51,730 nucleotides of DNA from Clostridiaceae bacterium (GTDB lineage: Bacteria; Bacillota; Clostridia; Oscillospirales; Acutalibacteraceae). The DNA is taken from assembly GCA_016285645.1 (NCBI GenBank), contig JAEERC010000008.1:1-51730 (forward strand). The letters run 5' to 3'. This document shows, piece after piece, positions 1-51,730 of this stretch. The notes below the pieces were generated by a model. It was not told the DNA's origin, did no database searches, and saw nothing but the letters and a program-made list of their open reading frames with translations. The position numbers and the translations under genes were made by a program. Each line of letters opens with the position of its first letter. The first letter of the stretch is position 1.

Positions 1-306
1 CTAAACTTTGCGTGTTTTGGGCAGAAAGAATTTTATGATTATATTTCTGAATTTAATATTTTAAATCCCGAATTCGAAAAAGCTCTTTCCGAATGGATTA
101 AAAAGCTCAGAAACACATTTTCATCAATTGTGCCAAAACGTCTTGATTCACAGATTAATCAGTGGGTCGCGTATTATGCAACCCAACTCGTCGGATCTGT
201 TATTGAAGAACTTATTCAGCGTGACGTTCTTGAAAGGCCTTTATTTGACAGACCTTTAACAAACGGAGTTTTTTATGTGGAAGGTGATTATGTTAATACC
301 ATTTAA
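1..306 (+). CDS. 3' end of a truncated unknown protein
   Basis: An open frame runs from the first base to TAA at 304-306 (101 residues, no start in the window). The visible part is hydrophilic and probably helical in the middle (EFEKALSEWIKKLRNTF), and ends in a mixed tail finishing VEGDYVNTI. I do not recognise a family. Base composition matches the AT-rich genes to its right, so it probably belongs to the same island. It converges on the XRE gene. Confidence 0.6.
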   Translation, partial: LNFACFGQKEFYDYISEFNILNPEFEKALSEWIKKLRNTFSSIVPKRLDSQINQWVAYYATQLVGSVIEELIQRDVLERPLFDRPLTNGVFYVEGDYVNTI

Positions 307-331
307 TTTTAAAAAGTATTCATAAATATCA

Positions 332-366
332 AAGGGTACGGAGAATTAGTTGTTCTCCGCACCCTT
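332..366. terminator. Terminator-like hairpin between convergent genes
   Basis: Fourteen-base arms (332-345 and 353-366) pair with one mismatch around a 7-nt loop. It lies between the truncated gene and the XRE gene. Neither strand has a strong U-tract, so it is a moderate candidate for a shared terminator. Confidence 0.5.
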
Positions 367-435
367 AAAAATGTAAGAAATATTATGTTTTGTAATTGAG
401 TTCTTTTTTAGAGATTTCTTTTACAGCCCAATTAG

Positions 436-1560
436 TTATTTCATAATATCAATTATTTCCCGGAATTCAGGTGTTGCTTTGAATTCATCTGACAGCGGAT
501 AATCGTTCGTCATACGGTTTGTCATTTGCTTGCAGACGCTTGTATCAAGAAAAACGGCAATATCCTCCTGTTTATTTATGGTCGTGCCTTTAAACAATAA
601 TGCGGTGCGTTCCGTGATATTCGGCATTTCATCAAAATATTTTGCAAGTTCGGCGCACTTTTTCAGGTTTTCAAGCGCTTTTTTATCATTGCCGAGCTTG
701 TGATAATACTGCCCGAGATAGCCGTAATTATATATTGCCACTCGCCAACATACACCATAGTTTCCGTCTGTATAAACGAGGTCAAATATTCTAACCGTAA
801 GCTCCAACGCCTCAACAGCTCTTTGAATCTGGTCTTCGGTGGGTTCAACTCCCGTTAACATATAGCTGCGCAAAAAATGAGAAATGGTATTGTTAAAGTA
901 ATACATCAGTTTGTCAAACAGGTTTTGACAGCCCTTTTCAACTTTTTCAACATCCGGCGGCATATAACTCATCAGGTATTCTTTTGAATCGGGAATTGCG
1001 GGCATTTCCTCAATAAGGTTGTACATATCCCGTTCGGTTACTCCGCTGTTTTCCACCCGTATGAGCGGCTTAAAGTAATGAATCATAAGGTTTTTGGCAT
1101 ACATTCTTATAGCGTCATTGGTGCAGTAATTCTGTATTTTGTCATAAATCGTAAAGATTTCCTTTTTGTTTTTCAGGTAATCGCCGGCATCAACATTATC
1201 GTTTATGAGCGAATGCATATAACGAACAAGTATGCGAAAATCGGAGGGATATTTATGATAAGCTTCTGCCATAAATGACAGCGAACCATCGCTCCCTTTA
1301 TACTTGCCGTTATCAAATTTGTCAACGATTTCAAGGATTTCTTCTTCATTTTTCGCCTTGTCAACTCCGAACAGTTCATCTATAGTGATACCAAAATAAT
1401 TTGCTATTGACGGTATCATTTCCATATCGGGATACCCGCCGTTTGCTTCCCACCGTGACACCGCCTGCGAAGTAACGCCGATTGCCCCTGCAAGATCTTC
1501 CTGCGTGCGCCCGTCACGTCGCCGGAGTTCGCGTATTCTTTTTCCTAATTCAAGCTGCAT
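436..1560 (-). CDS. XRE-family transcriptional regulator with TPR-like C-terminal region
   Basis: The 374-aa product opens with a Cro/C1-type helix-turn-helix (about residues 3-60; key stretch TQEDLAGAIGVTSQAVSRWE). A long helical region follows with TPR-like features near the end (YYHKLGNDKKALENLKKC). Such proteins are cytoplasmic DNA-binding regulators, and the TPR part often senses a peptide or protein partner. ATG at 1560 is chosen because it follows AGGAGG at 7-nt spacing; an in-frame ATG at 1584 has no ribosome-binding site. It is transcribed toward the truncated first gene. The target is unknown; self-regulation is suggested by the palindrome in its promoter. Confidence 0.85.
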   Translation of the reverse strand: MQLELGKRIRELRRRDGRTQEDLAGAIGVTSQAVSRWEANGGYPDMEMIPSIANYFGITIDELFGVDKAKNEEEILEIVDKFDNGKYKGSDGSLSFMAEAYHKYPSDFRILVRYMHSLINDNVDAGDYLKNKKEIFTIYDKIQNYCTNDAIRMYAKNLMIHYFKPLIRVENSGVTERDMYNLIEEMPAIPDSKEYLMSYMPPDVEKVEKGCQNLFDKLMYYFNNTISHFLRSYMLTGVEPTEDQIQRAVEALELTVRIFDLVYTDGNYGVCWRVAIYNYGYLGQYYHKLGNDKKALENLKKCAELAKYFDEMPNITERTALLFKGTTINKQEDIAVFLDTSVCKQMTNRMTNDYPLSDEFKATPEFREIIDIMK

Positions 1561-1581
1561 AATTGCACCTCCTATTTTTAT

Positions 1582-1624
1582 CACCGGTGTAATTACATCA
1601 TAGCACGAATTATCGGGAAAGCAA
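1582..1624 (-). promoter_or_regulatory. Promoter of the XRE gene with palindromic site
   Basis: On the minus strand, TTGCTT (1624-1619) and TATGAT (1602-1597) are 16 bp apart. An 8-bp perfect palindrome CACCGGTG (1582-1589) lies at the expected transcription start and is a candidate operator. Confidence 0.5.
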
Positions 1625-1765
1625 TAATCAATTCATTGTTTCAAATCCAAGCGATTGTTGAATTTCTGCTATTCCATTTATGTTAGGCAATAAATTTTTC
1701 TTTCGCGGAAATGATTGTTTGAACGGAAGATTATTATCTCTTCCAATAGCAGAGTCAAAAGAATA

Positions 1766-1798
1766 GCCGCAATTCCTTGTTAATTAAGGAATTACGGC
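1766..1798. other. Inverted repeat in the XRE / anti-sigma gap
   Basis: Thirteen-base arms (1766-1778 and 1786-1798) match with one mismatch around a 7-nt AT loop. There is no U-tract on either side, so this may be a binding site or structured RNA rather than a terminator. The rest of the 1585-1830 gap shows no gene. Confidence 0.4.
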
Positions 1799-1829
1799 AA
1801 TTGTGGTATGAGATATAACCACGATTTAC

Positions 1830-1867
1830 TCCAAAAATGAAAAGAGCCGTGGCGAAGGCCTCGGCTC
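1830..1867 (-). terminator. Terminator of the sigma/anti-sigma operon
   Basis: Read on the minus strand, a GAGCCGAGG stem with one mismatch and a short loop (1867-1844) is followed by TTTTCATTTTT. It lies about 40 bp past the anti-sigma stop codon. Confidence 0.75.
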
Positions 1868-1908
1868 AATTCGCTATTGATTATTACTTGTTTTGGGATT
1901 ATAAGTTT

Positions 1909-2568
1909 TTAATCATTGTTTTCCAATTTACTGTCAAGTTCCGGATTTCCGCAAGGCACACCCTCGTTATGCATGGCTATTTCGAGCCAATCGGGATCAG
2001 AAAATACTTCTTCGTTATTATCATTATTATCGCTGTTTCCTGTCGGCACACACATACGGTTTGTAATATAGTTTCCGTTGGCATCAAACACCAACTCGCA
2101 CCAACCGTAATTCCCGGCGTCGCCGCCGATAAATAGCACCGATTTACCGTTTTGGCGTGTGATTTCAAATCTGAAATAGTTATTCCCGCCGACTTTGTCG
2201 GTAATATCGGCTTTGCTGCCGTCATAAACAAAATACAGTTTACCGTCTTCGACAGTGAAAAAGTCCTCTTCAACGGGTGACTCTTCGATTGACACCGCCG
2301 TGTAATCTTCTCCTTCGGTCATTTCACCTTTTGTGCCGTCAAAGAAAGTAAATACAACAAACTTGTTGATTGTATTACTCGCGAAAGTTCTGACCTGAGG
2401 AAAGCAGAACATAAGAGCTATTATCGCTGCCGCAGAAACGGCAATTTTCAATATTCTGTTTTCAGGTTTGGATACGGTTTTGTTGTTTTGAATTTTTTCT
2501 TTGATTAAATCAAAATCGGTCTTGTCCATTTTAATCTCACTGATTTTTTCGTTATAAAATCTCTTCAT
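1909..2568 (-). CDS. Probable membrane-anchored anti-sigma factor
   Basis: The product has 219 residues. A cytoplasmic head of about 45 residues is followed by one membrane segment (about 44-60; IAVSAAAIIALMFCFPQV) and an extracellular region ending in an Asn/Asp-rich tail. No enzyme motif is visible. The gene overlaps the 3' end of the ECF sigma gene by 17 bp, so the two are translationally coupled. An ECF sigma factor with a downstream single-pass partner is the classical arrangement for an anti-sigma that holds its sigma factor at the membrane until an envelope signal arrives. The signal is unknown. The role is inferred from position and topology rather than from a recognised domain. Confidence 0.7.
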   Translation of the reverse strand: MKRFYNEKISEIKMDKTDFDLIKEKIQNNKTVSKPENRILKIAVSAAAIIALMFCFPQVRTFASNTINKFVVFTFFDGTKGEMTEGEDYTAVSIEESPVEEDFFTVEDGKLYFVYDGSKADITDKVGGNNYFRFEITRQNGKSVLFIGGDAGNYGWCELVFDANGNYITNRMCVPTGNSDNNDNNEEVFSDPDWLEIAMHNEGVPCGNPELDSKLENND

Positions 2569-3043
2569 AGCTATACTCCTTTAATGCTTCTCTGAGCATT
2601 TCTTTTGCTCTTGTCAGCCGCATTGAAACACATGAAACCGACAGTTTCAGGATTTTTGCTGTTTCTTTCACGCTCAGTTCTTCGTAATAATGAAGGTGAA
2701 TAACGATTCTGTAATTCTCGGGAATTTTTTTCAGCGCCGCTGTAAGTTCGTTATCCTTAAAATCATCTTCGTATGCTTCGGCGCTTGAGGGCAATTCGTC
2801 AAACGAAATAACAGCAGAATGGTTTTTTGATTTAAGAAGGTCTTTGCAGTTGTTTGCCGCCATTTTGAGAATATAGCTTTTTTCTTTACCCTCTGTTATT
2901 CTGATATTGCTTTTCAGCAGTTTCAGAAAAACTTCGTGGACAACATCCTGAGCATCACTGTAGGAATATAAATAAGAATAAGCGAACCTGAATATATCCT
3001 GCGCGTACTTTTCATACAGTTTTAAAACCACATCATTATTCAC
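2552..3043 (-). CDS. ECF-type RNA polymerase sigma factor
   Basis: The 163-aa length fits a two-domain ECF sigma factor. Region 2 is at about residues 10-75 (FRFAYSYLYSYSDAQDVVHE) and region 4 at about 105-160, with the helix-turn-helix in LSVKETAKILKLSVSCVSMR. It would direct core RNA polymerase to a small regulon, often its own operon. The start is GTG at 3043, preceded by AAAGGAGG at good spacing. It is first in a two-gene operon with the putative anti-sigma gene and divergent from the AlbA_2 gene. A TATAAT (minus strand, 3115-3110) lies upstream without a good -35, so its promoter is unclear. Confidence 0.92.
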   Translation of the reverse strand: MNNDVVLKLYEKYAQDIFRFAYSYLYSYSDAQDVVHEVFLKLLKSNIRITEGKEKSYILKMAANNCKDLLKSKNHSAVISFDELPSSAEAYEDDFKDNELTAALKKIPENYRIVIHLHYYEELSVKETAKILKLSVSCVSMRLTRAKEMLREALKEYSYEEIL

Positions 3044-3134
3044 CGGTTCACCTCCTTTGCATTGCCGGCCTGATTTGAGATCTCAATAATAAGACGATTT
3101 ACATTGACAATTATACACATTTTCAGATAAAAAA

Positions 3135-3230
3135 TATCGTTCACAAAAAAGAATAAAACGAACGATAACGCGAACGCAAATATTTACGGTTGCATTTGCG
3201 TTCATAATGTGGTATTATATGAACGCAAAA
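3135..3230 (+). promoter_or_regulatory. Promoter with clustered GAACG half-sites
   Basis: A sigma-A promoter is visible: TTGCAT (3190-3195), 17-bp spacer, TATTAT (3213-3218). Around it are two inverted repeats: TATCGTTC (3135-3142) with GAACGATA (3160-3167), and GAACGCAAAT (3172-3181) with ATTTGCGTTC (3194-3203), which overlaps the -35. A further half-site GAACGCAAAA (3221-3230) lies between the -10 and the start codon. The layout suggests an autorepressed promoter. Confidence 0.7.
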
Positions 3231-3248
3231 CAGATTGGAGTGTGAATA

Positions 3249-4499
3249 ATGAAAGAGTCAAATGTTTTAGAATATAAAGAAAAAATCACCAATACATTTC
3301 TTAAAACAGTCAGTGCATTCGCGAATTTCGGAACGGGAGAAATAAAGTTCGGAATTACCGATTCCGGCAAGCCGGTTGGAGTTAATGAACCTAAGTCTGC
3401 CTGCCTGGATATTGAAAACAAAATAAACGACAGTATTTCCCCTAAGCCGAGATATACGCTTTCGGTTAACAGTAATAACATTATTACCCTGACAGTATAC
3501 GAAGGACTTAATAAACCATATTTATATAAATCAAAAGCTTATATCAGAAACGATACATCTACTGTTGAGGTTGATGCTGTTGAACTGAGACGGCTTTTGC
3601 TTGAAGGCCAGAATAAATCATTTGAAGATCTGCCTTCAAAGACTCAAAATCTAAAATTCAGTGTACTTGAGCAAAAGCTGAAAGAGCAGATATCCATTAA
3701 AAAACTTGATGAAAACATATTGAAAACCCTTGAATTGTATTCTGATGATGAAGGTTATAATATTGCCGGTGAGATCCTTGCGGACAAAAACAGCTTTCCT
3801 GGAATTGACATTGTGCGCTTCGGTGAAAGCATTGATATCATTATGGATAGAAAACTCTGTGAAAAAACATCCTGCCTTGCCCAATTTGATGTTGCCTGTG
3901 AAATGTTCAAAAAGTATTATCAGTATGAAATAATTGATGGTATGCTAAGAACGGAAAAAGAACTTATCCCCGAAAAAGCATTCAGAGAAGCTGTCGTTAA
4001 TGCTATAGTTCACAGAACATGGGATGTAAACGCAAATATCAGAGTCTCTATGTTCAAGGATAGAATCGAAATCGTTTCTCCCGGCGGTTTGCCTCATGGA
4101 ATAACAAAAGAAGAATACCTCGCAGGTAAGCTTTCAATTTTAAGAAATCCGATTATCGGTAATGTGTTTTTCCGGCTTCATCAGATTGAACGGTTCGGAA
4201 CCGGAGTCAAAAGAATAAACGAAGCTTACACCGACAGCGAAATAAAACCAAGGTTTGAAGTGTCAGATAATACAATCAGTGTAATTTTGCCTACTGTTGA
4301 AAAAGAAATACCTTTAAATGAAGATGAAAAAACGATATACACATTTTTGAAAAACAATATTGCCCTTTCGAGTTCTGAAATAGCTGAAGGATGCGGGTTC
4401 GGAAAAACAAAAACCGTCAGCATTTTAAAGAATCTTGTCAAAAACGGCTATATTAAAACAACAGGAAATGGTAGAGGAATCAAATACATTTGTGATTAA
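3249..4499 (+). CDS. AlbA_2 / RecG-like putative transcriptional regulator
   Basis: The 416-aa product begins with an AlbA_2 (Schlafen-type) domain at about residues 1-115, including the typical FANFGTGEIKFGITDSGKPV. A GHKL-type ATP-binding-like module follows at about 240-335 (FREAVVNAIVHRTW, then RFGTGVKRINEA), with a winged helix at about 350-416 (SSSEIAEGCGFGKTKTVSIL). Proteins of this build are often annotated as 'ATP-binding protein' or 'RecG-like' but have no helicase domain. They are usually DNA-binding regulators. ATG at 3249 follows a GGAG at 3237-3240. The recombinase gene starts 18 bp downstream, so the pair is probably one operon. This protein may bind the GAACG sites upstream of it (inference). 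Confidence 0.8.
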   Translation: MKESNVLEYKEKITNTFLKTVSAFANFGTGEIKFGITDSGKPVGVNEPKSACLDIENKINDSISPKPRYTLSVNSNNIITLTVYEGLNKPYLYKSKAYIRNDTSTVEVDAVELRRLLLEGQNKSFEDLPSKTQNLKFSVLEQKLKEQISIKKLDENILKTLELYSDDEGYNIAGEILADKNSFPGIDIVRFGESIDIIMDRKLCEKTSCLAQFDVACEMFKKYYQYEIIDGMLRTEKELIPEKAFREAVVNAIVHRTWDVNANIRVSMFKDRIEIVSPGGLPHGITKEEYLAGKLSILRNPIIGNVFFRLHQIERFGTGVKRINEAYTDSEIKPRFEVSDNTISVILPTVEKEIPLNEDEKTIYTFLKNNIALSSSEIAEGCGFGKTKTVSILKNLVKNGYIKTTGNGRGIKYICD

Positions 4500-4517
4500 G
4501 AGAAATCAGGTGAAACG

Positions 4518-6068
4518 ATGAACGCAGTAATCTATGCCCGATATTCATCCGACAATCAGCGCGAAGAATCTATTGAAGGTCAGATAAGGGAATGCACCGA
4601 ATTCGCAGAAAAGAATGATATGGTAGTAATTGAACACTATATCGACCGCGCTTTTTCAGCAAAAACCGATGACAGGCCCGATTTTCAACGGATGATAAAG
4701 GACAGTGAAAAGCATAAATTTGAAGTCGTAATTGTTTGGAAGCTTGACCGCTTTGCGCGTAACAGGTATGACAGTGCGAATAACAAAAGAATACTTCGTA
4801 AGAATGGTGTAAAGGTAGTTTCGGCAACCGAGCAGATTGCAGATGGCTCTGTCGGAATACTCATGGAATCAATTCTTGAAGGTTACGCTGAATTCTATTC
4901 TGCAGAGCTTTCGGAAAAGATACGCAGAGGTCAGACCGAAAACGCACTCAAAGGCAAAACCAACGGCGGCGGTGTTCCTTTCGGATATGTGCTCAATTCA
5001 GAGCAGCGTCTTGCCATTAATCCCACAACGGCACCGATTGTTCTTGAAATATTCCAAAGATATGCAAACGGAGAAACCAAAAAGGAAATAGCTGCGGATT
5101 TATCCAACAGAGGAATAAAGACAAAATCAGGCAACAGTTTTGTTCCGAACAGCTTCAATAAAATACTCTCTAACCGAAAATACATCGGCGAATTCAAATA
5201 CAAAGATATCGTTTTACCCAACATTGTTCCTGCAATTGTTCCCCTGGAATTATTTGAAACAGTTCAAAAGCGCCTGGAGAAAAACCATCGAGCGCCCGGA
5301 AGATTCAAAGCAAAGGAAGAATACTTACTTACCACAAAACTGTTCTGCGGAAAATGCGAGAGCATGATGGTGGGCGAAAGCGGAACAGGAAAATCCGGAG
5401 CAAAGCATTATTACTATAAGTGCGCAAGTGCAAAGCGTAAACGCGGATGCGATAAAAAAGCTATCAAAAAGGATTATATCGAAAATCTTGTTGTAAAAGA
5501 AACAACAGAAAAAATTCTGCGCGATGATGTGATTGAGCGTATTGCCGATGAGATAATGAGTATACAAGGTCAGCCCAATCCAACACTGCTTGCTTTGCAA
5601 AAGCAGCTGGAAGAGACAAATAAAGGAATTGAAAATTTCCTGAAGGCAATCCAACAGGGAATTATAACCGAGTCAACCAAACAGCGCCTTGATGAACTTG
5701 AAAAAGAGAAGGCTGAATTACAGATTGCTATACAAAAAGAGGAACTGTCAAAGTCCCTCTTAACCAAAGACGGTATTATTCAATACATTAACAAATTCAA
5801 ATACGGAGATAAAGATTCGATAGAGTATAAGCGAAACATCATTGACAATTTTGTGAATGCCGTTTATGTATTTGACGATTACCTGATTATAATATTCAAC
5901 TGTAAGGCCGGTACAAAGCGCGTCAGACTTTCAACGGCAAGTGAATTAAGCGGTTCGGATGTGGATACCCAGAGTCCACCAAAAAAACAGTCCGTCCAAA
6001 AGGACGGGCTGTTTTTGTTTTGGTTTATATATGGGGGTCGGCAAAACCGACCTCTTTTAACATCTTAA
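4518..6068 (+). CDS. Large serine recombinase (site-specific integrase)
   Basis: The 516-aa product has the order of large serine integrases. The resolvase catalytic domain is at about residues 2-150 (YARYSSDNQREESIEGQI; nucleophile Ser10 or Ser11, with arginines in WKLDRFARNRYDS). The recombinase DNA-binding domain is at about 160-265. A zinc ribbon at about 275-335 carries CGKCESM and a later KCASAKRKRGC. A coiled coil at about 350-430 is followed by a C-terminal tail. It would catalyse integration and excision between attP and attB. ATG at 4518 has AGGTG upstream. The last 25 or so codons run through an intrinsic terminator (5987-6021) and read as low-quality protein, so the natural end may differ in the excised form. 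Confidence 0.93.
   Translation: MNAVIYARYSSDNQREESIEGQIRECTEFAEKNDMVVIEHYIDRAFSAKTDDRPDFQRMIKDSEKHKFEVVIVWKLDRFARNRYDSANNKRILRKNGVKVVSATEQIADGSVGILMESILEGYAEFYSAELSEKIRRGQTENALKGKTNGGGVPFGYVLNSEQRLAINPTTAPIVLEIFQRYANGETKKEIAADLSNRGIKTKSGNSFVPNSFNKILSNRKYIGEFKYKDIVLPNIVPAIVPLELFETVQKRLEKNHRAPGRFKAKEEYLLTTKLFCGKCESMMVGESGTGKSGAKHYYYKCASAKRKRGCDKKAIKKDYIENLVVKETTEKILRDDVIERIADEIMSIQGQPNPTLLALQKQLEETNKGIENFLKAIQQGIITESTKQRLDELEKEKAELQIAIQKEELSKSLLTKDGIIQYINKFKYGDKDSIEYKRNIIDNFVNAVYVFDDYLIIIFNCKAGTKRVRLSTASELSGSDVDTQSPPKKQSVQKDGLFLFWFIYGGRQNRPLLTS
5987..6021 (+). terminator. Intrinsic terminator inside the recombinase 3' end
   Basis: Eleven-base arms (5987-5997 and 6002-6012) with one wobble pair and an AAAA loop are followed by TTTTTGTTTT. 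It lies within the open frame, about 50 bp before the stop codon. Confidence 0.85.
6036..6058 (+). terminator. Second, weaker terminator hairpin
   Basis: GGTCGG (6036-6041) pairs with CCGACC (6047-6052) around CAAAA and is followed by TCTTTT. It also lies within the recombinase frame. Confidence 0.55.
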
Positions 6069-6091
6069 AAGCCGTCCTTTCGGACGGCTTT
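6067..6091. terminator. Bidirectional terminator between recombinase and AlaX gene
   Basis: Perfect 10-bp arms (AAAGCCGTCC, and GGACGGCTTT at 6082-6091) enclose a 4-nt loop, with T-rich flanks on the minus strand. It serves the convergent genes on both sides. The stem resembles that of the first hairpin (CCGTCC/GGACGG). Confidence 0.8.
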
Positions 6092-6105
6092 GAGTGTTTA
6101 TTGAT

Positions 6106-7266
6106 TTACACGAGATTCTGTTTCATAAGGAAAATGAAGGCTTCCTTTGCTCTCTCCTTGGTGCAGTTAATGCTGCCCTGGAACATTTCGGGCTTGCCGC
6201 CGCCCCTGCCCTGAAGTGCGTCGTTGAGCGCCTCGCCGAGGGCGCGCACATCCTTTGTGCGGCTGCCTATGCAGTATTTCACCTCGCCCTTGTCGTCGGC
6301 GAAGACCGCCCCTATAACCGCCTTGTCGCATATCATATCGCAGTATTTCTGCGCGGCTTTTGAGTCGCCCTCAATGCAGTCGGCAAAGTATTCCGTGCCC
6401 TCTTCGATGTTCTCACAGCGCATTTCGTTTATCTTCATACGCAGTTCGTTGATGGTCGCCTTGCGAGCGTCCGCCTTGGCGAGCAGATGCTCAATGGCGG
6501 CCGGTACCTCCTCGGGTTTCGCGGCAAGCAACGCCCCCGCCGCGCGCAGGCTTTTGTTCACGGCGTTGTAGTCATCGAGCGCTCTCGCCCCCGCGTGGAG
6601 ATAAATGCGCACGCCGCTTTTGTAGTTCTGCATCGCCACTGCTTTAACCATGCCGATCTCGCCCGTATAGTGAACGTGAGTGCCGCAGCAGGCGCAAAGG
6701 TCGGCGTCCTCTATCCTTATGAGACGAAGTTTGCCGTCAACCTCTTTTTTGCTGCGGAAATCGTATTTTTCTATCTCGTCGTCGTTCGGGTAAATCGCTT
6801 CGATTTCAATGTTGTTCCAGATTGCCTCGTTCGCGAGCCGCTCCGCCTGAGCGAGTATTTCCTCGCTTACAACGCCGTTGAAATCAACGGTCACGGTGTT
6901 TTCGCCCATGTGGAAGCCGACATTGTCAAAGCCCGTGAGCTGGTGGATATAGCCCGAAAAAATGTGTTCGCCCGAATGCAGCTGCATATTGAGAAATCTG
7001 CGCTCAAAATCGATTGAGCAGCCCACATCCTCGCCCGGAGCGAAGCGCTCGGAACAGCGGTGATAAATTTCGCCGTCGCGCTCCTGCACATCAAACACAC
7101 GGGCGGAGTTTATGAAGCCCACATCCGCGGGCTGGCCGCCGCCTTCGGGGAAAAACGCGGTTTTGTCGAGCACCACCTCATAGGCGCCGTCAACTTCCTT
7201 GCAGGAAACGACCGTGGCGCTGAATTCGGACATATATGCATCGTAATAATAAAGTCTCTGTGTCAT
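6106..7266 (-). CDS. Alanyl-tRNA editing protein, AlaX-L type
   Basis: The 386-aa protein is a free-standing relative of the AlaRS editing half and hydrolyses mischarged Ser- or Gly-tRNA(Ala) in the cytoplasm. It has an N-terminal beta-barrel, then the zinc site HSGEH near residue 97 and CACCGTHVHYTG near 190. A C-terminal DHHA1 domain ends with the glycine-rich GRGGGKPEMFQGS. No aminoacylation core is present, and the length is usual for AlaX-L. ATG at 7266 follows GAGGTGAATT. It is monocistronic and convergent with the recombinase, and is the first clearly chromosomal gene beside the island. Confidence 0.9.
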   Translation of the reverse strand: MTQRLYYYDAYMSEFSATVVSCKEVDGAYEVVLDKTAFFPEGGGQPADVGFINSARVFDVQERDGEIYHRCSERFAPGEDVGCSIDFERRFLNMQLHSGEHIFSGYIHQLTGFDNVGFHMGENTVTVDFNGVVSEEILAQAERLANEAIWNNIEIEAIYPNDDEIEKYDFRSKKEVDGKLRLIRIEDADLCACCGTHVHYTGEIGMVKAVAMQNYKSGVRIYLHAGARALDDYNAVNKSLRAAGALLAAKPEEVPAAIEHLLAKADARKATINELRMKINEMRCENIEEGTEYFADCIEGDSKAAQKYCDMICDKAVIGAVFADDKGEVKYCIGSRTKDVRALGEALNDALQGRGGGKPEMFQGSINCTKERAKEAFIFLMKQNLV

Positions 7267-7287
7267 AATTCACCTCAACATTTGAGC

Positions 7288-7316
7288 AGTTTACCACATA
7301 ATTACGGAATATGCAA
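7288..7316 (-). promoter_or_regulatory. Promoter of the AlaX gene
   Basis: On the minus strand, TTGCAT (7316-7311), a 17-bp spacer and TAAACT (7293-7288) lie about 20 bp before the start codon, giving a short leader. Confidence 0.55.
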
Positions 7317-7391
7317 CTGAAAAATGCCGGGATTTTGCCGTCTTTATTATAATATATAATTATTAAGAAAATATTAATTTCCCGTGATAAG

Positions 7392-7435
7392 TTGAAAAAA
7401 TACAGTTTTGATTGTATAATCACTTATTGTATAAT
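7392..7435 (+). promoter_or_regulatory. Promoter with a doubled -10 box
   Basis: TTGAAA (7392-7397), a 17-bp spacer and TATAAT (7415-7420) form a near-consensus sigma-A promoter. The 10-mer ATTGTATAAT is repeated exactly at 7411-7420 and 7426-7435, giving a second possible -10. Confidence 0.8.
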
Positions 7436-7463
7436 GCGAATTTATGCGCAAAGGAGTAAAAAA

Positions 7464-8642
7464 ATGAATCTTAAACGCATAACGGCTTTTGTGATGGTGC
7501 TGATTATGACCGTAACCGCGGCGTTCATCCCCTCACAGGCAGTCACGAAGGCTCCCGAGGCAAACCCCGTTGAAACACTTGAGGAAAACGGGACGCCCAC
7601 TTTCACAACAGCCGATTTTCTTAAAATTATGAATATTATGAACACCGTCACCGGTATTCTCACCGGGCGCGCTTTCATTCCCGTAACCGAAATAAAACTC
7701 ACGGTTGACGAAACGATAACCTCATACTGCGACTATCTGGTTGAGAATTCTGGGCTTGATGTTGTGGCTCTGCTCAGAGCGTTCAAGGATATGAACTTCC
7801 CGCTTGAACAGATTACCACTGTCGCCCACATTGACACAGCCGCCCTTCGCGACAAAATGATTGAGCGCTCCTATGAGCTGCGCGATGAGGGCAACCAGCT
7901 GCTCGCATACGGCCTGTTTATGCTCGGTGTTTACATCAGCACCATTGAAACCTGCGACGTGAACGCCGTGCCCACGGAATATGAGAATGTGGACGAGGTT
8001 GTGCTTTTTGTAAAATTCACCGACGGCACATCCTGCGAGATGCACCCGAGCATCTGGATAAACTCCGAGACGGGCGAGGCGTACAGCCTCAACGGCAGGG
8101 GTATTGTAAACACCGGCTTCAACTTCAACATTCAGAAACTTCTTGTCTACGCCCCGATGAACTGCTGGATGAGAGATTTCGGTTTCACAATGCTTTACGA
8201 TATCAACTGCTATATCATGCCTATGTGGAACTACATCACCCGCCGCTTCAAGTTCAATTATGACGACAGGCAGTGGCAGATTCAGATATGGAAGGGCAAC
8301 TACCTTATAACAAACGGCGGCGAGGTCGGCATTTACAACCGCAGCAAATACGCCATAGGCACGTTCTACAACTGTGTAAACGATGAAGAGCGTATGGTTA
8401 TGAGCCTCAAGGTTTCGCACGGTGACGAGGTGCTCGTTGACATTGAGCCGACACTCCACTGGTGGGTAAACGGCTTCCAGATGCACAAGCGGATGTTCCT
8501 GCCGCAGAGTCTCACGCTTGAAAGCACAATCACCTTCCCGAACGAGACAATGCGCGACGCCTTCACGGCGTCGGTCGCGAAGGAATACCACCACGATGTA
8601 ACATATACCGTTGACGGCCTCGATGTCAGCATTGTGTGGTAA
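7464..8642 (+). CDS. Secreted protein, DUF4474-like
   Basis: The 392-aa product has a signal peptide (MNLKRITAFVMVLIM, cleavage likely after SQA near residue 24). The middle and C-terminal part (about 210-330) resembles DUF4474 proteins, with the stretch KFNYDDRQWQIQIWKGNYL and then GGEVGIYNRS. The function of that family is unknown. No catalytic motif is obvious. ATG at 7464 follows AAGGAG at 7-nt spacing; reading further upstream would place the coding start inside the promoter. It stands alone, with its own promoter and two tandem terminators. The DUF assignment is from memory of the motif and is moderately sure; secretion is firmer. Confidence 0.75.
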   Translation: MNLKRITAFVMVLIMTVTAAFIPSQAVTKAPEANPVETLEENGTPTFTTADFLKIMNIMNTVTGILTGRAFIPVTEIKLTVDETITSYCDYLVENSGLDVVALLRAFKDMNFPLEQITTVAHIDTAALRDKMIERSYELRDEGNQLLAYGLFMLGVYISTIETCDVNAVPTEYENVDEVVLFVKFTDGTSCEMHPSIWINSETGEAYSLNGRGIVNTGFNFNIQKLLVYAPMNCWMRDFGFTMLYDINCYIMPMWNYITRRFKFNYDDRQWQIQIWKGNYLITNGGEVGIYNRSKYAIGTFYNCVNDEERMVMSLKVSHGDEVLVDIEPTLHWWVNGFQMHKRMFLPQSLTLESTITFPNETMRDAFTASVAKEYHHDVTYTVDGLDVSIVW

Positions 8643-8667
8643 ATATAGATTTAAATACGATAAAAAA

Positions 8668-8697
8668 ACGGATCGGGTTACGGTCCGTTTTTGTTTT
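8668..8697 (+). terminator. Terminator 1 of the DUF4474-like gene
   Basis: ACGGATCG (8668-8675) pairs with CGGTCCGT (8681-8688), one wobble, followed by TTTTTGTTTT. Confidence 0.85.
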
Positions 8698-8700
8698 AGC

Positions 8701-8733
8701 AGGCACGATTTATTCCGTGCCTTTTTCTTTTTC
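8701..8733 (+). terminator. Terminator 2 of the DUF4474-like gene
   Basis: AGGCACG (8701-8707) pairs with CGTGCCT (8716-8722) and is followed by TTTTTCTTTTT. The stem resembles the GGCACGGA hairpins found elsewhere in the window (18239-18260, 40006-40025). Confidence 0.8.
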
Positions 8734-8764
8734 GGACTGACATTTGCTCTTCTTTTTGTCCGCT

Positions 8765-8878
8765 CGCGCCGAAAAAATATCCGTTCGCGAAACAAATCAT
8801 ATTCCGCCTCTTTTTCGTGTTATTGTTTGTCTGCAATCAAACAAAACAAAAAACTAATTACGAAAGGGAGAATGAATT
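8765..8878 (+). promoter_or_regulatory. Conserved leader of the first microprotein operon (copy A)
   Basis: About 115 bp upstream of the microprotein align with the region upstream of its paralogue at 30072-30186. Shared blocks include CGCGCCG, TCGCGAAACAAA, TTTTTCGTGTTATT and a TGCA-TCA-AC block. The match ends in a Shine-Dalgarno and a start context reading AATTATGATGATTTT in both. No canonical sigma-A promoter is clear in the shared part. Confidence 0.75.
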
Positions 8879-9007
8879 ATGATGATTTTCAGTTTTGTTT
8901 TCACGGTTGCGGCAGTTGCCGCAGCAGGCATTGCAATTTGCAGTTCGGACGAATCCGACAAGGCGGCAAGAGCCCTTGCGGATATGAGCACCGCTTCACG
9001 GTGCTGA
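8879..9007 (+). CDS. 42-aa membrane microprotein (copy A)
   Basis: This short gene encodes a 42-residue peptide: an N-terminal hydrophobic segment (about residues 2-21; FTVAAVAAAGIAIC) and a short charged tail (SSDESDKAARALADMSTASR). A GGGAG lies 8 nt before ATG at 8879. A paralogue of the same length lies at 29943-30071, with about half the residues identical and the pattern CS-D-SDKAA-AL shared. In both places the next gene downstream encodes a large secreted protein with a protease-like domain; here it starts 18 bp after the stop. The cysteine is not in a standard lipobox, so I favour a single-pass membrane peptide. I know no family. It could be a translated leader or a partner in secretion of the downstream product. 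Confidence 0.75.
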   Translation: MMIFSFVFTVAAVAAAGIAICSSDESDKAARALADMSTASRC

Positions 9008-9025
9008 GAAAGAAAGGAGGTATTA

Positions 9026-12000
9026 ATGGTGAAAAACCTCATAAAAAAATCAATAGCACTGGCACTTGTAATCCTGACTCTTTTTTCAACTGCAAGCATA
9101 TCATCAATTGATTTAGACTTTTTTAGAGTTAAAACTTTTGCGAGCACATCGACTCCATATTATAATTGGAAACAATACGATTCACAATGGGGTAATAAAA
9201 CAATTGGCACAAAAACTATAAGTCAAATCGGATGTGCAGCAACATCAATCGCTATGTTGATTGTTCACTCCGGACTTAAAAACGAATCAAATTTCGATCC
9301 CGGAACTTTCGTATCTTCAATGAAAAATGTTGGTGGCTTTAAGAACAACGATATTATTTGGGGCAAAGTCGGCTCAGCTGTTCCAGGATTTGAATATTAT
9401 ACATCATATACTTTTTCTGATAAAACATCTTACAGCAATAAGGTCGCTAAAATAAAATCATATGTTGACAATGGTTATTATGTCGTTGTAACCGTTAACA
9501 ATTATGGTCACTATGTCGCCGTATACGGAGCAACAGATTCAAAAGTAACCATGATGGATCCCAACACTTATTCCTCAGATCTTTCATACTATTACAATTC
9601 CGGAATAGTTAATTTGAGGGTATATAGTTCCTCAGGAAACGGTTATGATGGGGGAAGCGGTTATGTTGAACCGGATGCCTCTTCGTTATCATTAAGCGGA
9701 GCATCTATTCCTTCCTCCATTTCACGAGGATCCGGTTTTACCGTAAAAGGAACAGTTTCATCCAACTATAATCTTGAATGGGTATATGCCGCGATCAATT
9801 CTTCAGACGGCACTCCGTTATATATTTCTTCAGCATCCCCTTACACCAAATCATATAATCTGAATAATTTTGACAGCGCTTTAAAATTCGGAGCTCTCGG
9901 CGTCGGAACATATACATACCATATCGAAGCAACAGATGTTTCCGGAAATTTCAAAGTGTTGAACTCTACAACATTTACGGTTACCGGGAAAACCGAGGAT
10001 GATATTTCATCTTCATCATCGCTTTCATTAAACTCATACAATTATCCGCGGCAATTAACTAAGGGCTCCTCATTTTATTGTAAGGGTATAGTTAATTCAA
10101 CTTATCCTTTGGAATGGGTTGCGGCATACATCAAAAACTCTTCCGGAAATGTAGTATATATCGGTTCTGCAAGTCCCTATACAAAGAGTTATGATATCAG
10201 CACAACCATCGATGCCGCTCTGAAGTTTCCTTATTTATCAGCCGGTGATTACACATATTTTGTTGAAGCAACCGATAACAAGCATCATTATGAAATGCTG
10301 TTAAATCAGTCGTTTACCGTAGAACAGAACGGTGAATGGAACATAAGTTTCCCCGGCATTCCGGAAACGCTTCCTTACGGTTATGACTATGACATTTCCG
10401 GAACTATTACGGCACCCAGACCGTTTGAGTATGTTTGTGTTTTCTTCTACAATTACTCAACAGGAAAACAGGAACAAGTTTATATGGTCGACCCCGGAAC
10501 ATCATCATATAACCTTGCAAACTTTAATGAAAAAATACATTTTGAAAACCTTTCTCCGGGAACTTACAGTTTTCAGGTTGAAGCAACAGATTACGATCAT
10601 GTGTTTAAAGTTCTGTCTCAAGGCACATTTACAATCGCTTCACCCTCTTCAATCAATTATAATGCAAACGGGGGAACTGGAGCTCCTTCAAGCCAGTCAA
10701 AGCCTTACGGAAAAGATATAACATTAAGCAGCAGCAAGCCCACCAAGTCATATTACTTAATATACGACCTCGATGGCGGAAGCGCAAACAATATAAATAC
10801 ATCTGTAACAGCAAACTGCACATTCATTAACTGGATAAACGCAAAAACTGGCGCAACATATGCACCGGGCACGGTATACCATGAGGCTGAAGGTGCCGAT
10901 CTGATAGCCCAGTGGAAAAACCCGACGGTAGAGTTGTTTACTCCCACCAAAGAGGGATATGTATTTAAAGGTTGGTATGATTATAATAATGCAACAGCGG
11001 TTACAGGTTCAACCTATGAACTGCAATCAAACACCACCTTAACTGCCGTCTGGGCTGATGAAACAAATCCCGCTGTTTCATATTCCTCAACTAATAACAC
11101 TTCTGCTGTTCAAACATTAACTCTTTCTCTTTCTGATAATGTCGGTATCGACGGTTTTTATTGGGGAACAAGTCAAAACTATTTAGAAAACGCATATACT
11201 TCAATTGAATCGTCTCCTAAAAGCGCAACGGAAAAAATAAATATTAATAACAATGGCAAGTATTATCTTACTGTCATTGATACATACGGAAACATTTTTA
11301 ATAAAAATTTCTCGTATTATAAAACTGTTTATAGTGCAAACGGCGGAACAACTCCTGTAAACAGCGTATTGACCTTATCCGGCAAATCCTTCACCCTGCC
11401 GAAGCCGGAAAAATCCGGCTATATCTGCACGAGATGGAACACAAAGGCGGACGGTTCAGGCACAGCTTATGCTGTAGGCGCAAAGTACACCGCGACTAAC
11501 AATGTAACTCTTTATGCGCAGTGGACGGAAGACACCGTTTCGGGCATAAAAGTTAAGTCCGAACCGACAAAACTCATCTACTTTAAGGGTGAAACACTCG
11601 ACACAACCGGTCTTGTTGTTGCCGCAACCTATGTCAGCGATAAAACCGAAAATATTTCAAGCGGCTTCACCTGCAGCCCGACAAAACTCAACTCAACCGG
11701 CACTCAGACAATCACCGTCAGCTACATGGGATTTACAACAGATTTTGAAATCACCGTAAAGCCGTTGACAGTAACCGGTATCGCAATCAGAACGACTCCC
11801 GCCAAAACAGATTACTATGTCGGTGACGCTCTCAACACATCGGGTCTTACCTTAACAGTGTTCTATGACAACGGCAGCCAGAAAGCAATTAGCAGCGGCT
11901 TTAACTGCACCCCGATGACATTCAGCACCGTCGGCACACAGACAATCACCGTTACTTACGGCGGAAGCATCGCGACATTCGCCGTAAATGTTTCGGCTGT

Positions 12001-13084
12001 TCCCGCGGCGAGTCACACCATAACATTCGTTGTTGACGGCAGAACTTACTCAACGGCGGTCTATAAGACCGGCGAAGGAATACAGCTTCCCACCGAACCC
12101 GTCAAACCCGGATATAAATTCCGCAACTGGAATCCCCTGGTTCCCGCATCCATGCCCGATGAAGACATAACCGTTGAGGCGGTATTCAACCCGATTAAAT
12201 ACAACGCAGTATTTACGGCAGACTCAACGACCGTGGCGGTTATTCCTTACACAGTCGAAACCCTCAGCATAACCGAACCCGCCGTACCGAGCAAAAACGG
12301 ATATAACGGCAAGTGGAGCGCATATTCGCTCGATGAGGGCGGAGTAACCGTATATGCTGTTTACACGCCCAAAACATTTACCGTTCCGGTTGTTGCCGAC
12401 GGCAGAAAAATAGCGGAAGCAACTTACACATACGGCGACACGGAACTTGTAAACCTGCCCGCCGTTCCCGAAAAAGCCGGATACACCGGCAAGTGGGAAT
12501 ACAATCTTACCTCTGACGGCGCTCAGGCAAATGCGATCTATACCGCTGTTACATACTACGCGACATTTACCGCGGACGGTCGGAAAGTCGGCGAGAGGAT
12601 ACCCTTCACTGTTGAAACCCGCAGCATTAACGAACCCGATGTTCCCTCAAAGAGCGGCTATACCGGCAGATGGAACGCTTACACTCTTGCGGCAAACGAC
12701 ATCACGGTAACCGCGGTTTACGAGTTAATCAACACTCCCGCCGAACCTTCAGGAAGATCTGCGACCGTATCAATCAGAAACTTCAGGTCAACTGTTACCG
12801 AGGATTATAAATCCACCCTGACATTCACGGCTGTAACATCGGATATTCCCGAAGGCGCGACAATTCACTGGATTATAAACGGCAAGGATATGGGCACGGG
12901 CGAAACCTACACCGTTGAAAGAGCAACCTCAGATTATAATGTTCAGATTAAGGTTGTAGGCGCCGACGGCAGCACAGTTGCCGAGTCCGAAACCGAAACC
13001 GTCAAAATCAGATCCGGTTTCCTTGAAATGCTTATAGCATTCTTCAGACAGCTGCTCGGTTCCTTACCGGAAAACAAGCAGTAA
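9026..13084 (+). CDS. Large secreted C39-like peptidase with Ig-like and InlB-type repeats
   Basis: The 1352-aa protein has a signal sequence (about residues 1-38) and then a Peptidase_C39_2-like domain (about 42-202) with Cys70 in QIGCAATS, His162 in GHYVAVYGA and Asp178 in MMDPNTY. Three Ig-like repeats of about 105 residues follow (about 217-320, 328-433, 437-538), each with EWV near the start and YTY or YSF plus a VEATD-like motif near the end. InlB-B/Flg_new-type repeats come next (from about 542), then two Big_3-like domains (about 839-990; VSGIKVKSEPTKL and VTGIAIRTTPAKT). More InlB-like repeats and an amphipathic end (LIAFFRQLLGSLP) finish the protein. There is no LPxTG. AAAGGAGG precedes ATG at 9026. 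The 5' half is AT-rich and the 3' half is not. Substrate unknown. Confidence 0.85.
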   Translation: MVKNLIKKSIALALVILTLFSTASISSIDLDFFRVKTFASTSTPYYNWKQYDSQWGNKTIGTKTISQIGCAATSIAMLIVHSGLKNESNFDPGTFVSSMKNVGGFKNNDIIWGKVGSAVPGFEYYTSYTFSDKTSYSNKVAKIKSYVDNGYYVVVTVNNYGHYVAVYGATDSKVTMMDPNTYSSDLSYYYNSGIVNLRVYSSSGNGYDGGSGYVEPDASSLSLSGASIPSSISRGSGFTVKGTVSSNYNLEWVYAAINSSDGTPLYISSASPYTKSYNLNNFDSALKFGALGVGTYTYHIEATDVSGNFKVLNSTTFTVTGKTEDDISSSSSLSLNSYNYPRQLTKGSSFYCKGIVNSTYPLEWVAAYIKNSSGNVVYIGSASPYTKSYDISTTIDAALKFPYLSAGDYTYFVEATDNKHHYEMLLNQSFTVEQNGEWNISFPGIPETLPYGYDYDISGTITAPRPFEYVCVFFYNYSTGKQEQVYMVDPGTSSYNLANFNEKIHFENLSPGTYSFQVEATDYDHVFKVLSQGTFTIASPSSINYNANGGTGAPSSQSKPYGKDITLSSSKPTKSYYLIYDLDGGSANNINTSVTANCTFINWINAKTGATYAPGTVYHEAEGADLIAQWKNPTVELFTPTKEGYVFKGWYDYNNATAVTGSTYELQSNTTLTAVWADETNPAVSYSSTNNTSAVQTLTLSLSDNVGIDGFYWGTSQNYLENAYTSIESSPKSATEKININNNGKYYLTVIDTYGNIFNKNFSYYKTVYSANGGTTPVNSVLTLSGKSFTLPKPEKSGYICTRWNTKADGSGTAYAVGAKYTATNNVTLYAQWTEDTVSGIKVKSEPTKLIYFKGETLDTTGLVVAATYVSDKTENISSGFTCSPTKLNSTGTQTITVSYMGFTTDFEITVKPLTVTGIAIRTTPAKTDYYVGDALNTSGLTLTVFYDNGSQKAISSGFNCTPMTFSTVGTQTITVTYGGSIATFAVNVSAVPAASHTITFVVDGRTYSTAVYKTGEGIQLPTEPVKPGYKFRNWNPLVPASMPDEDITVEAVFNPIKYNAVFTADSTTVAVIPYTVETLSITEPAVPSKNGYNGKWSAYSLDEGGVTVYAVYTPKTFTVPVVADGRKIAEATYTYGDTELVNLPAVPEKAGYTGKWEYNLTSDGAQANAIYTAVTYYATFTADGRKVGERIPFTVETRSINEPDVPSKSGYTGRWNAYTLAANDITVTAVYELINTPAEPSGRSATVSIRNFRSTVTEDYKSTLTFTAVTSDIPEGATIHWIINGKDMGTGETYTVERATSDYNVQIKVVGADGSTVAESETETVKIRSGFLEMLIAFFRQLLGSLPENKQ

Positions 13085-13100
13085 TGTTCTCCCTTCCCCT

Positions 13101-13137
13101 TCACGGGTCTGCCGAACGGCAGACCCGTGATTTGTTT
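13101..13137 (+). terminator. Terminator of the microprotein / C39-like operon
   Basis: Perfect 13-bp arms (13101-13113 and 13118-13130) with a GAAC loop are followed by TTTGTTT. Confidence 0.9.
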
Positions 13138-13227
13138 AAAATTGTCTTCTCTTTCTCCGTTACACTCCCCTTTGTAAATATTCACAATAAAAAATTCAAT
13201 AAAAACCACTATTTTTTTAATTTTTAT

Positions 13228-13257
13228 ATAGCATTACACAATATATGGTGTTATAAT
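13228..13257 (+). promoter_or_regulatory. Candidate promoter of the rlmB operon
   Basis: A TATAAT at 13252-13257 lies 50 bp before rlmB in an AT-rich stretch. The best -35 (ATAGCA, 18-bp spacer) is poor. Confidence 0.4.
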
Positions 13258-13307
13258 ATATTTTGTATTTTTGGAAATAACAATATCTGTTATCCGGAGG
13301 GTTTGGA

Positions 13308-14042
13308 ATGCGAAACGACGAGGGGCTTATAATCGGCAGGAACGCCGTGTCGGAAGCGCTTAAAAGCGGGCGCGAGATTGACACGCTTCTCGTGGCGAAG
13401 GGCGAGCGCGACAAGGTCGCCTCACGGCTCATAGCCGCCTGCCGTGACAGGGGTGTTGTTGTTAAAGAGGTCGATTCCCGCAAGCTGGACAGCATAAGCG
13501 CGGGCGCGAACCATCAGGGAGTGTGCGCCTACGCCGCGGTTCACGGGTATTCAAGTATTGAGGATATGCTCGCCCTCGCGGAAGAAAAGGGCGAAAAACC
13601 GTTTATAATAGTCTGTGACGAAATTGAGGACCCGCACAATTTGGGCGCCATAATCCGCACGGCGGACGCCTGCGGGGCGCACGGGGTCATAATCCCGAAA
13701 AGGCGCGGCGTCACCCTCACATACGCCGTGGGCAAGGTGAGCGCGGGCGCTCTCGAATATGTGCCCGTGGCGAGAGTGGCGAATCTCGCGGCAACTCTTG
13801 ACGATTTAAAGGAAAAGGGCTTCTGGGTCTACGGCGCCGATATGGACGGCACGCCCTGGAACGAGCAGGATTATTCGGGCGCCGTCGCCCTGGTAATCGG
13901 CTCGGAGGGGAAGGGAATCAGCCGCCTTGTAAAAGAAAAATGCGATTTTATCGTTTCACTGCCCATGAAGGGGCATATAAACTCCCTCAACGCCTCGGTC
14001 GCGGCGGGGATTCTTATGTATGAAGTTGTAAGGAGCAGGTGA
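13308..14042 (+). CDS. rlmB: 23S rRNA (guanosine-2'-O)-methyltransferase, TrmH/SpoU family
   Basis: The 244-aa protein is an RlmB-type enzyme that methylates a 23S rRNA guanosine ribose using S-adenosylmethionine. An L30-like substrate-binding domain spans about residues 1-80. The SPOUT knot follows with the three family motifs: DPHNLGAIIRTADACGA (about 107-123), ALVIGSEGKGISRLV (about 192-206) and SLPMKGHINSLNASVAAGI (about 215-233). CCGGAGGG precedes ATG at 13308. Its stop overlaps the upstream signal of the next gene (14048), so at least two genes are coupled. The exact target base is assigned by family only. Confidence 0.92.
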   Translation: MRNDEGLIIGRNAVSEALKSGREIDTLLVAKGERDKVASRLIAACRDRGVVVKEVDSRKLDSISAGANHQGVCAYAAVHGYSSIEDMLALAEEKGEKPFIIVCDEIEDPHNLGAIIRTADACGAHGVIIPKRRGVTLTYAVGKVSAGALEYVPVARVANLAATLDDLKEKGFWVYGADMDGTPWNEQDYSGAVALVIGSEGKGISRLVKEKCDFIVSLPMKGHINSLNASVAAGILMYEVVRSR

Positions 14043-14047
14043 TTGAT

Positions 14048-17000
14048 ATGAGTGACAATTTACTTAACAGCAACGACCTTGACGCTCTGCTTGCGGAAAT
14101 CAAGGGCTATTCCGTGCCCGGAACCTCGCCCGCGCAGGAGAGCGTGAGCGCCGCCACGCCGAAGGACTGGTCGCTCGACGACATCGACGCCCTGCTCGCG
14201 GATCTCGACTCGCCCTTTGAGGAAAAGCCCGCGAAGGAGCCGAAACCCGAGCCCGAGCCGGAACCGGAAAAGGAGTATGTCGCAAAAGAACTGGCTCAGT
14301 TCCCTCACGAGGACACGCCCGTTGACACCTTTTTCCGCACGGACGCGAAACCCGCTCCCGTCCAGATAGAAAAGGAACCGGAACCCGAGCCGGAGCCCGG
14401 GGAAAAGGCGGAGGAGCCCGCCCTGCTCTATGAGAGCGAGATGAGCGAGGATGAGATAAACAGTCTGGTGTTCTCGCTTTTCGGCGGCTTTGACCCCTCG
14501 GCTGAAACCGCGCCCGAAGAAAAGGCGCAGGAAGAGCCCTCCGAAACGCAGGCGCAGGCACCCGCGATCTCCGACGCCCCGGTAAATACGGCTGAGCCGC
14601 AAAAGGAAGTGGAAAAGGAAGAGGATGTTTTTGACAACATCTTTCCGCCCGCTCCCGAGGCCGCACCTCCCGCTCCCGTAAACAGTACCGAAGCCCCCGC
14701 GGCAGAGGAAACGGAACCCGATGAAGAAAAGCCGATGGGCGAAATACGCGAGTTTTCGCGCTCGAAGGCGAACGCCCGCAGACTCGCCGGCTTTGTTATA
14801 AATGAACAGACTCCCGAGCCCGAGGAGGAAGAGGAGGAAGACACCGACAGAATCCCCGACTACGACCCTCTCGCGCAGTATATGGCGATGCAGAAGGAGA
14901 GCGAGCAGGCGGGTATGCTCACGGACGAAAACCGTGAAAGCTTCATAAACCCCATGCAGCTCGAGCACACTGCGGAGATTGACAACGACTTTCTCGAGCC
15001 GTTCGATAAGCCCGGCATAATCGTTAAAAAGAGCCAGTATCAGATGACCTCCGACCTTGACCCCCTGCCGACGGTTATTTCGGCGGACAAGGCAAAGGAG
15101 GACGCGCATACAAGAATAGCCGGCGAAAAGAAAGCGCCCGTCAGCGAGGAGCCCGTCAATGAGGAATTCCCCGGTCAGATAAAACTCTCCGGCTTCGATC
15201 CCCCGCCCGAAATGTCGCCCGCCGACAATCCGCAGGAGGAAATTGAGGCGAATCTCGCCGAAAACCGCAGAATAAAAGCCAAGGATTTCAAACTCGCCGC
15301 TTCACACCTCGCCGCCCTGGGCGATGACGAAATAGGCGAAATCGAGTTTGAGAATCTCGACGAACCCGAGAACAAAGACGCCCCGGAGCAGCAAAGCCCT
15401 CAGCCGCGCAAAAAGCCCTCCCGCGGCAGACGCCTCTACTCTCTTATCTCCTCGCTTCCCGAATACAACGAGCCCGCCGACCGCAGACGCGTTCACTCGG
15501 CGCTCAACGCGGCGTCCGTCATCAGTCTGAGGCAGGTTTTTGTTGACGCGCTGATCGAACTGGCGCTTATCATATTCAATGTTGTTCCCTATTTCGCCGA
15601 GAATTCGTCGGTATTCTGCAGAGGCGGAGTCGGCATCTATACGGCGAACGCCCTGCTTCTCATAGCGGCTATGGTCTTTAACGCGAAGATTATGCTTTCG
15701 GGCTTCAGATCTCTTGTTTCCGGCAGACCGGACGCGAGAAGCGCCGCGGCGATTACTGCCGCCCTCGCGTTCATTCACACCACGGTCACAGCCGCTGTTG
15801 AACTCAGTCAGAACGGCGAGGCACCCGTGTTCGCCACCCTCGGTGTGTTCGCTTTCGCCGCGGTCAGCCTTTCGGATTATTTCAACGCGAAACGCGCAAT
15901 CAAGAATTTTGAACTGTGCGCCTACAAATATGAAAAGAAGCTCTACACCGTTCACGGCTTTGACAACGAGACGGAACTTCGCGAGCTCAGCCGCAACCTG
16001 ATGCTCGAAAAGGCGGATATCCTCTATTCGTCCAAAACGGATTTCCCCGCCAATTTCCTTAAAAACTCCGAAAACTCAGCCGTCGAGACCAAGGCGGTTA
16101 CGAGGATTCTTCCCATAGCCGGCATTTCCGCCGTAATCACTCTGATTGTCAGCGCGATTATTTCAAGGGACGCCATGGTTGCCGTGTCCGCGGGCTGCGG
16201 AGCCTTCTGTCTCGCCGCGCCGCTGTTTGCCGCCCTTGTGCCCGCCGTGGCTGTAAAATCGGCGAACTCCTCGCTCAACAGGTCGGGCGCCCTGCTCACG
16301 GGTCTCGATGTTGCCGAGGATTTCAGCGCGACAAACGCCGTTGTTATTGACAGCGCGGATATATTCAACCGCAAGAAGTGCCGTATGCACGGTATGGTCG
16401 ATTTCAAGGAAATACGAATGGACGACCTGCTTGTTTACGCCGCCGCCCTCGTCATCAAATCGGGCGGTCCCCTGCGCGAGTGCTTTGAGAGCATAATCAG
16501 CGAGGATCACAACCTTCTGCCCACCGTGCGCGACCTTGTGTATGAGGAAAAACTCGGCATATCGGCAAGAATCCACTCGCAGAAGGTGCTGCTCGGCAAC
16601 CGCGCCCTGCTTCAGAACCACAGCGTCAATGTTCCCGACAAGGCGCTTGAGGATAAATATACAAAAACGGGCAAGCGCGTGCTCTACCTCGCGGTGTGCG
16701 GCAAACTCGCCGCAATGTTCGTGGTAAGCTACGCCGTTGACCTCAAGCTGCGCTCAACCCTCGAAAAACTCGAGGACGCGGGTATAACCATTATGGTTCG
16801 CACAAATGACGTGAATGTCACCCAGGACCTTCTTTCAAGGGGCTTCGGCATTCCCAAGGAGGCGTTCTGCGTACTCGGAAGCGTCGCGGGCCGCCTGTTC
16901 GGCAACCGCCGTGATGAGGTAAGCCCGTTTGCCGATATCCGTATGGGTCACGACGGAACGGCTCATTCGATGCTCCGCGCCGTAACAGCCACCCTCGCCC

Positions 17001-17182
17001 TTCTCAAAAACGCCGAGTTCGGTGTGTTTGTGCAGATAGCCCTGAGCGTTATGAGTTTCGCGGTGTGCGCCATTCTCGCCGCCACGGCGAAGGTTCCCGG
17101 CGCAATCGCCTCTTTCCTTATTGCCTCGGTTCTCGGAACCGTTGCATACTTTACATCGGATTTCATAAACAGAAAGGATTGA
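14048..17182 (+). CDS. Degenerate P-type-ATPase-like membrane protein with long acidic N-terminus
   Basis: The product has 1044 residues. Residues 1 to about 470 are acidic, Pro/Glu-rich and probably disordered, with short repeats DLDALLAEI and DIDALLADL near the start. The rest follows the topology of P1B-type ATPases: four membrane helices (about 497-625), a short cytoplasmic part, two helices (about 688-737), a large cytoplasmic part and two C-terminal helices (about 990-1040). Remnants of the family are visible: CGAFCLAAP at the CPC position (Cys717, Cys721), VVIDSADIF at the DKTGT site (Asp768), LLGNRALLQ at the nucleotide-domain GN (850-851) and VRTNDVN at the TGD site (919-921). The KTGT, TGE and GDGxND motifs are missing, so ATP-driven transport is unlikely. 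ATG at 14048 is preferred (AGGTGAT just upstream); GTG at 14039 is an alternative. The ddh gene follows after 4 bp. Confidence 0.8.
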   Translation: MSDNLLNSNDLDALLAEIKGYSVPGTSPAQESVSAATPKDWSLDDIDALLADLDSPFEEKPAKEPKPEPEPEPEKEYVAKELAQFPHEDTPVDTFFRTDAKPAPVQIEKEPEPEPEPGEKAEEPALLYESEMSEDEINSLVFSLFGGFDPSAETAPEEKAQEEPSETQAQAPAISDAPVNTAEPQKEVEKEEDVFDNIFPPAPEAAPPAPVNSTEAPAAEETEPDEEKPMGEIREFSRSKANARRLAGFVINEQTPEPEEEEEEDTDRIPDYDPLAQYMAMQKESEQAGMLTDENRESFINPMQLEHTAEIDNDFLEPFDKPGIIVKKSQYQMTSDLDPLPTVISADKAKEDAHTRIAGEKKAPVSEEPVNEEFPGQIKLSGFDPPPEMSPADNPQEEIEANLAENRRIKAKDFKLAASHLAALGDDEIGEIEFENLDEPENKDAPEQQSPQPRKKPSRGRRLYSLISSLPEYNEPADRRRVHSALNAASVISLRQVFVDALIELALIIFNVVPYFAENSSVFCRGGVGIYTANALLLIAAMVFNAKIMLSGFRSLVSGRPDARSAAAITAALAFIHTTVTAAVELSQNGEAPVFATLGVFAFAAVSLSDYFNAKRAIKNFELCAYKYEKKLYTVHGFDNETELRELSRNLMLEKADILYSSKTDFPANFLKNSENSAVETKAVTRILPIAGISAVITLIVSAIISRDAMVAVSAGCGAFCLAAPLFAALVPAVAVKSANSSLNRSGALLTGLDVAEDFSATNAVVIDSADIFNRKKCRMHGMVDFKEIRMDDLLVYAAALVIKSGGPLRECFESIISEDHNLLPTVRDLVYEEKLGISARIHSQKVLLGNRALLQNHSVNVPDKALEDKYTKTGKRVLYLAVCGKLAAMFVVSYAVDLKLRSTLEKLEDAGITIMVRTNDVNVTQDLLSRGFGIPKEAFCVLGSVAGRLFGNRRDEVSPFADIRMGHDGTAHSMLRAVTATLALLKNAEFGVFVQIALSVMSFAVCAILAATAKVPGAIASFLIASVLGTVAYFTSDFINRKD

Positions 17183-17186
17183 TTAT

Positions 17187-18173
17187 ATGAGTATCAGAAT
17201 AGGCCTTTACGGCTACGGCAACCTCTCCAGAGGAGTGGAGTACGCGATTATGCAGAACCCCGACACCGAGCTTGCCGCGGTATTCACCCGCCGTGACCCT
17301 TCAACTGTAAAAACAATTACCGAAGGTGTTCCCGTTTACAAGTCGGAGCAAGCCCCCTCGCTTGCCGACAAAATCGATGTTATGATAGTCTGCGGCGGCA
17401 GCGCCACCGACCTGCCCGTACAGACTCCCGCGCTCGCGAAATATTTCAATGTTGTTGACAGTTTTGACACTCATGTAAGAATTGCCGAACATTTCAAAAA
17501 CGTTGACGCCGCCGCCAAAGAGAGCGGCAAGGTCGGCGTTATATCCGTCGGCTGGGACCCGGGACTTTTCTCGGTAAACCACATCTACGGCGACGCCGTT
17601 CTGCCCGTGGGCAGAGATTACGCGTTCTGGGGCAGAGGCGTAAGCCAGGGCCATTCCGACGCCATCCGCCGCGTTGAGGGCGTAATTGACGCCAGGCAGT
17701 ACACCGTTCCCGTTCCCGCGGCTCTCGACGCCGTAAGAAGCGGCTCAAATCCCGATCTCACCACCCGCCAGAAGCATACAAGAGAATGCTATGTTGTTGC
17801 CGCCGAAGGCGCCGACAAGGCGAGAATCGAAAAAGAGATAAAAGAGATGCCCAACTACTTCGCCGACTATGACACCACGGTAACCTTCATCACCGCCGAG
17901 GAGATGAAGCGCGACCACAGCGGTCTGCCCCACCAGGGCTTCGTGTTCCGCTGCGGCTCAATCGGCAGGGACGGCGCGGACAAGGCGATGATTGAATACC
18001 GCCTGACCCTCGACTCCAATCCCGAGTTCACCGCGAGCGTTCTTCTCGCCTACGCGAGAGCGGCTTACCGCCTCAACAAAGAGGGCTTCAAGGGCTGCAG
18101 AACCGTGCTCGACATAGCCCCCTCCTATCTCACCGCGAAAACAGGCGACGACCTCTTCGCCTATCTTCAGTAA
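17187..18173 (+). CDS. ddh: meso-Diaminopimelate D-dehydrogenase
   Basis: The 328-aa protein matches Ddh over its whole length. It makes meso-diaminopimelate in one NADPH-dependent step from L-2-amino-6-oxopimelate (tetrahydrodipicolinate), ammonia and NADPH, feeding lysine and peptidoglycan synthesis. The N-terminal Rossmann motif is GLYGYGNLSRGVE. The substrate domain carries GWDPGLFSVNH, WGRGVSQGHSDA and GLPHQGF. The gene lies 4 bp after the pseudo-ATPase gene and ends in a strong terminator, so rlmB, the pseudo-ATPase and ddh probably share a transcript. No functional link among the three is known to me. Confidence 0.96.
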   Translation: MSIRIGLYGYGNLSRGVEYAIMQNPDTELAAVFTRRDPSTVKTITEGVPVYKSEQAPSLADKIDVMIVCGGSATDLPVQTPALAKYFNVVDSFDTHVRIAEHFKNVDAAAKESGKVGVISVGWDPGLFSVNHIYGDAVLPVGRDYAFWGRGVSQGHSDAIRRVEGVIDARQYTVPVPAALDAVRSGSNPDLTTRQKHTRECYVVAAEGADKARIEKEIKEMPNYFADYDTTVTFITAEEMKRDHSGLPHQGFVFRCGSIGRDGADKAMIEYRLTLDSNPEFTASVLLAYARAAYRLNKEGFKGCRTVLDIAPSYLTAKTGDDLFAYLQ

Positions 18174-18190
18174 TATTAACCAATAAAATT

Positions 18191-18224
18191 ACAGGGCTGT
18201 CCGGATTGAACAGCCCTGTTTTTA
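18191..18224 (+). terminator. Terminator of the rlmB-ddh operon
   Basis: Perfect 10-bp arms ACAGGGCTGT (18191-18200) and ACAGCCCTGT (18210-18219) are followed by a T-run. Confidence 0.92.
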
Positions 18225-18230
18225 TATGCA

Positions 18231-18262
18231 TAAAAAAACGGCACGGAATAATCCGTGCCGCA
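18231..18262 (-). terminator. Terminator of the rpsF-ssb-rpsR operon
   Basis: On the minus strand, perfect 9-bp arms (18260-18252 and 18247-18239; CGGCACGGA type) are followed by seven T. The stem belongs to the recurring GGCACGGA family in this window. Confidence 0.9.
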
Positions 18263-18277
18263 GGTTTTTGATTAAAC

Positions 18278-18523
18278 TCAGTCTGCCGAATAGGGAAGAA
18301 GCGCAAGGTGGCGTGCGCGCTTGATAGCTGTTGTGAGCTCTCTCTGATGAGCGGCGCAGGTGCCTGTTACACGGCGGGGGAGAATCTTCGCTCTCTCGGA
18401 TGTGTACTTGCGGAGTTTGTCAACGTCTTTATAGTCTATGCTCTCTACCTTGTCAACGCAGAACGAGCAAACCTTTTTGTGACCTTTTCTTACAGGTCTT
18501 CTCTCTGTTTTTTCGGTTGCCAT
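18278..18523 (-). CDS. rpsR: 30S ribosomal protein S18
   Basis: The 81-aa protein is S18, which binds S6 on the small-subunit platform. The conserved core is [20 protein letters not shown], followed by [19 protein letters not shown]. It has the cysteine-containing form (CSFC near residue 19 and CAAH near 56), a potential zinc site seen in some bacterial S18 proteins. AAAGGAG precedes ATG at 18523. It is last in the rpsF-ssb-rpsR operon. Confidence 0.98.
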
Positions 18524-18562
18524 AACGGTTATCTCCTTTCGTAAGATGGAACGTGACGGTTA

Positions 18563-19003
18563 TCAGAAAGGAAGGTCATCCTCAGTGGGAATCTCTTTGA
18601 AATCGTCGGTGTCGCCCGTCGAATATGAGGGTGCGGGCTGCGCCGCCGCTCTGATGTTTTCTTCCGTTCTGCCGCTGCCGTCACCTTTTGATTCGCAGAA
18701 ACTGACATTGTCGGCAACTATTTCGACTGCCTTGCGTCTTATGCCGTTTTTGTCATCATAGGTTCTGGTCTGGATGTGGCCCTGAACTGCTATCATGGCG
18801 CCCTTGCGGAAATATTTTGTTACGAATTCCGCAGTCTGACCCCACGCAACACAGTCAAGCCAGTCTGTCTGGCGTTCCTCGCCCTGGCGGGCAAAAGAAC
18901 GGTTGACTGCCACGGAAAAGGACGTTACACTTTTGCCTGTTGCCGTGGTTCTCAGTTCGGGATCTGCTGCCAACCTGCCCATTATAATTGCACAGTTAAG
19001 CAT
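18563..19003 (-). CDS. ssb: Single-stranded DNA-binding protein
   Basis: The 146-aa protein has an OB fold (about residues 1-105; NCAIIMGRLAADPELR, then FRKGAMIAVQGHIQTRTY). An acidic tail ends DDLPF, the site that recruits partners of replication and repair. It coats single-stranded DNA in the cytoplasm. AAGGAG lies 8 nt before ATG at 19003. A nearer ATG is out of frame and soon stops. It sits between rpsF and rpsR, the standard Firmicutes order. Confidence 0.98.
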   Translation of the reverse strand: MLNCAIIMGRLAADPELRTTATGKSVTSFSVAVNRSFARQGEERQTDWLDCVAWGQTAEFVTKYFRKGAMIAVQGHIQTRTYDDKNGIRRKAVEIVADNVSFCESKGDGSGRTEENIRAAAQPAPSYSTGDTDDFKEIPTEDDLPF

Positions 19004-19015
19004 TGCATACTCTCC

Positions 19016-19300
19016 TTACTTTTTGATGTTGAGCGAACGGAGAACACCGTCAGTGATGTTCGCAACGCGCTCGAATTCCGCAGGGAAATCAGGCTCTGCC
19101 TGGTAATTGAAGAGAACATAGTAGCCCTCTGTCTCGTAATTGATGGGATAGGCAAGCTTGCGCTTTCCCCATTCATCAACACTTTCAAGAGTGGCTGCGT
19201 CTTCAATCATCTTCTGGAATTTCTCCTTGAGAGCGGTCGCCGCTTCGTCGCCGTTCTTTACCGAGAAAACCATCATGGTCTCGTAGCTGACTGCTGCCAT
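19016..19300 (-). CDS. rpsF: 30S ribosomal protein S6
   Basis: The 94-aa protein is S6 (YETMMVFSVKNGDEAATAL at the start, WGKRKLAYPINYETEGYYV in the middle). It pairs with S18 in the 30S platform. AGGAGGTG precedes ATG at 19300. It is the first gene of the operon, with a consensus promoter about 120 bp upstream and a leader that may bind the S6:S18 complex. Confidence 0.98.
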   Translation of the reverse strand: MAAVSYETMMVFSVKNGDEAATALKEKFQKMIEDAATLESVDEWGKRKLAYPINYETEGYYVLFNYQAEPDFPAEFERVANITDGVLRSLNIKK

Positions 19301-19317
19301 TTAAAAGCACCTCCTTC

Positions 19318-19350
19318 TGGTCATGTGGCCGCCCGTGTGAGCGGCAAGGA
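19318..19350 (-). promoter_or_regulatory. Possible S6:S18-binding leader hairpin
   Basis: In the rpsF leader, GCCGC (minus strand, 19345-19341) can pair with GCGGC (19332-19328) around TCACACGG. Leaders of rpsF operons often carry a hairpin with an unpaired CCG that binds S6:S18 and represses translation. Position and a CCG-containing hairpin fit; I did not verify the full consensus. Confidence 0.4.
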
Positions 19351-19420
19351 TCTTTATTGATAAATTTAAAGATTCTTTCGGACAGGCGTAAATATTCGAT
19401 TTGCCTCTCCGTAATGTGAG

Positions 19421-19449
19421 ATTATAGCAGGAAAACCCTTTTAAGTCAA
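19421..19449 (-). promoter_or_regulatory. Promoter of the rpsF operon
   Basis: On the minus strand, TTGACT (19449-19444), a 17-bp spacer and TATAAT (19426-19421). Confidence 0.88.
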
Positions 19450-19501
19450 GGATTTTTTGCGTTTTTCCGTTATTTTTGAGCCGCGGGCTTTCCCCCGTTT
19501 T

Positions 19502-20491
19502 TCAGCCGCATACAAGGCGGGCGAAATCCTGTGCCGAAAGGGCGGGCAGATAGTCCGCGATATGCCGCCCCGCCGTTTTCAGAACACTGTCGTAATCATA
19601 TCTTATTCCGATGAATTCCTTTATGAACTCTTCAATCTCGCCCTTGCAGAAAAAGTCGCCGAAAAGCGAGAAATCCGCTATTTTGCCGTTCCCGATTTCA
19701 AGGCGCGCCTCAAAGCAGCCGCAGTCAAACCGCATTTCGTTTTTTACGGTGAAGGGCCGCTTTCCGCCGTAATTCCACTCATCCGTTGTGTATTTTTCGT
19801 TTCGGAGTTTTGTTATCGCGGCGGTATCCTCCCGAGTTAATTTATATTCCGCGCCGCCGAGCGATTTACACACCGCGTCAAAAAGCCTTCGCATAAACAG
19901 GGAAGCATCGGGCGGGCTGTCAATCAGCCGTGCCGTGTTGCACACTCTCGAGCGCACGCTCTTTATGCCCTTGCCCTCGAATTTGAGAGGATTGGGGTTG
20001 AGCGCTTTGGCAAGATAATCGAGGTTCGCCGAATAGAGCAGCGTGCCGTGGTGAAGGACTCTGCCGTTCAATGTGCACTGCGCCGCGCCGGAAATCTTCG
20101 CGCCGTTTACCGTCAGGTCGTTTCTGCCCGAGAGTTCCGCGTTTATGCCGAAGCCCGCGAGCGCCTCAATAACGGGGGCGCTGAAATAAGCGTAGTCGTT
20201 CGAGTGCAGCGTACCGTTCTCAATGAAGGTGTAGTTTATGTTGCCGATATCGTGGAACACCGCTCCCCCGCCCGTCAGGCGGCGCACAACGGCTATGCCG
20301 TTTTCACGCACAAAGGAGGAGTTTATCTCGGCTGCCGTGTTCTGGTTGCGCCCCACTATTACCGAACGGGAGTTGCGCCAGACGGCAAAAAATCCGCCGC
20401 TTTTGTAAAGCAGCAGATATTCCTCGGCGGCGAGATTGAAATAAGGGTCCGTCGATTCGAGAAAAACAAGTTTTGTCTCAGGCATTGTCAT
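19502..20491 (-). CDS. lplA: Lipoate-protein ligase A
   Basis: The 329-aa enzyme activates lipoate with ATP and transfers it to a lysine of lipoyl domains (2-oxoacid dehydrogenases, GcvH). The catalytic BPL/LplA domain (about residues 5-230) carries RRLTGGGAVFHDIGN and the catalytic lysine stretch VNGAKISGAAQ. The LplA C-terminal accessory domain follows (about 240-329). The start is uncertain: ATG at 20491, ATG at 20485 and TTG at 20497 are all in frame and none has a strong ribosome-binding site. The gene overlaps the preceding small gene, so translation is probably coupled. Confidence 0.93.
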   Translation of the reverse strand: MTMPETKLVFLESTDPYFNLAAEEYLLLYKSGGFFAVWRNSRSVIVGRNQNTAAEINSSFVRENGIAVVRRLTGGGAVFHDIGNINYTFIENGTLHSNDYAYFSAPVIEALAGFGINAELSGRNDLTVNGAKISGAAQCTLNGRVLHHGTLLYSANLDYLAKALNPNPLKFEGKGIKSVRSRVCNTARLIDSPPDASLFMRRLFDAVCKSLGGAEYKLTREDTAAITKLRNEKYTTDEWNYGGKRPFTVKNEMRFDCGCFEARLEIGNGKIADFSLFGDFFCKGEIEEFIKEFIGIRYDYDSVLKTAGRHIADYLPALSAQDFARLVCG

Positions 20492-20822
20492 ACACAATCT
20501 GCAGCCATTTCAGGGCTTCCTTCACTCCGTCCTCATCGGGGGAAAAGGACGCTTCCTTTATGATTTCCGGGTCGGTCGCCTCCAGCGCGAAGGGGCCGAA
20601 CCAGCACTGCGCCTTGACCTCGACTATAATCTTTATCTCCTTGCCCTTCTCGTTTACGCCGTCGCCCTCAACAAGTGACAGACGGTAACGGAAGCAGTCG
20701 GCAAAAGTGCCCTTTGTGCCGTTTTTCGCGGGCAGGGAACCCGTGTATTCGTTTGTCTTTCCGCCGAATTCACTGAACGAGCCGTTGAGATATATAAAAT
20801 CGGTCTGATAAACGCCTTCCAT
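20478..20822 (-). CDS. Conserved-looking small protein of unknown function
   Basis: The 114-aa protein has no signal peptide or membrane segment. It is mixed alpha/beta by eye, with KIIVEVKAQCWFGPFALEA in the middle and a helical end (KEALKWLQIVYDNA). GGAGGAAACATT precedes ATG at 20822, so it is well expressed in principle. It overlaps lplA by 14 bp. I do not recognise the family; a role tied to lipoylation is only suggested by the overlap. Confidence 0.7.
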   Translation of the reverse strand: MEGVYQTDFIYLNGSFSEFGGKTNEYTGSLPAKNGTKGTFADCFRYRLSLVEGDGVNEKGKEIKIIVEVKAQCWFGPFALEATDPEIIKEASFSPDEDGVKEALKWLQIVYDNA

Positions 20823-20850
20823 AATGTTTCCTCCAAAGCTTTTCAGGGGA

Positions 20851-20888
20851 TAAAACAGCGCCGGTGAACTGCCGCCGGCGCGATTTTT
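20851..20888. terminator. Bidirectional terminator after the papain-like gene
   Basis: GCGCCGG (20858-20864) pairs with CCGGCGC (20875-20881). T-runs follow on the minus strand (TGTTTTA) and on the plus strand (ATTTTTC). Confidence 0.75.
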
Positions 20889-20891
20889 CTT

Positions 20892-23054
20892 TTAAAATAC
20901 CGGATTTCTCAGCCAGAGGTTTATCGCCTTGCAGAGCCGGTAAATAATCAGATAAATAATATTCCTTGACGCGAGAACCTCCTCATACTGCTGCTCGGTC
21001 TGGGTCTTGACAAAACCGCAGTCCGCGCACACGGCGCTTCTCGTTTTTGTGCCGTCGGCCCGCTCAACCCATCCGCTCCACGCTCCGTAGTTGTGCGGTG
21101 TGGGCGAGAGGGGTAATTGGGCGCTCAGCGACGCGTTGCAGACGGCGCATTCGCAGTGCTCGCTGCCGTAATGTGTGCAGTCGGGCTCGGTGTCGGTAAT
21201 CCACTGCGGCGTGTGCCCCGTGGCGGGAATGACCAGCGCTTCGGAAATCACCGCTCCGCAGTCCGCGCAGTAAGAGCCCTCCGTGTGCCCGTTATGGGTG
21301 CAGTCCGGCTGCACGGCGGGCTGAACCGTCAGGGCTGAATGATTTGTAAGGTCAAACTCCGTGTAAGTCTGAGTGTAGCTTCCGCCGCAAAGCGGGCAGG
21401 TGTAAACATCGTAACCGAGAGCCGAGCAGGTTGAGGCAACGGACTGTGTAAGCTCGTAACTGTGACCCGCAGGAGGTGTCGCGACACTCTGCGTTTTGCC
21501 GCAGTTAATGCAGGTGCTCACCGTCTCGCCGCCCTGCAGGCAGGTGGCGGGCACAACCGAGGTTTCAACAAAATTGTGCTTGCACTTCGCGTTGACATTT
21601 ATATATATGTTGCCGTAACCGTTTTTGTTTTTAAAATCGGAAAAGTTTGTTCCTTTGTATTGGGAACAGTAATAAGACTGATTCGCCGCGCTTGTGTAGG
21701 TCAGGTTGCTGTACGGCGATTGCGATTGATTCTCAACATAGACATATATCGGGGCTCCGACCGTTGATTTGAGGTCAAGCACAACCGAATAATATGTGTT
21801 CGCGGGCATTTCATACTCTGTGTTCAGGTCTATTTTATTCCAGCCGGCATGATTGATTGTCGCGGAACCCGTCGAAACAAGTGTTCCGCTTTTCGGCTGC
21901 GATGTTGCGCTGCTGAGTCTGTAAATGCTCACGTCAACCTGGAGATTTCCCTGATAACTGTTGAAGGATACCGAGTCGAGAATGTCGTTGCCCTTCGCCT
22001 TATAGACATTGGCAACGGAAAAACTTCCGCTGTAGCCATACAAATAGAGAGGAATCGCCGCCGTGTGTGAATAGACGCGGTATTTGTTCTCCGCGCTCTC
22101 GCAGGTAAAGCCCAGAAAGTCCGAAAGCATAAGGTCGCAGTAGGAAATCCAGTAGAGGCCGTCCCCTCCGTGGGTGTTTGTTCCCCAGCTGTCCTTTACG
22201 AGGTAAGCGCCGTCCGTATCGGGGGTATTGCTGAAATTGGAGGCGGGGTAATTGTCATCCCAGCCGATAAGAGTTATCGCGTGGTTTGTGCCGAGGAGGT
22301 TCCCGTTCTGATCCGCGTTATAATTTGTGTAGTAGGAGTCGGCGTTCTGATAGTAGTAGTCATCCGCGTAAATTGAAGCGGATACCGCGCCGTTTTCATA
22401 AATCCACTGTTTTACATCCGCCTGATTTTCAAGTTTGACACAGTCCTTCATTACAAAGCCGCTGTCGTGGCAGTATCTTCCGCCGTAGCCGAAGGCGGAG
22501 GAACTTATTACACTGCCCTGCTGATTGAAAAGCGGATAACTCGTCTCCTCGGCTATGCCCATACCGAGAGCGAGGTGCGGAGCCACCATTGAGCCGTTGC
22601 CGCCGTTGCCGTAGAACGGGTCGTCAACCCAATCCTCGCCGTAATGCTCGTCAGCCGAGTTCTCAACCGCGGTCATTGTGTACCACGCGATATGCGCTTC
22701 GGAAAAATCCACATCGGCGGGGTCGTCCGCCATATTGTGTGAAAGCACATAGCTTTCAAGGCAGGCAACCGTTGAATGAGCCCAGCAGGTGTTTGTGGCG
22801 CGCTGGTTTCTCACGGGAGTTACATAGCCCTCGTTCCTCGCGTCAAAACTCGCGGGCAGGTTCGCCGCCTTGCGCGGATTCCTTTTGGACGCGGATGTGC
22901 CCGTTTCGGGCATTTTTATTGTTATATATCCCGAGCCGTTTTCAATAAGCTGCAGTTCGGCAGTGTTGAACTCACCGTCGGAGTTAACCGCCTCCGCCGG
23001 CAAAAACGGTATTAACATAAGCGCAATCAGCAATATCGCTGTCAGCCGTTTCAT
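20892..23054 (-). CDS. Secreted papain-like (C1A) protease with lectin-like domain and CxxC repeats
   Basis: The 720-aa protein has a signal peptide (MKRLTAILLIALMLIPF). A C1A domain spans about residues 45-325, with Cys90 in TNTCWAHST and His258 in GTNHAITLIGWDD. A lectin-like beta domain comes next (about 335-480), then a series of doubled CxxC modules (CINCG, CPLCG, CADCG, CAVC, CADCG) of the kind common in Clostridia surface proteins. The tail is an amphipathic helix (IIYLIIYRLCKAINLWLR). The usual NSWG catalytic Asn reads DSWG here. ATG at 23054 follows GGGGTGA; GTG at 23063 is also in frame. It is monocistronic. Its substrate, and whether the CxxC modules bind metal, are unknown. Confidence 0.88.
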   Translation of the reverse strand: MKRLTAILLIALMLIPFLPAEAVNSDGEFNTAELQLIENGSGYITIKMPETGTSASKRNPRKAANLPASFDARNEGYVTPVRNQRATNTCWAHSTVACLESYVLSHNMADDPADVDFSEAHIAWYTMTAVENSADEHYGEDWVDDPFYGNGGNGSMVAPHLALGMGIAEETSYPLFNQQGSVISSSAFGYGGRYCHDSGFVMKDCVKLENQADVKQWIYENGAVSASIYADDYYYQNADSYYTNYNADQNGNLLGTNHAITLIGWDDNYPASNFSNTPDTDGAYLVKDSWGTNTHGGDGLYWISYCDLMLSDFLGFTCESAENKYRVYSHTAAIPLYLYGYSGSFSVANVYKAKGNDILDSVSFNSYQGNLQVDVSIYRLSSATSQPKSGTLVSTGSATINHAGWNKIDLNTEYEMPANTYYSVVLDLKSTVGAPIYVYVENQSQSPYSNLTYTSAANQSYYCSQYKGTNFSDFKNKNGYGNIYINVNAKCKHNFVETSVVPATCLQGGETVSTCINCGKTQSVATPPAGHSYELTQSVASTCSALGYDVYTCPLCGGSYTQTYTEFDLTNHSALTVQPAVQPDCTHNGHTEGSYCADCGAVISEALVIPATGHTPQWITDTEPDCTHYGSEHCECAVCNASLSAQLPLSPTPHNYGAWSGWVERADGTKTRSAVCADCGFVKTQTEQQYEEVLASRNIIYLIIYRLCKAINLWLRNPVF

Positions 23055-23108
23055 ATCTGTCACCCCGTGCGTGAGCGCAAAACAAGATAAATTTATGCTT
23101 ATAGTTTT

Positions 23109-23137
23109 ATTTTATAGGAACAAGCCGAAAAAAACAA
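23109..23137 (-). promoter_or_regulatory. Promoter of the papain-like gene
   Basis: On the minus strand, TTGTTT (23137-23132), a 17-bp spacer and TAAAAT (23114-23109). Confidence 0.5.
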
Positions 23138-23180
23138 GGGTTTTGAAGCAAATTGAACCCGGGTATAATTTCGCCGCGGC

Positions 23181-25286
23181 TCAGTCTTCGGCGATTATGC
23201 CGTAGTATCTGCCAGCCCAGTAGGGCAGAAGATATACCGTCGGTTCCTGCATTCCGCCGCCCCTCGAATCCGCGTACAGGCAGCTGCCGTCCGGGCGGCC
23301 GACATTGCGCTCGTCATAGGGCAGGGCGTATTTAAGCTGTTTTTCGCCGTGCCACTGCTCCTGCTCCGTGTCCCACACAAGGTCGCGGCGGCGCGAGTTC
23401 TCCATTCTGTAATGAATCAGGTCGAGCGGTATTTCGCGAAGGGACTGTATTCCCTCGCAAAGGTCGTCGTCCCTGCCGGTCATCGCGGCGTGAATCACGC
23501 TGAAAAGCGGCTGCCTCTCGGGGCGCTCGTACTGCCAGTGATCCTCCATCGCGCACAGCACGGCCGCGCGCACGGCCTCGTTGTTCTCAAGGCGGAGGAG
23601 CGTAAGCGAGGCGAGGAAGGCGAGATTGTCGTCTATATGGCACATGTGCGCGTCCTTTACCTTGTGGCTCATAAGATTTAACTGGTAGAAATGGCGCGTG
23701 GTAAACTCATCATAGAGCTTTTTGTATTTCTCCTTGCCCGATACGTGGGCGCAGACCTTTAAAAAGCCGAGAAATTCGAGGGAGTTTATGCCCCTTTCGG
23801 CAAACCAGCGCTCGTCGTAGTTTAACGCGTGCGGGTCCCAGCAAGCCCAGGTTGTGGGCAGACCGTCGGCGTCAACAAGGCGGTAGTTGTTTTCGATTAT
23901 GTGGTCGGCTATGCCGCACAGCGCTTTGGAAATCGCCTTTTTCTCCTTTTCGTCGGCGCACAGGTCGTAATATATCGAAAAGCCGAAGAAGTGACCCGTC
24001 ATCTCGTCGCTCGAGGTCTCGCCCTTCCACTCGCATTTTCCGTTTTTCGCCTTATGCCATTCCCTGTTGCCGTTGCCGTAGCCCGCCTCGCCGGGGTAGC
24101 GCACCGCCCTCGCGGTGAAGCCGGGAATGCCCGTGATTTTTGTGAGCAGGAGCATCGCTTTCATACCCCTGCGTGCCTTTTCGAGCGCCTCTTTGCTGCC
24201 CGTTGCCGCGTAGCGGAAACTCTCCGCCGCGACATAGCAGCCCGTCCAGAGCCCGTCGTTGTCGCTTATGGTAACAAAGCCGTTTTCGGGGTCGTATCCG
24301 TTTATATGGCGGTTAGCCGTAAAGCCCCTGCGGATGTGGTACTTCTCGAGTATATCCTCATAGATGTCCGCTTTTTCGCTCAGGGTTATATACCGCGTTC
24401 TGATTTCGCTCACGCCGTTATCCGTGGCGGCGTAAATCACATTTCCGTCATCCGTTACGGCAATATCGTTTATTATGTTGCAGGGCACCCACCTGTCCGC
24501 GGTGAAGTATTTTATTCTGCCCGCTCCGAGATAAGCGATTCCCGTGTCGGTCGCGAAATAAATGCCGCCCTTTTTGTCAAAAGCCGTTTTGTAAACAGGG
24601 TTCTGCGGCAGGGTGTTGACGGTTCTGCTGTCAATCCAGCGCGACTGCGTGTCGTAAATCAGCGCGCCGTTCTGAGTGCCGAGCCAAAGGCAGCCGTTTT
24701 CGTCAAAGTTCAGCGAATAAACCTCGCCCTCGGGCATAGCCGAAAAGCGCGGCATAATGTTTTTCCACTCGTTTCTCTTGCCGTGAATAAGACTTAAAAA
24801 GCCGTCGGTGGCGACAAACATATTTCTGTCGTGAACGGCGAGGTCTCTGCCCTCTCCGCCCTCGAGTTCCCTGTCAATTGAGTCGTTCTCAAGCGCGTAA
24901 TCCGAGCATACAAGCCGTGTTTTTGTGAGAATCCACACGCTGCCCCTCGCGCATTCCATTGAAACTATATCACTGTCAAACGCGCGTTTTTCCTTGAGCG
25001 CGCCGTTTTTGAGATAATAGAGCGCCGGGCCCTCTCCGACAGCCACGGTGCCGTCATCGAGAAGGGCGAGGGCATTGACCGCGCCCGAAATGCGGTTTGC
25101 GAAAACGGGGGCGAAGTGTCCGCTTTTAAGCATATAAAGACCCTGCTTTGTGCCGGCGAGAAGCCGCCCCTGCCCGTCAATCAGAAGGCAGAGAACACTC
25201 TCGTTTGTAAGCCCGTTTTCAGTGTTGTAAATAACGCGCGTGCGGGAGATGAATTTACCCGCTCTGTAACTGCCTGCAACAGCCAT
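23181..25286 (-). CDS. Cytoplasmic beta-propeller / alpha-alpha-toroid fusion of unknown function
   Basis: The 701-aa protein has no signal peptide. Residues 1 to about 330 are repeated blades of the 'two-component regulator propeller' type (GLTNESVLCLLIDGQGRLLA, VYSLNFDENGCLWLGTQNG, DIAVTDDGNVIYAATDNGV). Residues from about 340 to the end are helical and Trp/Asp-rich and look like an (alpha/alpha) barrel of the kind found in glycan-active enzymes (TISDNDGLWTGCYVAAESF, ETSSDEMTGHFFGFSIYYD, WACWDPHALNYDERW). The family and the reaction are not known to me. GGAGGG precedes ATG at 25286. It lies 15 bp after the PepE-like gene, so the two are one operon. Confidence 0.75.
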   Translation of the reverse strand: MAVAGSYRAGKFISRTRVIYNTENGLTNESVLCLLIDGQGRLLAGTKQGLYMLKSGHFAPVFANRISGAVNALALLDDGTVAVGEGPALYYLKNGALKEKRAFDSDIVSMECARGSVWILTKTRLVCSDYALENDSIDRELEGGEGRDLAVHDRNMFVATDGFLSLIHGKRNEWKNIMPRFSAMPEGEVYSLNFDENGCLWLGTQNGALIYDTQSRWIDSRTVNTLPQNPVYKTAFDKKGGIYFATDTGIAYLGAGRIKYFTADRWVPCNIINDIAVTDDGNVIYAATDNGVSEIRTRYITLSEKADIYEDILEKYHIRRGFTANRHINGYDPENGFVTISDNDGLWTGCYVAAESFRYAATGSKEALEKARRGMKAMLLLTKITGIPGFTARAVRYPGEAGYGNGNREWHKAKNGKCEWKGETSSDEMTGHFFGFSIYYDLCADEKEKKAISKALCGIADHIIENNYRLVDADGLPTTWACWDPHALNYDERWFAERGINSLEFLGFLKVCAHVSGKEKYKKLYDEFTTRHFYQLNLMSHKVKDAHMCHIDDNLAFLASLTLLRLENNEAVRAAVLCAMEDHWQYERPERQPLFSVIHAAMTGRDDDLCEGIQSLREIPLDLIHYRMENSRRRDLVWDTEQEQWHGEKQLKYALPYDERNVGRPDGSCLYADSRGGGMQEPTVYLLPYWAGRYYGIIAED

Positions 25287-25301
25287 AATAAGCCCTCCGT
25301 A

Positions 25302-25994
25302 TCAGAGATTTTCAAGAATTTCGGGATGCTGCCTCAGATCGTATTTCTTAAAGTCGTCGTCCGCGTCGAAGAACCACACGGTCTCGGTGCCGTGGGATGT
25401 GAAAATCGAGTTTTTGCCGTCGATTAAACAGAGCGCCGCTCCGTCCTCAATCGCCAGCCCGCTTATGCTTCTTGTTTTTATATCCTCTTCAAAGCTTTTC
25501 CAGTTCTCGCTGTTGAAATGCGGGCACACGCAGTAGGGGAAAAGCCCGAGGCACTCCACAAACATCTTCTTGTCGTAGGGCGCGCAGTTGTCGTACGCCT
25601 CCCGGAACCAGCACATACTGCCGGCGCTTGTGCCGAAAAGCATTGTGCCGTCCTCAAACGCCTCGCGCATATATCTGTCCGCTCCGGTCTTTTTCCAGGT
25701 CTCCATAAGGAATTTGACATTTCCGCCGGGAACCCAGACCATATCCGCCCATTCCATCTTTTCCTTGATGGTCTCCTCGGTCATATAGTCGCGGGTCAGA
25801 AGCAGAGTGTCAACACTGCAGCCGAGCTTGTGGTAGCAGTTGAGCGTGCCCCTGTTGTATTCATCAAACGCGGGTGTGGGCACAAGCAGAAAATTCGGGT
25901 GATTCTTGCCCGTGATTTCCCTCGCCTTGAACGCGAGCGCCCATATTTCGTCAAACTCGTCGGAAAAGCCGCACAGCGGCATAACCTTACCCAT
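25302..25994 (-). CDS. Peptidase E-like (S51) protein
   Basis: The 230-aa cytoplasmic protein belongs to the S51 / class I glutamine-amidotransferase-like fold. The nucleophile Ser is in the elbow GTSAGSMCWF (near residue 117), after MVWVPGGNVKFLMETW. Family members include alpha-aspartyl dipeptidase and cyanophycinase, and the exact substrate cannot be read here. ATG at 25994 follows CCGGAGGG with 6-nt spacing; upstream in-frame Met codons lie on or before that site. It is the first gene of the operon with the propeller/toroid gene. Confidence 0.85.
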   Translation of the reverse strand: MGKVMPLCGFSDEFDEIWALAFKAREITGKNHPNFLLVPTPAFDEYNRGTLNCYHKLGCSVDTLLLTRDYMTEETIKEKMEWADMVWVPGGNVKFLMETWKKTGADRYMREAFEDGTMLFGTSAGSMCWFREAYDNCAPYDKKMFVECLGLFPYCVCPHFNSENWKSFEEDIKTRSISGLAIEDGAALCLIDGKNSIFTSHGTETVWFFDADDDFKKYDLRQHPEILENL

Positions 25995-26030
25995 AATCAT
26001 CCCTCCGGATAAATTATTTTGTGTCCTTTT

Positions 26031-26081
26031 ATTATAACACATATTTTAAAATATTGAAATATATTTTTTTACTGCTATAAT
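26031..26081. promoter_or_regulatory. Overlapping divergent promoters
   Basis: Plus strand: TTGAAA (26054-26059), 16 bp, TATAAT (26076-26081). Minus strand: TTTCAA at the same 26059-26054, 17 bp, TATAAT (26036-26031). The two -35 boxes are the same six base pairs read from either strand. Confidence 0.65.
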
Positions 26082-26097
26082 ATACCCGGTGATATGT

Positions 26098-26886
26098 ATG
26101 ATTAAAACCGCGAAAATAAACGATATTGAAATGGATTACGCCGTTTTCGGGAACGGCGAAAAGCCCTTTGTGATTATTCCCGGGCTTTCAATAAAGAGCG
26201 TGCTGCTGAGCGAAAGCGCCGTGGAGCACGCCTACTCCCGCTTCAAAAAGGATTACACCGTCTATGTCATCGACAGGCGAAAAGCCGTGCCTGAGGATTA
26301 CACAATTACCCGGCTCGCCGACGACACCGCGCTTGTAATGCGCTCGCTCGGCATTGAAAACGCCTGCCTTTTCGGCGCTTCGCAGGGCGCCCTGACCTCA
26401 ATCTGCATAGCGGGCAGACATCCGGAACTTGTCGGAAAACTCGCCGTCGGCTCCGCCGTATTAAGGGAAACGGAGAGTTTTTCAAAAACGCTGAAAACCT
26501 GGACCGCCCTCGCGAAGGCGGGTGACACGCAGGCTCTCGCCCGCAGTATGGCAAAGCTGGTCTTCTCCGAAAAAATCTATGAGCGTGTGGGCGATACCTT
26601 CGTTAAACTCAATTCCGGTTTAACATCAGAGGAACTTGACCGCTTTATCGCTCTCGCCTCGGCAAAGGTCGGCGAAAGCGTTGCCGAAAGCGCCGCGAAA
26701 ATCATCTGCCCCGCTCTCGTCATAGGCAGTGAGGGCGATGTTATAACCGGCGGGGAAGCCGCGAAGGAACTGGCAAAGGCGATTGACAGGGCTGAACTTT
26801 ACATTTACGGTAAAGAATACGGTCACGCCGTCTATGACGAGGCGCCCGATTACAAGGAACGGCTCCTTGAGTTTTTCGGAAAATAA
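26098..26886 (+). CDS. Alpha/beta hydrolase
   Basis: The 262-aa protein has the alpha/beta-hydrolase fold and triad: nucleophile elbow GASQG, the acid near VIGSEGDVITGG and His in EYGHAVYDEA. The oxyanion region is in VIIPGLSIKS. It is cytoplasmic and the substrate is unknown. ATG at 26098 is chosen (GGTGAT just upstream); GTG at 26089 is in frame. The promoter's predicted start of transcription is about 26088, so the leader is only about 10 nt. It ends in a strong terminator shared with the convergent subtilisin-like gene. Confidence 0.88.
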   Translation: MIKTAKINDIEMDYAVFGNGEKPFVIIPGLSIKSVLLSESAVEHAYSRFKKDYTVYVIDRRKAVPEDYTITRLADDTALVMRSLGIENACLFGASQGALTSICIAGRHPELVGKLAVGSAVLRETESFSKTLKTWTALAKAGDTQALARSMAKLVFSEKIYERVGDTFVKLNSGLTSEELDRFIALASAKVGESVAESAAKIICPALVIGSEGDVITGGEAAKELAKAIDRAELYIYGKEYGHAVYDEAPDYKERLLEFFGK

Positions 26887-26900
26887 ATTACAAAAGCGAT

Positions 26901-26935
26901 GCCGCCTGAGGAGTTTTCCTCAGGCGGCTGTTTTG
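26901..26935. terminator. Terminator between hydrolase and subtilisin-like gene
   Basis: Perfect 11-bp arms (26901-26911 and 26918-26928) around AGTTTT, followed on the plus strand by TGTTTTGTT. It may also act on the minus strand. Confidence 0.88.
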
Positions 26936-26944
26936 TTGCTGTTA

Positions 26945-29863
26945 TCAATATGTGCCTACACTGTCGGGACTTGATTCGTAATACATTCTGTTGCTTACCG
27001 TGATTCTGCCGGCGGCATCCATTGAGAACACCTCCCATACAGTGCCCTTGTGATTAACGGGTACCGAGTATGTGGCAATCAGGCTGTCGCCCTGGTAAAC
27101 CGCCACGGTCGCTCCGGAATCCGCAAGGTTGAACGCTTCCGCGTCTTCGCTTGTCGCGCCGAGGTCGCTGAAATTGTGAACGCAGTATTTGAACGAGGTA
27201 ACCTTTGACATATCAACAACGGTCACGGTTTCGGGACCGTAGGAGCTTGTGTCGTCAACATCGAGCCAGCAGACGGGGTCGCCGTATTCGGTGGCGCCTG
27301 TTTCGTCAATGCTGTAGCCGATTCCGTTGTTCTCATAGAAGCCCTGGCTGATGTAATAGACATGGAAGCGGTTGCCGCTTGTTGTGCTGCCCACGATGTG
27401 GGAGTCAAGATCTCTCGGATTCTCGCCCCAGGAGAGGACTATGCGGAGCTGATTGTCCGAAAGCTGCTTGCTGAGGGCTATGTCGCCGCAGTTTACGGTG
27501 CCGTTGGGAACAACCACAACCGTAAGGTATCTTGTTACATAGCCGCCGTTGCCCGCGATTTCAAGAACATAGGTGCCTGCGGGGGCAACGAATGAGAACT
27601 GACCGTTTGTAAAGGTCTTTGTCTGATAGATTTCGCCTGTGGCGCTGCCCGCGTGGATTGAGTATCTTCCCGATTCAACGGGCTGACCGTTCTGGGCGTC
27701 AACGAATCTGCCGCTCGCAACGCCGGTGGCGTCCGTGATTTCAACCGCCTTCTTGACGGCGAGACCCGCGTTAAGCATTCTGTATGAGCCGCCGTGGACG
27801 CTGTCGTAAGCGCTTGTTGTGCACTCGTCGCTGCAGATGATATCCTTGATTTCCTTCATTGAAAGGGTGTTGTTGATTGACCATACGAGGCCTGCAACCG
27901 CCGTAACGTGGGGAGCCGCCATGGATGTGCCGGACATATATCCGTACTGTCCGCCTGTATATGTGCTGTAAATATAAACGCCGGGAGCCGCTATATCTAC
28001 TTTGGAGCCGTAGTTTGAGAAATCCGCGAAGGAATAGCCGCGATTTGTTCTGGAGTTTTCAACCGCCGCGACAATGATTGTGCGGTCGATGAGATCCTGA
28101 GCCGTGAATCTTGTTGTCGCGTAGGAGATGTCGAGGTCGCTGCTGAGAGCGCAGCACCAGCCGTTTCTGCTCGCCTGAACGGCGTCGTTGCCCGCCGCCT
28201 GAACAATCAGGAAGTCATAATTATCTTCAAGAAGCTCGGCCATCGGGATTACCGCATATTCAGCCGATTCTCTTCTTTCGCTTTCTGAGGATGTTGTGCA
28301 GCCGAGGCTCATATTTACAACCTTCGCGCCGTTTACAACCGCTCTGACTATGCCGTCCTGAATAAGAGCGCCGCTGAGCCAGGGACCGCCTGTGCCCGCT
28401 TCGGCAAGGTACATATCAGCGTTCCAGTCAATGCCGGTTAAGCCCGCGCCGTTGTTCGCCTTTGCCGCAATTGTGCCTGTAACATGTGTGCCGTGGTCGG
28501 ATACATATCCCGAAATGCCGTTGTCGTTTACTATTGAGTAGCGCTGGTTGGGGCCGTCTCTCAGTTCGGTGTGGGTGAGGTCAAAGTCGGAATCAACAAC
28601 GCCTATTCTCGCCGGCTGAGCCGCGAGGCGGTCGTTATATTCCCAGGCGTCTTTGATGTCGATTGCCTCAAGGCCCCAGTTGCTGCCGTCAACATCGCTG
28701 TCGTTCCAGTCCGTGTATGAAACATCGCCGTTCCAGGGGTCGGAAACGCTGATTGAATCAACATCCGAAAGTTCCTCGAAAAGAACAGTGCTTACTTTGG
28801 AGTCGCTTTCAATCTGAGTCTTCTTCTGCATAAGGTCGTCATAGCCGCTGACTCTGAAGGAGACCTGATACATTCTCATAAAGTTGTTCTGGCCGATTAC
28901 GGTGCCGCCGAAGGAGGCGATTTCTGAAAGGGCTTCGCTGTTGGTTACGCCTTCATTGAAATATACAAGAAGAACGCCCTTGCGGTATGATGTGCCGTTG
29001 TGATCCTCGAAATCGCCGTCGCGGGGAACCGAAATTGTGCCCATATCGTATTTAATGTTGACCGATACGCTCTTCGCGGCGCCGCTTGAGTCGGTGGCTG
29101 TGACTGTGACCTTGTTGAGACCGGTCTTCATTCTTACAGCCGCGTTCCAGTTTGTGCCGTCAACCACAACCGCGCTTTCGGGTGAGGTCTGACCGTCAAC
29201 ATCGGTGTAAACTTTGTAATTTACGCCCGTAAGACCGAGGTCGGAGCTTATTGTGCCGCTGATGTTCGCCGTAACTTCCGTTGAGGTGAAATCTCTCTGA
29301 TTTATTGTGAGGTTTATGTTGCTCTGCGACGGGTTGTCAACGGGGTCGGGGTTTGAGCTCGAGCCGCCCGTAACATCAAAGCCGAACCAGAATTTGAAAA
29401 CATTTACCTTGACCTTTATTGAAGCGTCGTAGTTTGAGGGGTCAAACGCCATGGGGGAGATGAAATCGATAAGGTAGTAAAACGGAAGCACTACAAAGCG
29501 CTGGAAGGCGTTGGGTGTGCTTGACTGAACCCTGATGATTACATCCTTTGTTTCGCCGGGATTGATTGAATCAACCGTAACGGTGTTGGATTCGCCGTCA
29601 TAGAAGAATTTAACCTTGTTTGCCGAGGCGCGGATTTTAAGATTTCTCTGCACCCGGTTGCTGAGGTTTGTAACGTGGGCTTTGAAAACGACTATGTCGC
29701 CCCAGTAGTAAGCCCCGCTTTCGGATTCAACGCGTAAAAACACGCTCGCCGTTTTTTCCGGGCTTGCCGAATCCGCCGCTTTTGCCGCCTGTGCCATTGC
29801 CGCGGGTGCCAGGATGCCCATGAGGGCCGCGATTGCCAGTAAAATGGAAATGATTCGTTTCAT
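26945..29863 (-). CDS. Secreted subtilisin-like serine protease (S8), multidomain
   Basis: The 972-aa protein has a signal peptide (MKRIISILLAIAALMGILA) and N-terminal Ig-like regions to about residue 270. A pro-like segment of about 100 residues follows. The S8 domain (about 400-700) has the triad Asp424 (GVVDSDFD), His457 (DHGTHVTG) and Ser647 (SGTSMAAPHV). A carboxypeptidase-regulatory-like beta domain (about 710-790) and a C-terminal domain with LRIVLSWGENPRDLDSHI complete it; the latter resembles YfaP/DUF2135-type modules. There is no LPxTG, so release or non-covalent retention is likely. GGAGG lies 8 nt before ATG at 29863. It is 79 bp downstream of the second microprotein gene. Confidence 0.92.
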   Translation of the reverse strand: MKRIISILLAIAALMGILAPAAMAQAAKAADSASPEKTASVFLRVESESGAYYWGDIVVFKAHVTNLSNRVQRNLKIRASANKVKFFYDGESNTVTVDSINPGETKDVIIRVQSSTPNAFQRFVVLPFYYLIDFISPMAFDPSNYDASIKVKVNVFKFWFGFDVTGGSSSNPDPVDNPSQSNINLTINQRDFTSTEVTANISGTISSDLGLTGVNYKVYTDVDGQTSPESAVVVDGTNWNAAVRMKTGLNKVTVTATDSSGAAKSVSVNIKYDMGTISVPRDGDFEDHNGTSYRKGVLLVYFNEGVTNSEALSEIASFGGTVIGQNNFMRMYQVSFRVSGYDDLMQKKTQIESDSKVSTVLFEELSDVDSISVSDPWNGDVSYTDWNDSDVDGSNWGLEAIDIKDAWEYNDRLAAQPARIGVVDSDFDLTHTELRDGPNQRYSIVNDNGISGYVSDHGTHVTGTIAAKANNGAGLTGIDWNADMYLAEAGTGGPWLSGALIQDGIVRAVVNGAKVVNMSLGCTTSSESERRESAEYAVIPMAELLEDNYDFLIVQAAGNDAVQASRNGWCCALSSDLDISYATTRFTAQDLIDRTIIVAAVENSRTNRGYSFADFSNYGSKVDIAAPGVYIYSTYTGGQYGYMSGTSMAAPHVTAVAGLVWSINNTLSMKEIKDIICSDECTTSAYDSVHGGSYRMLNAGLAVKKAVEITDATGVASGRFVDAQNGQPVESGRYSIHAGSATGEIYQTKTFTNGQFSFVAPAGTYVLEIAGNGGYVTRYLTVVVVPNGTVNCGDIALSKQLSDNQLRIVLSWGENPRDLDSHIVGSTTSGNRFHVYYISQGFYENNGIGYSIDETGATEYGDPVCWLDVDDTSSYGPETVTVVDMSKVTSFKYCVHNFSDLGATSEDAEAFNLADSGATVAVYQGDSLIATYSVPVNHKGTVWEVFSMDAAGRITVSNRMYYESSPDSVGTY

Positions 29864-29942
29864 TTTGTTTTTCCTCCGTATAAATAATGATTATTTCAAC
29901 AAAAACAAAGCTGTTTTATTGTTTCCTTATTTAATATCCGGC

Positions 29943-30071
29943 TTATTCCGGAAGTCTTGTGTCCGCCTCGACAAGCGCCATTGCCGCTTTGTCGGAATCG
30001 TCGCAGCTGCAGATTGCGAAGCCCGCGGCTGTAACCGCCGCCGCCGTGATAATAACGCTTAAAATCATCAT
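29943..30071 (-). CDS. 42-aa membrane microprotein (copy B)
   Basis: This is the paralogue of the peptide at 8879-9007, with identical length. A hydrophobic segment (about residues 2-21; LSVIITAAAVTAAGFAIC) is followed by SCDDSDKAAMALVEADTRL. AAAGGAG lies 8 nt before ATG at 30071, and both copies start with two Met codons. The next gene is the subtilisin-like protease. Copy A precedes a C39-like secreted protein, so the pairing with a large secreted product recurs though the product differs. Function unknown. Confidence 0.75.
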   Translation of the reverse strand: MMILSVIITAAAVTAAGFAICSCDDSDKAAMALVEADTRLPE

Positions 30072-30186
30072 AATTGTTTCTCCTTTTTTCTGAGTGTTTT
30101 TGTGTTTCGTCTGACTGCAATCAAAGAATAACACGAAAAAACACATAATCCCGTTTTGTTTCGCGGACGGGCGGTTTTGCGGCGCG
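30072..30186 (-). promoter_or_regulatory. Conserved leader of the second microprotein operon (copy B)
   Basis: This region aligns with 8765-8878 over its whole length, with small gaps. The best blocks are TTTTTTCGTGTTATTCTTTG and the last 15 bases before the second codon. No canonical promoter stands out. The flanking 30187-30263 shows no gene. Confidence 0.75.
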
Positions 30187-30263
30187 AACGGTCTGAAAAC
30201 ATTTTTTTCGTATAAAAACAAAAAGCCGGACAGCCAAGGGCGGTCCTTCATAAAACAGTAATG

Positions 30264-30372
30264 CCTCAAAGAGCGACCTTCGCACATCTTTACAGGTATT
30301 CCTCCTCGCAATACGGCAAGTATTACTCGTCGTCATAACCTGCAAATATGCACAAATTTCATCTCTTTGAGG
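30264..30372. other. Nested palindromic non-coding element, first half
   Basis: Ten-base outer arms CCTCAAAGAG (30264-30273) and CTCTTTGAGG (30363-30372) are perfect. Inside are smaller pairings (AATAC/GTATT, AGGT/ACCT). No convincing gene lies here. It could be a structured RNA, a MITE or the decayed end of an insertion sequence. Confidence 0.55.
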
Positions 30373-30392
30373 TGTGAAACAGTTTTCACGAG

Positions 30393-30472
30393 AAAAAAGA
30401 GCCACAGAACAAGGAAGATTTGTGAGAGCATACTTGGTGTATGGTAAGCAAATCTGACGATGTTATGTGGCT
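30393..30472 (-). other. Long nested hairpin with U-tract
   Basis: Three nested arm pairs are visible: AGCCACA/TGTGGCT (30400-30406 and 30466-30472), AGATTTG/CAAATCT (30416-30422 and 30449-30455) and CATAC/GTATG (30429-30433 and 30439-30443). On the minus strand the structure ends in CTTTTTT. It could terminate the CDF gene or be the 3' end of an RNA. The remaining bases to 30546 hold a short AAACCA/TGGTTT hairpin and nothing else I can name. Confidence 0.6.
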
Positions 30473-30546
30473 TTGGCTTTCCGCGAAAACCAATACTGGT
30501 TTACGAATGACCGCCCGAAGCTGTCCGGTGAACTTTTATTGTGTTT

Positions 30547-31647
30547 TCAGTCCGTAATATCCGAATCGAGTATTACATAATAATTATAGGCGCTGTATTT
30601 TTCCTTCATTTTCGCGACTATTTCGTTCTTTATTCCTTCCTTGTCCTTTTCGTCAAAATCGATAATCAAATCAAAATAGCAGTTATTTTTCGCCTTTTCA
30701 ACATAGAAGCCGTGCATCTGGAGAACGGTTTTGTAATCCTTTAAAATCTCCTCAAGCGCGCGCTTCATTTCGCCGAATTCGCCCTCATCATTCGCGGCGT
30801 AAATGCCGAGCGTGAGCACAATTCCGTACTGCGCGAACACGGCGTATTCAATGTTTCTGGTGAGGATGTGAATCTCCTCAGCGGTCATCGCGTTGGGCAC
30901 CTGAATATTCGCGGACGCCACCGTTTTTTCGGGGCCGTAGCTGTGGAGGTTTAAGTCATAAGGGCCCTGCACGCCCTCAAAGGAAGCTATGGATTCCTTT
31001 ATTTTGTCGGAAAACTCCTTATCGGCGCGCACGCCGACCATTGTTGTAAAGGTCTCCATAAGCATTTCAATCGCCGTCTTTACAATGAAAACGGCTATTA
31101 TCAGACCGAGCCAGCCCTCGAGGGCAAGCCCCGTGAAAAAGTTTATAAGCGCGGCAACAAGGGTGGTAAACGAGAGCACCGAATCCATAAAGGCATCCTG
31201 CCCGGAAGCGATGAGATTGCCCGATTTTACCTTTTTGCCGACATTTTTTACATATCTTCCGAAAAAGAATTTAACGAGCACGGCAACGCCGATAATCACG
31301 AGCGACACGGGGCTGTATTCGGGCTTTACGGGGTGGATTATTTTATCAAGCGACTCCTTGCCCGCTATGACGCCCGCGAGCAGAACGATTTCCGCTATTA
31401 TTACGGCGGTTATGTATTCCGTTCTGCCGTGACCGTAGGGGTGCTTTTTGTCGGGCGCCCTGCCCGAGAGTTTAGCGCCGACAATAGTGATAATCGAGGA
31501 AAAGGCGTCCGTCAGGTTGTTGACTGCGTCGAGAATAATCGCTATGGAGTTTGCGAAAAATCCGACCGCCGCCTTGAAGGCGACAAGAGCCAGATTGACG
31601 ATTATTCCTTTTATACTCGTTCTTATGATGATTTTGTTTCTGCCCAT
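30547..31647 (-). CDS. Cation diffusion facilitator (CDF) metal exporter
   Basis: The 366-aa inner-membrane protein exports a divalent metal against protons. Six membrane helices lie in about residues 10-200 and a cytoplasmic dimerisation domain in about 205-290, followed by an extra 75-residue tail. The metal site reads NNLTD in helix 2 and DAFMD in helix 5 rather than the HxxxD pairs of zinc CDFs; DxxxD in helix 5 is the pattern associated with manganese-type members. ATG at 31647 follows AAAGGTGAT; earlier in-frame codons lie across the upstream terminator. The hairpin at 31667-31689 lies just before its ribosome-binding site and may control it. Confidence 0.9.
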   Translation of the reverse strand: MGRNKIIIRTSIKGIIVNLALVAFKAAVGFFANSIAIILDAVNNLTDAFSSIITIVGAKLSGRAPDKKHPYGHGRTEYITAVIIAEIVLLAGVIAGKESLDKIIHPVKPEYSPVSLVIIGVAVLVKFFFGRYVKNVGKKVKSGNLIASGQDAFMDSVLSFTTLVAALINFFTGLALEGWLGLIIAVFIVKTAIEMLMETFTTMVGVRADKEFSDKIKESIASFEGVQGPYDLNLHSYGPEKTVASANIQVPNAMTAEEIHILTRNIEYAVFAQYGIVLTLGIYAANDEGEFGEMKRALEEILKDYKTVLQMHGFYVEKAKNNCYFDLIIDFDEKDKEGIKNEIVAKMKEKYSAYNYYVILDSDITD

Positions 31648-31659
31648 AATATCACCTTT

Positions 31660-31689
31660 AACAAAAGACCTGCACCTCAAGTGCAGGTC
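31660..31689 (-). terminator. Terminator between the CD1247-like gene and the CDF gene
   Basis: On the minus strand, perfect 9-bp arms GACCTGCAC/GTGCAGGTC (31689-31681 and 31675-31667) are followed by TTTTGTT. It lies only about 10 bp before the CDF ribosome-binding site, so it could act as an attenuator. Confidence 0.82.
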
Positions 31690-31710
31690 ATCCGTTATTT
31701 ACATTAAAAA

Positions 31711-32181
31711 TCAGTCTTCGCCGTCCGCTTCGTCGTCCTCGTCGAAGTCGAAGGTGAGAAGTTCGTTACATTTCGGGCAGTTTACGCTGCCGTCAAGCAG
31801 GGTTTCCTCGTCAACGCTGAATTCCTCGCCGCAGGAGGGGCAGGTGATGTCGTAGCTGTCGGCGAAATCGTCGTCGGAATCGTCATACTCCGAGAAACCG
31901 TCGTCAAGGTCATAGATGAAATCCTCGAGCTCGCCGAGATCTTCGTCAACGGCGTCAAGCTGCTCGCCCATTTCATACATATCCTCGTCCATGTCCTCGA
32001 TATTCGCTTCAATCATATCGACTTCGTCCTCGAGGTCGCTGATAACAACGGACATATCGTCAACGAGATCGATAAGGGCTTTTATGATTTTCGCTTCGGG
32101 TGTGTCGCCGAGGCCCATACCCTCCGCAAGACCTTTGATATAAGAGGCCTTCTCGTTTATGGTCTTTTCTTCGTAATCCAT
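31711..32181 (-). CDS. CD1247 N-terminal-domain protein with C-terminal zinc ribbon
   Basis: The 156-aa acidic protein has an N-terminal helix typical of the clostridial CD1247 family (KASYIKGLAEGMGLGDTPEA). A long, very acidic coiled-coil-like stretch (about 40-105) follows, then a zinc ribbon with CPSCGEEF and CPKCNELL (about 113-140). Function unknown; the ribbon suggests contact with RNA polymerase or another nucleic-acid machine, which is inference. It begins 21 bp after efp and shares its promoter. Confidence 0.85.
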   Translation of the reverse strand: MDYEEKTINEKASYIKGLAEGMGLGDTPEAKIIKALIDLVDDMSVVISDLEDEVDMIEANIEDMDEDMYEMGEQLDAVDEDLGELEDFIYDLDDGFSEYDDSDDDFADSYDITCPSCGEEFSVDEETLLDGSVNCPKCNELLTFDFDEDDEADGED

Positions 32182-32202
32182 TGTTCGTACCTCCCGTTAA
32201 AA

Positions 32203-32760
32203 TTACGCTCTGCTGAGATATTCGCCTGTTCTGGTGTCGATTACAATAACCTCGCCCTCGTCAATAAAGAGGGGAACCTTGACCTCCGCGCCCGTTTCGA
32301 GAGTTGCGGGTTTGGTGGCGTTGGTGGCTGTGTTGCCCGCGAAGCCGGGGTCGGTCTTTGTTACCTGGAGCTCAACCGTGGTGGGGGGCTCAAGGCCGAA
32401 AACCTTGCCTTTGTAGGAGAGAATACGGCAGGGCGTGTTCTCCTTGACAAACTTGAAGTTGTCGGGCAGATCCGTCTCGTTGAGGGGAGTCATATCGTAA
32501 GTTTCGGGGTCCATGAAATAATAGAGACCGCCGTCATTGTAGGAGTATTCCATTTCTCTGCGCTCGATGTAAGCGGTGGGGAATTTGTCGGTGGGGTTGA
32601 ATGTGCGCTCAACAACCGCGCCCTTGATGACATCCCTTAACTTGGTGCGTACGAAAGCCGCGCCTTTGCCGGGCTTTACATGCTGGAATTCGATAATCTG
32701 ATAAACGGAGCCGTCCATCTCGAAGGTTACGCCGTTTCTGAAATCGCCTGCTGATACCAT
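32203..32760 (-). CDS. efp: Translation elongation factor P
   Basis: The 185-aa, three-domain protein rescues ribosomes stalled at proline runs. The loop that enters the peptidyl-transferase centre reads [14 protein letters not shown], with the conserved Lys near residue 32. The C-terminal signature is [25 protein letters not shown] precedes ATG at 32760. It is first in a transcript with the CD1247-type gene. Confidence 0.97.
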
Positions 32761-32798
32761 AAATAATATCTCCTTTGATTAAAATACTATACTCATTT

Positions 32799-32827
32799 AT
32801 TTTACACTATTGATATATAGATTTCAA
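32799..32827 (-). promoter_or_regulatory. Promoter of efp
   Basis: On the minus strand, TTGAAA (32827-32822), a 17-bp spacer and TAAAAT (32804-32799). The -35 abuts the stop of the upstream peptidase gene. Confidence 0.8.
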
Positions 32828-32834
32828 GTGTTTT

Positions 32835-33905
32835 TTATTGAAGCGTTATAAGCTCCTTCGGGCAGGATGTGAGATTGCGGCTGCCCGTGTCCGTAATAAG
32901 CGCCATATCCTCAATTCTCACACCGAATCCGCCCGGAATATATATACCCGGCTCAACGGTCACAACATTGCCCGCTTCGAGCGTTCCCTTTTCATTGCGC
33001 GAGGAGAGATTCGGCTTTTCGTGGATTTCAACGCCCACTCCGTGCCCTGTGGAATGGCGGAACATTTCGCCGTAACCCTTCGATTTTATGTGCCCGCGGG
33101 CGGCGGCGTCCGCGTCCCTGCAGAGTTTGCCGGGGGCGAGAAATGAGAGCGCCTTTTTCTGCGCCTCGAGAACAATACTGTAAACCTCCGCCTGCTTTGA
33201 GCCGATATTTCCCACGCCTACCGTACGGGTCATATCGCTGTGGTAGCCGTTATAAACCGCTCCGTAATCGAGCAGGAAGAAATCGCCGTCCTTTATCTTT
33301 TCACAGCCGGGCACGCCGTGGGGCATGGATGTTTTTGCTCCCGTTACGGCTATGGTGTCAAACGACACCGCCTCCGCCCCGTTTGTGAGCATAAAATAAT
33401 CGAGTTTTCTCGCTATCTCAATCTCGGACACTCCGGGCTTTATGAAAGGCAGAATAAAATCGAACGCCCTTTCGGCTATCGCCTGCGCCTTTAAGATGTT
33501 TTCAATCTCCTCTTCGGATTTTTTCATACGCAGGGCGTTTATTTCATCCTCAAGGCGGGGTGACGCCTCAACCTCAATTCCCTCAAGTTTTTCGCGCAGT
33601 TTGTTGAAGCGGGAAACGGTTATTCTGCCGTCCTCTGCAAAAAGTTTACGCGCGCCCTCAAACAGGCACACCCGCCCGATTTCGTCGTACGGCTCGTCCG
33701 TTTCGATTATATCGGTGCAGCCCTTTACAGTTTTCCGCGCCGCCTCGATATAGCGGGAGTCGGTGAGATATATTCTCTCCTTTTTCGTCAGCAGCAAAAA
33801 GCCCTCCCCGCCGGGGAAGCCCGTGAAATAAAAGCAGTTTTCGGGCGAAACAATCAGATACGCCTCGCCGTCGTTTAAAGAAGAAGCCAGTTTTTCCGTG
33901 TTCAT
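32835..33905 (-). CDS. M24 family Xaa-Pro aminopeptidase
   Basis: The 356-aa protein has the creatinase-like N-terminal domain (about 1-125) and the pita-bread metallopeptidase domain. The five metal ligands are in LLDYGAV, HSDMTRT, HSTGHGVG, TVEPGIYI and RIEDMAL. It removes or splits N-terminal Xaa-Pro residues in the cytoplasm. The peptidase-before-efp order is common in Firmicutes. ATG at 33905 follows GGAG at 6-nt spacing, about 40 bp after the rpsU terminator, with no clear promoter of its own between. Confidence 0.93.
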   Translation of the reverse strand: MNTEKLASSLNDGEAYLIVSPENCFYFTGFPGGEGFLLLTKKERIYLTDSRYIEAARKTVKGCTDIIETDEPYDEIGRVCLFEGARKLFAEDGRITVSRFNKLREKLEGIEVEASPRLEDEINALRMKKSEEEIENILKAQAIAERAFDFILPFIKPGVSEIEIARKLDYFMLTNGAEAVSFDTIAVTGAKTSMPHGVPGCEKIKDGDFFLLDYGAVYNGYHSDMTRTVGVGNIGSKQAEVYSIVLEAQKKALSFLAPGKLCRDADAAARGHIKSKGYGEMFRHSTGHGVGVEIHEKPNLSSRNEKGTLEAGNVVTVEPGIYIPGGFGVRIEDMALITDTGSRNLTSCPKELITLQ

Positions 33906-33936
33906 CCTTTACTCCGAAATCCTTTCACCTGATGCA

Positions 33937-33965
33937 AAAGAAAACGGCAGGTAAAAACCTGCCGT
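33937..33965 (-). terminator. Terminator of rpsU
   Basis: Perfect 9-bp arms ACGGCAGGT/ACCTGCCGT (33944-33952 and 33957-33965) are followed on the minus strand by TTTTCTTTTG. Confidence 0.9.
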
Positions 33966-33977
33966 CTGCTTCAGAAA

Positions 33978-34154
33978 TTATTTATACTTGCGTTTGCGAG
34001 CAGCCTCAGATTTCTTCTTTCTTTTAACTGACGGCTTTTCGTAATGCTCTCTTTTGCGGACCTCCTGGATAACTCCGTCTCTGGAAGTCTGTCTCTTGAA
34101 TCTTCTGAGAGCGTTGTCAAGAGATTCGCCTTCTTTAACTTTTACCTGACTCAC
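33978..34154 (-). CDS. rpsU: 30S ribosomal protein S21
   Basis: This short gene encodes 58 residues with the S21 signature: [19 protein letters not shown] at the start, [18 protein letters not shown] in the middle and a basic tail [14 protein letters not shown]. It joins the 30S platform and helps mRNA selection. The start is GTG at 34154 with GGGAGG 7 nt upstream. It is monocistronic, with a strong promoter and terminator. Confidence 0.97.
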
Positions 34155-34198
34155 TTTATTCCCTCCCTTTTTGCAGGGGTTACCTTTTATTTTTGAAT

Positions 34199-34228
34199 AT
34201 TATACATTACAGTTCCGTTTTTTGTCAA
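34199..34228 (-). promoter_or_regulatory. Promoter of rpsU
   Basis: On the minus strand, consensus TTGACA (34228-34223), an 18-bp spacer and consensus TATAAT (34204-34199). Confidence 0.9.
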
Positions 34229-34269
34229 CAAACAAGGTTTAACAAAAACAGTAATTTTTAAAAAAGATT

Positions 34270-36696
34270 TTATGCAGGTTTAACAACAATATTTACGAGT
34301 CTGCCCTTGATGTAGAGTTCCTTGACTACCGCCATACCCTCAAGCGCGGACTTGATTTTGTCAAGTTCCTTCGCCGCGGCTATAACCTCGTCCTGACCCG
34401 CTTCGGCGTCAACAACAAGTTTTTCGCGCACCTTGCCGTTAATCTGAACGGCTATTTCAACTGTGCTTTCAACGCATTTTGACTCGTCGTATTCCGGCCA
34501 GCTCTCATAGGCGATTGTGTCATCATGACCTAAAATCTGCCATATTTCCTCGCAGATGTGCGGGCAGATGGGGGAGAGCAGTTTAACAAGCCCCTCGGCG
34601 TAATCCTTCGGGCAGGAACCCGCCTTGTAAACGGCGTTTACGAAAATCATCATCTGGCTTATCGCCGTGTTGAACGCGAGGGTTTCAAAATCCTTCGTGA
34701 CCTTGCGCACGGTTACATTGTATTCCTTTTCGAGCTCGGCGCGTTTTTCCTCGCCGATGTTGTTTGCGTCCGTGAAGAAGGTCCACACGCGGGTGAGGAA
34801 TCTCTTCGCACCCTCAACGCCCTGGTTGCTCCACGGCTTGGACGCCTCTATCGGGCCCATGAACATCTCGTAAAGGCGCAGTGTGTCCGCGCCGTAATCG
34901 CGCACTATGTCGGAGGGATTTACTACGAATTCGGGGAAGCGCTTGCCCATCTTTATACCGTTCGCGCCGAGAATCATTCCCTGATGAACGAGTTTTGAGA
35001 ACGGCTCCTTCACCGGCGAAATGCCGTTGTTGTAAAGGAATCTGTTCCAGATTCTCGAATAGATGAGGTGACCTACCGCGTGCTCGGGGCCGCCGATATA
35101 AAGGTCAACGGGCAGCCAGTGCTTGAGAAGTTCGGGGTCGCCTATCGCCTTGTCATTCTGCGGGTCGATATAGCGCAGGAAATACCAGCTTGAACCCGCC
35201 GAGCCGGGCATTGTCGAGGTCTCTCTCTTGCCCTTTACGCCGTCCTTTTCGATATATTTCCAGTCCTCCGCGTTTTCGAGGGGCGCTCTGCCGTTTTTGC
35301 CCTTGTAGTCGTCAAGTTCGGGCAGCACAAGCGGCAGCTCGTCGTCGTCGAGCACGTGAATTTCGCCGTCGTCCGAATACCATACGGGAACGGGCTCGCC
35401 CCAGTAGCGCTGGCGGGCGAAAATCCACTCGCGGAAATGGTAGTTTGTTTTGCGCCTCGCGACGCCCATTTTTTCAAGTTTTACGGTGATTGCTTCCTTC
35501 GCCTCTTCAACGGTGAGACCCGTGAACTCCTCGGAGTTTATGAGTTTGCAGCCCTTGCCGAGATAATCGCCCTTTTCGAAGGCGCACTCGGAGACATCCC
35601 TGCCGTCGATTACCTGAAGCATAGGAATATTGTGAACAACGGCGTACTCAAAGTCGCGCTGGTCGTGGCTCGGAACAGCCATAACCGCGCCCGTGCCGTA
35701 ACTGGCGAGAACGAAATCGCCGATAAACACGGGAACCTCCCTGCCGTTTACGGGGTTAACCGCGTAAATGCCCTTGAGGCAGCAGCCGCTCTTCGTCTTG
35801 TTGAGTTCGGTGCGGTCCATATCGGTCTTTTTGACAGTCTCTTCAATATACGCCTTTACCTCGTCCTGATTCTCAATGCGTGGCATAAGTTTCTGAACAA
35901 GTTCGCCCTCAGGGGCGAGAACCATAAAGGTAATACCGTAGATTGTTTCAATACAGGTGGTGTAGATTGAGAATTTCCCGCCGCCGACTATGTCGAAATC
36001 GACCTCAACGCCCGTGCTCTTGCCGATCCAGTGGCGCTGCATATCCTTTGTGGATTCGGGCCAGTCAATCTCGTTGAGACCGTCGAGGAGTTCCTCGGCG
36101 AAAGCGACCTGGTCAATCACCCACTGCTTCATATTCTTACGCACTACGGGATATCCGCCGCGCTCGCTCTTGCCGTCGATTACCTCGTCGTTGGCAAGCA
36201 CGGTGCCGAGTTCCTCGCACCAGTTTACGGGAATATCGACAAGCTTCGCGTAACCCTTTAAATAGAGCTGCTTGAATATCCACTGAGTCCACTTGTAGTA
36301 TGAGGGGTCGGATGTGGCAATCATCTTGGACCAGTCATAGTCAAAGCCGAGCTCCTTGAGCTGCTTTGAGAATGTCTTTATGTTGTCCTGAGTGAAGCCG
36401 TTCGGGTTGTGGCCGGTGGAAACGGCATACTGCTCCGCGGGCAGGCCGAACGAGTCGTAGCCCATCGGATGAAGCACATTGTAGCCCTGCATCCTCTTCA
36501 TACGGGAGACTATGTCGGTAGCAGTGTAGCCCTCGGGATGACCCGCGTGAAGGCCCACGCCCGAAGGATAGGGGAACATGTCAAGGGCATAGAACTTGGG
36601 CTTCGAGAAATCCCACACATCCGTTTTGAATGTCTCGTGCTCCTCCCAGTATTGCTGCCATTTCTTTTCAATCGCTTTGTAATCGTAGTGCGCCAT
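34270..36696 (-). CDS. leuS: Leucyl-tRNA synthetase
   Basis: The 808-aa class I synthetase charges tRNA(Leu). It has the HIGH-type motif as HAGH (near residue 51), the CP1 editing domain (about 220-420; GTGAVMAVPSHDQRDFE) and the anticodon-binding domain at the C-terminus. The second signature, normally KMSKS, reads KMGKR (582-586). GGAGGAG precedes ATG at 36696. It lies 43 bp after rsfS in the same direction and is probably the last gene of the ABC-nadD-rsfS-leuS transcript. I see no clear terminator after it. Confidence 0.97.
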   Translation of the reverse strand: MAHYDYKAIEKKWQQYWEEHETFKTDVWDFSKPKFYALDMFPYPSGVGLHAGHPEGYTATDIVSRMKRMQGYNVLHPMGYDSFGLPAEQYAVSTGHNPNGFTQDNIKTFSKQLKELGFDYDWSKMIATSDPSYYKWTQWIFKQLYLKGYAKLVDIPVNWCEELGTVLANDEVIDGKSERGGYPVVRKNMKQWVIDQVAFAEELLDGLNEIDWPESTKDMQRHWIGKSTGVEVDFDIVGGGKFSIYTTCIETIYGITFMVLAPEGELVQKLMPRIENQDEVKAYIEETVKKTDMDRTELNKTKSGCCLKGIYAVNPVNGREVPVFIGDFVLASYGTGAVMAVPSHDQRDFEYAVVHNIPMLQVIDGRDVSECAFEKGDYLGKGCKLINSEEFTGLTVEEAKEAITVKLEKMGVARRKTNYHFREWIFARQRYWGEPVPVWYSDDGEIHVLDDDELPLVLPELDDYKGKNGRAPLENAEDWKYIEKDGVKGKRETSTMPGSAGSSWYFLRYIDPQNDKAIGDPELLKHWLPVDLYIGGPEHAVGHLIYSRIWNRFLYNNGISPVKEPFSKLVHQGMILGANGIKMGKRFPEFVVNPSDIVRDYGADTLRLYEMFMGPIEASKPWSNQGVEGAKRFLTRVWTFFTDANNIGEEKRAELEKEYNVTVRKVTKDFETLAFNTAISQMMIFVNAVYKAGSCPKDYAEGLVKLLSPICPHICEEIWQILGHDDTIAYESWPEYDESKCVESTVEIAVQINGKVREKLVVDAEAGQDEVIAAAKELDKIKSALEGMAVVKELYIKGRLVNIVVKPA

Positions 36697-36739
36697 AAAT
36701 ATTTATACTCCTCCGCGCGGCTGAAAGCCGCCTGATTTA

Positions 36740-37096
36740 TCAGTCCTGTGTGAGCACATCGGACAGGTCGATGAAATTCGCGTCTGCCCAGAGGCGCTCG
36801 AGGTTGTAATACTCTCTCTGATCCTCGGTGAAAATGTGAACAATAACGGTGCCGTAGTCAAGAAGAATCCAGCCCGTGGCCCTGCCCTCGATGTGGTCGG
36901 GCTCGATTCCGAGCTTTTTGAGTTCGAACTCCACTTCCTCGGCAAGCGATTTGGTGTGGGTGTTCGAGGTGCCCGAAGCGATTACGAAATAGTCGGAGAC
37001 TATAGTCACCTCTTCGGTGCGGATTTCCCTGATGTCAACCGCCTTCTTTTTGTCAAGAACCTTGATTATTTCAAGAGCGAGCTGAGTTGATTCCAT
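36740..37096 (-). CDS. rsfS: Ribosomal silencing factor RsfS
   Basis: The 118-aa protein binds ribosomal protein L14 and blocks subunit joining in slow growth. The family core is IVSDYFVIASGTSNTHTKSL, with GRATGWILLDYGTVIVHIF after it. It directly abuts the nadD-yqeK gene (37097), the usual yqeJ-yqeK-yqeL order of Firmicutes. Confidence 0.96.
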   Translation of the reverse strand: MESTQLALEIIKVLDKKKAVDIREIRTEEVTIVSDYFVIASGTSNTHTKSLAEEVEFELKKLGIEPDHIEGRATGWILLDYGTVIVHIFTEDQREYYNLERLWADANFIDLSDVLTQD

Positions 37097-38263
37097 TTAT
37101 TTTTCATCCTTTCCGAGATTTAGAAGAATGTCGTTGTAGCAGTCAAGCGTGTCGGGGTGTATCGGCTTTTCCGCCGCCGCGAGCGTGCGTACGGTGTAGG
37201 CGGAGGTGTAGAGAATCGCTTTTTCGAGTGACTCGCAGGCGTATTTTCTCACCGTGCCCACATCGGGATAATCGCGCTCCTCGGAGATAAAGTCGCCGAT
37301 ATAGACGATTTTGTCGAGAAGGCTCATTCCCGCCCTGCCCGTGGTGTGGTATCTCACCGCCGAGAGGATTTCCTTATCGGTCACACCGAGTTCAAGGCGT
37401 AAATACGCCTCCCCCGCCATGGCGTGCCAGACCTTGCTGTTGGCGAGTTCAACATCGGTGAATTTATGACCTCCCCGCTCGATCACGGCTTTCTGCTCCT
37501 CCTTGGGAGCGTTTTTCATAATGTCGTGAAGAAGCCCCGCGAGTTCCGCCTTGTCGGCGTCCGCCCCGTAATGAAGGGCTAACTTTCTCGCCGCGCGCGA
37601 AACGCCGTAGCTGTGCGCCAGGCGGTCGGGGTCGAGCAGTTCCTCAACTTTTTTGCGGTATTCGGGGAAGCGGTCGGCATAAAGCCCGTTCGCTTTTATA
37701 TAGTCAATCACGCCGGGAGCGAGAAGGGTTTCGCCGTACTCCCCTCTGCCGAGCATCTTCCTTATTTCGGTTGAGCTTATGACTGTCGGCTCCAGCGTGA
37801 GCGGTATGAACCTCGCCTTTTCCTCCTCGGTGTAGCCCGAGTAGTCGAGTTTCGCGCCCTTCTCCCTTATGGCGGTGCAGACGAACGCCTTTTTTAATAT
37901 ATCCTGCCAGCGGTACCATTTTTTGAAGCCGTCGAGCATATCAGAGCCGGTAACAAGGTAAAACTCATCGTCGGGATATATCTGCCGCAAGGCGTCGAGC
38001 GTGTCAACCGTGTAGCTTTTGCTGCCTCTCTCGATTTCGAGGGTGGATACCTCAAACCGCGGGTCGTCGCAGAAGGTCAGGCGGCACATCTCCGCCCTGT
38101 CGCCGGCAGAAGCGAGCTGTACGGGCTGCTTGTGCGGCGGTATGCTCGCGGGCATAATCAGCACCCTGTCAAGCCCCAGCTGCTCAGCCGCCGAAACGGC
38201 GAGTTTTTTGTGCCCGAGGTGGGGCGGATTGAAGGTTCCGCCGAAAATTCCGGTTTTGGCCAT
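37097..38263 (-). CDS. nadD: NadD-YqeK fusion: nicotinate-nucleotide adenylyltransferase plus HD hydrolase
   Basis: The 388-aa protein joins two enzymes that are usually separate neighbours. Residues 1 to about 200 are NadD (GTFNPPHLGHKKLA with the HxGH site, later ISSTEIRKML), making deamido-NAD from nicotinate mononucleotide. Residues from about 205 are a YqeK-type HD domain (RLAHSYGVSRAARKLALHYG, then AGLLHDIMKNAP), a family known to hydrolyse symmetrical Ap4A. ATG at 38263 overlaps the TAA of the permease gene by one base (TAATG), so translation is coupled. A GTG at 38281 is in frame but less likely. Confidence 0.93.
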   Translation of the reverse strand: MAKTGIFGGTFNPPHLGHKKLAVSAAEQLGLDRVLIMPASIPPHKQPVQLASAGDRAEMCRLTFCDDPRFEVSTLEIERGSKSYTVDTLDALRQIYPDDEFYLVTGSDMLDGFKKWYRWQDILKKAFVCTAIREKGAKLDYSGYTEEEKARFIPLTLEPTVISSTEIRKMLGRGEYGETLLAPGVIDYIKANGLYADRFPEYRKKVEELLDPDRLAHSYGVSRAARKLALHYGADADKAELAGLLHDIMKNAPKEEQKAVIERGGHKFTDVELANSKVWHAMAGEAYLRLELGVTDKEILSAVRYHTTGRAGMSLLDKIVYIGDFISEERDYPDVGTVRKYACESLEKAILYTSAYTVRTLAAAEKPIHPDTLDCYNDILLNLGKDEK

Positions 38264-39099
38264 TACTTGATGTTTATCCACTTGCGCATAATCAGCGAAG
38301 TGACAAAGAACAGAATAACATCCTGAACAACATAGTAAAACAGCGGCGACAGCGGCAGCGAAAGCCCGTTCTGGAGCATTATATCGCCCGCCTTGATTTT
38401 TGAGGTGCCGTCGTCATAGAGCAGAAGATTTATGAAGATGTGCGAGTCAACAATGCTTGTGATTATGAGCATCATAATTGCGACAACGCCGAAAATCACA
38501 ATAGCCCAGACGAAGTTCGCCTTCTGGAAAAGGCGGACATGGCTCGCCGTGATTGCGAAATAGAGAATGGAGACGAGCGAGAACGCGAAAATGAAGAACA
38601 TCGCGAGCCCGTAGAAGGCGTAAATCTTTATATGCTTTACACTCGGCAGGTCGAACATTCCGAGGAAGAGATCCGCCATCTGCATTGTGTCGCCCGCCTG
38701 CTGCTCGAGATAAGCCGCGAAATAAACCATCATAAAGATAGCGACCGCGAAACTCACGCTCATCCAGAAGCCGTAAACAATCATCTTGGAGCCGAGAAGC
38801 TGGTTTGAGGTGACGGGCAGCGAATATGTGAGATAGCCCTGCTGCGAATAGAGCGATTTGTTGAAATCGTAAACCACGAAGAACAGGGTAACGAGAATGA
38901 GCACGAAGGGTACAACCGTGCTGAGCAGCACGCTTATTCTCCACACCTTGCCGTGGTCGCCGCCCTTTGTGATAAGGAAAAGAATAAAGGCGACAATCTC
39001 AACTATGTAAACAAGAGATATCACGCGCGATGAAGCGAGGAAATCGTTTTTGAGGAGCATACCCATCTTGTTTTTGGGCTTATCAGAATTCCCAGTCAT
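38263..39099 (-). CDS. ABC transporter permease
   Basis: The 278-aa membrane protein has six or so hydrophobic helices (SLVYIVEIVAFILFLI, ISVLLSTVVPFVLILVTLFF, FWMSVSFAVAIFMMVYFA, YGLAMFFIFAFSLVSILYFA and two more). It carries the motif YSQQGYLTYSLPVTSNQLLG, common in ABC-2-like permeases of Firmicutes. GGAGGTG precedes ATG at 39099. It overlaps the ATPase gene by 17 bp. The pair should form an exporter; the substrate is unknown. Confidence 0.88.
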   Translation of the reverse strand: MTGNSDKPKNKMGMLLKNDFLASSRVISLVYIVEIVAFILFLITKGGDHGKVWRISVLLSTVVPFVLILVTLFFVVYDFNKSLYSQQGYLTYSLPVTSNQLLGSKMIVYGFWMSVSFAVAIFMMVYFAAYLEQQAGDTMQMADLFLGMFDLPSVKHIKIYAFYGLAMFFIFAFSLVSILYFAITASHVRLFQKANFVWAIVIFGVVAIMMLIITSIVDSHIFINLLLYDDGTSKIKAGDIMLQNGLSLPLSPLFYYVVQDVILFFVTSLIMRKWINIK

Positions 39100-39802
39100 T
39101 GCGGAACACCTCCTTGAAAATTTCGTTTATTGTTTTGCCCTGGGCGGTGAGGTTAGCCGTTGTGTCCTGCATAAGGAGCTGACCTCTGCCTATCATGATT
39201 ATTGAATCAAGCACGCCCTCAATGTCGTGAATAAGGTGTGTGCTCATAAGAATAGTCGAGCCCTCGGGTCTGTTCTGAAGAATCGCCCTGAGAATGAAGT
39301 CTCTCGCCGCGGGGTCAACGCCGCCCATCGGCTCGTCGAGAATGTAAATCTGCGCGTTGCGGCACATGACGAGCAGAAGCTGAATCTTTTCCTGCTGACC
39401 CTTTGACATGGTCTTAACCTTCTGCTTGTGGTCAAGCTGGAAAACATCAATCATCTTCATCGCCTTTTCCTTGTCGAAATCGTCGTAGAAATCGGCTATG
39501 TAGTTTATGGCGTCGTCCGCGGTCATATAACTCGCGAGATAGGTCTTTTCGGGCAGATACGCCACCTTGGACTTTGAAATCACGCCGGGCTTCGTGCCGT
39601 CAATGAGCACCTCGCCCTTATAGTCGTTGATAAGACCCGTGAATATTTTGATAAGCGAGGTCTTGCCGCTTCCGTTGGGCCCCAGAAGGCCTATGATGTG
39701 CCCTCTCTCCAAGTCGAACGAGACATTGTTGAGCACGTGGATGGAGCCGTAGGATTTTGAAAGGTTGCGCACGGAAATAACGCTGTCTTTTACGCTGTCC
39801 AT
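39083..39802 (-). CDS. ABC transporter ATP-binding protein
   Basis: The 239-aa ATPase has Walker A GLLGPNGSGKTSL (near 35-47), signature MSKGQQEKIQ (a variant of LSGGQ), Walker B IYILDEPMGGVD and the switch His in STHLIHDIE. AAAGGAGG precedes ATG at 39802. It is the first gene of the minus-strand transcript that seems to continue through nadD-yqeK, rsfS and leuS. Confidence 0.94.
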   Translation of the reverse strand: MDSVKDSVISVRNLSKSYGSIHVLNNVSFDLERGHIIGLLGPNGSGKTSLIKIFTGLINDYKGEVLIDGTKPGVISKSKVAYLPEKTYLASYMTADDAINYIADFYDDFDKEKAMKMIDVFQLDHKQKVKTMSKGQQEKIQLLLVMCRNAQIYILDEPMGGVDPAARDFILRAILQNRPEGSTILMSTHLIHDIEGVLDSIIMIGRGQLLMQDTTANLTAQGKTINEIFKEVFRNDWEF

Positions 39803-39859
39803 ATTTTCCTCCTTTACAGGGATAACTTTTTACGGGATAAAATGACGATATTCCATAGT

Positions 39860-39888
39860 ATTATATCATCCGTTGCAATAAAAATAAA
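39860..39888 (-). promoter_or_regulatory. Candidate promoter of the ABC operon
   Basis: On the minus strand, TATAAT (39865-39860) with a weak TTTATT 17 bp upstream (39888-39883). Confidence 0.4.
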
Positions 39889-39964
39889 GCATTTAATTTA
39901 TTATTTCTTTAAAATATTATTAATTATATGTAAATAAACCGCATGTACGGCAAAAACAGCGTAT

Positions 39965-40374
39965 TTCCTTTTCTTGCCTCGCCCTTTTGGAAAGGGTTTT
40001 GGTAGGGCACGGATTCTTCCGTGCCGCTTATACTTTGTTATAAATGAGGATCGGTTTTATATTAAACTTTGTGCAGACTCCTTCAGTCGCCTTCGGCGCC
40101 AGCTCCCCCAAAGGAGGAGCCCACGACGGACGGGAAGTTTGTGCCGTAGGGGTGCGGGTGTCCGGTGGACACCTCTGCCGCAGGCAGAAGCACCGACCGA
40201 GCCGGCAGGCGAGACCGAATATCATTCGCCCGCCTCAAGGACGTCCGCGAGGACATATAATCCGTCGAAGCCCCTTTATCGGTAATTCGGAATCGGAAAT
40301 TCGGCATTATACAGGTGAGAGGCAGCCCTCCCGAAACTCCTCACTCCTCGCTTCTCACTTCTGACTCCTCACTG
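39965..40374. repeat. Intergenic palindromic repeat island 1
   Basis: No gene is visible. The stretch is a chain of short palindromes: GCCCTTTTGGAAAGGG, GGCACGGATTCTTCCGTGCC (40006-40025), the 'cagactccttcagtcgcc' type block (40074-40130), a GTGTCCGGTGGACAC hairpin and a GAGG/CTCC-rich tail ending CTCCTCACT. Similar pieces recur at 43018-43200 and 51437-51730. I recall related blocks in other gut Clostridia genomes. Confidence 0.75.
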
Positions 40375-40406
40375 AAAAAACCGCCCGCGGAAATATCCGC
40401 GGGCGG
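40375..40406 (-). terminator. Terminator of the metallophosphoesterase-like gene
   Basis: Perfect 11-bp arms (40381-40391 and 40396-40406) with an AATA loop are followed on the minus strand by TTTTTT. Confidence 0.93.
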
Positions 40407-40423
40407 GTGAATACATATTGCGA

Positions 40424-41347
40424 TTATTCGGTGAGATCCCTTTCCATGTCAACGCAGACTAAGTCGGGAAGGTTATTGAAGCGCATCGGGAACTCCCTGT
40501 CCGTGCCGAGACCGGCGGAAACAATGCTTGATTTGTAGCCGTTCTCGTCGTGGTCGAACTTGCCCTTCGAATACTTTGAGAAATAAGCGCCGTCAATTCC
40601 GAAGAAGCCGCCGAAAACGGGCACTCTCACAATACCGCCCAGGGTGTGGCCGCTCAGGGTGAGATCAACATTCCAGTTGCTGATATAGCCGTAGTTGAGA
40701 AGCCCCTTGCCGTCGTGGGTGAGAAGGATTTTGACCTTGTCGGTAAAGCAGAAGTCGTTCATAAAGGTCTGCGCCTTGCCGTAGGTGACATCGCCGGGGT
40801 TCAGGTCGCCGTAAACTCCGCCTATGCGCAGCTCAAGCGGCTTTATCTCGTTGGGAATGGTGATATCCTCGTATTTGCATTCGAGCACATTTGCGCCCGC
40901 GTCTTTGAGTTTTTTGAGCAGACCGTTGCCGTATTCGGCTATATAGTCGTTCTCCGTGTCGCCGAGGGCGTAAAAAATCGGGGCGTTCGGGACGAGTTCC
41001 TTTAACTGACCGAGCAGGTCGCAGAGGGCGTCAACATCGGTCTCGGTCGCGTACGCGGGGAGCATATCGCCCGTAACCGCGATTATATCCGGCTTGAGAA
41101 TGCCTATTGAATCAATGAGTTTTTTGTTCTGCTTGCCGAAGGATTTGCCGTAGAGGTCGGAGAGCTGAACAATTCTCGCCTGGCTGGTGAGTTTGGATGA
41201 TTTGTAGGTGTAGTAGTCCGGGTAGAGCCATCTCTTTGAAAGCTCCACGCTCACGATTGAGGCGACAACAAGTATGAGTATGATTGAGAGAATCGTTATT
41301 CTCGCTCTGCTCTCGCTGCTCGAGCGCCTGACTTTAACTTTTGCCAT
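40424..41347 (-). CDS. Membrane-anchored metallophosphoesterase-like protein with altered active site
   Basis: The 307-aa protein has an N-terminal membrane anchor (about residues 18-35; ILSIILILVVASIVSVEL) and a YkuE-like phosphoesterase fold. The family motifs are recognisable but changed. DLHG reads DLYG (Tyr66), GNHE reads GDTE (Asp130, Thr131) and GHxHGGQ reads GHTLGGI (Leu236). Asp64, the VTGDML Asp, the THDG His and His234 remain. It may have lost or altered its metal centre. AACGGAGG precedes ATG at 41347. It is monocistronic with a perfect consensus promoter, so it is well expressed and not a decaying gene. Function unknown. Confidence 0.85.
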   Translation of the reverse strand: MAKVKVRRSSSESRARITILSIILILVVASIVSVELSKRWLYPDYYTYKSSKLTSQARIVQLSDLYGKSFGKQNKKLIDSIGILKPDIIAVTGDMLPAYATETDVDALCDLLGQLKELVPNAPIFYALGDTENDYIAEYGNGLLKKLKDAGANVLECKYEDITIPNEIKPLELRIGGVYGDLNPGDVTYGKAQTFMNDFCFTDKVKILLTHDGKGLLNYGYISNWNVDLTLSGHTLGGIVRVPVFGGFFGIDGAYFSKYSKGKFDHDENGYKSSIVSAGLGTDREFPMRFNNLPDLVCVDMERDLTE

Positions 41348-41399
41348 GGTTAAACCTCCGTTTAATCATTAAAACATTCAATGGATATCTTACGCGTAT

Positions 41400-41428
41400 A
41401 TTATAAGGTGAACAGCCCTGTTTGTCAA
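41400..41428 (-). promoter_or_regulatory. Consensus promoter of the phosphoesterase-like gene
   Basis: On the minus strand, TTGACA (41428-41423), a 17-bp spacer and TATAAT (41405-41400): both boxes exact. Confidence 0.93.
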
Positions 41429-41477
41429 CAAATTCGGGCAATCTGTCAATGCTTTTAATTGTATTAAAGAAAAATAA

Positions 41478-42785
41478 TCAGAGAATATCGATATATTCGC
41501 CGCTGAGCGCCTTGTTCATGCTGCGCACGGCGCAGAATTTGCCGCACATGCTGCAGGTGTCGCTGTGGTCGTCCTCGGGCAAGCGCGCGTCGCGAATGGC
41601 TTTGGCGGTCGCGGGGTCGAGGGCGCAGGCGAACTGCGCGTCCCAGTCAAGCGCCCTGCGGGCATCCGCCATTTTGTCGTCAATATCCCTCGCGCCGGGA
41701 ATACCCTTGGCAATGTCGGCGGCGTGGGCGGCGATTTTTGAGGCGATTATACCCTGCTTTACATCCTCAACATTGGGCAGGGCAAGATGCTCCGCCGGCG
41801 TTACATAGCAGAGGAAGGCGGCTCCGCTCATAGCGGCAATGGCGCCTCCTATGGCGGAGGTTATGTGGTCGTAGCCGGGTGCGATATCCGTAACAAGGGG
41901 GCCGAGCACATAAAACGGCGCGCCCATGCAGATTGTCTGCTGAACCTTCATATTCGCGGCAATCTGATCCATCGGAACATGACCGGGACCCTCTACCATA
42001 ATCTGAACATTGTGCTCCCACGCGCGTTTTGTAAGTTCGCCAAGGCGCACAAGCTCCTCAATCTGGCACACATCGGTGGCGTCCGCAAGGCAGCCCGGTC
42101 TGCAGGCATCGCCCAGCGAAATGGTAACATCGTGTTCCTCGCATATATCGAGAATCTCATCGTAATACTCATAGAACGGGTTTTCCTCGCCCGTCATGCA
42201 CATCCACGCGAAAACAAGACTGCCGCCGCGGCTGACAATGTTCATTTTGCGCTTGTGGTTCTTTATCTGGTCAATCGTTTTGCGGGTGATTCCGCAGTGG
42301 AGCGTCACAAAGTCAACGCCGTCCTCGGCGTGAAGGCGCACCACATCCACAAAATCCTTCGCAGTTAGGGTCGAAAGATCGCGCTGATAGTGAATAACGC
42401 TGTCGTACACGGGCACGGTGCCTATCATGGCGGGGCATTCGCCCGTAAGTTTTCTGCGGAAGGGCTGAGTGTCGCCGTGGCTTGAAAGATCCATTATTCC
42501 CTCGGCTCCGAGCTCGACTGCGCTCATAACCTTCTGCATTTCGATATTGTAATCCTTGCAGTCCCTCGAAACGCCTAAATTCACGTTGATTTTCGTGCGA
42601 AGCATACTGCCCACACCCTCGGGTGAGAGGCAGGTGTGATGCTTGTTCGCGGGAATGGCGACCTTGCCCTGCGCGACCAGTTCCATAAGCCGTTCAACCG
42701 GCATTTTTTCCTTTTCTGCAACTGTTTTTATCTGCGGGGTAACGACGCCTTTCCTCGCGGCATCCATCTGAGTTGTGTACTCCAT
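41478..42785 (-). CDS. thiC: Phosphomethylpyrimidine synthase
   Basis: The 435-aa radical-SAM enzyme turns aminoimidazole ribotide into hydroxymethylpyrimidine phosphate for thiamine synthesis. The conserved core includes [26 protein letters not shown] and [19 protein letters not shown]. The C-terminal [11 protein letters not shown] holds the CxxCxxxxC cysteines for the 4Fe-4S cluster. CGGAGGAATCTGTT precedes ATG at 42785. It stands alone, without other thi genes in the window, under a TPP riboswitch. Confidence 0.98.
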
Positions 42786-42845
42786 AACAGATTCCTCCGA
42801 GAAATAATTTAAGCAGAGAGTGGTGTCCCCGGTCTGCCGTGCAAA

Positions 42846-42875
42846 TAAAAAGCGGTACGCCCGTAAAGCATACCG
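42846..42875 (-). terminator. Riboswitch-controlled terminator before thiC
   Basis: On the minus strand, CGGTATGC-type arms (42875 to 42853, one wobble) around a short loop are followed by CTTTTTATTT. It lies just after the TPP aptamer, so TPP binding probably allows this hairpin to form. Confidence 0.85.
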
Positions 42876-42884
42876 TAAAAAAGT

Positions 42885-42964
42885 ATGTCCCTACGCCGGC
42901 ATTATCCGGATCAGGTTACGGGTCGGAGCGCACGCTCCCTCTCAGCCGCCTGGCAGCTCCCCTT
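42885..42964 (-). promoter_or_regulatory. TPP riboswitch aptamer (thi box)
   Basis: The minus strand carries the conserved thi-box segments in order: GGGGAGCTG, GGCTGAGAGGG, GACCCGTAACCTGATCCGG and ATAATGCCGGCGTAGGGA. It lies between the thiC promoter and a terminator, so it should stop transcription of thiC when thiamine pyrophosphate is plentiful. Confidence 0.97.
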
Positions 42965-42980
42965 TTTATTTGTCCGCATT

Positions 42981-43009
42981 ATTATACACCGCGGCGCCCC
43001 CGCCGTCAA
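42981..43009 (-). promoter_or_regulatory. Promoter of thiC
   Basis: On the minus strand, TTGACG (43009-43004), a 17-bp spacer and TATAAT (42986-42981), starting about 10 bp before the riboswitch. Confidence 0.88.
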
Positions 43010-43017
43010 GCACGCAG

Positions 43018-43200
43018 TTTATATTAATGAGTAATGAGCAGGGAGAAATGAGTAATTATGGGAGGGCTTCGCCCTCACCTGTTTTAAGTCCTCACGGACA
43101 TCCTTGTTGCGGGCGGATAATATCCGCCCCTACGGTTACAACAAAATTCATACCGCACGCAGGGTAAGGATTTCTCCCGTAATTTCTCACTCATAACTGA
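43018..43200. repeat. Intergenic palindromic repeat island 2
   Basis: No gene is seen. The stretch contains ATGAGTAATGAGCAGGGAG, GGGCTTCGCCC, and the palindrome GGGCGGATAATATCCGCCC (43111-43129) followed by CTACGG. It ends CTCATAACTGAAAAAACCGC, next to the glycosyltransferase terminator. The 30-bp block around the GGGCGGAT palindrome recurs in inverted form at 51701-51730 with two differences. Confidence 0.78.
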
Positions 43201-43224
43201 AAAAACCGCTCCGAAGAGCGGTTT
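43197..43224 (-). terminator. Terminator of the pilus/glycosyltransferase transcript
   Basis: Nine-base perfect arms (43203-43211 and 43216-43224) with a CGAA loop are followed on the minus strand by a run of T. Confidence 0.88.
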
Positions 43225-43225
43225 G

Positions 43226-43978
43226 TTATCTGTGATTATCATTATAATCATAAAACATTTCGTCGATGAGGGCGTCGTATTCCTCGGGCTTGCCGAGCGC
43301 GGATTTTATCATCGGCACGGCGTTTTTGAACGCGAGTTTGAAATAGAGCCAGTCATCGCCCGCGTCGTCATATTTCCTTGTGGAATTTATAAGGGCGTTG
43401 TAACCGAGCACGCCGAACTTTTTGCCCTGTTTTTTCCCGTAATCCTTTATCGCCTTCGCGGTGGCTATATCCTCCATGGAGCGCTTGTCAACAAAGCCGC
43501 CCACGGCGTCAAAGGTCTCGCGCTCTGCCCAGATTATGCCGGCGTAAACGCCGGTTGCCTTAAAGCCCGCGCGGCACATATAATCGTTTAACATAAGCGG
43601 GAAGGACTCCCTCTCGAATCTTATGGGCGCTCCCCCGCCGATGTATTTTCCGCTTTTTATTTTAGCGTAAATCTCCGCGAGAGTGCCGGGAGTCATACGG
43701 TTGTCGCAGTCGATGGTCACGATTATTTCGCCGCCGGATTCCTTTATGCCCGCGTTTCTCACAAGGGCTATGCATCTGTCCTCGTTTATAACGGTCTTCG
43801 CGCCGCACTCAAGGGCAATCTCACGGGTTCTGTCGGTGCATCTGTTGCACACAACCACAATTTCGGTTGTGCCTTTGAAGCAGGCGTCCGCCTGCCTTAT
43901 CGATTCAATGCATCTTCTGACATATTTTTCCTCGTTGTGCGCGGGAACGATGACGGAAATATCGTAAGCGTATTTCAT
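43226..43978 (-). CDS. Family 2 glycosyltransferase
   Basis: The 250-aa protein has the GT-A start ISVIVPAHNEEKYVRRCIES, the sugar-nucleotide site with VTIDCDNRMTPGT (DxD type, near residue 88) and an acceptor part with GGFVDKRSMEDIATAK. It is probably membrane-associated and transfers an unknown sugar. ATG at 43978 follows GGGAGGG. It starts 22 bp after the second sortase gene and is followed by the strong terminator, so it is likely the last gene of the pilus transcript and might act on cell-wall or pilus glycans (inference). Confidence 0.88.
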   Translation of the reverse strand: MKYAYDISVIVPAHNEEKYVRRCIESIRQADACFKGTTEIVVVCNRCTDRTREIALECGAKTVINEDRCIALVRNAGIKESGGEIIVTIDCDNRMTPGTLAEIYAKIKSGKYIGGGAPIRFERESFPLMLNDYMCRAGFKATGVYAGIIWAERETFDAVGGFVDKRSMEDIATAKAIKDYGKKQGKKFGVLGYNALINSTRKYDDAGDDWLYFKLAFKNAVPMIKSALGKPEEYDALIDEMFYDYNDNHR

Positions 43979-44000
43979 AAGCCCTCCCGTTTTGCGGAGT

Positions 44001-44621
44001 TTAACTCTCCTCAACCGTCCTTATCAGGCGGGCGGTCACCCTCGCCCTGCCGTTGTAGGTGCAGGTGAAAAGGGTCATATCCCAGTCGCCCTCCGCCTTC
44101 ATGGCGTCGGAATCATAGCGGTCTATATCCTCAAGATAGCGCACTTTATATGTATATGTCAAGTGGTTGGCGTCTGTGAAATAGACTATGTCGCCCGCTG
44201 TGAGCGTGCCGAGGCGCCCGAAATGGCTGCGGTAGTTGTGGGCGCAGATTATCATTGAGCCGTCCTCAAGGTTGCCCGTATAGCGGCAGGGCGACACCTT
44301 GAGCTTGTCAAGCGACCAGTCCGCCTGCACGGGCAGGGTGACGCCGAGTTTCGGAACGGAGACTATTCCGATATACTTCACGCCGTCAATCTCAACCTCG
44401 GGCATCTTCTCCTCTGAATCCTGCGCGGGCACGGCGATAACGGCGTTTTCATCCGCCGCCTCAAGCACCTGCTCAACGAGTTTCTGCGCCGTGTCGCCCG
44501 CTTTTTTGTCGGACATACTGTTAAAGAGGAAAAGCGCCCCCGCGGCAAGAATCATAATCAACCCTGCCGCCATGAGCGCTATACCCGTTTTATTCTGTTT
44601 CTTTTTTCTTGTTTCTTCCAT
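44001..44621 (-). CDS. Sortase, probably the anchoring (class B/D-like) enzyme
   Basis: The 206-aa transpeptidase has an N-terminal membrane anchor (about 13-33; IALMAAGLIMILAAGALFLF). The sortase core has His128 (ICAHNYRSHFG), Cys187 (TLFTCTYNGRARVTARL) and the Arg after it. It differs from the class C sortase upstream and lacks a C-terminal membrane helix, so it may be the enzyme that fixes finished pili to the wall. The class call is uncertain. It overlaps the minor pilin gene by 32 bp. Confidence 0.88.
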   Translation of the reverse strand: MEETRKKKQNKTGIALMAAGLIMILAAGALFLFNSMSDKKAGDTAQKLVEQVLEAADENAVIAVPAQDSEEKMPEVEIDGVKYIGIVSVPKLGVTLPVQADWSLDKLKVSPCRYTGNLEDGSMIICAHNYRSHFGRLGTLTAGDIVYFTDANHLTYTYKVRYLEDIDRYDSDAMKAEGDWDMTLFTCTYNGRARVTARLIRTVEES

Positions 44622-45429
44622 AAATCAGATATCCTGCCGCGAACAGAATTACTCCGCCGAAACCGAGAATCGGAATGGGGTACTGAAGCATGCCTGTCTG
44701 CGGAAGCTTTTCACTGTCTGTCTTTCCGGAATCGCCCTCACCGCTCCTGCTTGTGGCGTGGTAAACGTTGCCCGAGGGTGAGCCGCCCGTTGAGAACGAG
44801 CCGCCGTCGTTATTTCCGCCGGGTGAAGGCGGGTTGACGGTTATTATTCCGCCGCCCGAATATCCGCCGGGCTCGGTAGTCGGCTGTGTCGGCTGAGGAG
44901 TCGTGGGGGACTCGGGGTCGGTGGGAGGTTCGGGGTTTGTGGGCTCTTCATAGTCGAATTTCGGCTCCGCTGTTACGCTGTAATCCCATTCTCCGCTGTT
45001 CTGCGCGTCAACGGGGACGCTCACGAGGAAGGGCTCAAACAGGTTGTCCTGCGAGCAGACAAGATAAACGCCGAGTTCACAGGGGTTTATGACCGCCCTG
45101 CCGTTTGAATCGCTTGTAACAGTCTGAGCGGATGCCGAATTTGTCTTCGCCGTTTGAGCGAATTTCGAAGCCGCGTCTTCCTTGGGGTTTATAACAGTGA
45201 GTCCCGCGCTCTTGTACGGCTCATCCGTGCTGAAGAGCGGCGCGTTGTCCGTGCCGACCTCGGCGGAGCCTACCTTGTAAATCTTCAGAGCCTTGCCGGC
45301 CACGGGTTTTTCATCCGTACGGCTTATGAGTTTAACGGTGAGACTGCCCGAATCGGCTGCGAATGCGGCAATAAACAGTACCTGCATAACAAGCAGAACC
45401 GCAAGAATAATCTTTACTGTTTTCTTCAT
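44590..45429 (-). CDS. LPxTG minor pilin / surface protein
   Basis: The 279-aa protein has a signal peptide (MKKTVKIILAVLLVMQVLF) and an N-terminal SpaA/Cna-B-like domain (about 27-160). A Pro/Thr/Glu-rich spacer (NPEPPTDPESPTTPQPTQP) follows, then a Gly/Ser-rich part and the sorting signal LPQTG with a hydrophobic helix and KKK tail. It is likely the base or ancillary pilin. Its ATG at 45429 overlaps the class C sortase stop (ATGA). Confidence 0.88.
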   Translation of the reverse strand: MKKTVKIILAVLLVMQVLFIAAFAADSGSLTVKLISRTDEKPVAGKALKIYKVGSAEVGTDNAPLFSTDEPYKSAGLTVINPKEDAASKFAQTAKTNSASAQTVTSDSNGRAVINPCELGVYLVCSQDNLFEPFLVSVPVDAQNSGEWDYSVTAEPKFDYEEPTNPEPPTDPESPTTPQPTQPTTEPGGYSGGGIITVNPPSPGGNNDGGSFSTGGSPSGNVYHATSRSGEGDSGKTDSEKLPQTGMLQYPIPILGFGGVILFAAGYLIYGRNKKKETE

Positions 45430-46271
45430 TCGCTCACCTCTTTCTTTTTCTGTTTCTTTCTGACGACCAGCGCGGCGATGAATATGACTGTCAGCGCGGG
45501 CGCGCCGGCATAGACCGCTATCTGTTCGACTGTGATTGTTTTTCTCTCGCTGACCTTAGCCGTTTCCGCCTCTTCAACGGTGCTGTCGTAGGGCACGCGG
45601 GTGCCTCTTATTAACAGGCGGTGCGTGTTTATGCCGTAAGGCGTGCAGGTGACGAGAGTGACATGGTCCTCGCCCTTGATTATCTGTAAATCCTGCGTGT
45701 CGGCAGGCAGAACGGTTTTAATCTGATCGACCTTATAAGCGAGAATATCGTCGAGAATATAGATGAAAAAGTAATCTCCGATCTGTACCTTGTCAAGATC
45801 CGTGAACAACTTCGCCGAGGGCAGACCCCTGTGGCCGCTTAAGACGGCGTGGGTGCCGTTTCCGCCTACGGGAAGCGAGGTTGTGGGCACGTGACCCACA
45901 CCCGATTGAAGCACGGTTTCATCCGTTGTGTGGTAAATCGGCAGGCGCAGGTCAATGGCTTCAATTTTGAGATAGCCCATCATACCGTTGCCCGAGGGAT
46001 TCATCGCGCTGTGATAACTGCTGTTGCCCTCAAGATCCTTTTTATCGCGCGGAAACTCGTTGGAAGTTATGTCGAGGTTGTAAATGCGCGCGTCGGCGAG
46101 AATCTGACGGAAATCCGTTTTTGTCATCTGCGCCACGGTTTTTTCATAGTTGTTGATGGCGACAGTCTGGTGCGCCTTGTTTATAAGGTCGCTGACGGTC
46201 GGGTACATCATAAGCCCGAGCCCGACAAGAAAAACTGCTATGAGAATTATCGTTGATAATCGTTTTTTCAT
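45426..46271 (-). CDS. Class C (pilus-polymerising) sortase
   Basis: The 281-aa enzyme joins pilins through lysine isopeptide bonds. It has an N-terminal helix (about 6-24), the catalytic His147 (VLSGHRGLPSAKLF), Cys209 in TLVTCTPYGINTHRLL and the Arg of HRLLIRG. A C-terminal membrane helix with KKQKKK typical of class C is present. I do not see the DPW-type lid motif clearly. ATG at 46271 follows GGAG. It lies about 100 bp after the major pilin, separated by a hairpin. Confidence 0.93.
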   Translation of the reverse strand: MKKRLSTIILIAVFLVGLGLMMYPTVSDLINKAHQTVAINNYEKTVAQMTKTDFRQILADARIYNLDITSNEFPRDKKDLEGNSSYHSAMNPSGNGMMGYLKIEAIDLRLPIYHTTDETVLQSGVGHVPTTSLPVGGNGTHAVLSGHRGLPSAKLFTDLDKVQIGDYFFIYILDDILAYKVDQIKTVLPADTQDLQIIKGEDHVTLVTCTPYGINTHRLLIRGTRVPYDSTVEEAETAKVSERKTITVEQIAVYAGAPALTVIFIAALVVRKKQKKKEVSE

Positions 46272-46296
46272 GGTTTCTCCAGTGCTCAACGCTTAT

Positions 46297-46345
46297 GATA
46301 TATCCGACCCTGCCCGGAAATTAATCCGGGCAAGGTTTATATATC
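46297..46345 (-). promoter_or_regulatory. Intercistronic hairpin between major pilin and sortase
   Basis: Inner arms TGCCCGGA/TCCGGGCA (46311-46318 and 46325-46332) and outer arms GATATAT/ATATATC (46297-46303 and 46339-46345) form an extended stem with no U-tract. It could stabilise the upstream pilin mRNA and lower expression of the genes after it. Confidence 0.6.
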
Positions 46346-46373
46346 GGTTAATATACTGTTTCAGGCGAAATTA

Positions 46374-47879
46374 TTATTCGCTGACAGTCTTCTTTTTCTT
46401 ATAAACTACCGCTGCAACAGCTGCAAGCATAAGAACCGCGCCGCCCGCGATGAAGAGTGTGGTGCCGATGCCGCCTGTTGAGGGAAGAATGCCGCCCGCT
46501 TTGTTGATGATGGTGGCAGTGTTGCCCGAAACGCCTGTGAGGTCGCCGTCGGAATTGTAGTTTGCGGTGATTGTGACCTCAACGGGCTCGCTGAGCTTGT
46601 TGTAGCCGTCGGGAGCTTCGGTTTCGGTGATAACATATGTGCCGGCTGCGAGGCCTTCAATCTTGATTTTACCGTCCGCATCGGAAACTACTGTTGCGTT
46701 TTCCGCTGTGGCGTCAAGAGTGGCGGATACTTTGTAAACCGTGCCGTCAAGCGCTACGGGGATATATGCGTTTGTAGCCTTATCCTGGATTGTGAACTCC
46801 GCGTCTGCAAGAGCTTCGTTGTCGGCGTTGACCTTGGTGAGCTCAAGGGAGAAGAGATAAACATTGACTTCCGTGCCGGGAGTTACGGTTGTGCTTGTGC
46901 TGTTTACATCGTTGCTGTATTCAAGCTGAGCTTCGTTGGAGTTGCCGTCAGCTGAGGGATAAACGCTCGCGTTGGCGTTTACAAGAGCGGAGTAGGAGAT
47001 GGTGATGGGATCATCCTGATCATACTGTGAAAGAGTCGAGTAGGGAACGGTGATGGTGGTAACCTGACCGTCGTATTCAACCTCGCAGGAGGATGTTACA
47101 TCAGTGGTCTTGATAACAACCTTTACGTTCTGGTCGGGTGTAAGACCCGCGCTCATGGTATCGGTTACGATGTAGGTATAATCGTCATAGCCGGTGAGGT
47201 TGGGAACGTTTGACTCAAGTGTGAATGTTATGTGGTCGTTGATTTTCGCGTCCGCGCTGTCAAGACTTACATCGCTCGCGGTGTTGTCGGCGCTGTCGCT
47301 GATGCCGGTGATTTTCTTGTCAAGGGTGGGAACCGACGCCTTGAGAATTACTTCCGCTTCGGAAGCCGCTGTTGTAAGAGCGATGTTGGCAACTGCGCTC
47401 CTGGCGGGGTCTGTAGTGTTTCCGCCGCCGTTGTCATAGACGAGATAGTAGCCGTAGTCAAGACCTGTGATTTCCGCTGTTTCGGCTGTGGCTGCGTCGG
47501 AGGTTTTGCTGTAAGCGTCCGAGCCCTTTGCCGCATAGGCGTCTCTCGCGAACCGCTGGAGCGCTTCGTCGCCGGAAATCTTTGAAACATAGGTGTAAGC
47601 CCTTGCGTCGGCGTCTTCGCCGTATGTGGCGGGGATGTTGAGGCCCGCGAAGAAGTCTTCAAAACCTTCGGCTATGGTGTAGTCATAGCTGTCTTCCGTC
47701 GGGTCATACACAACGTCAAAGATTTTATACGCCGTGTAGGTGTGGCCGACCATTGAAACCGAGTCGTTTTCATTTGTGATGGTGATTTTGCCGTCTGCCG
47801 CAAAACCGGGAGCCGCCATTGTAACAAACAGGAGCGCTGCGATAACGGCTGCGATGAGAATTCTGCTTACGTTTTTCAT
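46374..47879 (-). CDS. Major (backbone) pilin with LPSTG sorting signal
   Basis: The 501-aa protein has a signal peptide (MKNVSRILIAAVIAALLFV), several Cna-B-type beta domains that normally carry internal Lys-Asn isopeptide bonds, and a late E-box-like stretch YVITETEAPDGYNKL. The sorting signal is ILPSTGGIGTTL followed by a helix and KKKK. The probable linking Lys is in YLFSLELTKVNADNEAL, before the last domain. It should be the shaft subunit polymerised by the class C sortase. AAAGGG precedes ATG at 47879. Confidence 0.92.
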   Translation of the reverse strand: MKNVSRILIAAVIAALLFVTMAAPGFAADGKITITNENDSVSMVGHTYTAYKIFDVVYDPTEDSYDYTIAEGFEDFFAGLNIPATYGEDADARAYTYVSKISGDEALQRFARDAYAAKGSDAYSKTSDAATAETAEITGLDYGYYLVYDNGGGNTTDPARSAVANIALTTAASEAEVILKASVPTLDKKITGISDSADNTASDVSLDSADAKINDHITFTLESNVPNLTGYDDYTYIVTDTMSAGLTPDQNVKVVIKTTDVTSSCEVEYDGQVTTITVPYSTLSQYDQDDPITISYSALVNANASVYPSADGNSNEAQLEYSNDVNSTSTTVTPGTEVNVYLFSLELTKVNADNEALADAEFTIQDKATNAYIPVALDGTVYKVSATLDATAENATVVSDADGKIKIEGLAAGTYVITETEAPDGYNKLSEPVEVTITANYNSDGDLTGVSGNTATIINKAGGILPSTGGIGTTLFIAGGAVLMLAAVAAVVYKKKKTVSE

Positions 47880-47918
47880 TTTGTAACCCTTTCTGTATTT
47901 GGATTTTTATAACCTGAT

Positions 47919-50900
47919 TTATATATCGCGGGTTTTACGCCGCTTTTTACGGCAGGTGTACGCTGTGCTCATAAGCATAAACGCCGTTGCGAGCATTGCG
48001 GTCACTCCGCCGGTTGTCAAGATTTTCGCGGTTCCTTCTCCTCCCGTTTCGGGAAGCGGAGGAATTGCCGAGGTTGAGGTGTTGGTGACTGTCAGCACGC
48101 CGCCTTCAACGCCTTCTGTGTTGTTGGCGCTGTAGCTTGCCGTGAAACCGGGCACCTCGGTAATTTCTTCAACATAATACTTATATGTATAAATCTTGCC
48201 GTCTTTTGTCTCGCCGGTGGGAAGATCCTCAAAAACGGCGTTCCAGTTGTTTGAAGCGCTCAGTGTTACCTCTTCGTAATCCTCGTCATATTTTCTTTCG
48301 TCTCCGCTGTTTTCATCGGGCGGAGTATATGTAAGATTCTCAACATTGTACGGATCCTGGGTTGTCACGTAGGTTGCGTTCAACGCGGCCGAGCAGACAT
48401 AGTTGAGGTTCAGATCGCCTGAAACGGTGAATGTCTGAGTTCCGGTAATTCTGCCGTGATATGTTCCGCTGGTCACCCCCGCCGGTCTGTGGTTTCCGTC
48501 ATAACTTGAATTTATATTATTGCCGTTGAGGGTAAACCTTGCGTTCTGGGCTGTATTCTGTTTTCTTATAAAGACGAACACCCGGAAAGAAAGCGTCGTA
48601 TCGGGCTTTACCTCAAACGGAGGATATGTGTAAGTCGTGTTGCCGCTGCCCTTCACCGTGATTGTCACCGTGTATTTGCTGGGTGTCTTTTCCTTTACAT
48701 GCCTGCAGAGTTTTACATCTACCGGCTGAAGCGCCGATGAACCGTTCATGGAAGCTCCGAGTCTGTCAACCCATCTCTTTCTCACCGAAATCAAACCCTC
48801 TTCGGGAATCTGGCGGTTTGTGAGGGTTATTGTTCCATCGGAGTTATAAAGCGGAGTAGGTGTCTGCGTCAGGATGTAGCCGTCAACCGGCTCCTCTTCC
48901 ACGCTGTAGGTGTAGTAGTTCTTGTTCCCGTCCTCTCTGGGTACCGTCCACGTTACGGAATATCCGTTGGCTGCGGTCGCGTCCGCAGCGGTTACAAATT
49001 CCTTTTCGCTGCTGTTTTGCGTTGTGCGGTAGAGATACATTGTGACGGGCGGGAGGGAAGATGTGTCGGTAATCTCGTTGCCGAGACTGTCCTCCCAGCG
49101 TTTTACCGCCGTTATATCGATATCCATATCGTATGAGAGGAACGTGACCTTGCCGTTGTTGCCCAGTGTGCCGTTTACAACCGCGCTCGCGTCAATTGTA
49201 CCGTCGTTTACGGCTGTGTAGGCGTATGTGTGCGAGTCCGTGCAGGAGCCAGTTGTGTTTTCGGTCTTCTGTGTTTCGGAATCGAGGTTCTGCTTAAGGG
49301 AGCCGCTTTCGAAATTTGAAAGCTGGTCTGTTGTGACATCAAAGTAATAATCGTTGTCGCCGGGTATTTCGTAGGTGACCGTTGTAAGCGGTGTGTCGCC
49401 GTTAAAGGCGTTTGTGTAGGCAGGCCCGTTGCCCACCTCATCGGTGAAGTCAACCCTTGCCGTAAGCTTGGTCGGCTCGGCGGGAATGTACTCGCCGTTT
49501 GTCACGTTTTCGCGGTCCGCGAAGGTGAACATCGCAACCTCATTGGCGGGCAGGCTCCATACAAGAGTCTGCTGACCGTTCGCGTCCTCGGTTATGGCAA
49601 CCGTGGTCTGGTAGCCGCGGAAGGTGTAAACGCCGTCGCCGTCATCGTCAACGCCCTCAACAGGATCTTTGCCGTTCTGGGTGAGGGTCACACCGTCAAC
49701 AAACATCCCCTGCCCTATTACATCGGTGAACACAACGTCGCTGTTCGCTTCGCCCGAGCCCTCGTGGTTCACTATGGGAACAGTGTATTCCATTGAACCC
49801 TGCTCAATTATTTGCGCGAGTGTTTCAAACGCGTTGCTGAGAACGGCGTAGGTGTTGGCGAATGTTACATATCCGTCGCCCTCATGTACATAAGTATATT
49901 GATCGTCGTCGGTGTAGTCGTAGTCGGTATAAGGATATTCCGTAGTCCAGGCAGTCTGGTTGTTGAGGTAGTATTTGATAACCTCGGGGGTTGTTCCTCC
50001 GTCCGCTTTCTTTACGGGCTCCGCGTCAACAAGATAATAGGGGTTGAGCATACACGCCGTGTAGCTTGCCGTGGCGGGGTCGGTGGGCTCTGTGATTCCG
50101 AGACCTATGTTGAACCATTCAACATCGTCGGTGTCGTGGACGCCGTTGTAGCTGTCGTAAGCTTCCTGAATTATATTCCGGCAGCGCGACGCGGTGAGTA
50201 TGGTGGCAAGAGCCATCAGTTCGTTTTTGTCGCCGCCGCTTCTGCTTGTTATGGTGTTGGTGCGCAGTTCATCCGGGTCGTCCGCGTACCATTTCTTTCC
50301 GACCCAGGTCGGCTCGCCGTCCGTCATAAGAATGACATAGGGCTTTCGCGGCAGACCGTCGTATGTTTCGTTGTTTATGTTTTCAAGAAAGCGTCTGGTG
50401 CTTTCCGCTATACCGTACTGTGTGCCCGTGCCTTGTACTTCGCCAAAGGTGTTTGTGGACGGGCTGTAGGCAACGCCGTCTTTCTCAAGCGTGGTGCTGA
50501 GTTTTATTTTGTTGTTGTCGTAAACAAGGTATTTATCCTGCGGGTCCTCCGCGGTGTTTGAGCTTGTGTAGTGAGCCAGCGGAAGAATATTGTGAACCGT
50601 CGCGGTACCCGAATTGCCGCCGTAGCCGTAAACATTGACACGGTTGTTCGGGTTGGCGTTTGTGATAATATCGATTGCGATGTTCGCGGCGTCAACAAGG
50701 CCATCGAGTCGGTTGGCTGCGCCCGTAAGGGAGTAGGTCATGGATGTGGTCATGTCGAAAATCATAAGAACATCCGCCGCGATGGATCTCGATTCACCGG
50801 TGCCCGTGGTTGAAATATATTCCTGCGCAAGAACCTGGAGGTCCACATCAAAGGCGTCGCCGTTGACTCTTACGCTCTTGTCGGTCCATATTCTGCCGTT

Positions 50901-51080
50901 GTTTGCGATCGTTCCGAATTCGGCGGGCGGAGTGCCCGTGCCGGGATCGGCGCTCAGGGCGTATGTGTATCCGCCTCGCAGAGCCGTAGCGGTATCGCCG
51001 TCTTCGGCAATTGAAATCAGGGGAGCAAACCCGACCGCAATCACCGCAACCAGCAGAAATGCGATTATCCTCTTCCTCAC
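47919..51080 (-). CDS. Pilus tip adhesin with VWA domain and LPETG signal
   Basis: The 1053-aa protein has a signal peptide (about 1-25) and a von Willebrand A domain (about 100-330) with the metal site DMTTS (Asp109; a DxTxS form of DxSxS) and YVILMTDGEPTW. Cna-B and Ig-like domains extend over the rest. LPETGGEGTAKIL with a helix and RKKRRK tail ends it. Such proteins sit at the pilus tip and bind host or neighbouring cells; the ligand is unknown. The start is GTG at 51080 after AAGGAG. It is the first gene of the pilus operon. Confidence 0.92.
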   Translation of the reverse strand: MRKRIIAFLLVAVIAVGFAPLISIAEDGDTATALRGGYTYALSADPGTGTPPAEFGTIANNGRIWTDKSVRVNGDAFDVDLQVLAQEYISTTGTGESRSIAADVLMIFDMTTSMTYSLTGAANRLDGLVDAANIAIDIITNANPNNRVNVYGYGGNSGTATVHNILPLAHYTSSNTAEDPQDKYLVYDNNKIKLSTTLEKDGVAYSPSTNTFGEVQGTGTQYGIAESTRRFLENINNETYDGLPRKPYVILMTDGEPTWVGKKWYADDPDELRTNTITSRSGGDKNELMALATILTASRCRNIIQEAYDSYNGVHDTDDVEWFNIGLGITEPTDPATASYTACMLNPYYLVDAEPVKKADGGTTPEVIKYYLNNQTAWTTEYPYTDYDYTDDDQYTYVHEGDGYVTFANTYAVLSNAFETLAQIIEQGSMEYTVPIVNHEGSGEANSDVVFTDVIGQGMFVDGVTLTQNGKDPVEGVDDDGDGVYTFRGYQTTVAITEDANGQQTLVWSLPANEVAMFTFADRENVTNGEYIPAEPTKLTARVDFTDEVGNGPAYTNAFNGDTPLTTVTYEIPGDNDYYFDVTTDQLSNFESGSLKQNLDSETQKTENTTGSCTDSHTYAYTAVNDGTIDASAVVNGTLGNNGKVTFLSYDMDIDITAVKRWEDSLGNEITDTSSLPPVTMYLYRTTQNSSEKEFVTAADATAANGYSVTWTVPREDGNKNYYTYSVEEEPVDGYILTQTPTPLYNSDGTITLTNRQIPEEGLISVRKRWVDRLGASMNGSSALQPVDVKLCRHVKEKTPSKYTVTITVKGSGNTTYTYPPFEVKPDTTLSFRVFVFIRKQNTAQNARFTLNGNNINSSYDGNHRPAGVTSGTYHGRITGTQTFTVSGDLNLNYVCSAALNATYVTTQDPYNVENLTYTPPDENSGDERKYDEDYEEVTLSASNNWNAVFEDLPTGETKDGKIYTYKYYVEEITEVPGFTASYSANNTEGVEGGVLTVTNTSTSAIPPLPETGGEGTAKILTTGGVTAMLATAFMLMSTAYTCRKKRRKTRDI

Positions 51081-51111
51081 TTTTTTACTCCTTGAATAAA
51101 AATTCTGAAAT

Positions 51112-51129
51112 GTACCTTGGCGAAGGTAC
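51112..51129 (-). promoter_or_regulatory. Inverted repeat in the pilus operon leader
   Basis: GTACCTT (51112-51118) and AAGGTAC (51123-51129) are perfect arms around GGCG, within the transcribed leader between promoter and tip gene. It is a candidate regulator site or RNA hairpin. Confidence 0.55.
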
Positions 51130-51157
51130 CTCTGATTTTCTTTAAAAGACTTTTAAA

Positions 51158-51186
51158 ATAATATCATGAGAAAAATTCTTTGTAAA
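51158..51186 (-). promoter_or_regulatory. Promoter of the pilus operon
   Basis: On the minus strand, TTTACA (51186-51181), a 17-bp spacer and TATTAT (51163-51158). The upstream 51190-51400 is very AT-rich with no gene visible. Confidence 0.75.
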
Positions 51187-51436
51187 TCGTCATAATTACA
51201 AATTATCATTTTTTTTTTTTGCGATTTTTATATAAATTCACGAAAGCAGACATTTTTTTCGGTTTTGTGCGGATTTGGCAGAGCGTTTTCACAATTTGTG
51301 ATGTTATTTTCAAAAACTTCACATTTAATTTGTTAATTTCACATTCCGGATGTTAACTTTTCGGGCAGAGGACCTCCCGCACCGAAAAAAGAAATTTTCC
51401 GCATACAAAGAATATGTTTTATATATTTACAACTTT

Positions 51437-51730
51437 TTACGGACGCCTGCCCGCCGGAGACCCGCACCCGTTCCCGGAGAGGGCTGTTGGCAGGGAACGC
51501 CGAACGGCGTTCCCTGCGCGGGCGACAGATTGTCGCCCCTACATTAAAAACAAATATTGAGTTACTCCGCAGGGCACGGATTCTTCCGCACCGTCTTTGT
51601 TAATGAGCAATGAGAAAGGAGAAATGAGCAATTAAGGGGCTTCGCCGATTATAATCGTAGGGAACGCGGTTCCGCGTTCCGGGCAAAACGGAGTTTTGCG
51701 TCGTAGGGGCGGATATCATCCGCCCGCAAC
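51437..51730. repeat. Intergenic palindromic repeat island 3
   Basis: No gene is seen. Palindromes follow one another: GGGAACGCCG/CGGCGTTCCC, GGGCGACAGATTGTCGCCC, GGGCACGGATTCTTCCG (51572-51588), an ATGAGCAATGAGAAAGGAG block, GGAACGCGGTTCCGCGTTCC, CAAAACGGAGTTTTG, and GGGCGGATATCATCCGCCC at the window edge. It shares blocks with islands 1 and 2. Confidence 0.8.

Follow-up and report, generated by a model that had tools for sequence, protein, structure and literature searches.

The window, that is, the whole stretch of 51,730 nucleotides analysed here, carries two microprotein genes on opposite strands: microprotein 1, MMIFSFVFTVAAVAAAGIAICSSDESDKAARALADMSTASRC, predicted to be of the membrane type, at 8879..9007 (+), and its paralogue, microprotein 2, MMILSVIITAAAVTAAGFAICSCDDSDKAAMALVEADTRLPE, at 29943..30071 (-). 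The original prediction of two paralogous 42-aa ORFs at these places was confirmed; both products are exactly 42 aa long and are 57% identical across all 42 columns, and the ribosome-binding sites claimed for both have their counterpart in ribosome-binding-site-like sequences that precede each ORF. The BLOSUM62 local score of the pair is 115, versus 42 or less in 200 shuffles. The other small ORFs of the window (241 listed, 25–150 aa) score 36 or less against the microprotein, the second-ranked ORF in that comparison being the minus-strand microprotein itself, read from an earlier start. Paired direct repeats of the LytTR type, CCGCTCGCG-N12-CCGTTCGCG, lie at 8760..8789 (+), and an extended -10 box, TGTTATTGT, follows 28 bp past the second repeat (8818..8826, +); the minus-strand copy consists of the LytTR-type repeats CCGTTCGCG-N12-CCGTCCGCG (30162..30191, -) and the extended -10 box TGTTATTCT (30125..30133, -), with the same spacing.

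Beginning 18 nt past the stop codon of microprotein 1, the plus strand encodes a secreted-type protein of 1352 aa (9026..13084, +) with a signal-peptide-like start, a C39_2-like peptidase region, Big_3 and Listeria-Bacteroides repeats; Peptidase_C39_2 was matched on the slice 9107-9670 (E-value = 7.2e-8) and is absent from the full-length scan at E <= 0.01. On the minus strand, 79 nt past the stop of microprotein 2, lies the gene for a secreted-type, subtilisin-like protein of 972 aa (26945..29863, -; Peptidase_S8, E-value = 3.5e-41). The DNA likeness of the window pair reaches about 110 bp upstream of the start codon, into the promoter, and the DNA match between cassette copies stops inside the microprotein ORF. 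The proposal that one unit was duplicated onto unrelated cargo is upheld, the C39_2 and S8 folds being unrelated, and the inclusion of the LytTR-type promoter in the duplicated unit better explains the common context than the original account did. Elsewhere in the window there are a TPP riboswitch (42871-42973, -; 62 bits), which is the sole Rfam match, an ORF of 1047 aa that matches nothing in Pfam at E <= 0.001 (14039-17182, +), and a Schlafen/AlbA_2 gene with a gene for a large serine recombinase behind it (3249-6068, +), a pair that is possibly the trace of a mobile element.

Two further copies, C63:87470 (43 aa, with a converging gene next) and C66:95682 (67 aa), were found by a DNA search of the same genome. 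A profile made only of these four DNA-found copies and run against 45 genomes of the genus added C5:982 and C5:88229, copies in G007 that share a contig, and a single copy each in G036, G038 and G041. The E-values were 3.9e-9 to 8.3e-8 for C5:982, G036, C5:88229, G007:1329 and G038, and near 2e-6 for G007:21156 and G007:8264, while G041 (0.0014) and G007:8396 (0.029) matched weakly; further matches of this profile at E = 0.005–0.8 were not returned by a refined profile at E <= 0.01. The refined profile recognizes 12 places in five of the 45 genus genomes with E-values of 3e-22 to 8e-17, which are not independent because it contains 11 of its own 12 matches. Together with C66, the family has 13 members in these five genomes, so that the check for further homologues gave a positive answer. 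The members are 40–67 aa in length with one hydrophobic span each; in one of the 13 (G007 near 1329) the start region is out of frame.

The spread across Clostridia that had been envisaged was not borne out in the genomes sampled, where the family is narrow. Among 398 genomes of the family (a sample that includes some of the genus genomes), the profile at E <= 0.01 matched only four other genomes, G071, G119, G418 and G422 (E = 0.002–0.007), and these matches were judged to be chance and dropped, two of them being inside ORFs of 374 and 577 codons and the other two running across stops. In 394 genomes of the order (which include family genomes, so that the samples overlap), the own genome, i.e. 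that of the window, was the only match at E <= 0.001. The microprotein family is restricted to part of one genus as far as sampled; the short refined profile misses the divergent C66 copy, and absence elsewhere is accordingly not absolute.

As judged from substitution patterns, the microproteins are under selection at the protein level. The constraint for which a check had been proposed appears in a dN/dS of 0.20 for the window pair, with 0.12 and 0.21 against C63 (C21a, C21b and C63; 32-codon core), 17 of the 26 differences within the window pair fall at third positions, and pN is lower than pS in 64 of the 66 pairs formed by 12 members. Other pairs in the own genome give 0.30–0.96 (C21b/C66, 0.96; C5a/C66, 0.78; C63/C5a, 0.72), and three own-genome pairs are saturated in this comparison. 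All 12 intact members lack a charged residue at positions 1–20 and reach a hydropathy of 2.25 or more over 19 residues, and the net charge of the tail is negative in 10 of the 12, zero in one and +2 in one. Among 11 aligned members Gly and Cys are invariant, and Ser, Asp and Ala-Ala nearly so. AlphaFold2 predicts, with moderate confidence, a single helix for microprotein 1 (residues 3–41, mean pLDDT 73, pTM 0.32). The positive-inside rule serves to orient membrane peptides, and by this rule the net-negative tail suggests an N-in, C-out orientation with the negative tail outside. A lipoprotein was rejected, since there is no lipobox and the conserved Cys is preceded by I in eight and by V in three of the 11 aligned members.

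No model in Pfam or NCBIfam, where short models are insensitive, exceeded its cut-off for 11 members, and NVEALA, TrbK and lipoprotein models all fell far under theirs. The Ala-rich N-terminus resembles NVEALA (PF14055) weakly in three of the 11 members, but the best E-value is 0.045 and the window peptide reaches 13.9 bits versus a cut-off of 27 bits, so it is not a member. PHROGs gave only scattered weak matches (best E-value = 0.0088, in one member), a PDB search of the microprotein gave nothing at E <= 1, and tblastn gave nothing at E <= 1 for P0002 in phages or P0001 in plasmids. In searches of the open-access literature on LytTR and small proteins, microproteins and small-protein families of microbiomes, no title or abstract among the matches listed describes the family. 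The earlier statement that no described family was known is upheld by the profile and PDB searches.

On the original account, each microprotein gene opens an operon and has the gene of a large secreted protein next to it. This is true of both window loci but is not supported as a rule: a signal-peptide-like ORF lies within 100 nt downstream in five of 12 operons (one of these ORFs, in G041, runs off the contig after 53 codons), whereas C63, G036 and G038 have no such ORF nearby. Such an ORF stands 103 nt away in G007 (near 1329), and more distant ones are found at 416 nt (C66), 329 nt (C5a) and 259 nt (the G007 tandem). The cargo folds, namely C39_2, S8, an LRR_5/dockerin protein (G007, 103 nt) and CHAP proteins, which sit at or further along the two C5 loci, are unrelated. 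It thus seems that the cassette brings several exported proteins under a common switch and is not bound to any one cargo.

These arrangements bear on two alternatives that tie the peptide to the gene behind it. It might be a membrane partner that helps in the secretion or maturation of the exported enzymes downstream, as the gaps of just 18–19 nt in two cases and the signal-peptide-like start of every non-paralogous ORF within 100 nt would suggest (5/5 versus 28/92 ORFs in six own-genome maps, by a crude rule, the 92 including cargo genes and one of the five being cut by a contig end). However, this is unlikely in view of the three copies that have no nearby partner, the 259–416 nt that separate the C66, C5a and G007 tandem copies from theirs, the unrelated cargo folds, and the sites at C5:86258 and in G001 and G016 that lead secreted proteins with no microprotein between. 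The same short distance, a short first ORF 18–19 nt from the next ORF in two operons, would also suit a leader peptide or attenuator, whose ORF merely tunes how the next gene is transcribed or translated; such a regulatory leader role, raised in the original prediction, is very improbable, because C63, G036 and G038 lack a close downstream gene and it is the amino acids, tail included, that are conserved.

The promoter has the consensus CCGYTCGCG-N12-CCGYTCGCG, i.e. 9-bp direct repeats with a period of 21 bp at a set distance from the extended -10, and no -35-like hexamer was found in it at a 17-bp spacer. With the gap left free at 8–16, exact repeat pairs occur four times in the own genome, all with N12, and not at all in the reversed control (N12 was fixed by the search pattern for the remaining own-genome sites); a regular expression with a free -10 distance gave identical spacing in the own-genome sites. 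A stricter full pattern, with the -10 added and up to three mismatches, matched seven times in the own genome and once in the reversed control. A wider degenerate full pattern, again with up to three mismatches, matched 11 times and zero times, respectively, and its reversed control over 45 genomes gave five matches. After two 3-mismatch matches (L160 and L161) were dropped as apparently intragenic, nine own-genome promoters were accepted (0, 0, 0, 0, 1, 1, 1, 2 and 3 mismatches), of which the one at C5:88071 is weak, since it has three mismatches like the chance matches and the pattern was widened after it was seen. The 3-mismatch matches in G006, G014, G027, G033 and G042 and both matches in G039 were not counted as sites. 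No terminator is claimed after the C63 copy, since the hairpin seen there by eye is not listed on that strand by a consensus scan.

Six of the nine accepted sites lead a microprotein, and the other three lead an 87-aa ORF (C10), a 131-aa ORF (C38) and a secreted-type 542-aa ORF (C5:86258). A site is present in 10 of the 11 assessable microprotein operons (there are 12 in total, G036 being cut by a contig end), the exception being G038, which has no recognizable site upstream. Because four copies were found by way of their upstream DNA, the fairer count is 6/7, taken over the operons found by protein profile (C5a, C5b, three in G007, G041 and G038); even this count includes G007:8123, which was also found by DNA, and the weak C5:88071 site. 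The G's of the repeats stand at -50/-71 in 13 of the 15 listed sites and at -51/-72 in two (a standard -10 is assumed, and the spacings were partly fixed by the search pattern and partly found free), and of the three sites in G007 two are longer by 1 bp. The critical G's of RgaR are given as -51 and -72 in part of PMC10602386. According to passages of PMC6193735, published LytTR repeats are mostly 12 bp apart, those of S. mutans lie 4–11 bp upstream of the -35, and S. mutans hdrRM has an extended -10. This is strong circumstantial evidence that the layout is that of a LytTR response-regulator site (AgrA/VirR/RgaR), and the repeats are a putative binding site. In a passage of a published table, hypothetical proteins make up 11 of 15 strain-specific targets.

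Small ORFs also stand behind sites of this type at other places. In C38 (L086:4359-5243, -) the promoter leads ORFs of 131 and 158 aa with hydrophobic N-termini, the second of which matches no Pfam model at E <= 0.1. LytTR-type sites lead other tiny ORFs as well, of 49 aa in G001 (L136:1630-1779) and of 66 aa in G041 (L153:1229-1429), so that such regulons may target small ORFs more generally. Upstream of the microproteins at L134 (G041) and L135 (G038), 5' leaders of about 100–150 nt look alike by eye (CAACAAAAACGC ... ACACTGATA ... AAGGCG ... AAAACGGGGGAT) and might represent a common RNA element.

Contig C10 of the own genome encodes a receiver-LytTR regulator (LytTR domain, E-value = 4.7e-23) and a GHKL, AgrC-like kinase with six hydrophobic segments. 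The C10 site lies directly 3' of the kinase gene and leads, with no microprotein, the 87-aa soluble-looking ORF (L073:5912-6175, -). In G007, an orthologous pair (71% and 63% identical to the C10 regulator and kinase) is arranged in the order regulator, kinase, LytTR-type site, microprotein and secreted-type gene. From the site geometry and the adjacency to the regulator/kinase pair in C10 and G007, we infer that the promoter would be switched on by a phosphorylated LytTR regulator. A second LytTR pair exists on C5 of the own genome, which makes the cognate regulator of each site ambiguous. Behind the kinase relatives of G016 and G001 (41%) stands a diverged repeat pair, C[GA]TTCATACCG, of unchanged spacing, which leads a secreted-type protein of 224–230 aa. 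A kinase scan of named relatives gave two more at 36%, both from ruminant-gut Clostridia MAGs, and inspection by eye of the 700 nt behind each kinase showed no microprotein. Three genomes that carry a microprotein, G036 (96% complete), G038 and G041, gave no kinase relative at E <= 1e-20. In the LytTR Regulatory System (LRS), a LytTR regulator is paired with a membrane inhibitor and there is no kinase; an LRS was rejected here, as the C10 regulator contains a receiver domain and its gene is next to that of a GHKL kinase.

The G007 gene order and the six hydrophobic segments of the kinase would also fit a peptide-signal precursor, in which a microprotein released from the membrane by a protease is sensed by the AgrC-like kinase in a positive feedback without AgrB, and the size and promoter of the microproteins are like those of pheromone genes. 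We regard this as rather unlikely, however, since the members show by eye neither a lipobox nor the usual double-glycine leader, each genome has several divergent copies, the kinases of the own genome, G001 and G016 have no microprotein behind them, and the peptide occurs in G036, in which that kinase was not found. AgrB (PF04647) was not found at E <= 1 in the own genome (97.88% complete), in a search that had no positive control over the cut-off (8/14 control genomes matched, 0 over it). A related and quite doubtful proposal is that the microproteins are a new membrane-borne signal or a direct ligand of the AgrC-type kinase, operating without AgrB, on a duplicating cassette that recruits secreted genes. 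A dedicated kinase ligand is disfavoured because G036, G038 and G041 have no kinase relative at E <= 1e-20 and because the target linked to the two-component system in the own genome is a different ORF.

Small hydrophobic peptides in several copies could also be membrane-active, i.e. bacteriocin-like or toxic, members of a LytTR regulon, and in the portions of PMC6193735 available, S. mutans bacteriocin genes are under LytTR regulators. This is improbable, since 11 of the 12 members have no GG pair, the pair of the twelfth is by eye not at the leader position, and no family match exceeded the cut-off.

Our best explanation is a LytTR-regulon microprotein cassette, in which promoter and microprotein have been duplicated together before different secreted cargo, and also where no close cargo exists. 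A phosphorylated LytTR regulator would turn on the cassette promoter, and the peptide would enter the membrane in the N-in orientation, leaving its mostly acidic tail on the outside, as an induced modulator there that acts on its own signalling or on the envelope response, not on one cargo, perhaps working as MgrB does on PhoQ. The family and the regulon are highly probable parts of this explanation and the whole of it, with the membrane-modulator peptide, is reasonably likely, while the role of the microproteins as modulators of the membrane or kinase, suggested by analogy, is tentative, possible and no better than that; six copies per genome would be odd for a feedback inhibitor. In short, the isolated pair of tiny ORFs can now be placed in a candidate regulon, for which there is a switch to search with, a candidate regulator and a set of related microproteins that are under selection; this set looks like a new small-protein family under a known kind of sensor system. 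The copying of a promoter together with the first small gene suggests how unrelated secreted enzymes could be put under one sensor, and the cassette offers a testable case for small membrane proteins in the two-component circuits of uncultured Clostridia-type bacteria.

Among known systems, MgrB is, in the available text of PMC2789325, a 47-aa membrane peptide that controls a system and is itself part of that system's regulon. The microproteins would be analogous to it as small membrane peptides, by prediction, in the putative regulon of their own system, but they exist in several copies per genome, and no relationship in sequence is claimed. With agr (AgrBDCA) they share a GHKL kinase and a LytTR regulator that a small peptide gene can follow, as in G007; however, no AgrB was found in the own genome and the peptides match no known precursor model. 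The closest layout is that of the LytTR regulons (AgrA, VirR/RgaR and S. mutans HdrR/BrsR), for which the passages seen of PMC6193735 and PMC10602386 describe a LytTR-domain regulator, repeats spaced by 12 bp and an extended -10, and which likewise have secreted proteins and small genes among their targets. Here, in contrast, the repeat is CCGYTCGCG, 6/9 of the accepted sites lead one microprotein family, and promoter and microprotein have been copied together.
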